This document shows, in pieces, positions 1 to 64,000 of a stretch of 64,000 nucleotides of DNA; positions within the stretch are counted from its first letter, which is position 1; each line of letters starts with the position of its first letter. A program made the position numbers and the translations under genes. Under the pieces are notes generated by a model. It ran no database searches and was not told the origin of the DNA. It saw only the letters and a list, made by a program, of their open reading frames with translations. The stretch lies in the NCBI RefSeq assembly GCF_018860385.1, contig NZ_JAHKPH010000014.1:220487-284486 (forward strand), given 5' to 3'. The stretch is from Reinekea forsetii. Lineage in GTDB: Bacteria > Pseudomonadota > Gammaproteobacteria > Pseudomonadales > Natronospirillaceae.

Positions 1-863
1 GTAACAACGACTATCTCGACCCCGAAAACTTATGGGCGCCGTTGAAAACGGCCGTATCCGATTCAAGATCGGTGGCAAATGTATTAACCAACGACTACGG
101 CTTTACCGATGTCACGCTTTTAGAAAACGCTTCGCGGCGCGATATATTATTGGCTCTACGCAACCTAACCGACCGCGTTCAACCAAATGACAGTGTTTTA
201 ATGTACTACGCCGGGCATGGTTTTTTAGATGAAGACAACAACAAAGGTTACTGGGTACCGGTAGACGCCGTAGGCACTGATCACACAACCTTTGTTCGTA
301 ACTCAACTATACGTGATGAGCTTTCTATCATTGCTGAACGGGCAAAGCACACCCTGTTACTCAGCGATTCATGCTTCAGTGGTACCTTACTGCGCGACGG
401 TAATCGCGGAGCAGCGGATAAGGACGATAGCTATTCATACTATGAAAAAATCGCCCAAAAACGCAGCGCACAAATTATTGCCGCCGGAGGTATTGAATTC
501 GTAGATGATGATTACCGATCTTCTGGGCACTCACCATTCACCTATTTTTTATTAAGCGAATTAACGCTCAACAACAACCCTATTTTAACGGCAACCGAAC
601 TGGGCGCGAACGTTAGCAAAGCCGTAGCGAATAATGTGAATCAGGTTCCCGAAAGTGGCGTTTTGTATGGCGCTGGTGACGAGCTTGGTGAGTTTTTATT
701 TATTAAAGTGAACATAGATACTACCCGTAAAGCAAATGAAACCGTGGTTGAAATAAAAGTACAGCCGCCGCAATCTACGCGTGAAGTGCGCAATGTAGAA
801 AAAGACCCCGAACAAAAACCAGAAAAACTCAGTGACGCCATGGTTCCCATGCCAACGTTGTAA
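1..863 (+). CDS. Caspase-like peptidase (family C14/metacaspase-type), 5' truncated by window edge
   Basis: The frame is open from base 3 with no start in view. The TTG at 42 lies inside the conserved domain, because the residues before it (NNDYLDPENLWAPL) match the usual beginning of bacterial caspase-like domains. The catalytic dyad is visible: His in YYAGHG (codon 216-218) and Cys in SDSCFSG (codon 372-374). A short charged, proline-rich tail follows the domain. Family members are cysteine proteases cutting after basic or acidic residues; the substrate here is unknown. The gene precedes a predicted outer-membrane protein and a DUF4384 protein, which often accompany such peptidases at the cell surface. 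Any signal peptide would lie left of the window. Confidence 0.85.
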   Translation, partial: NNDYLDPENLWAPLKTAVSDSRSVANVLTNDYGFTDVTLLENASRRDILLALRNLTDRVQPNDSVLMYYAGHGFLDEDNNKGYWVPVDAVGTDHTTFVRNSTIRDELSIIAERAKHTLLLSDSCFSGTLLRDGNRGAADKDDSYSYYEKIAQKRSAQIIAAGGIEFVDDDYRSSGHSPFTYFLLSELTLNNNPILTATELGANVSKAVANNVNQVPESGVLYGAGDELGEFLFIKVNIDTTRKANETVVEIKVQPPQSTREVRNVEKDPEQKPEKLSDAMVPMPTL

Positions 864-910
864 ACCTATTTAGCGAGATTCATTCAATGGCACGATACAC
901 GGGAAAATGT

Positions 911-1642
911 ATGCAAAAACACCGAGTGATTGGACTAATTATAACCGCAACTCTAGTGGTACTGACTTCAAACGTTTGGGCGCAAACACCTTTTAATTTT
1001 GTTGGCGGCGTAAAGTTAACCAATGGCAATTGGAGCGGCGTAAACAGCGAACCCGATAACGAAGATTTTTACGGTGAAGGTGGCGGGTTAGGCATAAGTG
1101 CAGGGTATCAAAAAGATAAATGGGTAGGAGCGCTCTCGCTTTCATTAGCCGGCTACAATTTTGATGGCACCGGCCCCGACAGAATTCCACTTGATGAATA
1201 CATGGGTTTAGATTTTAAAAAAGCCGGCGCGTCTGAATTCGATTTAGCCTTTGGGTACCGCGTGTGGCCTCGGTTGTACCCTATATTTGGCTTCAAGCGA
1301 TTCGGCTTGGTATGGGAAGACCCCGATATAACTCAAGAACTAGCCGGATACTCCGTTGGTATTGCCGGTAATTACCCCATTGGAAAACGCTTTTTATTAT
1401 TCGGTTCAGTAGCCTCAGAAAGCATGAACATAAATATTAAGGTAGACGGTGAAGCAGAAGACATTGGCGACGCCAGAGGCGTAGCCATTGAGCTCGGCAC
1501 CGCTTACTATTTTTCAAATAGAACGCTGCTGCAAATTTCTTTAGAAGGCCACAGCCTAGAAAACCAATATCGCAACCAGAAAAAACAGACCCACAGCATT
1601 AGCACAATCACCATTGGCCTTCAGCGGCGCTTTGGGAAATGA
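911..1642 (+). CDS. Predicted outer-membrane beta-barrel protein
   Basis: Exported protein of about 243 residues. I chose the ATG at 911 over the one at 887 because it places a clean signal peptide first (MQKHRVIGL..., hydrophobic core, cleavage near VWA-QTP). The mature part is rich in alternating aromatic and polar strands with many Gly, Tyr and Phe. It ends in a typical barrel strand, ITIGLQRRFGK. No family is recognised with certainty. The stop overlaps the ATG of the DUF4384 gene (ATGA at 1639-1642), which indicates translational coupling and a shared transcript with the caspase-like gene 47 bases upstream. Confidence 0.65.
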   Translation: MQKHRVIGLIITATLVVLTSNVWAQTPFNFVGGVKLTNGNWSGVNSEPDNEDFYGEGGGLGISAGYQKDKWVGALSLSLAGYNFDGTGPDRIPLDEYMGLDFKKAGASEFDLAFGYRVWPRLYPIFGFKRFGLVWEDPDITQELAGYSVGIAGNYPIGKRFLLFGSVASESMNINIKVDGEAEDIGDARGVAIELGTAYYFSNRTLLQISLEGHSLENQYRNQKKQTHSISTITIGLQRRFGK

Positions 1643-2154
1643 AGCATTTACTCATTGCAATGGTGGCTCTGTGCATAAATGTTCACAACTTGGCACAAAG
1701 CGCAGAAACACCAATAACAACTAGTGAGCACTTCTCGGTAACAACATCACTGGGCGATAACGCCAGCTATGTTGCAGGCGACACAATACAATTTTTAATT
1801 ACCACCGAAACCAGCGGCTACCTAAGCTTGTTTTTGCAAGACGCGAACGGAAACATTCAGCAATTACTACCCAACACCTACCAACCCAGCCTATTCATCG
1901 AACCTGGATATTTTATCGCCTTTCCCGAGGAAAACGCCCCGTATAAACTGACGGCTTCGGCTCCTTTTGGGAAAGAAGTGTTGTTTGCGGTTTTGAGTGA
2001 AAACCAACGGCTTGATTTAGATAAGAAAATACTTACGAGGAAGTCAAAGCGTAAGGCATATTCGATGACTGATTTAGAAAGTTTGATAATTGACGTTGAA
2101 AGAAGTGCGGTAGTTTCCAGTGTTGGGTATCAGGTTTTAGAGGGGGCTGATTAG
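1639..2154 (+). CDS. DUF4384 domain protein, exported
   Basis: A 171-residue protein with a signal peptide (MKHLLIAMVALCINVHNLAQS). One DUF4384-like domain spans about residues 30-120: a sandwich with 'YVAGDTIQFLI', 'GYLSLFLQDANGN' and the characteristic LLPN turn. DUF4384 is frequently found beside or fused to caspase-like peptidases and surface lipoproteins, where it is thought to bind or present partners; its function is unproven. It is coupled by a 4-bp overlap to the preceding barrel gene, so the three proteins probably act together in the envelope. Loose homology leaves the precise family placement moderately certain. Confidence 0.7.
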   Translation: MKHLLIAMVALCINVHNLAQSAETPITTSEHFSVTTSLGDNASYVAGDTIQFLITTETSGYLSLFLQDANGNIQQLLPNTYQPSLFIEPGYFIAFPEENAPYKLTASAPFGKEVLFAVLSENQRLDLDKKILTRKSKRKAYSMTDLESLIIDVERSAVVSSVGYQVLEGAD

Positions 2155-2213
2155 GGCAATTGAGAATAAGGCAATACCATATCAACGGTTTAAGACAATT
2201 ATAAGGGATCAAC

Positions 2214-2513
2214 GTGTTTAAGTTTTTAATAAGCAGCGAAATAGGTATGTTTAAAGTTCGCGTAAGCTCCGAAGATTGGTTTACTCTTGGAGAGCTTTCA
2301 TTTGTTGATGATGTGCCAGAATATATACAACAATATATTAAAGACAGTCTATTAAGTGAAGGGCGATCACCTTATGGCCCTGGGTTTGAACAGGTTGATA
2401 CTATATCACCTCAGGACCTAAATTTTAGCTGTAATTTAATTAGCTCCTTTGATGTATTTGTGCTGGAAGGGAAAAGTGAAGATATCCCTCTAGACCCACA
2501 AGACAAGGCGTAA
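2214..2513 (+). CDS. Small hypothetical protein, GTG start
   Basis: A 99-residue ORF starting with GTG and preceded by an AAGGGA-like ribosome binding site about 7 bases away. It has no signal peptide or membrane segment, is acidic, and contains 'SPYGPGFEQVD' in the middle. I do not recognise the family. It is the last gene left of the putative island boundary and is separated from the DUF4384 gene by 59 bases, so it may be read through from that operon. Confidence 0.5.
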   Translation: MFKFLISSEIGMFKVRVSSEDWFTLGELSFVDDVPEYIQQYIKDSLLSEGRSPYGPGFEQVDTISPQDLNFSCNLISSFDVFVLEGKSEDIPLDPQDKA

Positions 2514-2914
2514 TTCGATACTAAAGTGCCTCAACCTTGGAATAAACGAACTAGAATGTTTATATGTCAGATTAAATAAGTACGTGTTTCATAAACAGTA
2601 AATTGAGAATTATCTACTTGTAGCCTCGGTTTAAAACAACTTTTTAGTGACCCCTACTCAATATTCTGTATCTGCTCATTGAGCAACGGACTAGATCCTA
2701 ACAAACTCAATGATTTACCGAAAAGAAATCGTTCAAAAATGCCTGTTTGCCCACCAAACTGCCCACCACTTGCCTATGGCTTTTACTAAATCTTAGTGGT
2801 TAGCAATGGAAAAACAGTGCCGTTTTTATGCTGCTGTTAGGGTTTAAAAATAGCAGTTTTGAAAGGCTTTATCGAGCACGATTTCTGGCAATCTAGCTTT
2901 GCCATTTTTTACGC
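2514..2914. other. Gene-free stretch holding the left island boundary
   Basis: No convincing gene. It holds the putative left attachment repeat (2746-2771) and, just right of it, a short stem-loop ACTAA-ATC-TTAGT near 2784-2796. The rest shows nothing I can name. Confidence 0.5.
2746..2771 (+). repeat. Putative left attachment site (attL) direct repeat
   Basis: A 26-bp sequence containing TGCCCACCA twice and ending in TGCCCACCACTT. A copy differing by one substitution and a small gap lies at 18468-18491 in the same orientation, immediately upstream of an integrase remnant. The last 12 bases are identical. The position and spacing fit the two ends of an integrated element of about 15.7 kb. 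Confidence 0.6.
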
Positions 2915-4018
2915 TCAAAATGCGTTGATGCTATTACTATCTTTTGTCATTAACGTCATCAATCGCGGGTGTACAAATAATTTTTCCTTACCGGAATTTA
3001 TTTCTTGCAGCACACCAATATCCGCTAACTGCTTTAAATACGTTGAAGCAGTTTGGCGTTTTGCAATGTCACGTTCAACTAGATTATTGATACGGCAGTA
3101 GGGTTGTTCAAAAATAAGCTGAACTAGCTCATAGCTATATATTTTAGGTAGCTGTGCTTTTATGTAATCGGTTGTACTTTCCATAAGTGCCCTAATCGCT
3201 GTGATCTTATCACTAGTCCATATGGCAGTTTGCTCGACACCTTTTAGCATAAATAACAGCCAATCTTCCCAATTCTGATCTTTGGTCACTTGGTTCAATA
3301 GGCGATAATAGTCTTGTTTGTTATGAACGATGAAACGGCTTAAGTACAAAATAGGTAGCGTTAAAAGACCGCATTCAATAAGGTACAAAACATTTAAAAT
3401 ACGTCCTGTTCGACCATTCCCATCATAAAATGGATGTATAGCTTCAAATTGATAATGGCTAACAGCCATCTTAATTAATGGATCTATATCATCGTCATCA
3501 TGAAGAAATCGCTCCCAGTTAGTTAACAAGTCGCGGATAACGTTCTCTCCCGCAGGCGGGGTATAGATAATTTCTCCAGTCGTCTGGTTGCCTATAAAAG
3601 TCCCCGGTACTTTACGAATATCCATTTCGGAGTGCTTTAACGTACTACATACTTCAATGGCAGTTGCTGTGCAAAGCGGCTTTCTTTCAAGTTGTATATA
3701 ACCTTGATATAACGCTGTTCTGTAGCGTAAAGCTTCCTTTGTTGCATGATCAGCGCCTTTATCTTCTAGCGCATACTGAAAAAGCTTATCGGTAGTGGTA
3801 ACAATATTTTCAATTTCTGAACTGTCTTTTGCTTCCAGCAAAGGCAATAAGTTAATTAGCATGCTTTGGTTAGGTATGAGTTCCCCTGCCTTTTTTAATT
3901 CTGCTACAGCGGCGCGTGCAGAAATACAGGCTTTCAGAACGGCCTTCGTTTCTATGGAATTTAGATTTGGCGGTAATGTGGGTAATTGGTTGTAAGGCTG
4001 CTCTGCTTGCCAAGTCAT
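2915..4018 (-). CDS. Fic-domain protein AMPylase (class II Fic)
   Basis: A 367-residue Fic protein of the Shewanella SoFic type. An N-terminal domain carries the self-inhibitory motif SSEIEN (residues 66-71, the [S/T]xxxE[G/N] pattern of class II Fic). The catalytic loop [12 protein letters not shown] is complete at residues 195-206, and a winged-helix-like domain lies at about 290-360. Intact active-site and inhibitory residues predict a regulated adenylyltransferase that modifies Ser, Thr or Tyr hydroxyls, including itself. The target is unknown. It sits alone near the left end of the island, reading toward the boundary. Its start is preceded by a dense set of TGTCGA palindromes, so tight transcriptional control, possibly by its own C-terminal DNA-binding domain, is plausible. 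Confidence 0.9.
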
Positions 4019-4036
4019 GTTTAAATTTCCAGTTTA

Positions 4037-4157
4037 TATCGACATAAATGAACTATTGGGTCAGTTTATGTCGATTAGATCGACATATCAATTCCATGTG
4101 TCGATTTTTTGCTATTTTTTCGACATGAGTTTCTTGTGTGTCGATACACTCGACACA
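4037..4157. promoter_or_regulatory. Array of TGTCGA/TCGACA palindromes upstream of fic
   Basis: Seven half-sites form nested inverted repeats directly upstream of the fic start. They are 4037-4048 with 4065-4076; ATGTCGAT-TAG-ATCGACAT at 4068-4086 (perfect, 8-bp arms); TGTCGA at 4099-4104 with TCGACA at 4120-4125; and TGTGTCGA-TACAC-TCGACACA at 4137-4157 (perfect, 8-bp arms). Such density around a promoter indicates a multimeric operator. Which protein binds is inference. Confidence 0.7.
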
Positions 4158-4229
4158 TCAACACTCAATCCATACGACTCACCAAAACCGAGTTTTGAGT
4201 AGGAAACTTCAAAGTGGTATGCCACCTCT

Positions 4230-4425
4230 TGGGCATCTGGGGCAGTATGGGCAAAGCCTTAATTCACGCCGCTTAGCCACACACCAACCCTGCCCATAGA
4301 GCATTAATTACTTGGGGCACTATCTACAAACTGGGGCAAGTGGCTACCTGTACCCTCAGAAAGCTGCACGATCTGGGCATTTATCTGCCTACTGCGTCCG
4401 TTTAACTCTTCATACTAGTGGGGCA
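4230..4425 (+). repeat. Iteron-like TGGG(G)CA repeats upstream of alpA
   Basis: Eight copies of TGGGGCA or TGGGCA, seven in the same orientation, begin at 4230, 4238, 4248, 4313, 4332, 4374 and 4419, with one inverted at 4291. The motif recurs near the integrase end of the island (17759-17847). They may be binding sites for AlpA, a replication initiator or the integrase. No gene lies in 4158-4466. Confidence 0.6.
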
Positions 4426-4466
4426 AACTCCTAAGAGAACTTAACAGATCAGTGAGGAAGCAAACG

Positions 4467-4709
4467 ATGAACCCAACCACACAATTCCCCTCAAACTCAG
4501 TACACCCAGCGCGTCAGCAGCGGATTTTGCGCTTGCCTGAGGTAAAGGCCAAAACCGGCTTTGACCGCAGCACCATTTATGCTCTGATGGCCAATGGTGA
4601 ATTTCCCCGCTCCATTCGTATTGGGGCGCGTGCCGTGGGCTGGTTAGAAAGCGATATCGATCAGTGGATTGAAACTCGCCGTATCGGTGCTGCTTATGGC
4701 CGTGGATAA
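4467..4709 (+). CDS. AlpA-family transcriptional regulator/excisionase-like protein
   Basis: An 80-residue MerR/AlpA-type winged helix protein. I chose the ATG at 4467 because GAGGAAG lies 6 bases before it; an upstream GTG at 4452 lacks such a site. The signature is clear: 'RILRLPEVKAKTGF', 'STIYALMANGEFP', then 'GWLESDIDQWIETR'. AlpA proteins of P4-like elements activate integrase expression or act as excisionases. The last bases overlap the start of the DUF927 gene, so the two form one operon. The TGGGGCA cluster lies immediately upstream and could be its control region. Confidence 0.9.
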   Translation: MNPTTQFPSNSVHPARQQRILRLPEVKAKTGFDRSTIYALMANGEFPRSIRIGARAVGWLESDIDQWIETRRIGAAYGRG

Positions 4710-5311
4710 ACCATCAGCATCAACCCCGTTACTTGCCAATGAGATGAATAACAACGCGCCAACATTACCGGCTGGTTTTGCCTATAACGCGCAAAACTGG
4801 CTGGTGATGCAACCGACAGGGCAAGATAGCCTAGTTAAAATCTGTTCTTGGCTGCAAGTGGCTGCCCGCACCCGCGATCCGCAGGGGGACAACTACGGCT
4901 ATTTATTGCACTGGTTAGACGATGACAATCGCCATCGTTACTGGGCCATGCCCGCAGAGCTATTGGCCGGAGACGGCAGCGAGTACCGCCGAATTCTACT
5001 CAGCCGAGGCATGCGGCTAAGTAACAGTGTCAAAGCGCGGCAGTTGCTCTCGCTGTTTATTCAACAGTTGGGCGAACTGGCTACACAAAAGGCCATTAGC
5101 GTGAACTGCATTGGTTGGCATCACCATGCTTATGTGCATCCGCGCCTCACCTTTTACCCAAGCGAACACAGCAACAACCCGCGCATGGTTTTGCAAACCA
5201 TGCATCCGATAGAAGGCTTTATTCAACAAGGTAGTAGCGACAGTTGGCGGCAGCACGTAGGCCGTTATTGTCTGGATAACCCGCTATTAATTGTTGGTGT
5301 CTGCTCTGCAC

Positions 5312-5363
5312 TTATGTTCAGGACGAACGGTATGTCGCGGGCGCATGGATGCGCAAGAGCGAC
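5312..5363 (+). repeat. 52-bp double-hairpin palindromic element, copy 1 (in coding frame)
   Basis: Contains two small stem-loops: GTTC-AGGAC-GAAC and GCGCAT-GG-ATGCGC. An inverted, nearly identical copy lies at 5752-5803. It is inserted in frame and would add about 18 residues just before the nucleotide-binding core. Confidence 0.8.
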
Positions 5364-5751
5364 GGCCGCACCTTTATTGCATTTATGTGGGGTGAATGGT
5401 TTTGGTTTACACCTCTATGGTGCCAGCAGTATCGGTAAAACCGCGGCGCTGTATCCGGCGTTATCGGTGTGGGGCGAGCCTAATCAATTGCGCCATAGTT
5501 GGCGCGCCACGGCCAATGGTTTAGAAGGCACAGCCTTAGCGCATAACGATGCCTTACTGGCGCTCGATGAAATGGGCGAAGTTGACCCCAAAGAGGCGGG
5601 CGATGTCGCATATATGCTTGCCAATGGTCAGGGTAAAACTCGCGCAGGCAAATACGGTGAAATGCGTTTACCTGCCCGTTGGCGTTTGGTGTTTTTATCC
5701 AATGGCGAAGTGACGCTCGAAAGCCACCTTGCTAGTATTGGCAAGCGCGTG

Positions 5752-5803
5752 GTCGTTCCTGCGCATCCATGCGCCCACGACATACCGTTCGTCCTGAACA
5801 TAA
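5752..5803 (-). repeat. 52-bp double-hairpin palindromic element, copy 2 (inverted, in coding frame)
   Basis: Reverse complement of copy 1 with about three to four differences. It also keeps the reading frame, separating 'SIGKRV' from 'KAGQQVRVID', which are contiguous in typical DUF927 proteins. Confidence 0.8.
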
Positions 5804-5833
5804 AAGCCGGGCAGCAAGTGCGCGTGATTGATC

Positions 5834-5955
5834 CCTTCTATAGATTTCTGACTGCAAGTAGGCGGCAAGCTTTTGAATCCTATGAGCTTAGTAGCCTAAG
5901 TGATTAGGATGAAAAAGTGCAGCCAACACCCTTGCAGGTAGAAAGATGACGAAGG
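5834..5955. mobile_element. 122-bp MITE-like hairpin element
   Basis: Terminal inverted repeats of about 25 bp (around 18 matches) begin CCTTCTATAG on the left and CCTTCGTCAT on the right when read inward. The centre folds into ATCCTA...CTTAG-TAGC-CTAAG...TAGGAT. It has no coding capacity and splits the DUF927 gene between the 'VID' and 'ADAG' motifs. Confidence 0.7.
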
Positions 5956-6802
5956 AGTGCCGATGCTGGTCCCTAAATGAGCGTGTTTAACCATAGCCAC
6001 GGTATGAACGCCGCCGATTTAGCCGATCACCTAAAACAGCAAAGTCGCCAACATTACGGCAGCTTGGTCTTGGACTGGTTACGGTATTTAACGCAGCACA
6101 GCGCGCAGGTGCGACCCGTTTTCCAAAACGTACGCCAACGTTTTTTAGCCAGCTTACCCACTGAGGCTGACGGTCAAGTGCGCCGAGTCGCCGAAAAATT
6201 TGCTTTACTGGCCAGTGCAGGGTTGTTAGCCATTCAAGCCAAGGTACTTGATTGGCCAACCCAAAGTGTCGAAGCTGCCTGTTTAAGCCAGCTAAACCAA
6301 TGGATACTTGCCCGCGGTGGTGTGGCCGCCAATGAAGACCAACAAGCCATCCGCCAAGTACGCAGCTTTATTGAGCAACATGGCGAAAGCCGTTTTACAC
6401 CTAAATAAACCGGTTACAGCAGCCAAGTACGCCAACGCGCGGGTTGGTTTGATTCTACAGGCTCACAAACCCTCTACCTGTTTTACCCAACCGGTTGGCG
6501 TGAAGCCACCGAAGGCCTAAGCCCAGATCGCGCCGCCAAAGCACTGATGGTTGCAGGCTACCTAATCCCCGATGGCAACCGACCACAGCGTAAAGTCAGC
6601 CTGCCCGACAACACCCAACCACGAATGTACTGCGTGAAAGGCAACATCTTAGATGACTAAAAAGGCGATAAATCCTGTGTGGGCTTGTCGCCTTGCAGTG
6701 TACCGGCAGTAAACATCCGGACTGGGCGAGGTTCAAAGTCTAACGCGGACAATACCGCTAGTGTACTGGTTGTGTACTTAGCTATTCGATACAGCATGCT
6801 GA

Positions 6803-7552
6803 CTAAATCAATGCCATTTCCAGTTTATGTTTTCGCTTCACCCAATCTGGTAGAGAGCGTTCGAGCAAGCGATAAAACTCTGGGCCGTGGCTGTGGTGCT
6901 CTAGGTGACACAGTTCATGAATGATCACATACTCAATGCATTCTTTCGGTGCTTTAATCAGATCACGGTTTAAGGTCAGCGTTCCGCTTTTTGATAGACT
7001 GCCCCAGCGTTTTTTGAGTTGCATGATTTTAATTTTTGGCTTGTTGTCATCTGAATGTTTGAACTTGTCCCAACAATCCGAAAACACCTTATTTAAATGA
7101 AAATCGGCTTTTTCTCGATACCAATCACTGAGTAGCGACTCCACATGGTCTGGTTTACCATTGGCTGACGTTACCCAAAAAAAGCCCGCTTTCAGCGCTA
7201 CACCGTTGTCAGTGCCTACTTCAATTTTTAGCCGATACTTTTTGCCTAGATACAAATGGCTTTCACCACTGACGTATTTGCGAGAAGGGGTTCTTGGGTC
7301 AAACTGGTCAAAGTAGCGAATTTGACGCTTGATCCACCGAGCGCGCTTCTTCACCTTAGCTTCAATGGCCTCACGGTCGGTGCCTTCAGGAGCTTTCACA
7401 AAAACTGATTTGTCAGGGTGAACTGATATTTCCAGCGATTTGCGTTTAGAAAAAGCCAGCTGGAAGGGGATTTCTCCCCCTCCGTATACAACCGCTAGCC
7501 TTTCAGCACTTGCCGCTGGTGTCTCGGTTTGCTTGATGGTTGACGATATCAA
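6803..7552 (-). CDS. M48-like metallopeptidase (YgjP/DUF45 family) of the restriction operon
   Basis: A 249-residue YgjP-type zinc protease. The signature is HELCH at residues 212-216 followed by 'HSHGPEFY', which supplies the third ligand, and preceded by 'KKRWGSLSKSG' typical of the family. It has no signal peptide, so it is cytoplasmic. It overlaps the 3' end of hsdR by 4 bp and is the last gene of the type I restriction operon, a common location for this family. Its role there is unproven; control or turnover of restriction subunits is a guess. The zinc site is complete, so it should be active. Confidence 0.85.
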   Translation of the reverse strand: MISSTIKQTETPAASAERLAVVYGGGEIPFQLAFSKRKSLEISVHPDKSVFVKAPEGTDREAIEAKVKKRARWIKRQIRYFDQFDPRTPSRKYVSGESHLYLGKKYRLKIEVGTDNGVALKAGFFWVTSANGKPDHVESLLSDWYREKADFHLNKVFSDCWDKFKHSDDNKPKIKIMQLKKRWGSLSKSGTLTLNRDLIKAPKECIEYVIIHELCHLEHHSHGPEFYRLLERSLPDWVKRKHKLEMALI

Positions 7553-10500
7553 GAATGCCTCCGGTGCTTCGCAACCTGCATGGTTTTCTCAATGATTTCG
7601 TCCATTTGCTCTAAGCTCAGCGTCACGCCGTACTGCTCTTTGACTTCATCATAAAGAAAATCGTCAATATCATTCATCGCCGTTTTTTGAACGTCGGCAT
7701 CGTCCCAAAAATCAACTTTCCAATGAGTATCAATAATCTTTTGTATTGCTAACGATGTTTGTGCCGCAATCGCATCAAGCTGAGCATCATCTAACTCGTT
7801 GAGTGTTGCCACTTGCTGAAACTGCGGCTTAATCAAACCAAAATAGGCACACGCTTCGTCGTTATCTCGAATGCAATCAGGCATATCATCATGCTGCTTC
7901 GTGGCCACTTTGTTACGAATATCAATCACTCGGTTGAGATATTCTAAGTCTGAGATACGCTTGGCCTTAAAGTCATCAATAGCGGCTTGGATCAGCTTCG
8001 AAAACTTCTCATAAAACGCAGGGTCTTCGTCCATGTTCTCCGAAATGCTGCGCTTCGTGGCGTGGGCGATAGTGTCCGCTTTTGACGCCGTGGTTTTGGT
8101 CTGATAAACCCCTTGCTCTTCTTTCACGGCGGTAAACATTTTTTCATCAAAAATATTCACGGGCTCGTTAAGCTGAGTCACCTCATTAGCCTGAATATGG
8201 GTATCCAGCAGTTTTTTAATTTTCGGCTCGTAGTCGCGATAATCAATCGCCTCGGCGTAACGCAACTTAACCGCTGCCTTTAAGTTCTGAAAACGTTTCA
8301 AATCGTTTTTATAGGTTTGTAGCTTCTTCTCATCAGAGCTCATGATGAACTGCTCAGACGATAAAGCGATAGCTAAAGATTTACTGTATGCCGATAAACA
8401 TTCGTAAAACTCTTCACGCAACTCGTCATCGGCCAACAACACCTCATAGGCTTCTTCGTCTTTTGAGTTTTTAACGGCTTTAAACAAATCCCATAAGTCA
8501 GAGTAACGTTGTGGCAGTTTAAACACTTCTTCGTTGATGGAGGTGAGTGTGCCTGCTAAGTCATCTTCGTCAAACCCTTCAAAGGCTTCGTACATGGTTA
8601 GGGCTTTATCCAGCTCGCCCAATACGCTGGCATAGTCGATGATATAGCCAAACTCTTTGCCTTCGTAAAGGCGGTTAACCCGAGCGATGGCCTGTAATAG
8701 CGTGTGCTCTCGCAGGGTTCGGCATAGATACAGTACGGTGTTGCGCGGCGCATCAAAACCGGTTAATAGCTTATCCACCACAATCAATATTTCAGGGTCA
8801 TCGCCGTGTTTAAACTGGTTGATGATTTGCTTGGTGTACTCTTCTTCAGAGCCAAAGCGCTTCATCATTTTATTCCAGAACTTACCCACCTCATCGGTTG
8901 GCCCTTCGTCCACTTCGTCGTGGCCTTCGCGGGTATCAGGGCCAGAAATCACTACCTCTGTGGTGACGGTGCCAATCTCTTGCAAAAACTGCTGGTACTT
9001 TAACGCTGCCGGTTTGCCTGGGGCAACCAACTGAGCCTTAAAGCCAGTGCCTTGCCAGTTCGCACGAAAATGCTCGCTGATATCAAAGGCTCGCATATAT
9101 ATCACCTGATCGGCTTTGTTTAGCATTTCAGCGCGGGCGTATTTCTTTTTAAGGTCGGCCTTTTGCTCTTTACTTAAATCGGCGGTGTGGCGCTCAAACC
9201 AGAGGTCGATAGCCGACTGATTCTGCTCCATTTCAATATGTCGGCCTTCGTACAGCAGTGGCAATACCGCTTCGTCGGCGACCGCTTGTTTAATGGTGTA
9301 GTGCGGCTCAATCAGGCCACCAAACTTGGCAAAGTTGTTCTTTTCTTTTTTCAGTAGTGGCGTACCGGTAAAGCCAAGAAAACAGGCATTGGGCAACATT
9401 TGGCGCATTCGGGCCGCCAATGAGCCAAAGTTAGTGCGGTGACTTTCATCGACCAATACAAAAATATCGTGCGACTCATCAACAAACTTCTCGGCTACCC
9501 AGCCTTTATCAAATTTGTGGATCAGTGTGGTGATCAGACCTACTTTGTTTTTCAGGTGCTTAACTAAGTTTCGACCAGACGTGGCACGTTCACGGCTTAA
9601 ACCACAGGCAGCAAAGGTATTACCCAGTTGTTTATCAAGATCATCCCGGTCGGTAACCAAAATGATTCTGGGATTGATAAGCTGCGGCTCTAGTGCCATA
9701 GCACGGGTGAGCATCACCATGGTGAGAGATTTACCCGAGCCTTGGGTATGCCAAATAACACCACCTTGGCGGTTTTCTTTTGCACCATTGCCTTTATTGG
9801 TCAAACGCTTAATTCGGGCGATGGTCGCTTTAATCACGAAATATTGCTGATAGCGGGCTACTTTCTTAATGCCACCATCAAACAGAGTAAAGCGATACAC
9901 CAAATCTAATAAACGCTCTGGGCGGCACAGGCTGTGAATGGCATTGTCTTGTTCCGTCACCAAGCGTTTACCTTCCGCCTCTAGCGCATCAAAAAATGGA
10001 CGTGCGGCAGCAAACTCACCACTGAATAACTGTGCTTTAGTGTCTTCGTCTAAAGTTGTATTTACGGCTTTATCGACATCGGCAGGTTTGTCTTCTTGCT
10101 CCTTCCATACGCCCCAAAACTTCTTAGGTGTGCCAGCTGTGGCGTATTGGGCGGCGTTTTTATTCACTGCCAACACTTGCTGCACATAAGTAAACAGGCG
10201 CGGAATATAGTCATCACCCTGGTTACGAATGTTTTGTGATACGGCTTGCTCTACATCCACTTTTGGTGATTTACATTCAATCACGCTAAAGGGAATGCCA
10301 TTGACAAACAGGACGATATCGGGGCGCACGGTATCGGTGCTGCGCGCGCGCTCAACCGAGAACTCAGCGACTACATGCAAGCTGTTGTTAGAAGGCGTCT
10401 TCCAATCAATGTAATTGAGGGTAAAACTTTTTGAGTCCCCCTCAATGGTTTGCTCCATGGCTGAGCCTAAGGTGATTAAATCGTAAATCGACTCATTGGT

Positions 10501-10812
10501 TTTTTGCAGGCCATCAAACTTAATATTTTTGAGCTTTTGGATTGCGGTTTGAATGTTCTCTTCGCTAAACAGATACTCGCCACCTTTATAGTGAATGCGA
10601 TTAATCTTTTTTAGCTGCTGACGAAGCACCCCTTCCAAAATCACATTGGCACTGCGCCCACCCCGTTCAGCCAAAGCCTGCTCAGGGGTGAGGTACTGAT
10701 ACCCCAAATTGATCAACTGTTGTAGGGTAGGAATTTGCGACAAGTACTTTTCGTTAAACTCAAAGCCCGAAGGCTCCGAGTTTGCCGCGTAATTGACTGG
10801 AGGTGTGCTCAT
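7549..10812 (-). CDS. hsdR: Type I restriction enzyme R subunit HsdR
   Basis: A 1087-residue motor/nuclease subunit. The PD-(D/E)xK nuclease site reads 'RPDIVLFVNG' then 'FSVIECKSP' (Asp165, Glu179, Lys181). The SF2 translocase follows, with Walker A HTQGSGKS at 355-362 and DESH at 455-458. Later motifs are 'GFTGTPL' and 'QAIARVNRLY', and a long helical C-terminus binds the M2S core. With HsdM and HsdS it translocates and cleaves DNA lacking the proper methylation. Length and motifs are normal and show no frameshift. It overlaps hsdS upstream and the M48 gene downstream by 4 bp each, so the operon is translationally coupled. Confidence 0.96.
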   Translation of the reverse strand: MSTPPVNYAANSEPSGFEFNEKYLSQIPTLQQLINLGYQYLTPEQALAERGGRSANVILEGVLRQQLKKINRIHYKGGEYLFSEENIQTAIQKLKNIKFDGLQKTNESIYDLITLGSAMEQTIEGDSKSFTLNYIDWKTPSNNSLHVVAEFSVERARSTDTVRPDIVLFVNGIPFSVIECKSPKVDVEQAVSQNIRNQGDDYIPRLFTYVQQVLAVNKNAAQYATAGTPKKFWGVWKEQEDKPADVDKAVNTTLDEDTKAQLFSGEFAAARPFFDALEAEGKRLVTEQDNAIHSLCRPERLLDLVYRFTLFDGGIKKVARYQQYFVIKATIARIKRLTNKGNGAKENRQGGVIWHTQGSGKSLTMVMLTRAMALEPQLINPRIILVTDRDDLDKQLGNTFAACGLSRERATSGRNLVKHLKNKVGLITTLIHKFDKGWVAEKFVDESHDIFVLVDESHRTNFGSLAARMRQMLPNACFLGFTGTPLLKKEKNNFAKFGGLIEPHYTIKQAVADEAVLPLLYEGRHIEMEQNQSAIDLWFERHTADLSKEQKADLKKKYARAEMLNKADQVIYMRAFDISEHFRANWQGTGFKAQLVAPGKPAALKYQQFLQEIGTVTTEVVISGPDTREGHDEVDEGPTDEVGKFWNKMMKRFGSEEEYTKQIINQFKHGDDPEILIVVDKLLTGFDAPRNTVLYLCRTLREHTLLQAIARVNRLYEGKEFGYIIDYASVLGELDKALTMYEAFEGFDEDDLAGTLTSINEEVFKLPQRYSDLWDLFKAVKNSKDEEAYEVLLADDELREEFYECLSAYSKSLAIALSSEQFIMSSDEKKLQTYKNDLKRFQNLKAAVKLRYAEAIDYRDYEPKIKKLLDTHIQANEVTQLNEPVNIFDEKMFTAVKEEQGVYQTKTTASKADTIAHATKRSISENMDEDPAFYEKFSKLIQAAIDDFKAKRISDLEYLNRVIDIRNKVATKQHDDMPDCIRDNDEACAYFGLIKPQFQQVATLNELDDAQLDAIAAQTSLAIQKIIDTHWKVDFWDDADVQKTAMNDIDDFLYDEVKEQYGVTLSLEQMDEIIEKTMQVAKHRRHS

Positions 10813-12032
10813 GCGCTTGCCTCCTGATACATATCCTCAGCGACTGGCTGGGAACTGCTCACCTGCCACTCACCAGTAAGCAGCTTTTGCATCAGACCGC
10901 GTTTCTGGCTGCGGTATTTTTCTAAGGTCTTTTTGAGTAAGCTGATTTCCTTATCAGCTAAATTTAAACTGTCAGAAATACGCTTCTGATCCTCCAATGA
11001 TGGAAGATCAACGCTGATTTTAAATAGCTCTTTTGGGTGTAATCGCTTAGAGCCCGAGCCTGCTGAAAAATTTTCTAGCCATGAATAAAATGATGGACGA
11101 GAAAGATACCAGTACAGCCATTTAGAATTAACATTATCAGCTATATCGAATGCTGGAATATCCTGCGATGAGCTATAGCCATCTAGATTCGGAGGAACGA
11201 TTCCTATAGAGCCTCTAAATACATTTTGCTTGCCATAGATAAGCTGGCCTGATTTACGATGAAAATATTTCGTTGCGTCAGTCGATTCCGTGCCACGATA
11301 ATCTCTTACACTTACGCCTTTCAAATGTAATCTGACAGTAAGCCTTCTCTCTGGATCTTGTGTAGTGTCTGGAATTCTGCTTTCAGTTAGGAAATCTCCA
11401 AACTTTAGCGTCTGGTTCGCCTGAGAGCTGCTGATTAAGTGGGATCTTAACCACTCAAACTGCTTTTCCTTGGCTGCAATTAACGCCTCTGTTTTTTCGA
11501 TGGCGTTGTCCCAGCACTCAAGGAAAGAAGCAATCTTTTTTTGTTCAAGAAAAGGTGGGATTGCTACAGGTAAAGTTAACAGTTCACTTTTGGTGATATT
11601 TTTCATGCTGTTACTTGTGCCAGTAGCTAGTTTCGACAATCTAAACCTCGCCCACGGTGAAGCCAAGAAGTAAGCGAGCCACTTATGCTCAACTTTCTTT
11701 TCTGGGTGAGGTACGGTTTGCCAAAGCTTATCTGGAAGAAAACGATTAGGATAATCTTCCGAAACGTAACAGCTCGCACCTACTAGGTCGGGAGTGTTGC
11801 TTCGACTAATAATAATTTGCCCTTTTTTAGGATTGCATTTCGCTCTTTGAAGCTCGCTTCCTGTTATTTTTTTACTAGCTTGCGGATTAAACTTGCCATA
11901 TGTCACGGCGCTAACTTTTAAAACAGCATAGTCATCGTTAAAGGGAGTTCCATCCTCACCGTTTACACTTATGCCCGATTCTAAAGACGCAATCAGTTCG
12001 CCAACACGACCATTTTTCCATTCCTTACTCAT
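10809..12032 (-). CDS. hsdS: Type I restriction enzyme specificity subunit HsdS
   Basis: A 407-residue subunit with the standard two-half layout. Target-recognition domain 1 covers roughly residues 1-155 and ends in the conserved helix 'IPPFLEQKKIASFLECWDN'. Target-recognition domain 2 covers about 210-335, followed by the second helix 'LPSLEDQKRISDSLN'. The tail LMQKLLTGEW is the usual C-terminus. It sets the bipartite sequence recognised by both methylase and nuclease; the recognition site cannot be read from the sequence. Four-base overlaps join it to the DinD-like fragment gene and to hsdR. A second, half-size hsdS lies upstream of the operon and could supply alternative specificity. Confidence 0.94.
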   Translation of the reverse strand: MSKEWKNGRVGELIASLESGISVNGEDGTPFNDDYAVLKVSAVTYGKFNPQASKKITGSELQRAKCNPKKGQIIISRSNTPDLVGASCYVSEDYPNRFLPDKLWQTVPHPEKKVEHKWLAYFLASPWARFRLSKLATGTSNSMKNITKSELLTLPVAIPPFLEQKKIASFLECWDNAIEKTEALIAAKEKQFEWLRSHLISSSQANQTLKFGDFLTESRIPDTTQDPERRLTVRLHLKGVSVRDYRGTESTDATKYFHRKSGQLIYGKQNVFRGSIGIVPPNLDGYSSSQDIPAFDIADNVNSKWLYWYLSRPSFYSWLENFSAGSGSKRLHPKELFKISVDLPSLEDQKRISDSLNLADKEISLLKKTLEKYRSQKRGLMQKLLTGEWQVSSSQPVAEDMYQEASA

Positions 12033-12325
12033 TGATCCCCCTCCAACTTTTTCTGTGCACGAGCCAACTGAGGAATACCTTTTTCCGGCGTTGGCAAATC
12101 CTCTGGCATGGTGCCGCCCAGTTCCTCAATGGTGGCGCGCACTTTGGCGCCCACTTCAAAATGAGTCTGGTTGGCATGGGCTTTATTGCTAACCTGATCA
12201 CGCTTTAGCTTCTCTTCTGTTTGCGTGGCGCGGAACAGGTTAGCGGCAAGCTCGGTACTGCCCATGTGTTGGTGGGCGACCATATTTCCCACTTGGGAAA
12301 AATGGTGTGTTGTGTTTAACATCAT
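12029..12325 (-). CDS. DinD C-terminal-domain-only protein
   Basis: A 98-residue protein matching only the C-terminal third of E. coli-type DinD: 'HMGSTELAANLFRATQTEE', 'THFEVGAKVRATIEELGG' and 'TMPEDLPTP'. The first 20 residues are unrelated to DinD. It lies between a full-length DinD homologue and hsdS, overlapping each by 4 bp, so despite its size it is kept in the translationally coupled operon. It could be a leftover of a second dinD gene or a functional small subunit. The intact frame and coupling argue against random decay. Function unknown. Confidence 0.8.
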   Translation of the reverse strand: MMLNTTHHFSQVGNMVAHQHMGSTELAANLFRATQTEEKLKRDQVSNKAHANQTHFEVGAKVRATIEELGGTMPEDLPTPEKGIPQLARAQKKLEGDQ

Positions 12326-13185
12326 TTTTCCTCCTTGGCATCTTTGGGTAGCTCCGCCGCTTTGATCAGGCGTTTTTCATCAGATTTCACTCGGCGTTCT
12401 AGCTTTTTTAGGTCTTCTTCAGCAGGCAACTCCTCTGGCTTAATGCCGCGTTCTGCGAGCATATCGCGCAGGCTTTTGTTGTTTTGCACGTGCTCATCAG
12501 TAATCGAACGTTCACCTTGCAGATCATTTTGGCGCACGTTGTGATTTGTGATTTCGGTGGCCAGGTTTTTGGCAGCGATGGTCACCGTCGGCAAAAAGTC
12601 AGCTAAAGCGCGGCTTTTGGGCACGCTGAGCTTATTCTTCATGCTTTGGGTAGTATTACCGCCAAATAATGCTGCATCACCGCGCGAACGAATGCGGCCG
12701 AAGCCTTTATCGTCAACACCACGCTCATAAATATTTTTAGACAGCTCTGTTTCTGACTCTCGAAGCTTCTCTCGTGCCTGCATTCGATCTTGCAGACGTA
12801 GCTGTTCTTCAATGAGCTCTTGTTTGCGCGTTTGCAAAGCAAAGTAGGTTTGAGCAAAGGCAATGGCATCTTTGCGAGGATCGCCGTTTTGAGCGATCAA
12901 ATAACAGGCATAACGGGTGAGCATTATGTCGTCTATTTTCCGTTCAGCACCCGAGCCAATGGTGACCATTTCGTTGACGCCAACGAAATGGTTTTCGACC
13001 TTGCCACCACTGTTGCTACAGGCTTCTTTGGCCTTTTCAATAACCTTGATAAAGTTACGCCAATCGCTGTATTCCAACATTTTCTGAAGGTCGCGAGCAT
13101 ACCAATACTCTATCTCTGAACCCTCCCATGTGTGGGAGGTCTGATTAAAGCTTTGACTAAGCTGGGTGATTAATTCTTGATTCAT
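12322..13185 (-). CDS. dinD: DinD-family DNA-damage-inducible protein in restriction operon
   Basis: A 287-residue homologue of DinD. The N-terminal BRO-N-like domain is recognisable from 'YWYARDLQKMLEYSDWRNF', 'KAKEACSNSGG', 'IDDIMLTRYACYLIAQNGDP' and 'FAQTYFALQTRKQEL'. The C-terminus ('TVTIAAKNLATEITNHNV', 'MLAERGIKPEELPAEED') is the version common in type I restriction loci. E. coli DinD (also called PcsA) is SOS-regulated and affects RecA filaments. In this operon it may protect host DNA repair during restriction, which is inference. It overlaps hsdM and the C-terminal paralogue by 4 bp on each side. Confidence 0.85.
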   Translation of the reverse strand: MNQELITQLSQSFNQTSHTWEGSEIEYWYARDLQKMLEYSDWRNFIKVIEKAKEACSNSGGKVENHFVGVNEMVTIGSGAERKIDDIMLTRYACYLIAQNGDPRKDAIAFAQTYFALQTRKQELIEEQLRLQDRMQAREKLRESETELSKNIYERGVDDKGFGRIRSRGDAALFGGNTTQSMKNKLSVPKSRALADFLPTVTIAAKNLATEITNHNVRQNDLQGERSITDEHVQNNKSLRDMLAERGIKPEELPAEEDLKKLERRVKSDEKRLIKAAELPKDAKEEK

Positions 13186-14804
13186 TCAGCCACCTCCGTT
13201 GTGTTGGTTTGCGCCTCGTTAGGTACGATATCCTTTAACAGCGCCGCCATTTTGTTGCGGACGTCGGCAAGTTCAGTTTCAAGGGTGGTGATCTCAGCCT
13301 GCACGGCGACAATGTCGATTTCTAATTCTTCTTCGAAGGTATCGACGTAGCGCGGGATATTCAGGTTAAAGTCGTTCTCTTTGATCTCATCAAAGGTGGC
13401 TAAATGGGCGTATTTTTCTACCTCTTCACGGGCGGTTACCGCCGCAACAATTTTGTCTAAGTGTTCATCCAGCAGGATGTTTTGGTTTTTACCCGCTTGG
13501 TAATGGTCTTTGCCGCTGGCATCAACAAACAGCACGTCTTTGCGGTTTTCATTGGCGCCGCCTTTTTCACGTGAGCGGTCAAATATCAGGATAGCCACTG
13601 GAATACCGGTACTTGGGAACAAGTTGCCGGGTAAACCAATCACGGCATCCAGTAGGTTTTCTTCAATCAGTTTTTGACGAATACGGCCTTCGGCTGCGCC
13701 TCTAAACAGCACGCCATGAGGTACCACTACGGCAATGCGGCCTTCTTTTTCAACGGCGGCTTCAACCATGTGGCTGATAAAGGCAAAGTCGGCCTTTGAT
13801 TTCGGTGGTAGCCCGCGCCAGTAGCGGTTGTATCTGTCGGATTCAACGTCTTCTGAACCCCATTTGTCGAGTGAAAACGGAGGGTTGGCAACCACGTTAT
13901 CAAACTTCATCAGTCTGTCATTTTCGACCAACGCTGGTGAGGTTAGGGTGTTACACCATTCAATGCGAGCAGAGTCGGAGCCGTGCAAGAACATATTCAT
14001 ACGCGCAAGCGCCCAAGTGCTGCCGTTGACTTCCATGCCATAGAGTGAGTAATTGCGGTCACCTACTTGACGAGCGGCTTCAATCAATAGCCCGGCTGAG
14101 CCACAGGCAGGGTCGCAAATACGCGCCCCCGATTTTGGTGCAGACAGACGCGCAACCAGCTCAGAGACTTTGTGGGGGGTATAGAATTCACCGGCTTTTT
14201 TACCTGCATCGGAGCCAAAGCGCTCAATAAGGTAGATGTAGGTATTACCAATGACATCTTCAGACACGCGCGACGGGCTCATGTCGAGTGCGGGTTTGTT
14301 GAAGTCATCCAGCAAGGTTTTTAGGCGACGGTTGCGGTCTTTGGTTTTACCCAAGTTGGCTTCGCTATTGAAGTCGATGTTACGGAACACGCCTTCTAAC
14401 TTGGCTTTGTTCGCGGTTTCAATATGCTCTAAAACAATGTTGATCAGCTCGCCAATGTTGGGTTCGTTTTTACGCTCTAACAATGAGTAGTAGTTGGCCA
14501 AAAAGGTGTCGGTAACAACGGTTTTCTTCTCTTTGGTTGCTGGGTCTTCAACTTCTTCTGTCAGTTCAACCATTGGCAGTACAAAGCGCTCGCGCTCAAG
14601 CTTACGTCTGATACGGACGTCGTTATCACCGTACTGTTTTTTATATTCTGCGTAGTGGTCATTCCATACATCGGAGATGTATTTTACGAACAGCATTACT
14701 AGGATGTAGTCTTTATATTGCGCTGGGTCTACCGCGCCACGGAAAGTATCGCATGCAGCCCATGCTGCATTGTTAATGTCTTTTTGCTGAATTTTATCGC
14801 TCAT
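13182..14804 (-). CDS. hsdM: Type I restriction enzyme M subunit HsdM
   Basis: A 540-residue N6-adenine methyltransferase subunit. The N-terminal helical HsdM domain (residues 1-150) leads to 'GEFYTPHKVSELVARL'. The SAM-binding motif DPACGSAG is at 231-238 and the catalytic NPPF at 307-310. It is first gene of the coupled hsdM-dinD-dinD'-hsdS-hsdR-M48 operon and has a clear ribosome binding site (GAGGG) before its ATG. All catalytic motifs are intact, so with HsdS it should be an active methylase. Confidence 0.96.
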   Translation of the reverse strand: MSDKIQQKDINNAAWAACDTFRGAVDPAQYKDYILVMLFVKYISDVWNDHYAEYKKQYGDNDVRIRRKLERERFVLPMVELTEEVEDPATKEKKTVVTDTFLANYYSLLERKNEPNIGELINIVLEHIETANKAKLEGVFRNIDFNSEANLGKTKDRNRRLKTLLDDFNKPALDMSPSRVSEDVIGNTYIYLIERFGSDAGKKAGEFYTPHKVSELVARLSAPKSGARICDPACGSAGLLIEAARQVGDRNYSLYGMEVNGSTWALARMNMFLHGSDSARIEWCNTLTSPALVENDRLMKFDNVVANPPFSLDKWGSEDVESDRYNRYWRGLPPKSKADFAFISHMVEAAVEKEGRIAVVVPHGVLFRGAAEGRIRQKLIEENLLDAVIGLPGNLFPSTGIPVAILIFDRSREKGGANENRKDVLFVDASGKDHYQAGKNQNILLDEHLDKIVAAVTAREEVEKYAHLATFDEIKENDFNLNIPRYVDTFEEELEIDIVAVQAEITTLETELADVRNKMAALLKDIVPNEAQTNTTEVAE

Positions 14805-14885
14805 AAATGGCCCTCAAATTTGGTCAGTGTCTATAAGGAGGGGCAGGCTATACCGGTAGCGCCCCGCTAGCTGTAAGTTAAAAGG

Positions 14886-15116
14886 TTAAGAATCGAGTAC
14901 GGCTGATTGAGTCCAGGTAATCGACCGCCCAAATGGAGGGTAAATCGATGTACTGTCCTTTATGGTGTACCGTGCAATGACTTCACCTTGCTCGTTTAGC
15001 TCTTCACATTCATAGGTATCAGTGTCTTGGCCTTTTCGTTGCGACCACTGACTACTTACGATGTTGAGGGTATGCGATTCAGGTACACCTATTTTCTTTT
15101 TGTATTCATCACTCAT
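14886..15116 (-). CDS. Small hypothetical protein between DUF2188 gene and hsdM
   Basis: A 76-residue protein that I do not recognise. It looks like a small beta-rich domain: 'YECEELNEQGEVIARYTIKD' precedes a Pro/Tyr-rich end. The ribosome binding site AGGAG is well placed. It starts 8 bases after the DUF2188 stop, so both are co-transcribed toward hsdM. Confidence 0.7.
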   Translation of the reverse strand: MSDEYKKKIGVPESHTLNIVSSQWSQRKGQDTDTYECEELNEQGEVIARYTIKDSTSIYPPFGRSITWTQSAVLDS

Positions 15117-15124
15117 AAGGGCTC

Positions 15125-15370
15125 CTATCCTTTAATGTCTTTTGGGTCGTTACCGTGGCTATCTTTGCGTTGTATCTGGCCGTCTTTGCCATGTACAACA
15201 AGCTCAGAACCTTCGCGCTTGCTTTGTTCGCGCGCCGCAGCTTCGGCCTCTTTTTTGGTGCTGTGCACGCTTGAAGCGCGTTCTGCACCGCCTTTTTTGC
15301 TTGCCCATCCGTCAGGATGTGGTACGACATGTCGGGTATTGCCCTTGCTTGATGATCTATTCTTTGCCAT
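15125..15370 (-). CDS. DUF2188 domain protein
   Basis: An 81-residue DUF2188 protein. The family pattern is easy to see: 'RHVVPHPDGWASKKGGAER', then 'ASSVHSTKKEAEAAAREQS' and 'ELVVHGKDGQIQRKDSHG'. A strong site AGGAGCC precedes the ATG. DUF2188 proteins are small, basic and often found on mobile elements and next to restriction genes; no biochemical role is established. It lies between the half-size hsdS and the 76-residue gene. Confidence 0.88.
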   Translation of the reverse strand: MAKNRSSSKGNTRHVVPHPDGWASKKGGAERASSVHSTKKEAEAAAREQSKREGSELVVHGKDGQIQRKDSHGNDPKDIKG

Positions 15371-15418
15371 AATTTCGGCTCCTGTTTTTTCAAATTAAAC
15401 GTGGATTAAAGTTTTGCT

Positions 15419-15472
15419 AAAAGTGCTGTCACACTTTTGGCTCGTCTAAACCCAGTAACTGTCATTACTGGG
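15419..15472. promoter_or_regulatory. Twin stem-loops with identical CTGTCA loop after the half-size hsdS
   Basis: Two perfect hairpins follow each other: AAAAGTG-CTGTCA-CACTTTT (15419-15438) and CCCAGTAA-CTGTCA-TTACTGGG (15451-15472). The second covers the stop codon of the half-size hsdS. They may attenuate reading into the DUF2188-hsdM transcript. There is no long T tract, so a simple terminator is less likely. Confidence 0.45.
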
Positions 15473-16043
15473 TATTCATTGCTAAATTCATTAATATTGC
15501 GTCAGTTAACACCTCCTTTTTCTTGGCTAATGCATTCATTAGCTTCTGCTCGTTGATGGATAATTGGTAAATCTCAATAATCTTTTTCTGCACATCGAGA
15601 CTAGGGATTACTATCTCCAGACCCTCAAGTGCAGGTTTGCCAATCATTCTTACCGCCGTGCCTGTTGCCTTACTTTGCAATACTGCTTGTGAAGTCGGTT
15701 GATTAATAAACCAGCATAAATACGCAGGCATAACCGAATCACTTTCAACTCGAATTCGCAACAGTGGCGCAGCGATAACAGCATCATTCAACTCTTGGTC
15801 AATCAATGCTGCTGTGTTGGTTTGGCCTCTAGAGCGAAAAGCTAAATCGTTAAATTTAACTCTGTGATGATCCTTCAAATCTTGCATAGCAATCTGCACT
15901 AGCTCTTGGGCATTTAGTCGGTTAACTTCAGTAAGATCCTTCATCTGAATAACAGAGATATTTCCATTAGTGTCTGGCTCAAGCTTTGACCTAAAAGAGT
16001 GTCCCATCTGTACAGAGGCAATTTTTTTCAAATTAACTTTCAT
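15465..16043 (-). CDS. Half-size type I specificity subunit (single target-recognition domain)
   Basis: A 192-residue HsdS-like protein with one recognition domain followed by one conserved helix ('IPSLDVQKKIIEIYQLS'), about half of a normal HsdS. I chose the ATG at 16043 because GAGGTGAC precedes it; the longer 217-residue reading has no ribosome binding site. Single-domain HsdS proteins can dimerise and replace a full subunit, giving a symmetric recognition site. It lies upstream of the main operon on the same strand. It may be an alternative specificity module or the remnant of an exchanged hsdS; its frame is intact. Confidence 0.8.
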   Translation of the reverse strand: MKVNLKKIASVQMGHSFRSKLEPDTNGNISVIQMKDLTEVNRLNAQELVQIAMQDLKDHHRVKFNDLAFRSRGQTNTAALIDQELNDAVIAAPLLRIRVESDSVMPAYLCWFINQPTSQAVLQSKATGTAVRMIGKPALEGLEIVIPSLDVQKKIIEIYQLSINEQKLMNALAKKKEVLTDAILMNLAMNTQ

Positions 16044-16062
16044 TGTCACCTCAAATGCGTTG

Positions 16063-16144
16063 TAATGGCGTTTCTGCAACTTGCGAATAAGCTTATGCTG
16101 AGACTCACAAACCGTCAACTATTTGTTTTGCAAAAACGCCATTA
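16063..16144. promoter_or_regulatory. Likely promoter region of half-size hsdS with flanking inverted repeat
   Basis: An 11-bp inverted repeat (TAATGGCGTTT at 16063-16073 and AAACGCCATTA at 16134-16144) brackets a promoter-like pair on the minus strand, TTGACG and TAAGCT separated by 17 bases. It is suggestive only. Confidence 0.35.
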
Positions 16145-16505
16145 CTGTAAATTTATTTTTTAATAGCGTTTGGAGATGCTTGAATTGAGCGGATGCCTGG
16201 CTGTATTGAGAGGGAGTAGTGGTTGTTGCCTGGTACCGACATTTATGTCGGTACCAGGCATCTTGCTGATAAAAAAGAGTTAATTATTAAGAGTCATATA
16301 ATCAAGCTGGTAGAGCTGTACAAAACGCAACCATCTGGAAATTCCGAATAGTTCAAAGTGAAGCCTGAGTAAAACCTAACTGAGACCGCTCTAGTCAAAA
16401 ATATCGAGCTATTTGGCGCTTTTGATATTAAAATCTCATCAACAACACCCCTCCCGCTACCCGTTAGATCAGCGCCCTGCGAGGGGTTACTCTTTTTTCA
16501 GGCTT
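16145..16505. other. Gene-free stretch with a 34-bp perfect palindrome
   Basis: No gene is supported. The outstanding feature is the perfect inverted repeat at 16227-16260: 16-bp arms beginning TGCCTGGTACCGACAT, with a TT loop. No T run follows on either strand. Confidence 0.6.
16227..16260. repeat. Perfect 16-bp inverted repeat with 2-base loop
   Basis: The arms (16227-16242 and 16245-16260) are exact reverse complements. It could be a strong cruciform or hairpin, a regulator site or a repeat-element remnant. It contains a KpnI-type GGTACC in each arm. Confidence 0.75.
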
Positions 16506-17204
16506 CTAATTTTTGGTACCGTAATGAGTTACGGCACCAAAATTCGCTTTCAACCACACATCATTCTCCGGTCCACAAAGGTGGTGCAGCAGCGCTAGAT
16601 TGATTTGGTGGCTGATCACGTTGCTGTTTCGTTTTCGGTTGGCTTTTCTCAAACCTCTCAGTAATAAACCTGTGCACGATTTACCCATTTGCTCCGGCGA
16701 ACTGGGCAGGCAAAAGGCGCGGTTTTGCTGTTTGGGGTGCAAGGTAGCGCGCTTTCCTGTTTTAGATAAAGGCGTAATGCACCAAAAGATACAGGCGTTG
16801 GCCGGTGTGCTTGCTTTCAATGTGTTGGTTTTGCTCGTGTAATCCACATATACCGGAAACAAATGTGCCGGTAACAAAACCAACCCGCCTTGCGCGTGGC
16901 CTTCAACCTCAGGTAAAGGTAGCCAATACAGGTTTGGCCATTGCTCGGGGCTCTGCCATTTTTCTACGATCACTTGTGTGCCAATGCTATTCAGCCATTG
17001 GTGAATCGGGCAGCCAGGGTGTGCTTGTTTAACGCGCGGTAACTGATAGGTCAGCCAGCGGGTTAAGCGTTCGGCGGCATTATCGCACTGGCTTAGTGCC
17101 GGGTAGAGGGTAAACGCGCCATGCCCAATCAGTAACGCGACCATCTGCTGTATCCATTCTCTATCCCAATCGTTACCACTTGCCCATAACACGTCACTTT
17201 TCAC
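16506..17204 (-). CDS. Hypothetical island protein
   Basis: A 232-residue protein in the cargo-poor right part of the island. The N-terminal half looks like a folded domain rich in Trp and Pro ('WDREWIQQMVALLIGHGAF', 'LPRVKQAHPGCPIHQWL', 'PNLYWLPLPEVEGHAQGG'). The C-terminal third is basic and less ordered. No catalytic motif or membrane segment is evident. I do not recognise the family. Genes of this type near integrases are often relaxase- or replication-linked, but nothing here proves that. Confidence 0.5.
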   Translation of the reverse strand: MKSDVLWASGNDWDREWIQQMVALLIGHGAFTLYPALSQCDNAAERLTRWLTYQLPRVKQAHPGCPIHQWLNSIGTQVIVEKWQSPEQWPNLYWLPLPEVEGHAQGGLVLLPAHLFPVYVDYTSKTNTLKASTPANACIFWCITPLSKTGKRATLHPKQQNRAFCLPSSPEQMGKSCTGLLLRGLRKANRKRNSNVISHQINLALLHHLCGPENDVWLKANFGAVTHYGTKN

Positions 17205-17391
17205 CTTGTTGGTTCGTCATGCCGTCTATTTTCAGTCGTCGGGCGCAGACGCGGTGGTGAATTAGATGAAAGAAATTGCCATAAAACTAACCAGTCAAAT
17301 CGTTTTTTGTTATGGCCTGTGCGCAGTTAACTGTTTGATATACATAGTCCAATAAGACGCTGTTTGGCTGCGTTCGCCAAGTGCAAAAAAA

Positions 17392-17440
17392 TCGAGACGC
17401 CAAACAGTGAATGGGCTAATTTCCCTGTTTGGCGTTTCGA
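17392..17440. repeat. 16-bp inverted repeat containing GCCAAACAG
   Basis: The arms at 17392-17407 and 17425-17440 match in 15 of 16 positions. Extra copies of CTGTTTGGC occur at about 17359 and, as GCCAAACTG, at about 17448. Confidence 0.6.
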
Positions 17441-17758
17441 TCCAAAAGCCAAACTGATAGTGGTTTTGGCGTATGGGGGTAAAGGCATGGGGAAGTGTGT
17501 GGCGGCTGTTGAAACTCATGGATTAGCAAATGACACCTAGGGGGATTGCATCAGCCGATCAAAGTAAGTAATTGGGTTGGTTGATTTAGCTTAAAGCTGG
17601 GTGTGGTATTTTGTAAGCGAGCTATCGATAGGAAAAGCAATGGCTGGATAGTGACAAGGCGAAATGAGAACCGACGCGTACAGAAATGCAGAGGCGTCGG
17701 CCATATTGGCTTGAAGATTATGTTTAGTGACCTATTTTTGTCAATCAAAGCCCCCAAT

Positions 17759-17847
17759 TGCCCCATTCCTTGGGGCAGTTTAATTTCCTCTTATTCACCC
17801 TCTAAAGCTCGGTATATCAAGTGTTGCCCCATTGTCCCAACTGCCCA
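17759..17847. repeat. TGCCCCA repeat cluster near the integrase end
   Basis: TGCCCCA-TTCCT-TGGGGCA (17759-17777) is a perfect inverted repeat. Further copies are TGCCCCA at 17825, TGTCCCA at 17833 and TGCCCA at 17842. The same word occurs eight times upstream of alpA. Confidence 0.6.
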
Positions 17848-17872
17848 CAGTAAGTGAGCAAATGGGGGCTTG

Positions 17873-18166
17873 CTAATTTCGCCTGATTGGCTTTTTTGGC
17901 ATACGGCTGCGTTTGCCATCGAAGAACGCCAATACTCTGAACCAATAGAGCGATTCTTCATAACTTAGGCTGTACGTTGGGAGTGCAGGCGGGATGAGCC
18001 CCAGTTTGCGTCCTAGGCTGACAATCACGTAGAACGTGAGTTTTAACGTCAGCCAAGGAGCGAGTACCACGAATACCATCAGGCATTGCCGGGTAAGTGC
18101 GTAGCCTACGCCATGAGATTGTTCGAGTAGGGCAATGCCAATACACCAACCAAGGCCTGCCAGCAT
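17873..18166 (-). CDS. Small predicted membrane protein
   Basis: A 97-residue ORF with two hydrophobic segments ('GLGWCIGIALLE' and 'CLMVFVVLAPWLTLKL') and a basic C-terminus (KRSRMPKKPIRRN). Its start lies immediately after the stop of the integrase remnant. No family is recognised and the ribosome binding site is weak, so it may be a chance ORF. Confidence 0.4.
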   Translation of the reverse strand: MLAGLGWCIGIALLEQSHGVGYALTRQCLMVFVVLAPWLTLKLTFYVIVSLGRKLGLIPPALPTYSLSYEESLYWFRVLAFFDGKRSRMPKKPIRRN

Positions 18167-18168
18167 GG

Positions 18169-18431
18169 CTATTGGAAAGGTAATGGATCTTCACCTTGCT
18201 GAAGTTGCAGCTGCATTTTAGACGATTCAAGTCGAGCCTCTGCTAAGGTCATGCTTGGATATTGACCGAGCGTGGCTTCTCGTCGTCCGTTTAGGCTGGT
18301 ATACCTTAGCATCCAATACGGCATGCCAGATTTTCTTACGCAAAAATATAGGCCATTCCCATCATTGTATTTTTGTTTGCTGTTGTGGTGCGAGCATAAG
18401 ACTGCACCTGAGTTGCGGTTAGTTTTGCCAT
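18169..18431 (-). pseudogene. N-terminal remnant of a P4-type tyrosine integrase
   Basis: From an ATG at 18429-18431 the frame begins 'MAKLTATQVQSY', then shifts. Another frame continues 'YNDGNGLYFCVRKSG', 'YWMLRYTSLNGRREATLG', 'QYPSMTLAEARLES' and ends at a stop at 18169-18171. This is the arm-binding (DUF4102) domain of P4-family integrases. The catalytic domain is missing, so it cannot recombine. It reads into the island from directly inside the right attachment repeat, the usual place for int. Confidence 0.8.
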
Positions 18432-18467
18432 CGTTTGTTACTCTATATTCCTAAGAAACCGTTAAAA

Positions 18468-18491
18468 TTTGCTCACCATTGCCCACCACTT
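18468..18491 (+). repeat. Putative right attachment site (attR) direct repeat
   Basis: A 24-bp copy of the sequence at 2746-2771, sharing its last 12 bases TGCCCACCACTT exactly. It lies 37 bases upstream of the integrase remnant start. Beyond it the conserved yicC-rph block begins, so this marks the right edge of the island. Confidence 0.6.
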
Positions 18492-18543
18492 AAACAGCAA
18501 CTGGTAACGGACATCTGCAAACCGATTTGGACGGGGAAAATAA

Positions 18544-18592
18544 AAAAGCCCTGTATTTTCAATGCTCTTCACAAGGTAATACCGGGCTTTTA
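18544..18592 (-). terminator. Terminator after yicC
   Basis: On the minus strand AAAAGCCC pairs with GGGCTTTT over a loop of about 30 bases and is followed by a T-rich run. It is also partly usable in the opposite direction. Confidence 0.5.
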
Positions 18593-18628
18593 AGACATTC
18601 TTGGACGGGTAACTTTCTACCTAGGAAC

Positions 18629-19492
18629 CTATTCGATATTTTGGATCTGCTCCCGCATTTGCTCAATCAACACCTTCAGCTGCACCGCATTACGCGTAAT
18701 GCTTTCCTTAGTGGCTTTAGAGCCTAACGTATTGGCTTCGCGGTTAAACTCTTGCATTAAAAAGTCGAGTTTTCGGCCTACAGCGCCTTTTTGTTTGAGG
18801 ATGCTGCGGCATTCTTTTACGTGGCCGTCTAGGCGGTCTAACTCTTCGGCTACGTCGGCTTTTTGGGCTAACATCACTACTTCTTGCTCTAGGCGGTCTG
18901 GGTTTATTTCGGCACCTAGGTTGAGGGCTTTTTCACGTAAGTTGTCGCGAAAGGTTTGTACCCATTCTGGGGCTTCTTCGCGTATGGCGGCAACAATGGT
19001 GGTAATGTCGTCTAGGCGTTCGGCAATGGCGTTGGCCAGTACTTCGCCTTCTCGGGTTCGGCCGGCTAAAAAGTCGGTTAGGGCGTCGTCAAATTGGGCG
19101 ATCAATGCGGCGTTTACGGCGTCTAAATCTAACGCTTCGTCGATTAATACACCTGGGTATTGCAGTAGCTCCAGTGGGTTAACTGGTGCGGTGTTGGGTA
19201 CTTGCGCTTGTACCTTTTCAAGTGCGCGTTGCAAGGCGGTTAGGCGGGCTTCATCGACGCCTAGGCTGTCGGCACCCGATTGTGCGTAGAAGCGAACGTT
19301 TACTTCTAGCTTGCCGCGTTTTACTTTTTGCTTAAGCCGTTCGCGCAGTTTCATCTCTACTGGGCGTAGGGTTTCGGGTAATCGAAAGGTGGGTTCCAAG
19401 TAACGTTGATTCACCGATTTAATCTCTATTGAGAGTGTTCCGAAATCAAAACTTTGCTCTTTGCGCGCAAACGCGGTCATGCTGTACGTCAT
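18629..19492 (-). CDS. yicC: YicC family endoribonuclease/RNase adaptor
   Basis: A 287-residue YicC/YloC protein, full length. It begins MTYSMTAFARKE and has the N-terminal YicC domain with 'IEIKSVNQRYLEPTFRLPE', then the DUF1732 C-terminal domain containing 'LDFLMQEFNREANTLGSKA'. Members are endoribonucleases implicated in small-RNA turnover with PNPase. It lies downstream of rph on the same strand, a conserved neighbourhood, and is the first backbone gene right of the island. Confidence 0.95.
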   Translation of the reverse strand: MTYSMTAFARKEQSFDFGTLSIEIKSVNQRYLEPTFRLPETLRPVEMKLRERLKQKVKRGKLEVNVRFYAQSGADSLGVDEARLTALQRALEKVQAQVPNTAPVNPLELLQYPGVLIDEALDLDAVNAALIAQFDDALTDFLAGRTREGEVLANAIAERLDDITTIVAAIREEAPEWVQTFRDNLREKALNLGAEINPDRLEQEVVMLAQKADVAEELDRLDGHVKECRSILKQKGAVGRKLDFLMQEFNREANTLGSKATKESITRNAVQLKVLIEQMREQIQNIE

Positions 19493-19537
19493 TTGAAACC
19501 CTTATTTCTTTACCTTTGTCACAGTATTAATCTGGCT

Positions 19538-20260
19538 TTAGCTGGCTTGTGTTAAGGCTTGTTCTTGCTTTGCACACAGTTCTTTTACGCCTTTTTCAGC
19601 TAGGGCCAACATGGCCGTTAACTGTTCTGGGCGGAATGGCTCGCCTTCTGCGGTGCCTTGAATTTCTACAAAACCTCCGTCGCCAGTCATAATAACGTTT
19701 AGGTCGGTTTCGGCGGTGCTGTCTTCGGCGTAATCTAAATCGAGCACGGGCGTGTCTTGCCAAATGCCCACTGAAATTGCGGCCAACGAGTATTTAATGG
19801 GGTTCTTTTTAATGGCTCCCTTAGCCAATAAACCGTTGATAGCGTCGGTCAATGCGACAAATGCCCCGGTAATTGAAGCCGTTCGCGTACCGCCATCGGC
19901 TTGTATCACATCGCAATCAACCACTATGGTGTATTCACCAAGTTTTTCCATATCGATAGCTGCACGTAATGAACGGCCAATAAGGCGGCCAATTTCTACA
20001 GTGCGGCCGGTCTGCTTGCCTCGTGCGGCTTCACGGTTGTTACGGGTGCCGGTAGAGCGCGGTAACATGCCGTATTCGGCAGTAACCCAGCCTTTACCTT
20101 GGCCTTTCATAAAGCGTGGTACGCCCGCTTCTACCGATGCGGTGCATATTACCTTGGTATCGCCAAAGCTGATTAATACAGACCCTTCGGCATGCTTAGT
20201 AAAGCTTCGCTCGATGGAGACTTCTCGTAATTGATCATTTTGTCGGCCACTTGGACGCAT
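19538..20260 (-). CDS. rph: Ribonuclease PH
   Basis: A 240-residue tRNA 3'-end-trimming phosphorolytic exoribonuclease. I start it at [13 protein letters not shown] (ATG ending at 20260). The longer reading to 20356 adds 32 residues not found in the family. Landmarks are '[19 protein letters not shown]', '[12 protein letters not shown]', '[19 protein letters not shown]', '[18 protein letters not shown]' and '[18 protein letters not shown]'. It is complete and probably co-transcribed with yicC (45 bases apart). Confidence 0.96.
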
Positions 20261-20461
20261 AACGCTACCACTCTTTTCTAAATTTGGTCGGCGATTATAT
20301 AGCGAGTACGGTTTAATCACCACTTTCGCATACTTACTGTCAGCTTTTACCTCCAAGGTCGAAACGGTGAGTTTACATTGCTTGACCAGCGTTTTACGTT
20401 GCCTTGCTTGCAGTTACAGCTTTTGGCCTTATAGTAATTTTAAGTTTAAAAGGAACCGATT

Positions 20462-22504
20462 ATGACAACCCCAAACCCGCTACTTGAAAACCATGAATTG
20501 CCACCGTTCGAGCAATTTAAGCCAGAGCAAATAGAACCTGCCATTACACAGCTTATAGACGATGGCAAAAATCTGATCAATAAGCTCACCGAAAATGCCA
20601 GCAACGCTACTTGGGCAAACACCATAGACCCGATAGATCAGCAAAGCCGCTTGCTCGATAACGCTTGGGCTGTGTTTAGCCATTTAAGCAATGTGGCCGA
20701 TACCCCCGAATTACGAGAAGCCTATGGTAAAGCGCTTGGCCTAGTCACCGAGTTTTCTACATGGGTTGGCCAGCATGAAGGTTTGTTTAAGGCGTACCAA
20801 ACCATCAGCGAGAGCGATGCCTTTGCCAGCCTAAGCCAAGCTCAGCAAGAAAGTGTGAATCAGGCGTTGTTAGAGTTCCGTTTAAGCGGGATTGATTTAC
20901 CCAAAGAACAGCAAGAGCAGTTTGCAGCGCTTAAAGGCGAGCTGGCAAAACTCAGCCAAACCTTTTCTGAGCAGTTATTAGATGCGACCCAATCTTGGAC
21001 AAAGCACATTACCAACGAAGCCGATCTAGTTGGCCTGCCCGATACAGCCAAAGCAACACTCGCGCAATACGCGAAACAAAAAGACAAAGATGGTTGGTTA
21101 ATCACCTTAGAAATGCCGTCGGTATTGCCCGTACTCACTTATGCCGACAACCGCGAACTACGTGAAGAAGTGTATCGTGCCAATGTCAGTAAAGCGTCTG
21201 ATCAAGGCCCCGATGCTGGCAAGTTTGATAACGGCCCTATAATGACGCAAATTTTAGAGAAAAAGCAGCAAGTGGCCGAGTTATTAGGTTACCGCCACTA
21301 TGCTGATGTATCACTCGCCACCAAAATGGCTGAATCACCTGAAGAAGTGATCGTGTTTCTAAATGAACTGGCCGAGAAAGCTTACCCTCAAGCGCAAAAA
21401 GAATTTGCAGAGCTCGCTGAGTTTGCCAAAACCAACCTTGGCATAGACGATTTACAACCGTGGGATGTCAGCTACGCGTCTGAAAAGTTAAAGCAAGAAC
21501 GCTACGCGGTATCGCAAGAAGAGTTGCGCGCTTACTTCCCTGCGCCAAAAGCCTTGGCAGGTTTGTTTGAAACGGTAACGCGATTGTTCAACGTTACTTT
21601 TGAACCCGCGGAAGATTACGAAACTTACCACCCCGATGTCACGCTGCACAATGTTTATGAAGATGGCAAACTCATTGCGCGTTTCTATTTAGATTTATAC
21701 GCGCGTGAAGGCAAACGCGGTGGCGCTTGGATGGACGATTGCCGTGTACGCATGAACACGGGCGATGCTGTGCAGCTTCCTGTTGCGTACCTAACCTGTA
21801 ACTTCACGCCACCGGTCGATGGTAAACCTTCGTTGCTAACGCACGATGAGCTGACCACCTTATTCCATGAGTTTGGTCATGGCTTACACCACATGCTGAC
21901 GCGCATCGATTCTAAAGCGGTGAGCGGCATTAATGGCGTAGCCTGGGATGCCGTAGAGCTGCCAAGCCAGTTTATGGAAAACTGGTGTTGGGAAGAAGAA
22001 GCGCTGGCGTTTATTTCAGGTCATGAGTCTACCGGTGAAGCCTTACCAAAAGAATTGCTCGATAAACTTTTGGCTGCGAAAAACTTCCAAAGCGCGATGG
22101 CGAAGGTGCGCCAGCTTGAGTTTTCTTTATTCGATATGCACCTACACATGCGCACCGAAGGTTACAGCAGCGATGACATTCAAAGCGTGCTCGACACCGT
22201 TCGTGAACAGGTGGCGGTTGTTCCTGCCATTGCAGAAAACAAATTCCAAAATGGTTTTGGTCACATCTTCGGTGGCGGTTATGCCGCAGGTTATTACAGC
22301 TATAAGTGGGCTGAAGTACTCAGCGCTGATGCATTCAGTAAGTTTGAAGAAGATGGCATCTTCAACACCGAAACGGGCTTAGCGTTCCGTAATATTGTAT
22401 TAGCCAACGGCGGTTCTAAACCTGCGGCTGAATTGTTTGCCGAGTTCCGTGGCCGTGCACCGAGTGTCGATGCTTTGTTACGCCACAACGGTATTGCGGC
22501 TTAA
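20462..22504 (+). CDS. prlC: Oligopeptidase A (M3 family)
   Basis: A 680-residue cytoplasmic zinc oligopeptidase that degrades short peptides, including cleaved signal peptides. The zinc motif HEFGHGLHH is at 469-477, followed by the third-ligand region 'VELPSQFMENWCWEEEAL'. The C-terminal 'GHIFGGGYAAGYYSYKWAE' is diagnostic of the PrlC/Dcp group. The length matches the E. coli protein. It is preceded by an AAAGGAACC ribosome binding site and runs convergently into the AraC gene, with a 4-base overlap. A hairpin with AGATAGC/GCTATCT arms after the stop may end the transcript. Confidence 0.96.
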   Translation: MTTPNPLLENHELPPFEQFKPEQIEPAITQLIDDGKNLINKLTENASNATWANTIDPIDQQSRLLDNAWAVFSHLSNVADTPELREAYGKALGLVTEFSTWVGQHEGLFKAYQTISESDAFASLSQAQQESVNQALLEFRLSGIDLPKEQQEQFAALKGELAKLSQTFSEQLLDATQSWTKHITNEADLVGLPDTAKATLAQYAKQKDKDGWLITLEMPSVLPVLTYADNRELREEVYRANVSKASDQGPDAGKFDNGPIMTQILEKKQQVAELLGYRHYADVSLATKMAESPEEVIVFLNELAEKAYPQAQKEFAELAEFAKTNLGIDDLQPWDVSYASEKLKQERYAVSQEELRAYFPAPKALAGLFETVTRLFNVTFEPAEDYETYHPDVTLHNVYEDGKLIARFYLDLYAREGKRGGAWMDDCRVRMNTGDAVQLPVAYLTCNFTPPVDGKPSLLTHDELTTLFHEFGHGLHHMLTRIDSKAVSGINGVAWDAVELPSQFMENWCWEEEALAFISGHESTGEALPKELLDKLLAAKNFQSAMAKVRQLEFSLFDMHLHMRTEGYSSDDIQSVLDTVREQVAVVPAIAENKFQNGFGHIFGGGYAAGYYSYKWAEVLSADAFSKFEEDGIFNTETGLAFRNIVLANGGSKPAAELFAEFRGRAPSVDALLRHNGIAA

Positions 22505-23352
22505 GGGAATTGCACAGATAGCTCACCCAGTGGGCTATCTATTTCTCTACCAACTGTTCCTCGTATACATCGTTCCTGATGCTTCTTTTTAAACAACCCT
22601 GGGCTGCTGCCATAAGTTTTTTTAAAAGCACGAATAAAACCACTTTCTGAATCAAAGCCACTCATGCACGCTACTTGTTTAATGGTTCTATTTTCGGCCA
22701 ACAGCGACAATGCAAACTCCATTCGGCACCGGTTAATCAATTGGTACGGGGTTAATTCTGTTTGCTCTTTAAAAAGTGTATGCAATTGCGATGCGCTCAC
22801 GGTTGCGGCGTTAGCAACAGCATCAATACTCAATGCTTTGTCTCGAAAATTCGTTGAGATGTATTGAAAGGCTTTATCGTAAGCAATTGCGGCGGTGTAG
22901 TTAATTGAAGAGGTATGTGTTCCATGAACTGGGGTGCTGTGAACTTTCAATGCACAATACAAGTACTCGGCAAATTCACTGTCGTTGATGTGATCGCCTA
23001 ATTGACGCAGGGCGTCTTCAGCAAACTGCCTTGCGCTGATAGAGCCGGTCCAATGATTTAAGCGAGATTTACGTAAGCTTCGGTGAGGATTAATTTTAAA
23101 TGACAAGATAACGCATTCATAGGCGTCGCCTTCTTTGTTACTGCAAATGGTTTGATCACCCGGCCGATGCCAGATTAAATCACCTGGGCCAATGCGATAC
23201 TCTGCATGAGGTGTTTTTAAAACAGCTTGACCATCTAGTACCAACTCCATTTCTTCGCGACCGGGCACTATCATGCGAGAAACGTAGCTCTGATCGTAAG
23301 TTTTAAACGACATTAAAGACAACAATGACGCAACATAAGTGGTGTTGGGCAT
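22501..23352 (-). CDS. AraC-family transcriptional regulator
   Basis: A 283-residue protein. An N-terminal cupin-like sensing domain ('GREEMELVLDGQAVLKTPH', 'IGPGDLIWHRPGDQT') precedes two C-terminal helix-turn-helix motifs (about residues 165-262). These contain 'SIDAVANAATVSASQLHTLF' and 'IKQVACMSGFDSESGFIRAF', and the first is followed by the AraC phrase 'TPYQLINRCRMEFAL'. The cupin histidines suggest a sugar-type ligand. It lies downstream of the GH3 gene's terminator, so it may regulate that gene, but no operator was identified. Confidence 0.9.
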   Translation of the reverse strand: MPNTTYVASLLSLMSFKTYDQSYVSRMIVPGREEMELVLDGQAVLKTPHAEYRIGPGDLIWHRPGDQTICSNKEGDAYECVILSFKINPHRSLRKSRLNHWTGSISARQFAEDALRQLGDHINDSEFAEYLYCALKVHSTPVHGTHTSSINYTAAIAYDKAFQYISTNFRDKALSIDAVANAATVSASQLHTLFKEQTELTPYQLINRCRMEFALSLLAENRTIKQVACMSGFDSESGFIRAFKKTYGSSPGLFKKKHQERCIRGTVGREIDSPLGELSVQFP

Positions 23353-23462
23353 AATAATCTAACTTTATTGTTTTTATTTAGCCCATCATTCTAGATGTTT
23401 TTTACCTTTCCATTGTATCAAAGTATTACATAGTGTTTAGCAAGCACCGGTTACAGGAGCAT

Positions 23463-23486
23463 AAAAAAGGCCGGTATACACCGGCC
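23463..23486 (-). terminator. Rho-independent terminator of the GH3 gene
   Basis: On the minus strand GGCCGGTG-TA-TACCGGCC is followed by six T residues, 21 bases after the GH3 stop. A textbook terminator. Confidence 0.9.
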
Positions 23487-23506
23487 AAACACACGAAAAC
23501 CCTGGT

Positions 23507-26500
23507 TTATGGCAAGATTCGAATATTGTCCAACTGGAAATGAACGTTGTTGTGGTCTTCAACCCAGCTAGGTAGCACCTCTAATACAGTACCGACATTG
23601 CCAAAATCAATTTCGTTTTGGGCATAGTCAGCAAACACTATTTCGTTAGTTACCCAAGTATTCAATGCAGTATTTAACACGATATCACCGGTCGATAAAT
23701 TACCAGGGCTGACCATTTTACCCCACACTTCCGTTGCGCCAGCGTAGTCGAGCACCTTAATATCGAACTGCAATTTAGACAATGCGGTTAGGTTATGTGG
23801 TGTTGCAAACGGAATCGCCACGGTTGCCTTTGGTCCATCGGCAGGGTCGTGATAGCCGTATTGAATGTCCATAACTAAATCGCCACCTTGGTCTACATCG
23901 GCCACGGTTACATAGTTTGCGATGCCACTCCAATCGGTTGCGCTTTTGGCCGACCAAACACTGGGCGCATTAAACATATCGGTATTACTAAGCCCGTTTA
24001 CGTAGACATCGGTTTGCGTTGTTAACGACGGCGCAGCATCGGGTTCAAAGCTAGAGCAATCAGGATTACTGCCAGCCGTGAACGGCATCCAACGAATGTT
24101 TTCTAAACTAAGGTCCATTCCGGCATCATCGGCCCAAATGAGAAAGGGTGTATTTACATTGGTAATGTCCAAGCCCGATAAGCATTGCAATGGAATCGAA
24201 ATGTCTGTCCATTGCCCCGTGGGCAGTGCACTTAACATAGGCGCAATGTTCACTTCTCCCAAGCAAGGGTAAACGCAATGAACACTTAAATTCACGGTAC
24301 CCGATTGCGGTGCTGAATTCACTTTTACGCGGAATGAAATCGACGTTTCTGAATTAGCGTAGGCCGCCAAATTTTGGCCTTCTGCGGCGTTCGTGGTTTG
24401 CACATAAATTTGACCATTGCCAATCCATTGCGCCTTCTTAGCACTGTATTGTACGGCTCCATCTACGGTAGTTACATTGATGTCGGTGACAGCAGGATCA
24501 TCGGGTGTGGTATCGGTCGATGCCAAAGGATCGACACTGACATCAACACCGCCCCAATTACTTTGCCCGCCAATGCGTAATGCAAAATCACCTTGGGCAC
24601 TGCCACTGGTGAATAAATCTAACGGTTGGTTTGTGGTACCCGCATCAATAATATCGGGTGCGTCGCAACCAATGTCAGATTCAGTTTCATCTAACCAGTC
24701 AACGGTTACGGTATCGGTAGTGGTCAACCCATACCCTAGGGCGAACAAGGGTGTTTGTTCATCGCCTGCGTTAATGGGCACCTGGCAATCTTCAGCTGGC
24801 CATGAGTAAGACAACTTGCCCGTAAAGGGTTTATCGCCAAAGAGAACATCGGCCACGCCCTTGCCTTCAGAGCCCGGTAACCATGCACTGACAAAGGCAT
24901 CGCTGACATTCAGTTCTTTATTCATCCACAACGGACGCCCGCCAACATAAACCGTCACAATAGGCGTATTAGGGTTATTCGTCGCAACGTTGTTCAGTAA
25001 GTTACTGGCGCTAGGGTTTTGCTTTGCAAATGATAGGGTTTCGAATTTACTGATGTCACCATTGCCTTCGGCATAAGGTGTCTCACCAATCACCGCAACA
25101 ATGACATCAAAGTCACCGTTTGTCACCGAGCCAGTTTCACTGTAGGTAATAGAACCAACGCCTTCAGCAACTTCTGCGACAAAGCCATCTAAAATGGTAT
25201 CGCCATTTGGAAAGTCGAGATTAGAGTTACCTGTGCCTTGCCAGGTTAATGTCCAACCGCCGGTTTGATTTTGCATGCTGTCAGCGGATGCGCCCACAAC
25301 TAATATGTTGGCGTCTTTTGATAAGGGTAAAGTTGCATCATTATTTTTTAATAACACTAGCGACTTTTGCACAGCCTTTCGCGCTAGGGCTCGCATTTTT
25401 GGTGTGGCTAACTTGCTGTCGTTACCGGCATCTAAACGCGCGGAAGGCTTTGGTTTTTCAAACAGACCGGCCCTGAATTTAACACGCAATATTCGAGTCA
25501 CAGCATCGTCAATGCGCTCCATTGATATTAAGCCAGCATCAACATCGGCCATGGTGTTGGTGATAAAGCTTTTCCAATCATGAGGTACCATCATCATATC
25601 GATACCGGCGTTGATGGCTTGAGCGCAATGATCGTTAGTGCAGCCTTCGACTTGACCCTGGCCATTCCAGTCAGAAATCACAAAGCCATCAAATTTCATT
25701 TTTTCTTTTAGCACATGGGTTAATAGGTATTCATCGCCATGAATTTTCTCACCGTTCCAGCTGTTAAAAGACGCCATAACTGTTTGCACGCCTGCGTTTA
25801 GCGATGAGAAATAGCCTTGGCCATGAATATTAATCATGTCCTGTTCCGTTGATAAATTATCACCCTGGTCATCACCTAAGTCGGTGCCACCGTCGCCAAT
25901 AAAATGCTTGGCTGTCGCAACCACTTTGTTTTCATCAAACGAACCTTGCAGCCCTTTAACCATGGCTCGGCCATAATCGAAGACAATCTCAGGGTCTTCC
26001 GAATAACCCTCATAGGTTCGGCCCCAACGGTCATCCCTTACCACGGCTAACGTGGGTGCAAAGGTCCAATCTAGACCGGTCACGGTTACTTGCTTTGCCG
26101 TTGCAGAGCCAATCTTCTGCAATAAATGTTTATCATTGGCCGCGCCTAAACCAATGTTGTGTGGAAATATAACAGCACCAAACACATTACTATGACCGTG
26201 CACCGCATCGGTGCCCCAGATAATAGGTATCGACTCTCGGCCATCACTTGCATCCATCGATGCCTCCCAATAGGCATCGGCTAATGCTACCCAATCAGCC
26301 GCCGTAGCCGCTTTGTTGTTCTCGGGCCAAGAGCCCCCACCGTTTAAAACAGAGCCAAGGTGATAATCAATCACGTCTTGTGGCGTGGCTGAATTAATTT
26401 CCGGCTGCACCATTTGTCCAATTTTTTCGGCCAACGACATATTGGCCAGCAACGTAGAAATTTGTGCTTCGACTTCTTCATCTAACTGCACGGAGCTTTC

Positions 26501-26611
26501 TATGGCCGGCCAATCGGTATAGTCGTTTCTGTAGGTGACTTCTTCGGGCACTTTGCAAGCGCTTAAAACAAGCAGGCTCGACGCCAGTGCGAGTATCGGT
26601 TTAGAAGACAT
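23507..26611 (-). CDS. GH3 exo-beta-glucanase/glucosidase lipoprotein (ExoP-like)
   Basis: A 1034-residue secreted lipoprotein. The signal sequence ends in the lipobox LSAC (Cys at 19). The GH3 N-terminal barrel covers about 60-400 and carries the nucleophile Asp314 in 'GFVISDWNG'. It also has 'DLGDDQGDN' and 'GTDAVHGHSN'. The GH3 C-terminal domain (about 430-640) is followed by an ExoP-type galactose-binding-like domain (about 680-850) and a second carbohydrate-binding-like module at the end (about 890-1034). The architecture matches marine exo-1,3/1,4-beta-glucanases that release glucose from laminarin-type or mixed-link glucans. It is an outer-membrane-anchored polysaccharide-use enzyme. 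Confidence 0.93.
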   Translation of the reverse strand: MSSKPILALASSLLVLSACKVPEEVTYRNDYTDWPAIESSVQLDEEVEAQISTLLANMSLAEKIGQMVQPEINSATPQDVIDYHLGSVLNGGGSWPENNKAATAADWVALADAYWEASMDASDGRESIPIIWGTDAVHGHSNVFGAVIFPHNIGLGAANDKHLLQKIGSATAKQVTVTGLDWTFAPTLAVVRDDRWGRTYEGYSEDPEIVFDYGRAMVKGLQGSFDENKVVATAKHFIGDGGTDLGDDQGDNLSTEQDMINIHGQGYFSSLNAGVQTVMASFNSWNGEKIHGDEYLLTHVLKEKMKFDGFVISDWNGQGQVEGCTNDHCAQAINAGIDMMMVPHDWKSFITNTMADVDAGLISMERIDDAVTRILRVKFRAGLFEKPKPSARLDAGNDSKLATPKMRALARKAVQKSLVLLKNNDATLPLSKDANILVVGASADSMQNQTGGWTLTWQGTGNSNLDFPNGDTILDGFVAEVAEGVGSITYSETGSVTNGDFDVIVAVIGETPYAEGNGDISKFETLSFAKQNPSASNLLNNVATNNPNTPIVTVYVGGRPLWMNKELNVSDAFVSAWLPGSEGKGVADVLFGDKPFTGKLSYSWPAEDCQVPINAGDEQTPLFALGYGLTTTDTVTVDWLDETESDIGCDAPDIIDAGTTNQPLDLFTSGSAQGDFALRIGGQSNWGGVDVSVDPLASTDTTPDDPAVTDINVTTVDGAVQYSAKKAQWIGNGQIYVQTTNAAEGQNLAAYANSETSISFRVKVNSAPQSGTVNLSVHCVYPCLGEVNIAPMLSALPTGQWTDISIPLQCLSGLDITNVNTPFLIWADDAGMDLSLENIRWMPFTAGSNPDCSSFEPDAAPSLTTQTDVYVNGLSNTDMFNAPSVWSAKSATDWSGIANYVTVADVDQGGDLVMDIQYGYHDPADGPKATVAIPFATPHNLTALSKLQFDIKVLDYAGATEVWGKMVSPGNLSTGDIVLNTALNTWVTNEIVFADYAQNEIDFGNVGTVLEVLPSWVEDHNNVHFQLDNIRILP

Positions 26612-26728
26612 AGGATTCTCTTATTATTGTTTATTTGAATCGATGACTCTATGCCCTTTAAAAAATAAGCAACACAATCGAGTAGTTTCCGTCAATAGAT
26701 GTGGAGGATTGGTGCATAGCATTCAGGT

Positions 26729-26763
26729 GTTTAACAGACGGCGTTTTGTACCGCCTGTTAAAC
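26729..26763. repeat. Inverted repeat between rimK-like and GH3 genes
   Basis: GTTTAACAG-A-CGG is mirrored by CCG-C-CTGTTAAAC around a 9-base loop (12 of 13 pairs). It lies 12 bases after the RimK-like stop. No T run follows, so it may be a transcript end, an operator or an mRNA-stabilising hairpin. Confidence 0.5.
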
Positions 26764-26775
26764 AGAGAAATGAGA

Positions 26776-27990
26776 TTACTCTGGAGTTTCTGACTGTTCC
26801 TCTGATGCTATCTCAGAATCCAATTTTTTTAGATCAGGCTTACGATTATCTCTAGCCGATTTAGGCACTAAGGTTTTCATCGATGCCATTTTTCCAAAAC
26901 ATAAAAGCTTATCTCCAGGTTCGAGCACACGGGAGTATTTAGGGTTAGGAATGACTTTATCGCCTCGATAAAGGGTAAGCACATTTACATCTAGTTCGGG
27001 TAAGCCCGATTCGGTAATGGTTTGCCCAACAAAGTTAGCTTCCGGTGGAATGTAGATTTCAGCAATGCCGTAGCCTTTGCTCACCGTTAGGCGCTGGCGT
27101 ATATCAATTTCTGGGAAATCAACTTGAGCAGCGATGTAATCAATAATTGCGCCGGCAATATCTAACCCGGTACAAGTTTCAATGCCTTCTAAGCCTGGCG
27201 ATGAATTAACTTCCATAATTTGTGGGCCGTCTTTGCCTTCTAGCATATCCACACCCGCGACTTGCAACCCTAATATTTGCGCGGCTCTTACGGCGGTTTC
27301 TTTATAGGCATCACTGAGTTCAACAACCTCTGCAACACCGCCTCGGTGAACATTACTGCGAAACTCTTGACCTTGCGCGACTCGTCGCATAGCTGCGACA
27401 ACACGATCACCTACGACTAATGCTCGTATGTCCTTCCCTTTACTCTCTGACACAAATTTCTGCACCAAGACGTTTTGCTTCTGACTTTGCAGCAATTCAA
27501 TGATGCCTTCTGCGGCTTTTGTCGATTCGGCCAGCAATACACCTATTCCTTGAGTCCCTTCAATTAGTTTAATAACAACGGGTGCATTGCCCACTCGCTC
27601 AATAGCTGGCAATACATCTTTTTTATCGCGTACGAAATTGGTTTTAGGAATACCTAGATGATGGCGACTCAGAATTTGTAAGCTTCGCAACTTATCACGA
27701 GAATTCAAAATGCCATGCGCCGTATTGGCACAATAGACATCCATCTCTTGAAACTGACGCACAACCGCTGTTCCATAATAAGTGATCGACGCGCCCACGC
27801 GAGGAAGTACGGCATCGTATTCACTTAATTGTTTTTGTTTGTAATAAAGACTCGGGGAGCCGCGTTCGAGGTCAATAGCAAACTTCAACGTATTCAATAC
27901 TTTAACGTCATGTCCGCGTACTTCAGCGGCTTCTTTGAGCCGCTTAGTGCTGTAAGAATTGGGTCCGCAGGAAAGAATGGCAAGTTTCAT
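26776..27990 (-). CDS. RimK-family ATP-grasp ligase fused to an RCK_C (TrkA-C) domain
   Basis: A 404-residue protein. Residues 1-300 are a complete RimK ATP-grasp ligase, beginning MKLAILSCGPNSYSTKRL. Landmarks are 'VVIKLIEGTQGIGVLLAE', 'VQKFVSESKGKDIRALVVG' and 'IMEVNSSPGLEGIE'. RimK adds glutamates to the C-terminus of ribosomal protein S6. Unlike E. coli RimK (300 residues), it has about 100 extra residues resembling an RCK_C ligand-binding domain ('FVGQTITESGLPELDVNVL' and 'VLEPGDKLLCFG'), the type found on K+ channels and transporters. The fusion suggests regulation by a small ligand such as a nucleotide, which is inference. The start codon follows GGAAGG. Confidence 0.88.
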   Translation of the reverse strand: MKLAILSCGPNSYSTKRLKEAAEVRGHDVKVLNTLKFAIDLERGSPSLYYKQKQLSEYDAVLPRVGASITYYGTAVVRQFQEMDVYCANTAHGILNSRDKLRSLQILSRHHLGIPKTNFVRDKKDVLPAIERVGNAPVVIKLIEGTQGIGVLLAESTKAAEGIIELLQSQKQNVLVQKFVSESKGKDIRALVVGDRVVAAMRRVAQGQEFRSNVHRGGVAEVVELSDAYKETAVRAAQILGLQVAGVDMLEGKDGPQIMEVNSSPGLEGIETCTGLDIAGAIIDYIAAQVDFPEIDIRQRLTVSKGYGIAEIYIPPEANFVGQTITESGLPELDVNVLTLYRGDKVIPNPKYSRVLEPGDKLLCFGKMASMKTLVPKSARDNRKPDLKKLDSEIASEEQSETPE

Positions 27991-28126
27991 GGTTGGTACC
28001 TTCCGATATGAAGCTAGTGTTCATTTAACATAGCACTCTACTCTTTAAACCGATATTTTTATTTTTCGGTTGTAGACTTTAATTCGATTACCTCTACCAA
28101 AGCGGTTCATTGGAAACTCTGAGGAT

Positions 28127-28145
28127 CGGTAGGCAGTGCCTACCG
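28127..28145. repeat. Perfect 9-bp palindrome in the ribN-rimK spacer
   Basis: CGGTAGGCA-G-TGCCTACCG. It lies between the stop of ribN and the start of the RimK-like gene. It may be an operator or a weak hairpin; the rest of this 228-base spacer shows nothing clear. Confidence 0.5.
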
Positions 28146-28218
28146 TGAGTATATTTAGGCATAAACGGGAAGGGCGCTATGCCTATTTGATATGCGCTAT
28201 TGATCTATTGGTTGTGAA

Positions 28219-29160
28219 TTAAAGTTGGCTCATAGCTCGACTCGATGGCTGCACTTCCAATTCAATTTTTGGCTCTCGGGTGACCATGAGCGACCCTAAA
28301 ATTAACACTGCACCGCCAGCAATTTGGTGCCAAGTTAACGGGATATCTAAGATAAGCCAGTTAATAAGAACCGCCGCTACAGGGAAGAACAATTCACCAA
28401 TGGTGCCGTAGCGTGCCGGTATTCTTTTTAAACCTTGATAGTAAAGCCACATGCCCAGCAAACCTGACATAGCCACCATTAAGGTGAGTTTGGGTAAAGA
28501 CCCAACGCTGAGTATAAAGCTTTCTTGATAAGCCACCATTAAAATGAGCAAGGTTACAAAGCCTAATGAAAACCGGCCGGTCATAATTTGGTGGCTTTGG
28601 TAACCCATTAAGGTGAGCTTGCGACCAAACACGGTGCTGCTGCCCCAAACAAATACGGCAATTAAAGCAGAGCCCGTAGCGAGCAATACTTTTTGCAATG
28701 CTGGGTCATAAAACCATTGGCTGGTTTTTAATAAGGCGTTTATATCGGGCAGAATCATCAAAATTGAGCCCGCTAAACTTACCGCAGCCCACAAGGCAAA
28801 ACGCTTGCGTAATGGCTCGCCCAACAAAAACGCCGCCATGGCGATGGCCACTACAGGCTGCAGCTTTTGCAACAAAATGACCAAGGTTGGGTTCATCATA
28901 GTAAAGGCTTTAGTAAACGCTAAAGTGCCAACCGCTGAGCCTAAAATGCCTATAAAGAGAAACGGAATGAGCGCTTCTTTTTTAAACATGAATTTAGTTC
29001 GCCGGTTTATCAGCGTAATGCCAATGAGCGCGATCACTAACAATAAGTGCTCGTAGAATACAATCAGTAAGGTCGAATTAGATTCGAGTAGAGGGTAACG
29101 AATTAACGTATCGGCTGCCCATAATGTTGCGGCGAGCATGATTAACAGAATACCTGTCAC
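28219..29160 (-). CDS. ribN: EamA-family riboflavin importer, RibN-like
   Basis: A 313-residue inner-membrane protein with about ten hydrophobic segments and two EamA repeats. GTG start with a strong AAAGGAAAA ribosome binding site 6 bases before it. The assignment as riboflavin transporter rests mainly on the FMN riboswitch directly upstream, because RibN proteins are EamA members controlled by this riboswitch in several proteobacteria. The family fold alone would not specify the substrate. Confidence 0.82.
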   Translation of the reverse strand: MTGILLIMLAATLWAADTLIRYPLLESNSTLLIVFYEHLLLVIALIGITLINRRTKFMFKKEALIPFLFIGILGSAVGTLAFTKAFTMMNPTLVILLQKLQPVVAIAMAAFLLGEPLRKRFALWAAVSLAGSILMILPDINALLKTSQWFYDPALQKVLLATGSALIAVFVWGSSTVFGRKLTLMGYQSHQIMTGRFSLGFVTLLILMVAYQESFILSVGSLPKLTLMVAMSGLLGMWLYYQGLKRIPARYGTIGELFFPVAAVLINWLILDIPLTWHQIAGGAVLILGSLMVTREPKIELEVQPSSRAMSQL

Positions 29161-29260
29161 GTTGTTTTCCTTTTGGAAGTGTTAACGTAAACAGGGCACA
29201 GAAAAGCAAAAGCACCAGCCACCACGCAGCCAAAAAGGCGCATTGATAGCCAATACTTAG

Positions 29261-29402
29261 CAACTTCTCTTTATCCGGACTGTAACCGTCGGCTCTGGAG
29301 TTTCACCAGATCTGCTTGACCTTACAAAAGAATGTAAGCGCTCGTGGGCTTTGGCCTAAACCATTTACCACCGGTGGGGAATTTCGCCCCGCCCTGAAGT
29401 TG
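29261..29402 (-). ncRNA. FMN riboswitch (RFN element)
   Basis: On the minus strand the conserved core is complete: 'AGGGCGGGGCGAAATTCCCC', 'ACCGGTGGTAA', 'GCCCACGAGCG', 'CAGATCTGGTGAAACTCCAG', then 'AGCCGACGGTTACAGTCCGG'. The closing stem P1 pairs CAACTTC with GAAGTTG. It binds flavin mononucleotide and would shut off ribN when FMN is plentiful. About 100 bases separate it from the ribN start, enough for an expression platform. Confidence 0.96.
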
Positions 29403-29474
29403 TGCACCAAGGTGCGCCGCACACAATACGGATTTTCAACAAAATGGCAATTAAAACGAGCGTTTAAATGAACC

Positions 29475-30998
29475 TTAGGGCTTAAATTCTATCGGCGGTA
29501 ACGATTCTGGCGCGGCTTCAATCTCTGGCTCAGGTGCAGTAGCGCCAAACTCGACCTTTGCCGGCGGTATCTTGGGTGTTGATACTGGTTGCGCATCAAA
29601 CACCGCTTTACCTGCCGGTCGCGCGGCCTCCTTCGGAGCTTTAGCGGGCATGCGTTGTTTAAGTTTTTCCAACAGAAAACCACACTTTTTAGCCATAGCG
29701 TCTTGACCAAGTGCTTGCAAAGCTTCTGTCAGTAATTGATACGCCGGTACAATGTTTACATAATTCAAGTCATCAACATGCAAGCCGTTAATCATCCAAA
29801 CCACAGCTTTAAAATTACTTTGCTGCTCACAACTTACCGCCAACTGATAACGCAATTCGCTCGACTGCGGTTTGTATTTTGGCAATACCAGGCTAAGTCT
29901 GCGGTACTGTGAATACAGTCGATTCATTTGAACTTCGCGGGCTAAATTCATAAAATAGATGTCGGCGTAGGTGGCTAACGCCTTTTGTTGTTTCAATAAC
30001 AATAATAAATCGAAATACTTTTCGGCCAGTTTCTTATTGGTTGGAAAAGTAGCGGCGCCCTCTTTTAACAAACCTAGGCTGCGCGCATAGTCACCTTCTT
30101 TTAAAAACACACCCACTTTTGCCAGAAGAGTATCTTCAGGGTTGCGCTCGTGGTCGTAACCGGTAATATCGTTACCCGATGTAAAGCCTAAACGATCTTG
30201 GTATTGATATAGCATGTAACCCATAATATGAAACATCACTAGGGTGTAATAGTTCGCCACGATTGACTGAAACACCGAAGATACCGCCGCAAAATCGTTG
30301 CCGATAATGGCTGAAATAACACTCACAGAAGACGTCATCACCAGTAACAACCCAAGCAATACCGCATAAGGGAACCCAACTTTAGCCATAAGGTTAACAA
30401 ACATAACTGGGTTGAGTGATTGAATAATACTGCCGGTATGCGCAAAGCAAATGAGAATCGCCGGTAAGCCAACGATAAAGAGAAACCCTAATAAGTTGAC
30501 AGCAACCTGGCCAACTTGCAAAGCCGTCACGATTAGAATCCCGACCATGAGTATAATCATTAAGATCATTTTAAAGGATAAACCTAACCCGCCAGCAACA
30601 GCATCGACAGCAGTAGGTGGCTCAAAGTCACCATCGGAAGAAAGCGTCATGGCCATAAAACTGTAATTTAACATAGCTCCGTAAAGTGCAAGCGTAATGA
30701 TAAATAACGTTAAAGCACCGAAGGGTAAGCTAGAAACTACGGCCATACTAACCGAAACCCCAACAATCATCATGAGTGCTTCAGAGTTAAGCGGGTATTT
30801 AAATGCTTGCTCAATACGTCGCCAAAACGGTTCAACGTTGTCACTGTTTGCGACCGACTCTAAAAGTTCACTGCATCGAATGCAACGTGGTTGACCATGG
30901 CTACTGGAGTTATCAACACACTCACTGCAGGTATCTTGTTCACAGCTATTGCAATGAAACGATGTAGGAACAAGCGGATGGTACTTACAGGTGTCCAT
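29475..30998 (-). CDS. Zinc-finger/multi-pass membrane/TPR-like protein, partner of rhomboid
   Basis: A 507-residue protein. I start it at the ATG at 30998, six bases after AGGAGG; an in-frame GTG is 6 bases earlier. A B-box-like zinc site opens the protein (CKYHPLVPTSFHCNSC, then C..C and CIRC). About five to six membrane segments of a Yip1-like block follow (residues 75-275), then a helical tetratricopeptide-like region (about 300-460) and a Pro-rich tail. It overlaps the upstream rhomboid gene by 14 bases. The same pairing and the shared helical repeat-like tails suggest a common membrane complex. No enzymatic motif is visible. Confidence 0.75.
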   Translation of the reverse strand: MDTCKYHPLVPTSFHCNSCEQDTCSECVDNSSSHGQPRCIRCSELLESVANSDNVEPFWRRIEQAFKYPLNSEALMMIVGVSVSMAVVSSLPFGALTLFIITLALYGAMLNYSFMAMTLSSDGDFEPPTAVDAVAGGLGLSFKMILMIILMVGILIVTALQVGQVAVNLLGFLFIVGLPAILICFAHTGSIIQSLNPVMFVNLMAKVGFPYAVLLGLLLVMTSSVSVISAIIGNDFAAVSSVFQSIVANYYTLVMFHIMGYMLYQYQDRLGFTSGNDITGYDHERNPEDTLLAKVGVFLKEGDYARSLGLLKEGAATFPTNKKLAEKYFDLLLLLKQQKALATYADIYFMNLAREVQMNRLYSQYRRLSLVLPKYKPQSSELRYQLAVSCEQQSNFKAVVWMINGLHVDDLNYVNIVPAYQLLTEALQALGQDAMAKKCGFLLEKLKQRMPAKAPKEAARPAGKAVFDAQPVSTPKIPPAKVEFGATAPEPEIEAAPESLPPIEFKP

Positions 30999-32427
30999 GC
31001 GCACCCTCCTGCGTTAATGATTGATAACGTTCTTTAAATAAACTTAAATTGTGGTGATCATGTTCCTGTGCAAACACTTCCATGAGTTTTTGCGTCAGCA
31101 GTTTTAAATCGGCGGGCCGAGTTTCAAGTTGGAACAATCGCTCGTGTATCGATTTTGCCGCGACCGAATTATTAGGCGTAAGTAATTTTAATCCTAACTT
31201 TAGAAGCTCATCGGGCGCTAACGTTGCGTATTGCTCGCCCGTTGTTTGCCAAACCTGCGCAAGCTCTTTTTTCTGTTCGATCGATAAATTAGACAGTGTT
31301 AAAAATTCATTCAGCTCTCGGCTAAAGGTTCTATTGCGCACTACTCGGTTTAGGTTGTAGCGAATATTAGCCAGTTCATAATCGAGCCCTTCGGCTTGAA
31401 TTAACTGATTAAGTTGCGTAAGTGCAGAATCAAAACGAAGCGCATCGATAGCTGAGTAAATTTTGGCTAAGGCTTTTTGCCGGGGTGAAAAATCTTGATC
31501 TTCGTCTAGGTAGCTCTGATCTAATAACTTTGGTGAAAGTATCAATGCTACGCCAATTAAGATAGCGCCGGCCACAAACCCTCCCGCATGCGCCATAAAA
31601 GCAACGTTTGAGTCAATTGCGGTCATGTATGAGTATATTTCTTTGCCAATATAAAATGGCAGAATCAGCAAAGCTGGCGCTCTAAAATAACCCACAAAAA
31701 ACAAAATCCAATAGAAAAATTCTATTTTCTTAAATCGGAAGACCGCTAAGTACATAGCCATTACACCAGAAATTGCGCCAGAAGCACCCACTAAGGGCAC
31801 CCCGCTGTCGAGATGAGTCGCTACTTGCGCTAATCCGGCAAATACACCGCCTACTAAGTAAAAAACTAAAAATCTTAGATGACCAATCGCGGCTTCTACG
31901 GCATAGCCGAAGATAAACAAAAACACCATATTGCCGAGTAAGTGGCTAACGCTACCGTGTAGAAACTGATGTGACAATAAATCAGATACTGAAACATCGT
32001 TGGAGATTAGCCCGCCGGAGAAAGAGCTAATTGACGAAAACTGATCTTGAATTTCTTGCCTTGGTCGACGCCATTCATTGTAAAAGCTGAGTTCAAATTC
32101 AGATTTTGCGTACCGTTGTAAATGGCTATAAAACTCAGTGTGCATCAGAATGCTGGCAGCAACATTCACGAGCTGTTCATCGTAGTAAAACTGTTCAACA
32201 CGTTCTAATGTAACTTTGTCTTCTTCGGCTTTAAGGTAGTCAACAAAAATGGGGTATTCTTGCTCAAGAAAATTACGCTCCATGTAGCTTTCAATCGCTC
32301 GGCCTGCCTTTTCGTTATCACCTGACTGATAGGTAAAATAAATGAATACATTTAATAAAATGAGCGCAATGAGCACGAACGGCGCACGAGACATTTCGAG
32401 CCGTTTTTCGGTGGGGAAGATAATCAT
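30985..32427 (-). CDS. Rhomboid-family intramembrane serine protease
   Basis: A 480-residue protein. The ATG at 32427 is preferred because AAGGAAAC lies 8 bases before it. Catalytic Ser216 lies in 'VGASGAISG' and His280 in 'AHAGGFVAG', with the oxyanion-side His-Asn in 'HGSVSHLLGNM'. One membrane helix precedes a large periplasmic-type loop (residues about 35-140), and a helical tail of about 170 residues follows the core. Rhomboids cleave single-pass membrane proteins in the bilayer. The substrate is unknown; the co-encoded zinc-finger membrane protein is the obvious candidate partner. Confidence 0.92.
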   Translation of the reverse strand: MIIFPTEKRLEMSRAPFVLIALILLNVFIYFTYQSGDNEKAGRAIESYMERNFLEQEYPIFVDYLKAEEDKVTLERVEQFYYDEQLVNVAASILMHTEFYSHLQRYAKSEFELSFYNEWRRPRQEIQDQFSSISSFSGGLISNDVSVSDLLSHQFLHGSVSHLLGNMVFLFIFGYAVEAAIGHLRFLVFYLVGGVFAGLAQVATHLDSGVPLVGASGAISGVMAMYLAVFRFKKIEFFYWILFFVGYFRAPALLILPFYIGKEIYSYMTAIDSNVAFMAHAGGFVAGAILIGVALILSPKLLDQSYLDEDQDFSPRQKALAKIYSAIDALRFDSALTQLNQLIQAEGLDYELANIRYNLNRVVRNRTFSRELNEFLTLSNLSIEQKKELAQVWQTTGEQYATLAPDELLKLGLKLLTPNNSVAAKSIHERLFQLETRPADLKLLTQKLMEVFAQEHDHHNLSLFKERYQSLTQEGAHGHL

Positions 32428-32519
32428 GATTTGTTTCCTTACAATCAACTTGTAAGGTTAACAAAATTTTTCAGGCAATTCCTAGCGATATCAACTTTTT
32501 TTAATATTTTTTCGTGCTT

Positions 32520-33908
32520 TTAAAATTGGTACGTCACCTCGAACACGAGTCGATCTCTATCATCCGCACCGATTAACAATGGGAAATCACCCGCGACATA
32601 ATCTATGAAACGCAGTGTACTGCTCAATGTATCATTATGGTGGTACTCCAGCGCTAGGCCTTGAATACGGCCAGAATCGGAATCGAACCCAAAACCCATC
32701 GTTTGTGCCTGAAGCGTTAGTGTATCTCTCAACCATGATTTAGAATACAGCATCAGCCAAGCGACATTAGTTTTGTTTTCGGCCATTAAATTAAGTGCGT
32801 CATAGTTAAGCACTTGTCCAAATTGAACTTCCGTCATGAACCTACCCATTGATGCAGGGTGGTAGTCTAACCCCACAACCGCATTGAACTGGTTGTAATT
32901 CACAAGATCGGCCGGCAGGCCTTCAATAACGGATTGCGCCTTTAAGTTTGTGGTGATCCCTGTTTCAGCTTTCAATAACGTTGAGCCCAGCACATAACTG
33001 GCCGCGGCCGAAACGGATTGCGTTCTTGCAAATAGACTGTACTCAGGCACCAAGCCCCCTTCAACGAGTTGCATCTTAACAGTCGGCGTGTGTTGAAGCT
33101 GCGTGTTGGCATTAAGCTGCCAATCTAATGCGCCATTCACGCCAGAAAGCGATAAGAAGGCACTCATGTTTTCAATAGCAAACGGCTCAGCAGAAACATC
33201 CAAGGCCGACAAAGGCGTTGTGAAATCGGTTCCGGGCGCGCCCAGTTTAGATGCTGTGTGCTCATGCACCACGCCTAGTTTAACTCGAGTAGAACCGATA
33301 GAGCCCGATGCCCAGCTGGTCCAGGTAGGAATAGACGCATCTTTAGGGTCAACTAAGCCAGGCAAAGAGAGATCTTGAGCATACAAGGTATTGGCAATAG
33401 AAAACGCATCCGCCAGGCCAAGGGTTAAGGTTTGAATACCGGTACTGTATTGCCAAAGGTTGTGTTGCACACGTGCCGTAAGCTGGTTGATTGAATAGCT
33501 AAACTCACGAGCGCTTTGATCTTGTGAACTCCAATCTTCATTGCTTCTCAGTATGAATATTGAGTCGGCTTGTAACGAAACATCGGCTTTAATATCTAAC
33601 CATTGAGTCGGGTTAATATTTAATTCAGGGTTATAGTAGGCCTGCACGCCAGAGACACCCGAAAAGCGTGCCTCCACAGGGGTAGCTTCATCACTGTTAA
33701 TGTTAGCAATCACCCTCGATCCAATTTCATGCTGCCAATTAATGAGACTGGGCGTTGTTTGCAACGGTTCATTGGGTTCTATTGTATCGAACAAGTCTTC
33801 TGAGAACGCATCGTCAAAATCGTCTGCACGCGCTTGGTTGTGTGCATATAATGAACCCGTAATGAGTGTAATCACAACCAGTGGGCACAGCTTTATCGGC
33901 GTATGCAT
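32520..33908 (-). CDS. Predicted outer-membrane protein of the RND operon
   Basis: A 462-residue protein with a signal peptide (cleavage near 'LYAHNQARA'). It is rich in amphipathic strands and ends in 'DRLVFEVTYQF', a typical outer-membrane terminal strand ending in Phe. It resembles the DUF1302-like barrels encoded with RND/LolA-like transporters. It lies one base after the LolA-like gene, so the three products may form an envelope export path. Confidence 0.7.
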   Translation of the reverse strand: MHTPIKLCPLVVITLITGSLYAHNQARADDFDDAFSEDLFDTIEPNEPLQTTPSLINWQHEIGSRVIANINSDEATPVEARFSGVSGVQAYYNPELNINPTQWLDIKADVSLQADSIFILRSNEDWSSQDQSAREFSYSINQLTARVQHNLWQYSTGIQTLTLGLADAFSIANTLYAQDLSLPGLVDPKDASIPTWTSWASGSIGSTRVKLGVVHEHTASKLGAPGTDFTTPLSALDVSAEPFAIENMSAFLSLSGVNGALDWQLNANTQLQHTPTVKMQLVEGGLVPEYSLFARTQSVSAAASYVLGSTLLKAETGITTNLKAQSVIEGLPADLVNYNQFNAVVGLDYHPASMGRFMTEVQFGQVLNYDALNLMAENKTNVAWLMLYSKSWLRDTLTLQAQTMGFGFDSDSGRIQGLALEYHHNDTLSSTLRFIDYVAGDFPLLIGADDRDRLVFEVTYQF

Positions 33909-33909
33909 C

Positions 33910-34692
33910 TTACAAACCTTGCTCTAAGCGATTCAACGTAAAACTATTTTGATCAATATTTGCATCGACAATAATATCCGTCGTGCTCATTTGTGTTCGA
34001 TGAACAGTTTTACCATTTTTTTGGCTTATCATTTGAACTTTAGTGTTTATCCAATAGCCGTTAATTAACTTCGTTTCTGCAACATTCAGTAGCTTAACCT
34101 CACCTTTCTTTACTAAATAGTTTACGCCTCTAATTGGCAGGAAATTATCTTGCCGCACATAACTAATGGTTTTTACATAACCGGTCTTTTCAATGACCGC
34201 TTCAGAAGCAGGCAAGGCTTCTATGACCCACACCTTTTGATCATTCACTTCGTCTTCTTTCAGCAATTTGAATTGCCATTCTTCTAGGTTTCGTTTACTC
34301 ATATCGGCGTATGAGAAGTCACTGCCCATAAAGCTTCCTGTTTTATCGCTCCCAGCTATTCGCTTAGCTTTTCCTAAGCTGGGTAAAAACATCCACTGAT
34401 CGTCGTCTTCATTCGCCGCTTTGTAATCTTTCATTAAAAACCCGGTACCTTTCACATCAGCCGGTTCTAAAAAGAACAACAATGACGCGTCATAGCCGCC
34501 CATATCGGCACTTTGCGATTGCATGGCTCGAATACGCTGCTTGCCTTTGTTATCAACTAAAATCATCGTCATATTCGATTGCAAGGTTGAAGGCGTTTTA
34601 ACTTGATCAACGCGCGACATAATTTCATCGGCGGTCATTGCCATTAACGATCCAGAAAAAACCAGAACGGCGATCAGCAGACACTTTTTCAT
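33910..34692 (-). CDS. Outer membrane lipoprotein-sorting (LolA-like) protein
   Basis: A 260-residue periplasmic protein with a signal peptide (cleavage near 'GSLMA-MTAD'). It has the family landmarks 'GTGFLMKDYK', 'DDQWMFLPSLGKAKRIAGS' and 'SFMGSDFSYADM'. This group has the LolA/LolB half-barrel fold and presumably shuttles a lipid or lipoprotein. It is co-encoded with a MMPL-type transporter and an outer-membrane protein, 11 bases after the transporter. Confidence 0.88.
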   Translation of the reverse strand: MKKCLLIAVLVFSGSLMAMTADEIMSRVDQVKTPSTLQSNMTMILVDNKGKQRIRAMQSQSADMGGYDASLLFFLEPADVKGTGFLMKDYKAANEDDDQWMFLPSLGKAKRIAGSDKTGSFMGSDFSYADMSKRNLEEWQFKLLKEDEVNDQKVWVIEALPASEAVIEKTGYVKTISYVRQDNFLPIRGVNYLVKKGEVKLLNVAETKLINGYWINTKVQMISQKNGKTVHRTQMSTTDIIVDANIDQNSFTLNRLEQGL

Positions 34693-34703
34693 GAGCCTCT
34701 CCT

Positions 34704-37154
34704 TTAAGTTATTGAATGTACTTTTTCAGTTTCCGTATTCCTAAAATACCAGCGCAATAAAAAGGGCGTTAAGGTAAAGTTAGAAAGCATGGCCAATACA
34801 AACGAAGTACCACACAAAAAACCTAGATTGAATATGCTACTCACATCACTGAACAGAAATACATAGAACCCTGCCGCGAGCACAACGCAGGTTGTTAATA
34901 ACGCTTTACCTGCACCCGAAAAGGCATCGTCCATCGCCTGCTTCAACGTGTGCCCTTGTTCAATACCGCGGCGAAAGTGATGTGTAAAATGTACGGTGTT
35001 GTCTACCGCAATCCCAATAGCAATTGTGGCAACTAAAATGGTGAGCATATCGAGCTCAATGCCTAACGGGTACATTAACCCCATTACGATGACAATGGGG
35101 GCAACATTAGGAATCATGGCGACAATGCCGAGCTTTATTGAGTTGAGTAACAGCATCATCATCAGCCCAATAACAACAGCCGCAATAACGTAACTGAATG
35201 CCGCCGAGTAAACCAATGCAGTCATGGTGCCGGCCAATAATGCGATCAGCCCACTTACATTTACGCTAGCGTGATCGGCAAATAGAGCATCCCCTTGTGC
35301 TTGAAGTTCGGCAACAAACCCATCGTAAAACATCAAGTCACTCCAAGGCAGTATCAACGTCATTCTAGTTTTTTGAAAATCACTATCGACGAGCTGATAC
35401 AATTGCTCGGGCGCACTGTTTTCAAATAGAAACAACTCCTCATTGATCAGCGACTGAGTCTTTGGCAAAGAAAAATGTTCTTCGCCGCCGCCTTGCAATG
35501 CACGGTTAGACTCTTTAATAACATCGATAATGGAGTTTACGCCTTTTACTTCTACGCTCCCTTTTGAGTAGCTTTCAAGAGATTCTTGCCAGCTTGCTAG
35601 CTGAGTTAAAAATGCCAATTGCTTTACGCCGTTTGGCTCGCCGGTGTCAAACACAACATCCAATGTCATGGTACCACTGAGCTGTTCATCAATAATTTGG
35701 GTGGCTTGCACAATAGGTAAGCTTGCAGGCATCCAATTGAGTGGATCATGTGAAAAGTTGAGTTTTACAATTTGCGTAAAAGCCAGCATAGAGCCAATCA
35801 ACCACAACACGGCTATCTTACCTCCGTGTTGCCAAGAAAACGCCGACAAAAAATTCATAAGCTCAGTGAATCGACCACCACTTTCTAATGGCTTCACCTT
35901 TGATTGAGGCAGTAGCATCAGCAAAGCGGGCACTATTGTAATCGTCAGCACAAACGCTAGCATCACACCTATTGCTGCATAGATTCCTAAATTCTTAATG
36001 GGTACAACTTCGGCGACCGATAAAGACAACAACCCACCGGCCGTCGTCAAAGAAGTGAGTAACATTGGTATTGCGGTGTTTTTAATGGCGCTGTGAATGG
36101 CTTGGGGTTTTAATTGCCCTTTTCTAATAAACTGGTAATAGTGCGTAATTAAGTGAACGGCATCTCCGACCGTAACGGCCAGCAAAAATGTTGGCAGTAA
36201 TATCAATGGAATTTGTATTTTTTGACCCGCTAACACAAATACAGCGAAGGTGAGCAGTAACCCAGATAATAGCGCTACTACAGGCGCAATAACCGCGGCA
36301 AGCTGGCGGAAAAAGAGCAGCAATGTAATCACAATGAGAGCTACTGTGAGTCGTAAGAAAAAGGCCATTTCGCTTTTCATGGTGCTTTCTAGTGCCACAT
36401 TTAAGGCAGGCATGCCCGCTAAAATGGGCGATAGTTGCGGGTAGTCGGCCATGATGAGTTCAACTTTTTCGATCATGTCCATAAGTTGAAACTGAGTCAC
36501 TAACGGCAAACTTTGTTGCTCTGGTGGTGCTTCAAAAGCCACCGTTGAGAATGCATCATCGCTAAAGGCATCTTCAAATGCGTTATCAAAATCTTGGGTA
36601 TCCTGATTTTGCTCGCCATAATCATAGGTGGCCGGCTCTATCATCACCAGCGCCATCGAGCGGGCATCGTTCACTAAAATTGTACTGGCCAGGGTACTGT
36701 TCTGAATTCTTTGCTCTAGCTGCTTAAAATCGGCCTCAAGGCTTGGAAGCTCTTCTACTAAATCGACCACCAGTAAGCTGTTATCAGACCCCTGCTGATA
36801 CGGCGCATTGATGAGCGAGGTGACGTCATCAACATACGGCAGTTCATTTTCTAATCTTGAGTGCAGCTGCTGAAGTGACGCCATAAAAGACGCCGACATA
36901 ACGTCACCTTGCAGGCCCAACATGACAATATCGTTGCGGCCAAATGCTTCTTTCACAGCGCTATAGTCGACTCGAATATCTGACGTTGGCGAGACAAAAC
37001 TTTCCATTTCAGGGTCTAATTCAATAAAACGTAGGTTTTGCCCCATCGCAACAATGACGATTAAAAAAGCCAATAAAGATCGCTTGGGGTGATGCACAAA
37101 AGCTGTACTGAGAGCAACAAGCCACTGCTCTACTTTCATCATCCACTGGCTCAT
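34704..37154 (-). CDS. MMPL/RND-superfamily transporter
   Basis: An 816-residue transporter with two repeats. Each has one N-terminal membrane helix, a large periplasmic domain and five further helices. The membrane blocks contain 'LPTFLLAVTVGDAVHLITH' and 'ATIAIGIAVDNTVHFTHHF', the conserved acidic helix of this superfamily. An acidic insertion (NTQDFDNAFEDAFSDDAF region) sits in the first periplasmic domain. The start overlaps the tetR stop by 4 bases. It probably exports a lipid or hydrophobic compound with the LolA-like protein. Confidence 0.9.
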   Translation of the reverse strand: MSQWMMKVEQWLVALSTAFVHHPKRSLLAFLIVIVAMGQNLRFIELDPEMESFVSPTSDIRVDYSAVKEAFGRNDIVMLGLQGDVMSASFMASLQQLHSRLENELPYVDDVTSLINAPYQQGSDNSLLVVDLVEELPSLEADFKQLEQRIQNSTLASTILVNDARSMALVMIEPATYDYGEQNQDTQDFDNAFEDAFSDDAFSTVAFEAPPEQQSLPLVTQFQLMDMIEKVELIMADYPQLSPILAGMPALNVALESTMKSEMAFFLRLTVALIVITLLLFFRQLAAVIAPVVALLSGLLLTFAVFVLAGQKIQIPLILLPTFLLAVTVGDAVHLITHYYQFIRKGQLKPQAIHSAIKNTAIPMLLTSLTTAGGLLSLSVAEVVPIKNLGIYAAIGVMLAFVLTITIVPALLMLLPQSKVKPLESGGRFTELMNFLSAFSWQHGGKIAVLWLIGSMLAFTQIVKLNFSHDPLNWMPASLPIVQATQIIDEQLSGTMTLDVVFDTGEPNGVKQLAFLTQLASWQESLESYSKGSVEVKGVNSIIDVIKESNRALQGGGEEHFSLPKTQSLINEELFLFENSAPEQLYQLVDSDFQKTRMTLILPWSDLMFYDGFVAELQAQGDALFADHASVNVSGLIALLAGTMTALVYSAAFSYVIAAVVIGLMMMLLLNSIKLGIVAMIPNVAPIVIVMGLMYPLGIELDMLTILVATIAIGIAVDNTVHFTHHFRRGIEQGHTLKQAMDDAFSGAGKALLTTCVVLAAGFYVFLFSDVSSIFNLGFLCGTSFVLAMLSNFTLTPFLLRWYFRNTETEKVHSIT

Positions 37155-37765
37155 TCTGTAGCCTCCAAATTAAAATAGCTGGCAAAGAGTCCGGCGTTGA
37201 ATTTAGCCAGATGTTGATAAAAGTCATCATCGATGGTGCCAAGATCGAGCTCATTTAATGGTTTTTCGAGTAATTTTGGCCCTACAAGCATCGATTGGAA
37301 CGACACTCGAACAACCATGGCAATTTCGTCTTTATTTGAATGTGAAATGACCTGCGCAAAATAGGCTTCAGCCATCGCCAGTGTTGGTTTCAAGAGCGAT
37401 TCCAATATCCAATCGCGCATGTCACTTTGCTCAAAAGACAAGGTTCTGAATAAAAGCGTTGCTAGCTCAGCGGGCATGCTGCGGTAAAAATTCAATAAAA
37501 TGCCCTCTAACGAGGATGCTTTAGGTGTTTGATTCATATTGGCTTTCAGTTCAGAAGTTACTTGCTCGACATAAGACGCCAACATTTCCCTAAATAAGCC
37601 GCTTTTGGAACCAAAATAATAGGCAATCATGGCGGAATTCACCTTAGCCTTATCGGCTATTCGGCGAATGGATATATTGGCGTAGGCATTTTTCAAAAAC
37701 AGCTCACGCGCCGCATTTAATAGCGCTTTCCGAGCCGTATCTTGTTGCTGGCTGTCGGGTGTCAT
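37151..37765 (-). CDS. TetR-family repressor of the RND operon
   Basis: A 204-residue TetR protein. The ATG at 37765 is favoured over the one nine codons upstream by an AAAGG site. The helix-turn-helix is 'ISIRRIADKAKVNSAMIAYY' at about residues 32-51, followed by 'FGSKSGLFREML'. The C-terminal ligand domain is generic. It is the first gene of the tetR-RND-lolA-like-OMP operon, coupled to the transporter by an ATGA overlap, so autoregulation and induction by the transported compound are likely. Confidence 0.9.
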   Translation of the reverse strand: MTPDSQQQDTARKALLNAARELFLKNAYANISIRRIADKAKVNSAMIAYYFGSKSGLFREMLASYVEQVTSELKANMNQTPKASSLEGILLNFYRSMPAELATLLFRTLSFEQSDMRDWILESLLKPTLAMAEAYFAQVISHSNKDEIAMVVRVSFQSMLVGPKLLEKPLNELDLGTIDDDFYQHLAKFNAGLFASYFNLEATE

Positions 37766-37965
37766 GTGGCTGACCTTTATTGAATTAATCACTTGATGAA
37801 CAGGTTAGACCTTACAAATCGACTTGCCTAGCCATTTCGTTCATCGAAATTAAGCGTTTGATTAAATCCGCTAAGTACTCGCCCTGCTTAGCTTTGCTTA
37901 GAAATTCGACTATACTCAAATAAAAGTTATCCAACATTGAATCTTTATGCAGGGTTATACGTAAG

Positions 37966-40086
37966 ATGTCCTCAGCAAAGCTCCATACCACTCCACAGTT
38001 AGAGCGTTTGTGGATTTCGATGATTCAGTCTCCGCTAGAGACATTGTCTGAACTGGATAAGTTAATTTCTGAGATGCCTAAAACGGCCCCTGAATACGAA
38101 ACCGCCATTTTTTACCGTGGGAGCTGCCTCATCTTTACCGCTGATTATCGCGGTGCAATTCAACAGCTCAACGAGGCACTGGACCGTGCGGTTTTAGCTA
38201 AAGACCTTAACCAAATTAGACGCGTAAATAATGCATTGGGCATGGCCTACAAAAGTACCGGTGAATACGGCCAAGCTCTAAAGGCCCTAGAAACAGCGAT
38301 TGAGCTGTCCAAAAAACTGAACGATGTCTATGGTCAATTTACCGCTCAATTGAATTTAGCCGACTTGTTTTTTGAAACACATGACTACAGTACTTGCGAG
38401 CAGCATGTCAATGAAGTTACGGGACTCGACCATAGCCATTGCGATGAAGAGTCCATCGCCGAGCTTTATTGGCAACAAGCTCGTATCTTTTTATTGCACA
38501 TGGATTTTAACAGTGCCGCACAAGCCTTAAAGCGCACTTTCGAAATTGCCGTTAAAATAGATTACGTTCATTTGAGAATATTCTCACTTATCCTAAAGGG
38601 GCGTATGTATCGCCTGATGGGAGATTTATCTCAAGCCGAGACTATTTTAGAAGCTGTCATTAATGACCCAAACTTAGAATTCGAAGGTACGATGGGGCTC
38701 AGTGCCTATATCGAGTTAGCTAAAGCTTTATTCAGCGACGGCAATCAACAACGAGCGCTGACCGTCATTAATCTTGCGCTCAATGTGAATTCAGATGGCA
38801 GTGATCATGCCGCCCTGCGTTTGCAGGTTTACGAGCTGGCCGCATTTTGTTATCAAGCCGCAGGCGATATCGAAAAGGCAAACCGCTACTTCCAATTAAC
38901 CTTAGAGCTTGAACGGTCGGTGGTGAATCAGCGAAATCGCAGAGCTATGGAGTTAAGTAAAGCTCGCTTGCAACAAGAAAATCAAAAAATAAAACAAGAA
39001 ATCATTCAAAAAGAGAACACCTATTTAAAGAACGAACAAAGCCAACTGCAAACTATAAACAAGATTGCCATTCGACTGGCCGAAACCTTAAGCTTGAGCG
39101 CGCTTGGTGAACGCTTATATGGATTGCTCAGCGAGTACCTAGACGCCCATGTCATTGCGCTTTCGGAAAATGATCCAGAACAGTCAAGGGTCGTCTTTAG
39201 AACATTTATTGACGACGGTACTCCGTTAGAGCTTTACGAGATTCGTTACGACGAACCCGGTAGTAACACCGTTCTTGCGGCCGTAACAGGAAAACCTGTT
39301 TCTATTAATGAACCCAGTAAAAAAAGAAAACTGGTGGGTAAAAGCAAGAAAGTACCTAATTCTCAACTATTTTTACCGTTAAAAAATAAAGACGATGTGA
39401 TCGGTGTTTTGTCGATACAAAGTGAAATACCCAACCGGTTTACGGGTAGTGAATACAAATTGATCTTGGCCATTGCTCCATTTATTTCATTAGCGTTTAG
39501 CAACGCGCTGAGCCATGAAAAACTTCAGAAATTGAATCGTGTGTTAGTGCAAGATAAGAAAGAGATCATTGCAGCTCAGGAAAAGATTGAATTTTTGGCG
39601 CTGCATGACCCACTCACAGAATTGCCAAACCGAAGGGCGCTAACACAATACATAGATACCACGATTGCAAACTTACAGCCCAACAAATTTTTTTCGCTGG
39701 CCTATATAGACCTTGATAAATTCAAACCAGTGAATGATCAATTCGGGCATAAAGTTGGAGACAAAGTATTACAAATAGTCGCCGAGCGAATTAATAGCGT
39801 GTTAAGAAGCTCTGATTTTTCAGCTCGAGTTGGTGGTGATGAATTTGTGTTAGTGATAGACCACATTGATGATAAAACTCAGCTGAAAAATATGTGCAAC
39901 CGAATATTAGAATCGATAGAAAAGCCAATTAGCGTAGACTCTCATATCATTAATATCTCAGCCAGCATTGGTGTGGTCGATTATCAAAAGCACGGCATTA
40001 ATTTAGATACACTCATTCACAATGCCGATGTAGCCATGTATGAAATTAAAAATTCATCGAAAGGCGGTGTCTTATTGGCCAGTTAA
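37966..40086 (+). CDS. TPR-GAF-GGDEF diguanylate cyclase
   Basis: A 706-residue cytoplasmic protein. Tetratricopeptide repeats cover about residues 20-320, a coiled coil 320-365, a GAF-like domain 365-510, a second short coil, and a GGDEF domain 540-705. The active site GGDEF is intact at 623-627 and the domain begins 'DPLTELPNRRAL'. It should make cyclic di-GMP. No allosteric RxxD site precedes the GGDEF motif by the usual distance (the residues there are SDFSARV). The TPR region presumably receives a protein or peptide signal. Monocistronic, divergent from the tetR operon. Confidence 0.93.
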   Translation: MSSAKLHTTPQLERLWISMIQSPLETLSELDKLISEMPKTAPEYETAIFYRGSCLIFTADYRGAIQQLNEALDRAVLAKDLNQIRRVNNALGMAYKSTGEYGQALKALETAIELSKKLNDVYGQFTAQLNLADLFFETHDYSTCEQHVNEVTGLDHSHCDEESIAELYWQQARIFLLHMDFNSAAQALKRTFEIAVKIDYVHLRIFSLILKGRMYRLMGDLSQAETILEAVINDPNLEFEGTMGLSAYIELAKALFSDGNQQRALTVINLALNVNSDGSDHAALRLQVYELAAFCYQAAGDIEKANRYFQLTLELERSVVNQRNRRAMELSKARLQQENQKIKQEIIQKENTYLKNEQSQLQTINKIAIRLAETLSLSALGERLYGLLSEYLDAHVIALSENDPEQSRVVFRTFIDDGTPLELYEIRYDEPGSNTVLAAVTGKPVSINEPSKKRKLVGKSKKVPNSQLFLPLKNKDDVIGVLSIQSEIPNRFTGSEYKLILAIAPFISLAFSNALSHEKLQKLNRVLVQDKKEIIAAQEKIEFLALHDPLTELPNRRALTQYIDTTIANLQPNKFFSLAYIDLDKFKPVNDQFGHKVGDKVLQIVAERINSVLRSSDFSARVGGDEFVLVIDHIDDKTQLKNMCNRILESIEKPISVDSHIINISASIGVVDYQKHGINLDTLIHNADVAMYEIKNSSKGGVLLAS

Positions 40087-40087
40087 A

Positions 40088-40390
40088 TTAGCTAACTTCG
40101 TGAATGCCAATGACGGTTTTATAACTTACTGACTTAGCGAAATGGGCTTGTTGAATTTTTAAATACTGTGGATCTGAAAAAAAGGCATCCATCACCGCCT
40201 TACTTGGGAACTCGATCGTGAATACCCGGTTTATTGGATCTTTGGTTTTAGATATTAAAACATCAGATACCTTGAAGTCGTAACCAAAGGCACCACCAAA
40301 ATCATGCAGTATAGGCGTCATGCCTGCACGATATAAACTATACTCTTCTTCGTTCGTTACGAACAAACCCATGATTCGTTCAATCGCCAT
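40088..40390 (-). CDS. DUF1330 family protein
   Basis: A 100-residue dimeric alpha/beta-barrel-type protein ('ILHDFGGAFGYDFKVSDVL', 'FPSKAVMDAFFSDPQYLKI'). The fold is that of DUF1330; no activity is known. It lies downstream of two YdcZ-type transporter genes on the same strand, 15 bases from the nearer one. Confidence 0.75.
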   Translation of the reverse strand: MAIERIMGLFVTNEEEYSLYRAGMTPILHDFGGAFGYDFKVSDVLISKTKDPINRVFTIEFPSKAVMDAFFSDPQYLKIQQAHFAKSVSYKTVIGIHEVS

Positions 40391-40405
40391 TCCAACTTCC
40401 TTTCG

Positions 40406-40858
40406 TTAATTAGAGCGTTTCTCGTCTTTTACTACCGACATCAAATAAAAACCGGCCACGAGCATCAAGCAACCGATCACTAATTGCAGGCTAGGCCAGT
40501 TTAGGTTGAGCCTTATGTTTCCGAGAAAAATATCCACCACGACACTGACGATTAATTGGCCTGCAATAACCAACAACGTTGCCAATGTGGCCCCTAATTT
40601 TGGCGTGACAAAACTGTTGAGACCGACATAAAGCCCGCCGATGACACCACCAAAATACAAGTACCATGGAATAGAATTTAACGGTGCATAAAACCCTTGG
40701 CTAAAGAGCAACAGAATCGATAAAAACAAAAACCCGCCAATATGGTTAATCCAGCTGGAGTAAAATGCGCCGCTATGTGTGGCTAGCCGACCATTGAGTA
40801 AACGAGCGACCGCAATTAAAATTCCGTTAAACAGCGCCAAAACAATATATAAGGTCAT
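40406..40858 (-). CDS. DMT-family transporter YdcZ-like (DUF606), second subunit
   Basis: A 150-residue protein with about five membrane helices, starting MTLYIVLALFNGILIAVARL. The longer reading to 40966 adds residues from inside the preceding gene. The family consists of small five-helix transporters, often encoded in pairs. Its ATG overlaps the stop of the upstream homologue (ATGA), so the two probably form a heterodimer. Substrate unknown. Confidence 0.85.
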   Translation of the reverse strand: MTLYIVLALFNGILIAVARLLNGRLATHSGAFYSSWINHIGGFLFLSILLLFSQGFYAPLNSIPWYLYFGGVIGGLYVGLNSFVTPKLGATLATLLVIAGQLIVSVVVDIFLGNIRLNLNWPSLQLVIGCLMLVAGFYLMSVVKDEKRSN

Positions 40859-41319
40859 AACTGCCCCTTCGCAACAACGATCAACATGCTGCCAAAGAAA
40901 ATGAGTAAGCTCGATACCAACCGACGTACTGTAAGCACTCTTTTCGCAAAACCAAACCAACCCCATTGATCGGTTATCAAGCTAAATAATATTTGCCCTG
41001 TGATACTCAGCACTAATGTTCCGGTAAAACCTAACGTGCTGTTGACAGTAATCACAGCTAAAACCACGACAAATGCGCCCGGAATACCCCCTAAAAAAGA
41101 CCAAGCAGGCGCCTTCGATAAATTTGCCGTTGCCTCAGCCGTACGTTTGTATCTTACCCATTGAACAATAATCAACGCGGCAATTGCACCCGTGGCATGG
41201 GCAATCCATGAGGCGTAAATGGGTGAGACAAAGGCCATTAATTTACCATTTAAGGCGATCATCATGGCCAGTAAACCGCCGCCAAGCAACGCAACTAGAG
41301 AGACAAAAATTCGGTTCAA
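40855..41319 (-). CDS. DMT-family transporter YdcZ-like (DUF606), first subunit
   Basis: A 154-residue homologue of the downstream gene, with five hydrophobic segments and the family phrases 'LALNGKLM'-like start region ('MIALNGKLMAFVSPIYASWI') and 'STLGFTGTLVLSITGQILFS'. It is translationally coupled to the second subunit by a 4-base overlap. The pair and the DUF1330 gene form a three-gene operon. Confidence 0.85.
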   Translation of the reverse strand: MNRIFVSLVALLGGGLLAMMIALNGKLMAFVSPIYASWIAHATGAIAALIIVQWVRYKRTAEATANLSKAPAWSFLGGIPGAFVVVLAVITVNSTLGFTGTLVLSITGQILFSLITDQWGWFGFAKRVLTVRRLVSSLLIFFGSMLIVVAKGQL

Positions 41320-41419
41320 AAGATGGCCTTAAGTTAAACTTTATCTGTTGAATGTAGTTGATGAATGTATAAATAACAGCGCACAATGATACAGTGTTCT
41401 TTTTTAAGGAGCGAATGTT

Positions 41420-41842
41420 ATGAAACCACGCATCAGCATGATTACCTTAGGGGTAGACGACCTTCAACGCGCCATAAAGTTTTATCAACATGGCCTTGGC
41501 TTTCCTCGCCACGGTGAAGGCGAAGATGAGAACGTTGCGTTTTTTAACTTGCAGGGAACTTGGTTGGGTTTGTATGGTCGCGAAGCACTGGCCGAAGATG
41601 CTCAAGTAGCGTTTGAAACAAGCTCATTTAATTCATGCTCAATGTCTCACAACTTAGCGAGTGAAGCCGATGTGGACGAGGTTTATCAGCAAGCTATCGA
41701 TGCGGGTGCACAGGTTGTTAAAGCCCCCCAGAAAGTTTTCTGGGGTGGCTATAGCGGTTATTTCAAAGACCCTGATGGGCACTTGTGGGAAATTGCCCAC
41801 AACCCCTTCGCTTGGATAGGGCCAAAAGATACCGATTCGTGA
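41420..41842 (+). CDS. VOC-family (glyoxalase/bleomycin resistance-like) protein
   Basis: A 140-residue protein of the vicinal-oxygen-chelate fold: two beta-alpha-beta-beta-beta units, beginning 'ISMITLGVDDLQRAIKFYQ' and ending 'GYFKDPDGHLWEIAHNPF', with the usual metal-site Glu in 'WEIAHN'. A strong AAGGAG site precedes the ATG. The substrate cannot be told. Confidence 0.88.
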   Translation: MKPRISMITLGVDDLQRAIKFYQHGLGFPRHGEGEDENVAFFNLQGTWLGLYGREALAEDAQVAFETSSFNSCSMSHNLASEADVDEVYQQAIDAGAQVVKAPQKVFWGGYSGYFKDPDGHLWEIAHNPFAWIGPKDTDS

Positions 41843-41856
41843 ATTAGGCGAATGGT

Positions 41857-42393
41857 TTAAACGTCGCCTCGGTATTCACCTCGTGCTGGATAGCTGTTTT
41901 TAATGACAAAATCCAAGGCACCCACCAGCTCGGCAAAGTTTGGACGTATAAACGGCATGGTTTGTATCGAAGAAAAATACAGGCTTTGATCTGGGCTTAT
42001 TAAGAATAAACCGGGCTCAGAAAACAACGCAGGCTCTTCTATACCCAGCGATGTTTTTCCACGCGAAGTAGAAATAAACAAACCCCATTCTTTTGCGACA
42101 GATAACGGTAAATCGTACGCAAATTGTAACGTGCTTGAGCCAACTTTATCGGCCATGGCTTGAGTGCGCTCTTGATTATCACTGCTAGCCGCTACAACTG
42201 TAATTCCGCGCTCAGCTAATGCGGGTAATTGTTCATCGAGCTCTTTCAAATATTTAGCGCAAATAGGGCAATGCAAACCGCGGTAAAACACCACCAAGGT
42301 ACCGCGATCGCCACTGGCGGTGGATAAATCAAACTCAGCACCCCCTAATGTGGGTAGTTTAAGGTTTGGCGTTTTTTGACGTGGAATAAGCAT
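41857..42393 (-). CDS. Peroxiredoxin-like AhpC/TSA family protein
   Basis: A 178-residue thioredoxin-fold protein. I start it at MLIPRQKTPNL (ATG ending at 42393) because AGAGGTG precedes it. The active-site region reads 'FYRGLHCPICAKYLKEL', a CPIC motif like that of peroxiredoxin-like DUF899/AhpC-TSA members. Typical peroxiredoxins have a Thr three residues before the Cys, which is absent here, so peroxidase activity is uncertain. It is transcribed divergently from an AraC-type gene. Confidence 0.85.
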   Translation of the reverse strand: MLIPRQKTPNLKLPTLGGAEFDLSTASGDRGTLVVFYRGLHCPICAKYLKELDEQLPALAERGITVVAASSDNQERTQAMADKVGSSTLQFAYDLPLSVAKEWGLFISTSRGKTSLGIEEPALFSEPGLFLISPDQSLYFSSIQTMPFIRPNFAELVGALDFVIKNSYPARGEYRGDV

Positions 42394-42447
42394 AGTGGCA
42401 CCTCTTTTTAAGTTAGAATCACACTTTACAGTACATTCTGCTATCAT

Positions 42448-43200
42448 ATGTGCATATTTGATGATGGAATGTACAAAAAGATGCCACTTGATCGCCTAAG
42501 CACCTTATTCCGACAAGCTCACTTCAGCATCGCCAACCCTCCCCTAAACCTATCAGCGCCGATGTTAGTGCTTTCTGAGGCTCAATCAGGACACATCGAG
42601 ATTCGCTATCAGCGCAGCGCGCAAAATAGCAATAATGATCCTCTCGCTATATGCATAGATTTTGGCGGAGAGCAAAGTGCGCTGTTTCAAGCCATTCCTG
42701 ATGCAATCAGAATGAATTTGAATCCGCAACACGCAGCATGGGCGGTGGCACAAACGGTCTTAACCGAACTCAAAACACCTCGATGTGGCGGTCCTATTAT
42801 GTTGGAACGGCTGGTCGAAGTGTTGATGATATACCTGCTTCGGGATGCCATAGAATTTGGGGCTCAACAGACGGGCATGTTATTAGGGCTGGCCGATCCT
42901 CAATTAAAGCATGCATTAGTTGCTGTGCATGACTCCCCAGACCACCCTTGGACCGTAGATGAGTTGGCACATCAAAGTGGCGTTTCTAGAACCGTTTTTT
43001 ATAAACGTTTTAATGAAAAAGTAGGCTGCTCCCCTTCTCACTACCTCCGCCAATGGCGACTAACTTTAGCCAGAAGCCAACTGCTTAAAGGTCATCGAAT
43101 TAGCCAAGTTGCAAAGTCAATTGGGTATCAATCTAACGAAGGATTCTCACGGGCGTTCCACCAGCATTTTGGGGAATGGCCGAGTGAGGTGGGGGAGTGA
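42448..43200 (+). CDS. AraC-family transcriptional regulator
   Basis: A 250-residue regulator. The N-terminal domain is of the cupin-6 type common in AraC proteins next to peroxiredoxin or reductase genes ('LSTLFRQAHFSIANPPLNLS'). Two helix-turn-helix motifs occupy the C-terminus: 'WTVDELAHQSGVSRTVFYKR' and 'RISQVAKSIGYQSNEGFSRA'. The start could be 42448, 42469 or 42481; the last (MPLDRLS) fits homologues best. Divergent arrangement suggests it controls the adjacent peroxiredoxin-like gene. Confidence 0.9.
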   Translation: MCIFDDGMYKKMPLDRLSTLFRQAHFSIANPPLNLSAPMLVLSEAQSGHIEIRYQRSAQNSNNDPLAICIDFGGEQSALFQAIPDAIRMNLNPQHAAWAVAQTVLTELKTPRCGGPIMLERLVEVLMIYLLRDAIEFGAQQTGMLLGLADPQLKHALVAVHDSPDHPWTVDELAHQSGVSRTVFYKRFNEKVGCSPSHYLRQWRLTLARSQLLKGHRISQVAKSIGYQSNEGFSRAFHQHFGEWPSEVGE

Positions 43201-43205
43201 GGGAT

Positions 43206-43449
43206 TTTGGCTGCGGGCTTCGGGCTGCGGGTAAGGTCACAACAGGGGAACAGTCGCGTCTTCGCTTTGCTGCGAACACTCCTACCTGGGTACTAGCCCT
43301 GTAGGAGTGTCCGAAACATCGTGAGGTGTGAGTGTTTTTGGCTGCGGGCTGCGGGTAAGGTCAAAACACCGGAACAGTCGCGTCTTCGCTTTGCTGCGAA
43401 CACTCCTACCTTGGGTGCTAGCCCTGTAGGAGTGTCCGAAACATCGTGG
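43206..43449. repeat. Two tandem copies of a 124-bp palindromic repeat unit
   Basis: The period is 124 bases (the word CAGTCGCGTC starts at 43251 and 43375). Each unit begins TTGGCTGCGGGCT and contains the perfect stem ACACTCCTAC...GTAGGAGTGT (43277-43310 in copy 1), ending CCGAAACATCGTG. It resembles REP/BIME arrays. The connecting phrase CTGCGGGTAAGGTCAAAA recurs at 45247 and 45475. Confidence 0.85.
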
Positions 43450-43515
43450 AGGCGCGACAATCATTTATGCATTTACTTGCAGCTTGAAGCTAAAAACTTG
43501 CAGCTTTCCAAAACC

Positions 43516-44418
43516 TTAAGGCACTGGGTGACCGTCTGAAGCGGTCCAAATTTCGAACCAGGTGTGGCGGTCTATCTTAATGTTTAACGCTTCGCTTAAG
43601 CCGTTTATTCGGCTTATGTTGTTGGTTCCTGCTACCGGCATAATATTAGCTGGATGTGCTAACAACCAAGCTATCGCGACTAAATCTACACGCGTGTTTT
43701 GAGCTTCAGCAACACGTGATAACAACGGCATTACCCGCTGTGCAGCGGCACTATTGCCAAATATTTCACCACCAGCTAATGGCGACCATGCCATGATTTT
43801 TATACCGTCATTTTGTAACGCCGATACATCACCGTTTCTGAAAGGTTCTTTCGCCAGAACGTTTATTTCGATTTGGTTCAGCACCAATTTATGGTGCATA
43901 TTATTTTGTAACCAACGCCAATCTTCAGGCTGAAAATTAGAAACGCCAATAGTTTTGACCTTGCCTGAATCAATCAATAAATCTAACGCCCGACCAGTTT
44001 TTTCTGCATCCATGAAAGGGTCAGGGCGATGCAAAAGCAGTGTATCTACAACATCGGTTTGCAACAGACGCAAAGATTCCGTAACACTTTTTTCAATGTA
44101 CTCTGGCGACGTATCGTAAAACCCAACATTGCGCTCAGGAAACTTATCGGTGTTCATGCAGATATCGCATTTAGTCACTATTTCCATTTGATCTCTAAGT
44201 GACTTGTTTTCTGCGAGCGCCAATCCAAATAGCTTTTCGCATTCGTGATTACCATAAATATCGGCATGATCAATTGTAGTGATGCCTTCCGCCAATACGG
44301 CATCAATTTTTGCACGTACGTTCTTAATGCTGGTATCCGAATCATCAGCCAAACGCCAAGCGCCATAGATAAGGCGACTTAGACTCACCGAAGAATTTGG
44401 CAACGTAATTCTTTGCAT
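43516..44418 (-). CDS. Aldo/keto reductase, YdhF-like
   Basis: A 300-residue (beta/alpha)8-barrel oxidoreductase using NADPH. The catalytic residues are Asp ('TTIDHADIYGNHECE'), Tyr in the same motif, Lys ('VTKCDICM') and His ('LLLHRPDPFMD'). The cofactor region 'IGVSNFQPEDWRWL' and 'IMAWSPLAGGEIFG' are standard. Similarity to the YdhF group is strong; the physiological substrate is unknown. Monocistronic. Confidence 0.93.
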   Translation of the reverse strand: MQRITLPNSSVSLSRLIYGAWRLADDSDTSIKNVRAKIDAVLAEGITTIDHADIYGNHECEKLFGLALAENKSLRDQMEIVTKCDICMNTDKFPERNVGFYDTSPEYIEKSVTESLRLLQTDVVDTLLLHRPDPFMDAEKTGRALDLLIDSGKVKTIGVSNFQPEDWRWLQNNMHHKLVLNQIEINVLAKEPFRNGDVSALQNDGIKIMAWSPLAGGEIFGNSAAAQRVMPLLSRVAEAQNTRVDLVAIAWLLAHPANIMPVAGTNNISRINGLSEALNIKIDRHTWFEIWTASDGHPVP

Positions 44419-44576
44419 AACACACCTTTAAACCCTAAAAATTAAGGTAACTGTAACGCTACGGCGGCCAATAGCAACCAACAACCACCTGAAAACTCGC
44501 ACTTTGGTGCGAACCGCAAACAAGCCAACCAAACTGAAAACTGTTAAACTGACAAAAAACCAATAGGAACCCAACT

Positions 44577-44993
44577 TTGTTGTATATCTCGAATAACGTC
44601 AGCCTCAGTAGCGACGAAATAGAGCTAAACGCCATCCGCGCACAAGGCGCTGGCGGGCAAAATGTCAACAAAGTTTCATCTGCCATACACCTGCGCTTCA
44701 ACATACACGCATCTTCACTGCCCTACTTTTACAAAGAACGCCTACTTGCCTTAAAAGACAGCCGCATCACAGCAGATGGCATCGTCATCATCAAAGCCCA
44801 ACAACACCGGACCCAAGAAAAAAACCGAACAGACGCGCTAGAACGCCTAAAAACCCTCATCCTAGAAGCCACCGTAGTGCAGAAAACTCGCAGACCCACC
44901 AAACCTAGCCGTAATTCGCAAAAGCGCCGAATGGATAAGAAAACCAAACACAGTCGGACAAAGGCTTTGAGGGGCAGGGTTAAGGACGGGTAA
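44577..44993 (+). CDS. arfB: Alternative ribosome-rescue factor ArfB (YaeJ)
   Basis: A 138-residue peptidyl-tRNA hydrolase that rescues stalled non-stop ribosomes. The GGQ catalytic motif is at residues 26-28 within 'IRAQGAGGQNVNKVSSAIHL'. The basic C-terminal tail that enters the mRNA channel ('KTRRPTKPSRNSQKRR', 'KALRGRVKDG') is complete. It begins with TTG (44577), with AGGAA about 10 bases upstream; homologues also start two residues before 'ISNNV'. The TTG start implies low expression. Confidence 0.95.
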   Translation: MLYISNNVSLSSDEIELNAIRAQGAGGQNVNKVSSAIHLRFNIHASSLPYFYKERLLALKDSRITADGIVIIKAQQHRTQEKNRTDALERLKTLILEATVVQKTRRPTKPSRNSQKRRMDKKTKHSRTKALRGRVKDG

Positions 44994-45059
44994 AAAACAA
45001 CGGATGTTGTTTTTTTAAGCTGCCAGTTTTTAGCTGCAAGCTGCAAGTGAAGTGCAAAA

Positions 45060-45700
45060 AAACATCGCGGCTTCGCTTTGCTTCGCGCGCTTCTACTTGG
45101 GTGTGGCGTTGACGGTTAGCTTTGGCGGTGGGTTGCGCTGGAGCGGGCATCTGAGCCATGGCTGGCGAAGTTTAGCGGTGCAGGATGAACGAACAGCGAC
45201 CCGCGGAAGTGGAGCGCGCCGCCAATGCGGGTTTAATCTGTTTAAGGCTGCGGGTAAGGTCAAAAGATGAAAACAATCGCGGCTTTGCTTTGCTTCGCGC
45301 GCTTCTACTTGGTTATAGCGTTGAGGGCTAGCTTTGGCGGTGGGTTGCGCTGGAGCGGGCATCTGAGCCATGGATGGCGAAGTTTAGCGGTGCAAGATGC
45401 ACGAACAGCGACCCGCGGAAGTGGAACACGCTGCCGAAGCGGGTTTAACCTGTTTCAGGCTGCGGCATAGGGCTGCGGGTAAGTTCAAAAGATGAAAGCA
45501 ATCGGGTCTTTGCTTTAAGTGCTCAGGCTTTGAAGTTGGAGACTAGCTTTGGCAGTGGGTTTCACTGGAGCGGGCATCTGAGCCATGGATGGCGAAGTTT
45601 AGCGGTGCAGGATGCACGAACAGCGACCCGCGGAAGTGGAACACGCTGTCGAAGCGGGTTTAACCTGTTTAGGGCTGCGGGCTTCGAGTAAGGTCAAAAC
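45060..45700. repeat. Three tandem copies of a ~213-bp double-hairpin repeat unit
   Basis: GAGCGGGCATCTGAGCCATG occurs at 45141, 45353 and 45568, giving periods of 212 and 215. Each unit carries the stems GCCAT-GG-ATGGC (altered in copy 1) and GTGCA-GGA-TGCAC, then ACAGCGACCCGCGGAAGTGG. A linker with the CTTCGCTTTGC word is shared with the 43206-43449 array. The open frames inside are accidental. Confidence 0.88.
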
Positions 45701-45862
45701 ATTAGAGCATTCGCGTCTTCGCTTTGCTTCGAGAGTTCCAACCGAGAACCCTTAATACTTACCGCTTTAAAATGTTCCTCACGTTTTCAGCCAGTTTCTG
45801 TATTTTGGTAAAATTGCTTCTATACTGAAAAAACAGCAATTTATCGAGTAGGTTGACAGAGT

Positions 45863-46792
45863 ATGGCAGAACAAAAATATAGATTGGTCACTCGGAGTGA
45901 TTTTGATGGCTTGGTTTGTGCCGCCATTTTAAAAGAACTCGATATGATCGACGATATCTTATTCGTGCACCCTAAAGACATGCAAGATGGCAAAATTGAG
46001 ATCACATCGAATGACATAACCACCAATCTGCCATTTGTAGAAGGCGCCTATCTAGCCTTTGACCATCATTTAAGTGAAACCATTCGTAATGAAAAAAGAG
46101 CAAACCACATAATTGACCCTACCGCTCCTTCAGCGGCGCGGGTTGTATACGATTATTATGGTGGTAAAGAAAACATAGGTCACATTTCAGATGAACTTAT
46201 GATCGCGGTGGATAAAGGCGATTCAGCAAACTTTACCAAAGATGAAATTCTAGACCCTCGTGGCTGGGATTTAATGAACTTCTTAATGGATGCACGAACC
46301 GGTCTTGGCCGCTTTAGAGAATTCACCATTTCTAATTATCAATTAATGATGAAACTTATCGATGAGTGTCGTCGCAACCCCATAGAAGAAATTTTAAAAA
46401 TGCCCGATGTTCATGAGCGCGTCGAGCTTTATATGGAACACCAAACCAAAGCGAACGAACAAATAATGCGCTGTGCCACGGTTCATAAAAACTTGGTCGT
46501 GCTAGACTTGCAAAATGAAGACCCCATTTGGGCAACCAATCGTTTCATTATTTATGCCTTGTTCCCACAATGTAATATTTCTATTCATCGAATGTGGGGC
46601 CTAAAGCAACAGAACACGGTATTTGCCATCGGAAAATCGATTCTTGATAAATCTTCAAAAACCAATGTCGGTGAACTTTGTTTATCTTATAACGGTGGCG
46701 GCCATCATGCTGCAGGGACCTGCCAAGTGAGCAATGAAGAAGCGGATGATGTTTTAGCGATTCTGATTGATAAAATCACGCGAGACGGTTAA
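45863..46792 (+). CDS. DHH-family phosphoesterase, exopolyphosphatase-like
   Basis: A 309-residue DHH/DHHA1 protein. Metal ligands are in 'TRSDFDGLVCA' (residues 10-20), the DHH motif (67-69, 'LAFDHHLS') and a further Asp in 'MIAVDKGDSANF'. The DHHA1 substrate motif GGGHHAAG is at 278-285. Family members include NrnA-type oligoribonucleases, RecJ and exopolyphosphatases, so the substrate could be pAp, nanoRNA or polyphosphate. A GNAT gene follows 24 bases later. Confidence 0.88.
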   Translation: MAEQKYRLVTRSDFDGLVCAAILKELDMIDDILFVHPKDMQDGKIEITSNDITTNLPFVEGAYLAFDHHLSETIRNEKRANHIIDPTAPSAARVVYDYYGGKENIGHISDELMIAVDKGDSANFTKDEILDPRGWDLMNFLMDARTGLGRFREFTISNYQLMMKLIDECRRNPIEEILKMPDVHERVELYMEHQTKANEQIMRCATVHKNLVVLDLQNEDPIWATNRFIIYALFPQCNISIHRMWGLKQQNTVFAIGKSILDKSSKTNVGELCLSYNGGGHHAAGTCQVSNEEADDVLAILIDKITRDG

Positions 46793-46816
46793 ATACTATA
46801 AAATAAGGGGTGAACA

Positions 46817-47251
46817 ATGATTCGGCAGGCCACCAATACCGACTTTCCTGAGTTAGCCGACATATATCACGATGCAAGCTTGTTGGCTCACCCCTTCATA
46901 GACCCTGAATTTGTTGCGAAAGATCGCCACCGAGTTCGAGATGAATACCTTCCACTGAATCAGTCTTATGTCTATGAAAAGAATGGCCTAATCCTTGGCT
47001 TTATCTCACTGACACAAAGCCACATCAATGGATTATTTGTAGTCGTAGATGAGCAACGCAAAGGTATTGGTTCTGATTTAATTAAACACGCAAAAGAACG
47101 ACATAAGCAGTTAGAGTTATATTGTTTTGCCGACAATTACAAAGCGCAACGCTTTTACTTTTCTCAAGGCTTTGAAATCACAGGTGAACAAAAAAATGCA
47201 CACTTGCCATTTGATGAGTACATCATGCGTTGGGAAAAAGCCGCGGCTTAA
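46817..47251 (+). CDS. GNAT-family N-acetyltransferase
   Basis: A 144-residue acetyl-CoA-dependent acyltransferase. The acetyl-CoA-binding motif A is 'GLFVVVDEQRKGIGSDLIKH' (about residues 74-93) and the C-terminal 'AQRFYFSQGFEITGEQ' is typical. Its AAGGGGTG site and 24-base distance place it in an operon with the DHH phosphoesterase. Substrate unknown. Confidence 0.92.
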   Translation: MIRQATNTDFPELADIYHDASLLAHPFIDPEFVAKDRHRVRDEYLPLNQSYVYEKNGLILGFISLTQSHINGLFVVVDEQRKGIGSDLIKHAKERHKQLELYCFADNYKAQRFYFSQGFEITGEQKNAHLPFDEYIMRWEKAAA

Positions 47252-47272
47252 TCCCACGCATTGTGATCGCGT

Positions 47273-48775
47273 TTAGCCTAAATAACGATTCTTAATATGA
47301 TTAATAAAGTAACTCGAGTTAAGTGGTTCACCCGTTGCATTAATCATTAACTCATCGTAACTGTTCAAGCTGCCTTGGCTCCAAACATTATTCCCTAACC
47401 AATCAAATATCGGTGCAAGCTCAAGCGACGCAATTAAATCGGCCGCATTAGGGATTTGCTTTAGCATGGCATCATGCAATTGAGCCGCATTCATGGCCCC
47501 TAATGTATAAGAAGGGAAATAACCCACCGCGCCACCCGGCCAATGCACATCTTGCATAGGTCCATTCTTATAATCACCGCGCGTATCTAGCCCTAAGTAG
47601 CGACTCATCGCGTCATTCCAACGCTCTGGAATGTCTTTGACACTGGCTGAACCTAAAATAATATCGCGCTCTAATTCATAGCGAAGAATAACGTGTAATG
47701 GATAAGTAACTTCATCGGCGTTGACACGAATTAACCCCGGTTCAACGTGCGTATACATTTTACGCATATTCTCAGCGCTGTAGGCTGGGTCGTTACCTGC
47801 GTATTGTTGCACTAAAGGCGCGATAGCATTAATAAACGGCGCTGAACGACCCATTTGCATTTCAAAAAACAAACTTTGGCTTTCGTGTACGCCCATGCCC
47901 ATGGCTTGACCTACGGGCTGGTAGCGCCAGTCTTTCGGCAAACCCGTTTCATAGCGTGAGTGCCCCGTTTCATGGATAACACCCATAATGCCTTCAATAA
48001 CGTTGTTTTCATCGTAACGTGACGTAATTCGACTGTCGTCACTCACGCCACCACTAAACGGGTGCGCGGCTTCGTCTAAACGGCCTTGGTTAAAGTCAAA
48101 CCCTAGTGCGCCCATTAACGCTTTCGCGAGTTCAATTTGTTTAGACTTAGCCACCGGTGCCGAAGGTTGAATAATCGCTGACGCCGCGTTTTGCTTTTCC
48201 GTAATCTGTTGCAATAAACCTGGTATGGTTTCTTTTAATTCAGCGAACACTGGATCTATGCGGCTCATTTTTGTGCCCGGATCAAATATATCGAGCATGG
48301 CTTCGTAATCATTCGCATAACCATTTTCTGCACCCAAAGCACTGTTAAGTGCTTGTGCTTTCTCTTTGGTTAAGTCGAACACTTTTTGCAACATGGGCTC
48401 AAAGTCGGTCCAGTTATTGTCTGCTCGCATCGCTCGCCACGCGTATTCACATTCATTTGTCGCCATCGAGATGGCTTCTACCAAAGCTTTGGGCATGGCA
48501 GTGGCGTGCTGCCATTCTTTTTTCATTTGTTTTAAGTTAGCTACTTGCCAGGTATTTAATTTTGACTGTTCCTGTTCTGCACGCGCGAAGTCATCGGCCA
48601 ATGCCGGGTTTTGCAATATCTCAGTCGTTAATACGCTAAGCTCAGCTAATGCTCGGCCTCGTGCATCGTTACCACCACTGGGCATCATGACTTGCTGGTC
48701 CCAACCTAACATAGCGCCCGCGTGATCTAATTGTGCAAGCCTATAAAAGGTTTTTTCTAGTGAGGCGTAACTCAT
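47273..48775 (-). CDS. Carboxypeptidase Taq (M32 metallocarboxypeptidase)
   Basis: A 500-residue zinc carboxypeptidase. The HExxH motif HETGH is at 268-272, followed by 'GVHESQSLFFE' with the third ligand. Family phrases 'LDEAAHPFSGG', 'DSRITSRYDENN' and 'YPLHVILRYELERDII' are present. It releases C-terminal residues except proline. Full length and cytoplasmic. It is divergent from the ModF-like gene. Confidence 0.95.
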   Translation of the reverse strand: MSYASLEKTFYRLAQLDHAGAMLGWDQQVMMPSGGNDARGRALAELSVLTTEILQNPALADDFARAEQEQSKLNTWQVANLKQMKKEWQHATAMPKALVEAISMATNECEYAWRAMRADNNWTDFEPMLQKVFDLTKEKAQALNSALGAENGYANDYEAMLDIFDPGTKMSRIDPVFAELKETIPGLLQQITEKQNAASAIIQPSAPVAKSKQIELAKALMGALGFDFNQGRLDEAAHPFSGGVSDDSRITSRYDENNVIEGIMGVIHETGHSRYETGLPKDWRYQPVGQAMGMGVHESQSLFFEMQMGRSAPFINAIAPLVQQYAGNDPAYSAENMRKMYTHVEPGLIRVNADEVTYPLHVILRYELERDIILGSASVKDIPERWNDAMSRYLGLDTRGDYKNGPMQDVHWPGGAVGYFPSYTLGAMNAAQLHDAMLKQIPNAADLIASLELAPIFDWLGNNVWSQGSLNSYDELMINATGEPLNSSYFINHIKNRYLG

Positions 48776-48859
48776 TGATATTGCTCCCTTAGCGATTGTC
48801 GAAACAGTAAAAGTTCGTCAGTATAGTGGCTTATTCCATAAAGTATTACGAGACATCTA

Positions 48860-50326
48860 ATGTTGTTATCTGATTTGACTGTCAAAATTGGTGCACAGTT
48901 TTTGTTATCTGTAAAAAACTGGGAGATCCAACCATCTGAGTCTTGGCTGGTCATGGGCACAAACGGCAGTGGCAAAACCACGCTAGGAAAAGTACTTGCC
49001 GAGGAGCAGCCACTTGCCTCAGGCGAAATAGTTGGCTTACCTAAAAAGGTTAAGTTTTTGTCATTAGAAAGCCAACAAGAACTCTACGAACGCGAACTGT
49101 ACCGCGACGACACAGACTTTCTGGATCAAATTGATAACGGCACCCCAGTAAAGGATTTGCTCGTTGAACAACGCCAATGGTCGGATACACATGATCGCAT
49201 AGTAGCGTCACTGCATTTAGAGCCCCTACTGAACAAAGGCTACCGAGTGCTTTCGAGCGGCGAAGGGCGTCGGGTTATGTTAGCCATGGCGTTACTAGAA
49301 GCGCCTGATCTATTAATTTTAGATGAGCCTTTTGAAGGGCTCGATCTAGACAGCCGTAAAGAACTGCATACGTTAATTAACAACCTGATCAACGACGGTC
49401 ATTGGTTAATGCTGCTTGTGAACCAGTTTGAAGATGCCGTGCTTGGCTTTGATAAGTTAGCCTTTTTAGATAAAGGTAGACTGCTTTATCAAGGTCCGAG
49501 ATCAAATGAAGCGTCTGAGTCTCAGTGGCAGCATTTAGCCTCCTTGAGCCGAGGTCCTATCGAGCTGCCCGAGACACTGACAAACAACCAAGCATGGCCA
49601 AAAGATAAACCGCTTATACAATTAAATAATGGCTTTGTTCAATATGATGAAACCTACCAATTTAAAGATTTGGAGTGGTCATTAATGCCAGGACAACACA
49701 GCCAAATTCACGGCCCTAATGGATGTGGGAAATCAACGTTGTTGGGTCTCATTACTGGTGATCACCCACAATGCTACCGAAACGATTTAGCGGTACTGGG
49801 CTTTCAACGCGGACAAGGTGAAAGTATATGGCAAGTGAAGAAAAACATTGGCTATGTATCTGGCGCATTACATCGAGATTATAGAGTTTCGGGCAATGCG
49901 GTTACCGCTATCATTTCAGGTTTAACCGACTCAATAGGTGTGTACCAGGCCACAGGGGAATCGGAACATAAAATTGCTATGCAATGGCTGGCACTCATTG
50001 GCTTAGCCGATAAAGCCAATCGGCCGTTTAAACAGCTTTCTATGGGAGAGCAACGGCTGGTGTTAATAGCACGCGCGCTAATAAAACAACCGACACTGCT
50101 CATCTTAGATGAGCCTACTCAAGGCTTAGACGACTTTAATCGCCACTACGTCATGCAGGTTGTCAATGCGCTCATTGAATCGAATGACAGTACTTTATTG
50201 TTAGTGTCGCACCGCCAAGATGAAACACTCGACTGCATCGCCTCTCGGTTAGTCTTTAGTGAGTCGCCACAGCCCAATACTTTATTTGAAATTAATGTGT
50301 TGAGCTCATCGTATCGAGAAGCTTAA
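48860..50326 (+). CDS. modF: ModF-like tandem ABC ATPase
   Basis: A 488-residue protein with two complete ABC domains and no membrane part. Walker A motifs are GTNGSGKTT (33-41) and GPNGCGKST (285-293), signatures 'LSSGEGRR' and 'LSMGEQRL', Walker B 'LLILDEPFEGLD' and 'LLILDEPTQGLD'. This is the layout of E. coli ModF, a molybdate-linked ATPase of unclear role. No mod genes are near, so the molybdate link rests on similarity only. The 3' end overlaps the convergent cNMP-binding gene by 35 bases. Confidence 0.87.
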   Translation: MLLSDLTVKIGAQFLLSVKNWEIQPSESWLVMGTNGSGKTTLGKVLAEEQPLASGEIVGLPKKVKFLSLESQQELYERELYRDDTDFLDQIDNGTPVKDLLVEQRQWSDTHDRIVASLHLEPLLNKGYRVLSSGEGRRVMLAMALLEAPDLLILDEPFEGLDLDSRKELHTLINNLINDGHWLMLLVNQFEDAVLGFDKLAFLDKGRLLYQGPRSNEASESQWQHLASLSRGPIELPETLTNNQAWPKDKPLIQLNNGFVQYDETYQFKDLEWSLMPGQHSQIHGPNGCGKSTLLGLITGDHPQCYRNDLAVLGFQRGQGESIWQVKKNIGYVSGALHRDYRVSGNAVTAIISGLTDSIGVYQATGESEHKIAMQWLALIGLADKANRPFKQLSMGEQRLVLIARALIKQPTLLILDEPTQGLDDFNRHYVMQVVNALIESNDSTLLLVSHRQDETLDCIASRLVFSESPQPNTLFEINVLSSSYREA

Positions 50327-50783
50327 AGCTGGTATGGCGCAGGCGGTGACTAATAGACTCCGCCAATTTCCAGAGTATGTGGAAGGCTAACGCGGGTTCG
50401 TCTTCAGCCATTTGCAACAATTGGCGTTTAGTTGTGATGACAAATTGCGTTTTAGTGGTTGCTTCGGCTAACCCTGAACGCGGCGCTCCATCGATAAGCG
50501 ATAACTCGCCAAAGGTTTGCGATTCTTTCAGCGTGGCTAAAGCTCTAACTTGGTTGTCGGCGGCTGTTTTACTAATGCGGATAGAACCCGAGACAATGAG
50601 ACCCATGTAGTCGGCTTTGGCCCCTTCATAAAAGATGACTTGCCCGCGCTCAGCTTCATAAGCGGTAAAATACTGGCCCATCAACAAGATGTCACTCCAT
50701 TGGAAGTCATTCGCCCAGTTTGTAGAATCTATGAGCTCTGCAACGGCTTTGGCTGAAAAGTTTGTGGCTTTGATTTTTTCCAT
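50292..50783 (-). CDS. Cyclic nucleotide-binding domain protein without DNA-binding domain
   Basis: A 163-residue protein that is one Crp-type beta-barrel: 'EAERGQVIFYEGAKADYMGL', 'GSIRISKTAADNQ' and the phosphate-binding cassette region 'TFGELSLIDGAPRSGLAEAT'. The cassette keeps the key 'FGELSL...RSGLAEA' pattern, so nucleotide binding is likely. No helix-turn-helix follows, so it is not a Crp-type regulator. The last codons overlap the modF end on the other strand. Confidence 0.88.
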   Translation of the reverse strand: MEKIKATNFSAKAVAELIDSTNWANDFQWSDILLMGQYFTAYEAERGQVIFYEGAKADYMGLIVSGSIRISKTAADNQVRALATLKESQTFGELSLIDGAPRSGLAEATTKTQFVITTKRQLLQMAEDEPALAFHILWKLAESISHRLRHTSFKLLDTMSSTH

Positions 50784-50882
50784 AGCGATTACCTACGACT
50801 GCTGATCTTCAGTTAACCATCCAATATTGATTCGGGCAAGATCTGTACAATTTATTTTATGTTTTAGAAGCAGTTCACAGAA

Positions 50883-51344
50883 TCACTTTAAAGTGAGCAA
50901 GACCTCGTATTCTTCGGCCGTTACCGGCGATACGGATAAGCGAGATTGCTTCACTAACTTCATTTCTGACAATGTGTTGACGGTTTTTATGGTTGAAAGT
51001 GGCACCGGTTTTTGCCATTTTTCGACAAAGGCAACATCAACCAGAGACCAGCGGTTTTTCTCGGCACTGCTTTTTTCATCAAAATACTTAGATTTCGGGT
51101 CAAGCGCAAAGTGATCATCGTAGGCGGTTTTAACAATCTTACCTTCCCCGACAATAGCCGGTACAGCACAGGCAGAATGATAAATTAAAACGGTATCGCC
51201 CATCGCCATTTCCCGCATAAAGTTGCGAGCTTGGTAGTTTCTAATACCATCCCACGGCTCACCTTTTGAACCTTTCGCTTTTAAGTCATCGATCGAGAAC
51301 TCGTTAGGTTCGGTTTTTAACAACCAATATTGCGAAGCCATGAT
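50883..51344 (-). CDS. EVE domain protein
   Basis: A 153-residue EVE (PUA-like) protein. I start it at MASQYWLLKTEPNEFSIDDL; the upstream M adds a leader absent from homologues. Further landmarks are 'PWDGIRNYQARNFMREMA', 'DTVLIYHSACAVPAIVGEG' and 'RWSLVDVAFVEKWQKPV'. EVE proteins bind modified bases in nucleic acids. Standalone forms are common in proteobacteria, and the biological role is not settled. Confidence 0.92.
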   Translation of the reverse strand: MMASQYWLLKTEPNEFSIDDLKAKGSKGEPWDGIRNYQARNFMREMAMGDTVLIYHSACAVPAIVGEGKIVKTAYDDHFALDPKSKYFDEKSSAEKNRWSLVDVAFVEKWQKPVPLSTIKTVNTLSEMKLVKQSRLSVSPVTAEEYEVLLTLK

Positions 51345-51534
51345 GATATATCCCTTTAAAAATTGGTTATAGTTCACGTTTTGACGCTAAGTGCGCCGAA
51401 ATGAAAACAAAGTTTGAACTTGGGCACAGAACTGGGTTATAAATAAGTGCACCATTAAAAAAGAAGTCAGAAGTAAGCGCAAGTTTGCTATCTGAACATT
51501 GAGTAGTCACTAAAAACTTATAAAAAGAATAGCT

Positions 51535-51693
51535 ATGATCAAAAAACGCAGTAAGCCAGATATTATTGTGCTTCTAGTGTTGATGTTAGGGTTGGGCGTT
51601 ACTGTTTCGAGCATGTCGAACAGCGATCAGCGCCGCCCACTCAGTCAAGCTGAGATTCAAGCCTCAGGCATTATCATTAGCAATAGCCAATAA
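51535..51693 (+). CDS. Small predicted single-pass membrane protein
   Basis: A 52-codon ORF (MIKKRSKPDIIVLLVLMLGL...) with a basic start, one hydrophobic helix (about residues 9-26) and a polar C-terminus ('SDQRRPLSQAEIQAS'). The pattern is that of a genuine small inner-membrane protein. The ribosome binding site is weak (AAAAAGAA). It sits in the otherwise empty 51345-51752 gap next to fau. Confidence 0.5.
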   Translation: MIKKRSKPDIIVLLVLMLGLGVTVSSMSNSDQRRPLSQAEIQASGIIISNSQ

Positions 51694-51752
51694 TTAATAG
51701 AGTCGCGAAAAGGAGTTCGCGTACTTATCATCACTCTTTTTAAAATCTCAGA

Positions 51753-52361
51753 CTAGTCGACGCAATACCACTGTTTATCTGAAACCACGCCAGTTAATTC
51801 TATATCCCAAGGCTCTAGCGGCACCTTCTCTAATTTTTGACATTCATGTGCAACGCCAATCAATTTAGGCTTATGTGGCCAGCTTTCTATGCCAGCAAAT
51901 GTCCGATCATAAAAACCTCCGCCCATGCCAATGCGCCCGCCAAACTCATCAAACCCGACTAAAGGCAATAAAACCATACTGAGCTGCCAAGATTTAATTC
52001 TCTGTTTCGCTTGAGGCTCTGGAATACCAAAGTGATTATTTAACAGCGGCGCGCCTGCGAAGTATTGGGCAAACCACAAGCGTGGCTTAAACGGATGCAG
52101 TACTGGCAAATACACTTCTATGCCTAGGTCAAAACAATACTCCATCAAAGGTTTTAGCGAAATTTCTCCATCAGCAGCCCAATACATAGCAATACGTGGC
52201 GTTTTAGCAACGCTAAGTTGTGGCCTAATGGCTTCTACTAACGCATTCGCTGCCGTTTGTTGCTCTGAATAGGAAAGAGAACGTCGCGCTTTTCTTAGCC
52301 GGCGTCGTAATTCTACTTTTTGGATAGTATTTGAAGGATTGGGTGTTGCATTAACCGACAT
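51753..52361 (-). CDS. fau: 5-formyltetrahydrofolate cyclo-ligase
   Basis: A 202-residue enzyme (YgfA) that converts 5-formyl-THF to methenyl-THF with ATP and takes part in folate recycling and persistence. The signatures are 'KVELRRRLRKARRSLS', 'YLPVLHPFKPRLWFAQY', 'LLPLVGFDEFGGRIGMGGG' and 'FYDRTF'. It lies directly downstream of 6S RNA on the same strand, the universal arrangement in gammaproteobacteria. Confidence 0.95.
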   Translation of the reverse strand: MSVNATPNPSNTIQKVELRRRLRKARRSLSYSEQQTAANALVEAIRPQLSVAKTPRIAMYWAADGEISLKPLMEYCFDLGIEVYLPVLHPFKPRLWFAQYFAGAPLLNNHFGIPEPQAKQRIKSWQLSMVLLPLVGFDEFGGRIGMGGGFYDRTFAGIESWPHKPKLIGVAHECQKLEKVPLEPWDIELTGVVSDKQWYCVD

Positions 52362-52394
52362 AAACAGTCAAACCCTGCATCAAAAGAAGGGAGA

Positions 52395-52572
52395 TAGAGC
52401 CCCAAGTTACCGCTGCTATGTGAGACCTTGAACCGTAGAGTTCAAGACGGAGCCTTCCGAACTGAATTAGGCTTTCTGCTCAAGGCAGACATGCACACAT
52501 CAATCACAGGCCGACCCCTAAATAAGATTTATCGGCAGAGGACTTTGCACAGCTGGCGAGTAACCCAGGGTT
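52395..52572 (-). ncRNA. ssrS: 6S RNA (ssrS)
   Basis: Located directly upstream of fau. On the minus strand it shows the conserved 3' segment with 'CTTGAAC...GGTTCAAGG' and the 5' segment 'AGTCCTCTGCCGATAAAT'. The closing stem is CCCTGGGTTAC with GGTAACTTGGGG. A TATAAT box at 52579-52584 sets the start near 52572. 6S RNA mimics an open promoter and binds sigma-70 RNA polymerase in stationary phase. The ends are approximate. Confidence 0.9.
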
Positions 52573-52680
52573 AAAACGATTATAACTAAAAATTAAAAAA
52601 TCACAGCCTTGACATTGAGAAAACAGCCAACAAATTAAGCCACTTTTCGGCTAAGCCAGAGCATGCCCGCATTCCAGCGG

Positions 52681-53460
52681 TTAGAACTTTTTCAACCATT
52701 CTTCATGCGAATAAGTTCTAACCCATTGGTCGTTTAAACTGACCGTGACGCCATTTTCTGAATGTACGACGGCCAGTAAATTGCCATCGTCGTCTTTGTA
52801 GTGCACTTCTCCGACAACCTCAGATACATCGCTTCCTAAAAAGCTCCAGCGCACGTCTGTAATGGTTTGAGCCGTTATTCGGCCTTTATAAGCGTGTGTG
52901 TTGTACTGGTAAACGCCGGCGTGGCTGTATTGAATGGTCCACTCTAGCTGGGTTAAACCACTGTATTGAGCTTCTAACAGTACATCGGCAGAATAATCGG
53001 ATACACGAATGGTATGGTTGGCACGTTTTATATCGATACCGCCGGACAACGTATAATCTAGGCTTAGTGATTGCTCACTTATATGGCCGTTGAAGCTACC
53101 GGCCACCACACCATCTAAGGTTGCCTGTGGCTGGCGGCACTGATTAAAAGCAAGGTTAAACTGCCCTTTAAACTCAGGTTCAACCTCTGAGTACTCACCC
53201 GTAAATTGATAATCACCAGACTCGTTTAAACACTTGTCTTCAACATAAAAATTAGCGAGCGCTTTGGCAGACAAACGATTTAAGCTTTTAGTGAGGGAGG
53301 CTTGGGACTGAACACCAATGTGCACCGTATCGTTAATATCGGTGGTAACAGAGCTCGCGGCGAGGATAGTCTCAACATTATCAGCATTGATTTCCGTATC
53401 GGGCATACAGGCTACTAACCCGAAGGTTGCAGCCGCCAACACAAATCCTTGAATGTTCAT
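52681..53460 (-). CDS. Hypothetical lipoprotein
   Basis: A 259-residue protein with a lipoprotein signal (lipobox LVAC, Cys at 18). The rest is a beta-rich domain with repeated 'YTLSGGIDIKRANHTIRV' and 'WTIQYSHAGVYQYNTHAY'-type strands. No family is recognised. It lies between 6S RNA and zapA, an interruption of the usual zapA-ssrS spacing, and is probably expressed from its own promoter. Envelope location is inferred from the signal only. Confidence 0.7.
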   Translation of the reverse strand: MNIQGFVLAAATFGLVACMPDTEINADNVETILAASSVTTDINDTVHIGVQSQASLTKSLNRLSAKALANFYVEDKCLNESGDYQFTGEYSEVEPEFKGQFNLAFNQCRQPQATLDGVVAGSFNGHISEQSLSLDYTLSGGIDIKRANHTIRVSDYSADVLLEAQYSGLTQLEWTIQYSHAGVYQYNTHAYKGRITAQTITDVRWSFLGSDVSEVVGEVHYKDDDGNLLAVVHSENGVTVSLNDQWVRTYSHEEWLKKF

Positions 53461-53646
53461 AATTACCTCTTCACAAGCTTTAGGTTACATTAACCCTGTA
53501 AAGCTGAGTGTAACCTGAACCATTACAAAATATTTGCGCTAGATCGCATTTATGGCATTAATAGAGAGGAGAAATCAAGTTTTTGCCAACTGAGTAACCC
53601 TTTGCCATTTTCAACATCAGGGTTAGCCACTAATAAAGAATAAAAC

Positions 53647-53976
53647 TTAAACAGGTTCTACTGGATCAAAATCTAGATCGAAGTCGTCATCTGAGCTTTC
53701 CGGTAAAACGGCGTCTATTTTTGCGCTGAGCTTTTCTATGGCGGCACTGTTGTTTTCGAGGCTTGGACTGGCTTGCAACAACTCATGGGTTAAGTTTAAT
53801 GCGGCCATAACAGCGATTCTTTCAATACCGAACACTTTGCCTGTGCCACGAATTTCTTTCATTTTCTCATCGAGTTTACGCGCGGCTTCTGTTAGCTCAT
53901 TTTCTTGGCCTGCTGGGCACGCCACTCGGTAATCACGATCTAATATGGATACGTTAAGTGTATTTTGTTCAGACAT
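53647..53976 (-). CDS. zapA: Cell division protein ZapA
   Basis: A 109-residue Z-ring-associated protein. N-terminal beta hairpin 'LNVSILDRDYRVACPAGQE', then a long helix ('EAARKLDEKMKEIRGTGKV') and 'IERIAVMAALNLTHELL'. Strong GGAGG site. It bundles FtsZ filaments. The start overlaps the TIGR02449 gene by 8 bases. Confidence 0.95.
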   Translation of the reverse strand: MSEQNTLNVSILDRDYRVACPAGQENELTEAARKLDEKMKEIRGTGKVFGIERIAVMAALNLTHELLQASPSLENNSAAIEKLSAKIDAVLPESSDDDFDLDFDPVEPV

Positions 53977-54181
53977 CTGGCGCCTCCATGGTTTTCAGTC
54001 GCTCGATCATAGCTTCTACACGGCTGCGGGCCAGCTCGTTTTGTTTAATGAGCTTAGCTCGCTCTGTTTTCCATGCTTCACGTTCGGCACTCAACAGTCG
54101 GTTCTCTTGCTCTAATTTTCGATACGCTTTTAGCAGCTCGTCGATTTTACTTTCGAGCCCAAGCAAATTTTGATTAGCCAT
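53969..54181 (-). CDS. TIGR02449-type small coiled-coil protein
   Basis: A 70-residue all-helical protein ('IDELLKAYRKLEQENRLLSAE' region, then 'RSRVEAMIERLKTME'), the usual partner upstream of zapA in gammaproteobacteria. I begin it at MANQNLLG. Heptad leucines indicate a dimeric coiled coil of the ZapB-like type. Function in division is presumed from position. Confidence 0.88.
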   Translation of the reverse strand: MANQNLLGLESKIDELLKAYRKLEQENRLLSAEREAWKTERAKLIKQNELARSRVEAMIERLKTMEAPDV

Positions 54182-54469
54182 AATCACAGAAATCTCAATA
54201 CACAACAAAAGACGTGTTATTTAACACAACAGTAAAAACCCTTACTTTTTACATCACTAGGGCCGAAAAATCATCCATCACATTAAGTTTATCAGGCTGG
54301 TTGTTAGGATGCATTGCCCATTCGCTCAGAATATGTGAGGAATCAAGCAAAAATCGTCATTTTTACAGTTTGACGCCAATAAAATTAGCACGAATGTTTA
54401 GCAACTGCCTTGAATAACGTATTATCTGCTGCATTAATGTCGCTTCACCGAGCCTACACTGGAGAATTT

Positions 54470-55060
54470 ATGAGTAACACACCCCAATCGGGTATTGCAC
54501 TAACCTATGATGATTTAGCCGCCCTTTTCGTCAAATTAGGCTCAAGTTTAGCGCCAAATTACCTTCATGGCTCTATTTGCGGTGTTCTCGCCGCCGGTAA
54601 ACGCATGGCTCAAGAAGATTGGCTGGATTGGGCATTAGATCAAATGGCCCCAAGCCAAGAAGTAGAAGAAAGCCACGTGACCATTCTGCAAGGGCTTTAC
54701 TTTAAAGCATTATCTGAGTTTGAAGACCCCGGTTTAAGTTTCAGTTTATTGTTGCCTGATGAAGACGCCCCGATGCTCGACCGCCTCTTTGCGCTCAGTG
54801 AATGGACGGGCAGTTTTTTAGGGGCATTTGGTGCGGCCGGAACGGTTCAAGAGACCAGCGATATGCCAGCGACCATTCAAGAAATTTTAGAAGACTTAGC
54901 CGAGATAGCACAAGTAGATGCACAAAGTGGTGACAGTTTAGAGAACGCTGAAGAAGACTACTTAGCTATTGCCGAGCACGTAAAAGTAAGCGCTATTACC
55001 GTCTACCTCGAGTACAACGAGCCACCTAAATCTGACGATTCTGAATCCGTTATTCATTAA
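54470..55060 (+). CDS. YgfB/UPF0149 family protein
   Basis: A 196-residue helical protein. I choose the ATG at 54470 (MSNTPQSG), which has TGGAGA 6 bases upstream, over an ORF start 60 bases earlier. Typical phrases: 'LHGSICGVLAAGKRMAQEDW', 'LDRLFALSEWTGSFLGAFG', 'DLAEIAQVDA'. In enteric bacteria YgfB stands next to pepP exactly as here (12 bases). Function unclear in most species; the Pseudomonas homologue modulates transcription by sequestering an activator. Confidence 0.9.
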   Translation: MSNTPQSGIALTYDDLAALFVKLGSSLAPNYLHGSICGVLAAGKRMAQEDWLDWALDQMAPSQEVEESHVTILQGLYFKALSEFEDPGLSFSLLLPDEDAPMLDRLFALSEWTGSFLGAFGAAGTVQETSDMPATIQEILEDLAEIAQVDAQSGDSLENAEEDYLAIAEHVKVSAITVYLEYNEPPKSDDSESVIH

Positions 55061-55072
55061 AGGTTATTCGAT

Positions 55073-56407
55073 ATGAAAACAATAAGTCACAGCGAGTTTG
55101 CAACTCGACGCACCAAGTTAATGGAGCAGATGGAAAACGGTAGCATCGCTATTATTCCAGCTGCTAAAGAGCAAATTCGTAACAATGATGTACACCATCT
55201 TTTTCGCCAAAACAGCGATTTTCAATATTTAACCGGTTTTGAAGAGCCCGAAGCAGTATGTGTGCTCATGCCAGGGCGCGAGCAAGGTGAATACGTATTA
55301 TTTGTTCGCGATAAGAACAAAGAACGTGAAATTTGGGACGGATACCGTGCCGGTCCTGATGGCGCGGTTCAAGACCATAAAGCCGATGATGCTTTTCCAA
55401 TAGACGATATCGACGATATTTTACCCGGTCTTATGGAAGGTAAAACTCGCGTGTATGCACACATGGGTGTTGATTCTGGCTTTGACCACCAGCTTATGGC
55501 TTGGTTAAACCAAATTCGCGGCAAAGTTCGTCAAGGTGCGGTACCACCGGAAGACTTTTCTGATATTGCCCACCTGCTGCACGATCAACGCTTGTTTAAA
55601 AGCAAGCAAGAAATCGCAATTATGGCCGATGCCGCGAGCATTTCTGCACGCGCCCACACGCGTGCCATGACCAGCTGCAAGCCAGGTATGATGGAATACC
55701 AGCTGCAAGCCGAAATTGAGCACGAATGCATGATGGCCGGTAGCTTGAGACCTGCCTATACAGCCATTGTAGGGGGTGGAAAGAACGCCTGCATATTGCA
55801 TTACATTGAAAATAATCAGAAGCTAAATGATGGCGATTTAGTCTTAATCGACGCTGGCTGTGAACTGCAATACTACGCCTCTGATATTACCCGGACTTTT
55901 CCGGTCAACGGCACATTCTCAACGGAGCAACGTGCAATTTATGACTTAGTGTTGAAGTCGCAGTTGGCCTCGATTGATGCAGTAAAACCCGGCAACAGCT
56001 GGATTGATCCACACAATGTGGTCGTAGAAATCCTAACCGAAGGGCTAGTAGAGCTCGGTATTTTATCGGGCGATGTAGAGCAGCTCATTAAAGATGAAGC
56101 TTATAAAGAGTTCTTCATGCACAAAACCGGACACTGGATAGGCATGGACGTTCATGATGTAGGCGACTACCGAGTCGGTGGCGAATGGCGCGTGCTTGAG
56201 CCGGGCATGGTGCTTACAATTGAGCCAGGTATTTATATCTCGCCAGATAACACCGATGTAGATGAAAAATGGCGTGGAATCGGCGTACGTATTGAAGACG
56301 ATATCGTTGTGACTAAAGATGGCTGTGATGTTTTATCAAAAGACGTCATTAAAGACCCAGCCGATATAGAAGCCTTAATGAAAGGCGGGCAAGCTAGTTT
56401 GTTTTAA
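55073..56407 (+). CDS. pepP: Xaa-Pro aminopeptidase P
   Basis: A 444-residue M24 metallopeptidase removing an N-terminal residue before proline. The N-terminal creatinase-like domain ('SIAIIPAAKEQIRNNDVHHL') precedes the pita-bread core. The metal ligands are visible: Asp in 'VLIDAGCELQYYASDITRTF' (two), His in 'MHKTGHWIGMDVHDVGDYR', Glu in 'MVLTIEPGIYI' and Glu in 'GVRIEDDIVV'. Followed by a clear terminator. Confidence 0.97.
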   Translation: MKTISHSEFATRRTKLMEQMENGSIAIIPAAKEQIRNNDVHHLFRQNSDFQYLTGFEEPEAVCVLMPGREQGEYVLFVRDKNKEREIWDGYRAGPDGAVQDHKADDAFPIDDIDDILPGLMEGKTRVYAHMGVDSGFDHQLMAWLNQIRGKVRQGAVPPEDFSDIAHLLHDQRLFKSKQEIAIMADAASISARAHTRAMTSCKPGMMEYQLQAEIEHECMMAGSLRPAYTAIVGGGKNACILHYIENNQKLNDGDLVLIDAGCELQYYASDITRTFPVNGTFSTEQRAIYDLVLKSQLASIDAVKPGNSWIDPHNVVVEILTEGLVELGILSGDVEQLIKDEAYKEFFMHKTGHWIGMDVHDVGDYRVGGEWRVLEPGMVLTIEPGIYISPDNTDVDEKWRGIGVRIEDDIVVTKDGCDVLSKDVIKDPADIEALMKGGQASLF

Positions 56408-56414
56408 ATAACTC

Positions 56415-56446
56415 AGGCGCGACTCAACCTCGCGCCTTATTTTTTG
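56415..56446 (+). terminator. Rho-independent terminator after pepP
   Basis: AGGCGCGA-CTCAACC-TCGCGCCT followed by TATTTTTT, eight bases after the pepP stop. Confidence 0.92.
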
Positions 56447-56465
56447 CCTTTATAAAAGGGTACCT

Positions 56466-57122
56466 ATGAAACACGTAGTGGTGGCCGGAGCCACAGGTTT
56501 AATTGGTCAGCAATTATTAAAACAACTTACTGTTGAACATTGTCAGCACGTCACCGCTCTCAGTCGGCGGAAAATCAATCTCCCACATTCGAATCAATCT
56601 GTGTTATTAGTCGATTACAGTGACTTAACCTTAGAGCCAGCTCTAGATGAGTCTTCTGTTGTTATTTGCGCTTTAGGGACTACCATAAAAACCGCAGGGT
56701 CTAAGAAAGCGTTTGCCGCTGTCGATTATGACATGGTCATAAATTTAGCTAACCAGGCACTCTCTAAAGGTTATAAACATTTTGTGGTTGTATCTAGTTT
56801 AGGGGCCGACAAGCCAGGAAGTAATTTTTACTTACAAACCAAACATAAAATGGAATCAAGCTTATTTCCATTGCCGTTTACCAGCCTTACCATTGTAAGG
56901 CCGTCTCTTTTATTAGGGGCTAGAGGAGAGTTTCGGCTAGGCGAAAAAATGGGCGAATTGGCTGCAAAGGTTTTTGCTCCGATACTAAAAGGAAAACTTC
57001 TAAAGTACCGGCCAATACAAGCCAGCAAAGTATCGAATGCCATTCTCACTCACTTAAAACAATCGCCAAAAGGGCACTGTGTAATCGACAATACTAGCCT
57101 TCATAAGTTGGGCAAGGGCTAA
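56466..57122 (+). CDS. NAD(P)-binding Rossmann protein (atypical SDR)
   Basis: A 218-residue protein with the nucleotide-binding motif 'VVVAGATGLIGQQLL' at the start, 'VVICALGTTIKTAGSK' and 'FVVVSSLGADKPGSNFYLQ', the pattern of the HTATIP2/YwnB group of atypical short-chain dehydrogenases. The catalytic Tyr of classical SDRs is not placed in a YxxxK motif, although 'YLQTKHKME' offers a candidate. Substrate unknown. Its 3' end overlaps the convergent kinase gene by 4 bases. Confidence 0.85.
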   Translation: MKHVVVAGATGLIGQQLLKQLTVEHCQHVTALSRRKINLPHSNQSVLLVDYSDLTLEPALDESSVVICALGTTIKTAGSKKAFAAVDYDMVINLANQALSKGYKHFVVVSSLGADKPGSNFYLQTKHKMESSLFPLPFTSLTIVRPSLLLGARGEFRLGEKMGELAAKVFAPILKGKLLKYRPIQASKVSNAILTHLKQSPKGHCVIDNTSLHKLGKG

Positions 57123-60100
57123 AGCGAATTCTTGTCACTCGCTTTAGCGAGCCACTGAAACACCTTACTTTCAAATAAACTAGGGTCTATCGGCTTCGGT
57201 ATAAAATCATTCATGCCGGCGTCTAAACAGGCCTCACGCTCTCCAGCCATTGCACCCGCTGTTAACGCAATGATAGGCACATTTTTTACTCGCTTGCCTG
57301 CGTGACCATTGCGAATGGCACGAGTCGCATCAAAGCCATTCATCACCGGCATTTGGCAATCCATCAAGATGAGATTAAAGCGCACATCGGTTTCATCGTT
57401 TAATATGCTGAGCGCTTTTTCACCGTCACCGACAGAATAGGTGGTTACGGGAAAGCGTACTAATAAACCTTCGGCAACGACCCTGTTTATCTCATTATCA
57501 TCTACGATTAACACATTGTAATTGCTTTCTGGCATATCCAAAATTTCTTGCGCATCGGGCAATTTAGTTAAATTTTTGGGCATTGTATTAGGGTGTCGTA
57601 GCTTCTTAAGTAACAAATAGAGTGGGTAAGGTAGTATCGGACGCTTTATAAAACCATAGGGAATCGTACCTTGCTCTAATATGTCATTGGAGTAGTGTTC
57701 ATTACTTAACACTATAATTTTACACGCCTGCTCTTTGGTTAATTTTTGATACAACTCATCAAATGAGTCTTGCGTAAAGTGCTCATCAATCACCAGCAAA
57801 TCTATTGGGTATTGTGCCGCTAAATTTATACAACTTTGCACATCATTGTATACCGAAACGAGCATTTCCCAACGGTTAAACTGACGATACAAAATATCCC
57901 GCTCTCGACTATCTTGCATAATCAGGTGGCAGTTTATTTTGGTTTCTTTCGGAAACTCAAAAAAACTAAAATCAGGATCAACAATTTCCGGCTCAAAGGT
58001 AAAGGTAAATTCACTGCCCACGCCAATGTTGCTGCGCAGTGAAATATCCCCACCGAGTAAATTAGCCAGTTGTTTTGAAATGGATAGGCCCAGCCCAGTA
58101 CCCCCGTAATTTTTTGCAATGGAATTCTTTGCCTGAATAAAGGGTTTAAATAGCTTCGCTTGTTGATCGGCTGATATGCCGATACCCGTATCTGCAACGA
58201 TGATCTCAATGGCAGGGCGATTAAAATTAGTCGAAGTCGTCGTTGAGGCCAGTTTTACGGTTATCGTACCTGTGTGCGTAAACTTAATGGCGTTACCCAC
58301 AAGATTTGTTAAAATTTGCTTTATTCGATAAGGGTCAGAGACTATTTTTTCATAGTTTAAATCAGCGCAATCGAACAACAATTCAAGGTTTTTAGCCGAC
58401 GCGTTTATTGACATGCTTTCCATGATTGCACTGGTTGTTTCAATTAAATTTAACTCAGTGAGCTCAATATCCAATTTGCCGGATTCAATTTTAGTTAAGT
58501 CCAATAAATCGTTAATTAAAATGGATAAGGTTGCAATACTGTTTTTAGCCATAGTAACGTAACCGACTTGATTCTCAGTTAGGTTTTCTCGCGATAACAG
58601 TTCTAACATGCCACGAATACCATTTAATGGCGTCCTAATTTCATGGCTCATGTTGGCAAGAAAAGCACTCTTGGTTTGGCTTGCACTCACGGCTTCTTCT
58701 GTGGCTATTTCTAGTTGCTCAGTACGCTCAATGACTTGCTTTTCTAACGAGTCATTCATGGAAATAATTTCTTCTTGGTTTTCTTTAAGCTCAGTAATAT
58801 CTCGAACAATGGCTGCAACCGTTGGCGCAATAGAACTGTCTTTTGGGATAACAGGAGAAAGACTTAAAGAGTAAACACGTTTTGTCCCTCTTGAATTGTA
58901 AGATTCAACCTCTAGTTGAACCGATTGATTGTTTTCTATAATGGACGTATACAAAGAAGGTTCAAGCCTAGGATTGCGTCCATCGACCGGAATAATATCT
59001 GTAATGGGTTTTCCTTCGCTTTGCTGCAACGTTAAACCAAACATATATGAAGCGGATTCATTCCAACTTTTAAGCCTGCCATTACGATCTAAATTAATAA
59101 TGGAATCAGAAGAGCCAGCAACAATAGCTTCGTAACGCGATTGATCATCATAAAGCGATATTAGCCGGGTTAAATAACGTTTATAAAACCAGATAAACAC
59201 AAAAGTCACCAAGAACAATAGCGTTACACCGATGAAAATGGCTAATCGCTTGGGTTGCCAGACAGCGTCAAGAGTCGATTTCGGTAGGGTTGAAATTAAC
59301 ACCAACTGGCCGTTTCCTCGATTCGAGTATAGGTAATTCTTTGACAGGGCAAAATGCGTTTCATTAGCCAGTAATATCTGACTCACTTGACTGGCCTTGG
59401 GCAATGGTTGTCCATTAGCAAGTGCCGCCCAGTTGGCATCTTCATTATTGAGATCTTGGCCAAACTCAAGCGTTTTAGTCGGGGCTACTATAAAATAACC
59501 TTCTGAATTAGTGATGTAGAGTGATAACCCAAGGTTAGAATGAATATTGGTTAGGTTTCCCAATACTTCAGTGGCGTCGAAATTTGCAATAATAAACCCA
59601 AAAAAGTTGTAGTTTTCATCAAATACAGCTTTAGCCACGCGAAAAGTGGGCCAAATAGGAACATCTAGAACGCCATACTCTCGGTTTAAATCAATGTTGG
59701 ATATATAAATTTCTTCAGGCTTTAATCGCTGAATATCATTGAAGTAAAAAGCATCGGATTTTTCTTGGAGTAACTCATCGGGCACTACGGTAACGGCGTC
59801 GGAACGCTTTTCGACTCTGATAATTTCTTTACCGTTGTTTTGCGCACTGACAAATCGTAACTGCCGAATAGACGGTGTGCTTTTGATATAGGCCGAAAAA
59901 ATAGCCGTCAGCCTCTCTTTCCAGCGCTCTGCGGCCACATTTTCTAGGGGATCGATGCCGCCGTTAAGGAGAGCCCGAGTAATGCCGTGAACGGGGGGCG
60001 TTGCGTGCAGAAAGTCTACCGCGTTCCTGGCATTATTTAACTCTTTATCCAGTAAACTGTAGGCCGTATCCGAAGCTTGCTCTAATTCACTGGTTTTATC

Positions 60101-60232
60101 GTCTAATAAGTCCTCTTTAAGCACCCAGGCAACGATAAAATAAAGCAAACCGCAAATGAGTAACGAGGCTAGTCCACTCAATGGTAATGGGCTCTTTTGA
60201 TAGGTCGTTTTAATCGATTTATTTATGTCCAT
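57119..60232 (-). CDS. Hybrid sensor histidine kinase (dCache-PAS-HK-REC-REC)
   Basis: A 1037-residue membrane kinase. The first membrane helix is at about 17-36. A long dCache-like periplasmic sensor (about 40-325) and a second helix (about 328-350) follow. Then come a PAS domain (about 365-480), a coiled coil, HisKA with phospho-acceptor His530 in 'NMSHEIRTPLNG', HATPase ('ADTGIGISADQQ', 'GGTGLGLSISKQ'), a divergent receiver-like domain (about 765-875) and a canonical receiver with Asp958 in 'LILMDCQMPVMNG'. The kinase should be active. The sensor probably binds a small organic ligand. Confidence 0.92.
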   Translation of the reverse strand: MDINKSIKTTYQKSPLPLSGLASLLICGLLYFIVAWVLKEDLLDDKTSELEQASDTAYSLLDKELNNARNAVDFLHATPPVHGITRALLNGGIDPLENVAAERWKERLTAIFSAYIKSTPSIRQLRFVSAQNNGKEIIRVEKRSDAVTVVPDELLQEKSDAFYFNDIQRLKPEEIYISNIDLNREYGVLDVPIWPTFRVAKAVFDENYNFFGFIIANFDATEVLGNLTNIHSNLGLSLYITNSEGYFIVAPTKTLEFGQDLNNEDANWAALANGQPLPKASQVSQILLANETHFALSKNYLYSNRGNGQLVLISTLPKSTLDAVWQPKRLAIFIGVTLLFLVTFVFIWFYKRYLTRLISLYDDQSRYEAIVAGSSDSIINLDRNGRLKSWNESASYMFGLTLQQSEGKPITDIIPVDGRNPRLEPSLYTSIIENNQSVQLEVESYNSRGTKRVYSLSLSPVIPKDSSIAPTVAAIVRDITELKENQEEIISMNDSLEKQVIERTEQLEIATEEAVSASQTKSAFLANMSHEIRTPLNGIRGMLELLSRENLTENQVGYVTMAKNSIATLSILINDLLDLTKIESGKLDIELTELNLIETTSAIMESMSINASAKNLELLFDCADLNYEKIVSDPYRIKQILTNLVGNAIKFTHTGTITVKLASTTTSTNFNRPAIEIIVADTGIGISADQQAKLFKPFIQAKNSIAKNYGGTGLGLSISKQLANLLGGDISLRSNIGVGSEFTFTFEPEIVDPDFSFFEFPKETKINCHLIMQDSRERDILYRQFNRWEMLVSVYNDVQSCINLAAQYPIDLLVIDEHFTQDSFDELYQKLTKEQACKIIVLSNEHYSNDILEQGTIPYGFIKRPILPYPLYLLLKKLRHPNTMPKNLTKLPDAQEILDMPESNYNVLIVDDNEINRVVAEGLLVRFPVTTYSVGDGEKALSILNDETDVRFNLILMDCQMPVMNGFDATRAIRNGHAGKRVKNVPIIALTAGAMAGEREACLDAGMNDFIPKPIDPSLFESKVFQWLAKASDKNSL

Positions 60233-60428
60233 TAGAGTGCAGTCGCTGCGGCCTTGTATCAGTGTTTGTATGAATGTAACTTAACCTGGGTTGCAGTATC
60301 TAATGGTAGACGAATCTTAGTGATTCGCCATACCAGTATAGGCAGTGTGTATTGGCAAATACCCATTTTGTAATCTATTGTTAATATCCTATGCACATTC
60401 GAATATGATAGTTCAGGGAACGGTCGCT

Positions 60429-63400
60429 ATGGTTAACAGATTATTCTTCAGGTTATGGTTTCCATTAGGGTTACTGATCATCGGTTTGCTTTACGGCCAA
60501 TACAGCATTATTCAAACCCAAAAATTCAATGAAACCGCGATTGCAAACGCAGTAACCTCCCAATTATCGCACGTTAATTCAAATATATTAGATGCCGTCG
60601 GTTTATATGAATATGGGGTCAGAGGCGTCAGAGGCGCTGTAGAGTCCGTGGGCTTTTACCAATGGAGCTACGATCAGCAATTACGATACTTTCAAAGCCG
60701 TGATTACGACACTGAATACCCCGGCGCACGCGGGTTTGGGTTAATAAAGAAAATCTCTGAAGATGAGTTGGATGCGTTTTTAGCGGAAGCAACGAAAGAT
60801 CGCAATGCGCCATTTGAGTTAAAACAACTATCGAGCCCTCAAGACCCTTTATTTATTATTCAGTACATTGAGCCCGAGATAGATAATGAGCAGGCTATCG
60901 GGCTCGATATTGGTTCAGAAGCAAACCGTCGACATGCTGCCTTGACCAGTGCCGCAACCAAATCAACACAGCTCACCGCGCCCATAACTTTGGTACAAGC
61001 CAGTGACAAAGTAGATCATGGTTTTTTATTGCTGCACCCCATTTTTGAATCAAAAGATGCTTCGCTTTCACCTAAGTTGTTGGGGTGGTCTTATGCCCCT
61101 TTACTGATAAATGAAATACTCGATGCCACTCTGGTGGAGGACGACCTTTATAGAATTACCGTTTCTGATACCACGGCTACACCTGCCATTAACTTTTACT
61201 CTACCGACATCGAAGGTTCGAGCTACATAGAAGATTATCAACAATCAGAGTCTATTGTTGTTTTTGGGCGTCAATGGACCGTGTCGATTACGCCAACCCG
61301 AAAATTTCTGGATAAGTTAGAGCTGACCACTCCAACCAACAAAGCTTTTACCATTGGCGTGATCACGCTTGTGCTGATAGGGCTAACCTATTTACTGGAG
61401 AGTCTGTTCTTACAAAGTGTCCTGAAACTCAGGCAACGCATCGCGTTCGCATCCGTGGTCGATAACTCCAGCGATGGCATTATTGGTGTAGATGAGCACT
61501 ACAAGATAACCCATTGGAACGACGCGGCTGACAGAATTTTTAATTTACGCGCCAGTGGTGCACGAAATCACCCGATCATTGACTGGTTATCGACCGGTAT
61601 AAATTCAGATGAAATTGTAAATACATTTAAACGAGTTGCCGCCGGTGACACGGTTAAAAACATGTTATTTACCCTTCCTGGCGATAATCAAGGCGAAATA
61701 CGAACACTCAATGTGAATATTTCACCGATTATTGCCAGAGATAAGTTTACCGGTGCAACCATTAGCTTAAACGATGTATCGGAGATAAAAAATTTACAAC
61801 GTGAACTACTTGATAAAAACTCCGATTTAGAAAACGAAGCACAATTACTGGAAGGCGAGCTCAAAAAATCAAGAATTTTAGAACAGGTAGTCAAAGCCAC
61901 TCGTCACCAGGCGACACTTGCCTGCGACAGTAACGGGGTTATATTGTCTAGCAGCAAGCAGGCCTTAACGATTCTCGGATACAGTGAATCGGAATTAGAG
62001 TCTAAGCTAAACATCGTCGATGTTTTAAGATTCACTGACCCGGATATCCCATCTGATACGGCAAAGTCATTTAAGCAACTCATTCGCGTACTCAATGTAC
62101 CCATACACTCGGCCATCACAAAAAAAGAAGAGTGTAATTTAATCACTAAGAAGAATGAGAGGCTCGCTTGCTTTACGGAAATTACCGCAGTCAATGAATA
62201 CGAGACAATTTTGGGGTACGTTTTCCAGATTCAAATCACAGGCATGGAATCTGAACACCACCCAGACAGGATCAACGGTACACAGAAAAACCACAGTGCG
62301 AACTACCCGACCGTAGCCAGTCGATTATCTAATTTAAGCAACCAACAGGTGAACGCTTTCACGGCGAATGTTTTTCATGAGTTTCGGTCGCCGTTAACGG
62401 CTATTCATGGCTATATATCGCTATTTGAACTATCAAAACTTGATGATGTTCAACGCGATTATCTCACTGATATTAAGCGTGCTGTGAATACCCTTACCCA
62501 CTCAATTGACGATGTGCTCGATTTAGCCTTTTTAGATCATGGTGTTGTTGCTGTGTCTAAGTCAGAATTTGAATTAGATGAACTGCTTGCAGAGGTGTCT
62601 CAGAACTTATTTGAATTTACTCAAGGTAAGCGCATAGAGATTCATTTTGATGTTGATATAAATGTTCCATACATTTTAAAAACCGATCGACATAAACTCA
62701 AACGGATACTGCTTCATTTAGGAAATAATGCCATCAAATTTACCAACTATGGTGAAGTGGTTTTCAAATTGTCGGTGGCAAAAAGTGAATCGGCATCGGA
62801 CATCAGTTTACAGCTAGAAGTATCAGATACCGGCATTGGTATACCAGATGCCGACCAAGGCAAAATTTTTAACGAATTTTGGCAGCTTGATAATAGTGAA
62901 TCTCGCTCGCACAGAGGGCTGGGAATCGGGTTATCGATTGTGAAAAAATACGTTCACTTACTGGATGGCGATATCAATGTAACCAGTACTGTGAATAGAG
63001 GGTCTAACTTTAAGCTAACGTTTAAAGCAGAGGCGGGTTCACCCCCTCAAAAAGTGAGTAAATTCACTGAAATAGTCAGTCCAATTAAAGTACTTATTGT
63101 GGATGACAACGCGACCAGTGCTCAAATTCTTCAATCGACCATGGGTAAAATTGGTTGGAACGTGACCGTTGCGTCAAACTCCTTTGATGCACTAGAAATC
63201 ATTCAAACAGCCGTTGCCAAAAAAGAACGATTTGATATTGCGTTGATCGATTGGGTTATGCCAGAAAAAGACGGTTGGGAGCTAGGAAAAGAAATAAAGC
63301 AATCGTTAAGCAGCGATGATTTACCGATTTTAATCATGGCCTCAGCCAGAACTCAAGATCAGCTTTATCAGCAATTGGAAAACAACCCAGGAATATTTAA

Positions 63401-64000
63401 CGGTTGCCTAACGAAGCCTATAACACGCACACAAATATTTGATGCTTATATCGATGCCATCCAAACCAAAACGAATCCGATTTTGGTTGAAAAGCCTCTG
63501 CCCATGCCAACGGCACCTCTACGGCGAGTGAGGGTGTTAGTGGTTGACGACAACCCGACAAACCAACTGATCGTGAAGTCGCTGTTAAAAACTCAGGGAG
63601 CCAGCGTGGCCATTGCCGCCAACGGAAAAGAGTGTTTAAAAGAACTCGAAACAACGTTAATGCCTTATGACGCTGTTCTTATGGATATACACATGGCGGG
63701 TATGGACGGACTAGAAACCGCCGCTCGAATCAGGCAAAACGACCTCTACCAAAACATGCCAATTATTCCAATGACCACAAATTTAAAAGACTCGGTCAAG
63801 GAGAAATGCCGCCTCTTAGGTATGACGGGCCACATAGAAAAGCCATTCAGCTTGAAAGACATGGTTAATGAAATACTTAAAGCAAAACGCAAAAATCGCG
63901 CGATGGAAGCTCAAGAGAAGGCCTTTAATCAAGCCACTCCCGTCGGAGGTGGGTTAAGCCCGGCTGCCACGCGTTTTGGATTAGAAAACGACATTGACTT
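60429..64000 (+). CDS. CHASE-domain hybrid histidine kinase, 3' truncated by window edge
   Basis: The frame is open from the ATG at 60429 to the end of the window (1190 codons). After one membrane helix there is a CHASE extracellular domain ('PGARGFGLIKK', 'YIEPEIDNEQAIGLDIGS', residues about 60-280). A second helix (about 310-330), PAS domains, HisKA with His650 in 'NVFHEFRSPLTAIHGY', HATPase ('DNSESRSHRGLGIGLSI'), receiver 1 (Asp941 in 'LIDWVMPEKDG') and receiver 2 (Asp1086 in 'VLMDIHMAGMDG') follow. CHASE domains sense small extracellular molecules. Further output domains, such as Hpt, may lie beyond the edge. Confidence 0.92.
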   Translation, partial: MVNRLFFRLWFPLGLLIIGLLYGQYSIIQTQKFNETAIANAVTSQLSHVNSNILDAVGLYEYGVRGVRGAVESVGFYQWSYDQQLRYFQSRDYDTEYPGARGFGLIKKISEDELDAFLAEATKDRNAPFELKQLSSPQDPLFIIQYIEPEIDNEQAIGLDIGSEANRRHAALTSAATKSTQLTAPITLVQASDKVDHGFLLLHPIFESKDASLSPKLLGWSYAPLLINEILDATLVEDDLYRITVSDTTATPAINFYSTDIEGSSYIEDYQQSESIVVFGRQWTVSITPTRKFLDKLELTTPTNKAFTIGVITLVLIGLTYLLESLFLQSVLKLRQRIAFASVVDNSSDGIIGVDEHYKITHWNDAADRIFNLRASGARNHPIIDWLSTGINSDEIVNTFKRVAAGDTVKNMLFTLPGDNQGEIRTLNVNISPIIARDKFTGATISLNDVSEIKNLQRELLDKNSDLENEAQLLEGELKKSRILEQVVKATRHQATLACDSNGVILSSSKQALTILGYSESELESKLNIVDVLRFTDPDIPSDTAKSFKQLIRVLNVPIHSAITKKEECNLITKKNERLACFTEITAVNEYETILGYVFQIQITGMESEHHPDRINGTQKNHSANYPTVASRLSNLSNQQVNAFTANVFHEFRSPLTAIHGYISLFELSKLDDVQRDYLTDIKRAVNTLTHSIDDVLDLAFLDHGVVAVSKSEFELDELLAEVSQNLFEFTQGKRIEIHFDVDINVPYILKTDRHKLKRILLHLGNNAIKFTNYGEVVFKLSVAKSESASDISLQLEVSDTGIGIPDADQGKIFNEFWQLDNSESRSHRGLGIGLSIVKKYVHLLDGDINVTSTVNRGSNFKLTFKAEAGSPPQKVSKFTEIVSPIKVLIVDDNATSAQILQSTMGKIGWNVTVASNSFDALEIIQTAVAKKERFDIALIDWVMPEKDGWELGKEIKQSLSSDDLPILIMASARTQDQLYQQLENNPGIFNGCLTKPITRTQIFDAYIDAIQTKTNPILVEKPLPMPTAPLRRVRVLVVDDNPTNQLIVKSLLKTQGASVAIAANGKECLKELETTLMPYDAVLMDIHMAGMDGLETAARIRQNDLYQNMPIIPMTTNLKDSVKEKCRLLGMTGHIEKPFSLKDMVNEILKAKRKNRAMEAQEKAFNQATPVGGGLSPAATRFGLENDID

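What the first reader, a model, noticed from the sequence alone, without database searches (positions are those of the whole stretch)
5312..5803. Two inverted 52-bp palindromic elements inserted in frame inside a replication gene
Near-identical sequences occur in opposite orientations in one gene (5312-5363, 5752-5803). Each has two stem-loops (GTTC-AGGAC-GAAC and GCGCAT-GG-ATGCGC). Both insertions keep the reading frame and add about 18 residues at positions where DUF927 homologues are contiguous. In-frame spreading of palindromic DNA within coding sequences is known for Rickettsia palindromic elements but rarely reported elsewhere. The element appears to be a mobile or copied repeat.
Basis: partly seen in the sequence, partly recalled or inferred. 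Interest (0 to 1): 0.7.

Follow-up and report, generated by a model that had tools for sequence, protein, structure and literature searches.

The report
Spreading paired-hairpin repeat in bacteria
Two copies of a 51-letter DNA repeat that folds into a pair of hairpins have landed inside one gene, and the same repeat is scattered through many other bacteria, often just behind gene-ending signals and sometimes in frame inside seemingly working genes, where its RNA looks like a docking site for the global regulator CsrA.

Summary
The two repeats are real: exactly 51 nt each (5313-5363 +, 5752-5802 -), 48/51 identical. 28 of 41 homologous loci lack both. Other species carry one copy at the same site, or one at a third site. 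They belong to a large dispersed family of one structured unit: hairpin 1, spacer, and hairpin 2 inside an outer stem. All three helices show compensatory changes. Both loops carry GGA in 136 of 150 distinct units, 21-24 nt apart in the 135 measured. This is the shape of a dual CsrA/RsmA site. 66 of 369 genomes of the window's class (unnamed; taken to be Gammaproteobacteria) match. Some units form head-to-tail arrays. In subfamily A, 37 of 54 arrays start at the T-tract of an intrinsic terminator, against 129 of 20000 random positions. In-frame copies sit in apparently intact genes: the only alr found in one genome (a congener has the empty site), hsdM, msrB and another DUF927 gene. The window's own gene is broken by a third insertion. 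The repeat behaves like a Rickettsia palindromic element but is not one. No Rfam model hit a unit in the scans run. CsrA binding and mode of spread are inferred.

The parts
5313..5363 (+). copy 1 of the 51-nt paired-hairpin element (site 1 of the DUF927 gene)
   Evidence: inserted relative to homologues; model hit 82.7 bits
5316..5328 (+). copy 1, hairpin 1 GTTC-AGGAC-GAAC, GGA in loop
5334..5363 (+). copy 1, outer stem GTCG/CGAC enclosing hairpin 2 (5341-5354, GCGCA-TGGA-TGCGC)
5752..5802 (-). copy 2 of the element, opposite orientation (site 2)
   Evidence: inserted relative to homologues; model hit 82.2 bits
5787..5799 (-). copy 2, hairpin 1
5752..5781 (-). copy 2, outer stem enclosing hairpin 2 (5761-5774)
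4669..5907 (+). host ORF, DUF927 (PF06048, E 4.2e-72), N-terminal part; broken
5831..5953 (+). third, unrelated repeat inserted in the same gene (V_AS5-like, RF02818, 24.2 bits, far below its cut-off of 96, E 0.038); breaks the frame
5977..6408 (+). C-terminal remainder of the DUF927-type helicase in another frame (weak NF047345 match)
4452..4709 (+). AlpA-type regulator next to the DUF927 gene
   Evidence: PF05930

Best explanation
The two repeats are single copies of a dispersed, structured 51-nt element. SHOWN: unit length and boundaries, sites without it in homologues, two hairpins with GGA loops plus an outer stem held by compensatory changes, head-to-tail arrays, preference of subfamily A for the T-tract of intrinsic terminators on the transcript strand, and occasional residence in frame in genes. 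INFERRED: where the copy lies behind a terminator, read-through RNA carries a paired GGA-hairpin module that is a ligand for one CsrA/RsmA dimer; arrays offer many such sites and would act as decoys or as 3'-end CsrA sites. INFERRED: insertion is orientation-specific, mostly 3' of a T, into single-stranded or nascent T-rich DNA (or RNA-derived), without terminal inverted repeats and without a target duplication at two of the three DUF927 sites; no transposase could be assigned. In coding genes copies survive where the insert is a multiple of three and the protein tolerates about 17 extra residues (alr: between its two Pfam domains). In the window the host gene is already decayed, so the copies are probably passengers.
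For: Sites with and without the element. Compensatory changes in all three helices: 7 distinct seed rows, 100% of cells paired; 75 distinct rows, 97.1% paired, 10 of 13 pairs changed on both sides, covariation score 0.447 against 0.130 shuffled and at most 0.102 slid. GGA in loop 1 in 145, in loop 2 in 140, in both in 136 of 150 distinct units; common loops AGGAT, AGGGAT, ATGGAT, AAGGAT. GGA-GGA spacing 21-24 nt in the 135 of 150 units that could be measured. The review PMC7652899 (passages) gives ANGGAN hexaloops, SELEX consensus RUACARGGAUGU, and dimer bridging over 10-63 nt with optimum >18. Terminator: subfamily A 37/54 arrays against 129/20000 random positions, other flank 0/53. Arrays of 3-7 units without spacer. 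In-frame copies in alr, hsdM, msrB, DUF927.
Against: No expression or binding data. The models were seeded on GGA-loop sequences, so loop conservation is partly by construction; alignments fitted to the structure favour it; and the spacing script looked only for GGA in fixed position windows of the unit. A 7-unit array folds by minimum energy into long cross-unit helices rather than separate hairpins. Subfamilies B, C and D are rarely behind terminators (8 of 61 with T-tract plus hairpin). In-gene copies lie in sense (DUF927 site 1, alr, hsdM) and antisense (sites 2 and 3, msrB), so not all could act on the host mRNA. CsrA was not searched for in these genomes.
Confidence: 0.55

Rival explanations
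1. DNA-level REP-like element: a hairpin pair moved as single-stranded DNA by a Y1/RAYT (IS200/IS605-type) transposase in trans; the GGA loops are recognition features of the transposase.
For: Hairpins, no target duplication at two of three DUF927 sites, base 5' of the unit is T in 107 of 124 arrays, strand-specific insertion; Y1_Tnp present in 5 of the 9 carriers tested (carriers).
Against: No Y1_Tnp in the own genome nor in 4 of those 9 carriers: Neiella (25 matches), Marinobacterium lacunae, Paraglaciecola MAG, Thalassotalea; 7 of 10 element-free genomes have it, one with 9 matches. Assemblies may be incomplete. No tetranucleotide common to the flanks was evident by eye, only a T.
Confidence: 0.2
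2. Rickettsia-palindromic-element-like selfish DNA that spreads through coding genes in frame; RNA structure is a by-product.
For: In-frame copies in alr, hsdM, msrB and three DUF927 sites; the window copies are open in 5 of 6 frames, the alr and msrB copies in six, the hsdM copy in four.
Against: Subfamily A prefers terminators; few of the sampled arrays were recognised in genes; one confirmed in-gene copy of 50 nt shifts the frame; no shared peptide, as several frames and both strands are used.
Confidence: 0.1
3. 3'-end processing or exonuclease-stop structure that backs up terminators, independent of CsrA.
For: Position directly behind the terminator on the transcript strand; stems predicted for single units.
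Against: Does not explain GGA in both loops at a nearly fixed distance, nor copies inside genes.
Confidence: 0.1
4. Ordinary: a local inverted duplication inside one decaying gene with no wider meaning.
For: Only two copies recognised in the own genome; the gene is broken.
Against: Single copies at the same sites in other species and many related units elsewhere.
Confidence: 0.02

Closest known systems
TwoAYGGAY RNA (Rfam RF01731)
   Same: Two hairpins with (A)YGGAY loops; proposed CsrA-binding (PMC4333381, passages); listed for human gut, gammaproteobacteria and Clostridiales (PMC2864571, passage)
   Different: 168-position model with an external stem; no hit on a 51-nt unit in the scans run (window 4400-6800 and 24 loci with units). 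It does hit the separate GCCATGGATGGC..GCGCATGGATGCGC repeat of the own genome once (L066, 32.6 bits, cut-off 43) and two places beside units in L160 (44.1 and 39.2 bits).
Rickettsia palindromic elements (RPE)
   Same: Short palindromic repeats found in frame inside unrelated genes, with relatives that lack them
   Different: RPEs ~150 bp, in ORFs with a conserved peptide (PMC10969869, passages); here about 51 nt, GGA-loop structure conserved, arrays, terminator preference
CsrB/CsrC, RsmX/Y/Z sponge RNAs
   Same: Repeated GGA-loop hairpins; the largest arrays here have 7 units, up to 14 hairpins
   Different: Those are single sRNA genes with their own promoters (recalled); here the module is dispersed, in many sites, behind other genes' terminators or in ORFs. 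Promoters of the arrays were not examined
REP/REPIN and RAYT; MITEs
   Same: Dispersed short hairpin repeats
   Different: No Y1 transposase found in the carrier with most matches, no terminal inverted repeats; no target duplication at DUF927 sites 1 and 3 (site 2 ambiguous)
rrA/rrB/rrF RNAs of E. coli rRNA operons (PMC8144298, start of abstract in search listings)
   Same: Short RNA behind a first terminator, made by read-through, that interacts with CsrA in vitro
   Different: Not compared by sequence

Membership tests
Rickettsia palindromic element | in-frame insertion inside ORFs | tested here: met
   DUF927 (3 sites), alr, hsdM, msrB; 9 of 125 array rows, arrays not all annotated
Rickettsia palindromic element | length about 150 bp (PMC10969869, passage) | tested here: not met
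   51 nt in 85 of 150 distinct units, 50 or 52 in 43
Rickettsia palindromic element | conserved encoded peptide | tested here: not met
   both strands and different frames used in the in-gene copies
TwoAYGGAY RNA RF01731 | match to the Rfam model over the element | tested here: not met
   no hit on a 51-nt unit in the window region or in 24 loci with units
TwoAYGGAY RNA RF01731 | two hairpins with AYGGAY loops | tested here: inconclusive
   loop 2 is ATGGAT in 83 of 150 units; loop 1 more often AGGAT (33) or AGGGAT (32)
CsrA/RsmA dual binding site | two GGA hairpin loops 10-63 nt apart | tested here: met
   136/150 with both; 21-24 nt in 135 measured; partly by construction of the model
CsrA/RsmA dual binding site | binds CsrA | not testable with these tools
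   none
REP element of a RAYT | Y1 transposase in the carrier genome | tested here: not met
   absent from G000, G391, G403, G404, G406; present in 5 other carriers
MITE of a DDE transposase | terminal inverted repeats and target duplication | tested here: not met
   ends TATG..CGAC are not inverted repeats; exact 51-nt insertion without duplication at DUF927 sites 1 and 3, 2-nt ambiguity at site 2

The most novel reading that the evidence does not exclude
A mobile CsrA-ligand module: a selfish or domesticated 51-nt element whose unit is one complete binding site for a CsrA/RsmA dimer, which attaches itself to the 3' ends of transcription units by inserting at intrinsic terminators, multiplies in place into CsrB-like arrays, and now and then inserts in frame into important proteins. 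It would be a way for bacteria to gain CsrA decoys and sites by transposition.
Probability: 0.35. Interest if true: 0.88.

Novelty: new variant of a known kind. Interest (0 to 1): 0.74.

Why it matters
Csr/Rsm is a master regulator in gammaproteobacteria, and the origin of its sponge RNAs is, as far as I know, unclear. A dispersed repeat that is itself a paired GGA-hairpin site, homes to terminators and forms arrays would offer a source and would predict many unmapped CsrA contacts. The alr case (empty, filled, and filled-and-enlarged copies in three species of one genus) makes the question of how palindromic DNA is tolerated inside an important protein directly testable. Comparable palindromes in genes were known to me mainly from Rickettsiales (recalled; RPEs also in PMC10969869, passages).

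Tried and rejected
Rejected: chance and local duplication only. The hairpin-1 pattern in 22 genomes of the family hit two others (3 places), and in 369 genomes of the class three others (one place each); five of these six contexts were printed and did not look like elements by eye. Plasmid and phage BLAST of the element: no match. Viral contigs: 0 exact matches to two patterns. Of the 27 own-genome places with GCGCATGGATGCGC at <=1 mismatch (reversed control 1), two are the window copies; the other 25 look by eye like another repeat family with the same hairpin 2, one cut by a contig end, and are not hit by the element models. The 72-nt insertion in L032/L033 is not hit by model R1. Y1 transposase link: not supported. 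Searches that showed no description of this element: (open-access library, titles and abstract starts seen; passages of PMC4383904, PMC9788540 and PMC11882849 read without finding it), so absence there is weak. Searches were for CsrA spacing and group IIC introns. That group IIC introns insert behind terminators is recalled; of that literature I saw the listing only and no link was tested. Array folding did not give separate hairpins. Naming the own genome: not done; two structure searches with window proteins found nothing.

Counts dropped: one search listed 79 matches; I carried 78 into, leaving out a weak overlapping one in L211. Ten arrays fell in no subfamily; 3 of the 9 of them with enough flank are behind terminators. 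L098, L102, L108, L110, L113 and L115-L117 were left out as overlapping or weak. L013 was not held and not searched.

Full report
OBSERVATION. The window carries two near-identical 51-nt sequences in opposite orientation inside an ORF with a DUF927 domain. One search found 41 loci with relatives, most at 84-92% identity over nearly the whole query, in Marinomonas, Thalassotalea, Methylophaga, Alteromonas, Colwellia and other genera. By tblastn, 28 of the 41 cover both sites and lack 34-35 residues relative to the window, that is both segments; two more (L032, L033) show 58 gap positions, the two segments plus an insertion of their own; the rest cover only part, are distant, or carry a copy. 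A DNA alignment of 14 of the 41 with the window shows the insertion points: ACT|GGCCGC for copy 1, GCGCG|TAAAAGC for copy 2. L024 (Paraglaciecola MAG) has only copy 1 at the same site, L004 (uncultured Marinomonas) only copy 2. L038 (Alteromonas sp. BMJM2) has a deletion that ends inside what looks like a copy-2 remnant. A third site near the C-terminus, antisense, is used in Pseudoalteromonas sp. S16_S37 (L083/L090) and Methylophaga sulfidovorans (L094); in the latter a 585-residue frame is open.

STATE OF THE HOST GENE. In the window the same gene also holds a V_AS5-like repeat (RF02818, 24.2 bits, far below its cut-off of 96) that ends the frame at 5907. L004 loses the C-terminus and L024 has a 16-nt frame-shifting indel upstream. 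So the carriers of sites 1 and 2 are broken genes, and the in-frame state there proves little.

STRUCTURE. Eight seed copies (A2) share three helices: hairpin 1, hairpin 2 and an outer stem around hairpin 2. Each helix has a pair with compensatory change; 100% of cells pair. Predicted folds of the single units tried agree. With 82 units from 51 loci (75 distinct rows), 97.1% of cells pair and 10 of 13 pairs change on both sides; score 0.447, shuffles 0.130, slid versions at most 0.102. This alignment was fitted to the model, which favours the structure. Of 150 distinct units (A4 plus A5), 136 have GGA in both loops. The GGA-to-GGA distance is 21-23 nt in 134 and 24 in one of the 135 units that could be measured. 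Unit length is 51 in 85 of 150, 50 in 22, 52 in 21. The search models reward GGA loops and the spacing script looked in fixed position windows, so both figures are partly by construction.

DISTRIBUTION. I take its class to be Gammaproteobacteria from its DUF927 kin and because window genes score best against models first made for enterobacterial proteins, such as oligopeptidase A and Xaa-Pro aminopeptidase (the origin of those models is recalled); this is inference. R1 over 38 genomes (own plus those behind the DUF927 loci): 10 of 38 have matches at E <= 0.01, own included; Neiella holothuriorum 25, Colwellia chukchiensis 11, Marinobacterium lacunae 5. R2 over 369 genomes of the class: 66 at E <= 1e-5, own included. 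R2 over 398 genomes of the phylum: 32 at E <= 1e-6, of which 15 in the class (own included) and 17 in a single family outside it. The own genome has only the two window copies by these models. 17 of the 125 arrays below hold two or more adjoining matches: for example seven units of 52-56 nt in Neiella C2, three of 51 in Colwellia C43, four of 50 plus a shorter fifth in Colwellia C12. This supports the unit boundaries independently. A seven-unit array folded as one RNA prefers cross-unit helices (z -7.6), not separate hairpins.

WHERE THE UNITS SIT. In 125 arrays (56, 69) groups can be told apart by their first letters. Subfamily A (the window's own, TATG..GGTATG): 37 of 54 begin within 3 nt of the T-tract of an intrinsic terminator with hairpin, against 129 of 20000 random positions in the same loci; the opposite flank scores 0 of 53. 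Of the 17 others, six rows are the DUF927 copies and at least three (L092, L144, L190) follow a hairpin with only three T. Subfamilies B/D: 4 of 32; C: 4 of 29; unclassified: 3 of 9 with enough flank. The base before the unit is T in 107 of 124 arrays. In those 37 the GGA strand is thus the strand of the terminated transcript. The loci are top hits plus 60 further listed places taken roughly in rank order, not a random sample, and several come from the same genomes.

IN GENES. Alanine racemase: G042 has 384 residues with 51 nt inserted; it is the only match in that genome. G298, same genus, has 367 residues, 93% identity (89% by tblastn with the gap counted) and no insert. G190, same genus, has the element enlarged by a 48-nt stretch with a further GGA hairpin, 396 residues, frame intact. 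The insert lies between the N- and C-terminal Pfam domains; the best solved relative lacks 16 residues there. HsdM in the uncultured Marinomonas genome: in frame; 3lkd lacks 17 residues there and 7vru 14. MsrB in G251: in frame, antisense; 2k8d lacks 17 residues. L150 has a copy at the start of a DNA glycosylase-like frame, start codon not established. Counter-example: a 50-nt copy splits a TOTE primase-helicase into two frames; L228 looks like a second such case, judged by eye only. I did not annotate all 125 arrays, so the genic share is not measured. Activity of these genes was not tested.

MECHANISM. The review PMC7652899 (passages) describes the ligand of CsrA/RsmE as a hairpin with an ANGGAN hexaloop and bridging of two sites 10-63 nt apart, optimum above 18. 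AGGGAT, ATGGAT, AAGGAT and ACGGAT loops 21-24 nt apart fit this closely; many hairpin-1 loops are the five-base AGGAT or AGGAC. PMC4333381 (passages) made the same inference for TwoAYGGAY, as a prediction. PMC8144298 (start of abstract in listings) reports CsrA-interacting RNAs behind first terminators of rRNA operons. I therefore think it most likely that the unit works as RNA, as one CsrA-dimer site, and that it spreads by an orientation-specific route that likes T-rich single strands. A Y1 transposase was not found in the richest carrier nor in the own genome; 5 of the 9 carriers tested and 7 of 10 element-free genomes have one, so the usual REP route is not supported. The spread mechanism is open.

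COMPARISON. Not an RPE by length and peptide, not TwoAYGGAY by model, not a classical MITE. It works like an RPE where it sits in genes and like a CsrB repeat where it forms arrays. No description was seen in the searches listed, in an open-access library only.

Noticed in passing
window 5831-5953: V_AS5-like repeat inserted in the same DUF927 gene, also in L036 and L038; a repeat of its own that breaks the frame
   Followed up: partly
own genome, loci L055-L081 (25 places besides the two window copies): A different paired-hairpin repeat, GCCATGGATGGC..GCGCATGGATGCGC inside a long outer stem, often in tandem; below-cut-off match to TwoAYGGAY in L066
   Followed up: partly
L032 and L033, DUF927 gene just after the DEMGE motif: 72-nt insertion with hairpins whose loops carry GGA on the reverse strand, by eye; another hairpin element in the same gene at a fourth place, with a stop at its edge
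   Followed up: partly
L024, L027, L032, L033, L038 (aligned) and L029 (from its tblastn break), about residue 57 of DUF927: The same 16-nt frame-shifting indel in otherwise similar genes; a shared frameshift or recoding site
   Followed up: no
L169 1501-2688: alr copy of the element enlarged by a nested 48-nt stretch with a GGA hairpin, frame kept
   Followed up: partly
window 43173-45747: Cluster of direct and inverted repeats of 37-196 nt (GGCTGCGGG-type)
   Followed up: no
window 6134-6700: About 90% identity to six Providencia plasmid records over the last part of the DUF927 region and downstream, with no listed gene there (query ended at 6700)
   Followed up: no
L106 1311-1550, L095 1399-1551, L100 11-398, L104 1501-1864: Head-to-tail arrays of 3-7 units behind terminators, with hairpin-1 remnants at the far end in some
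   Followed up: partly
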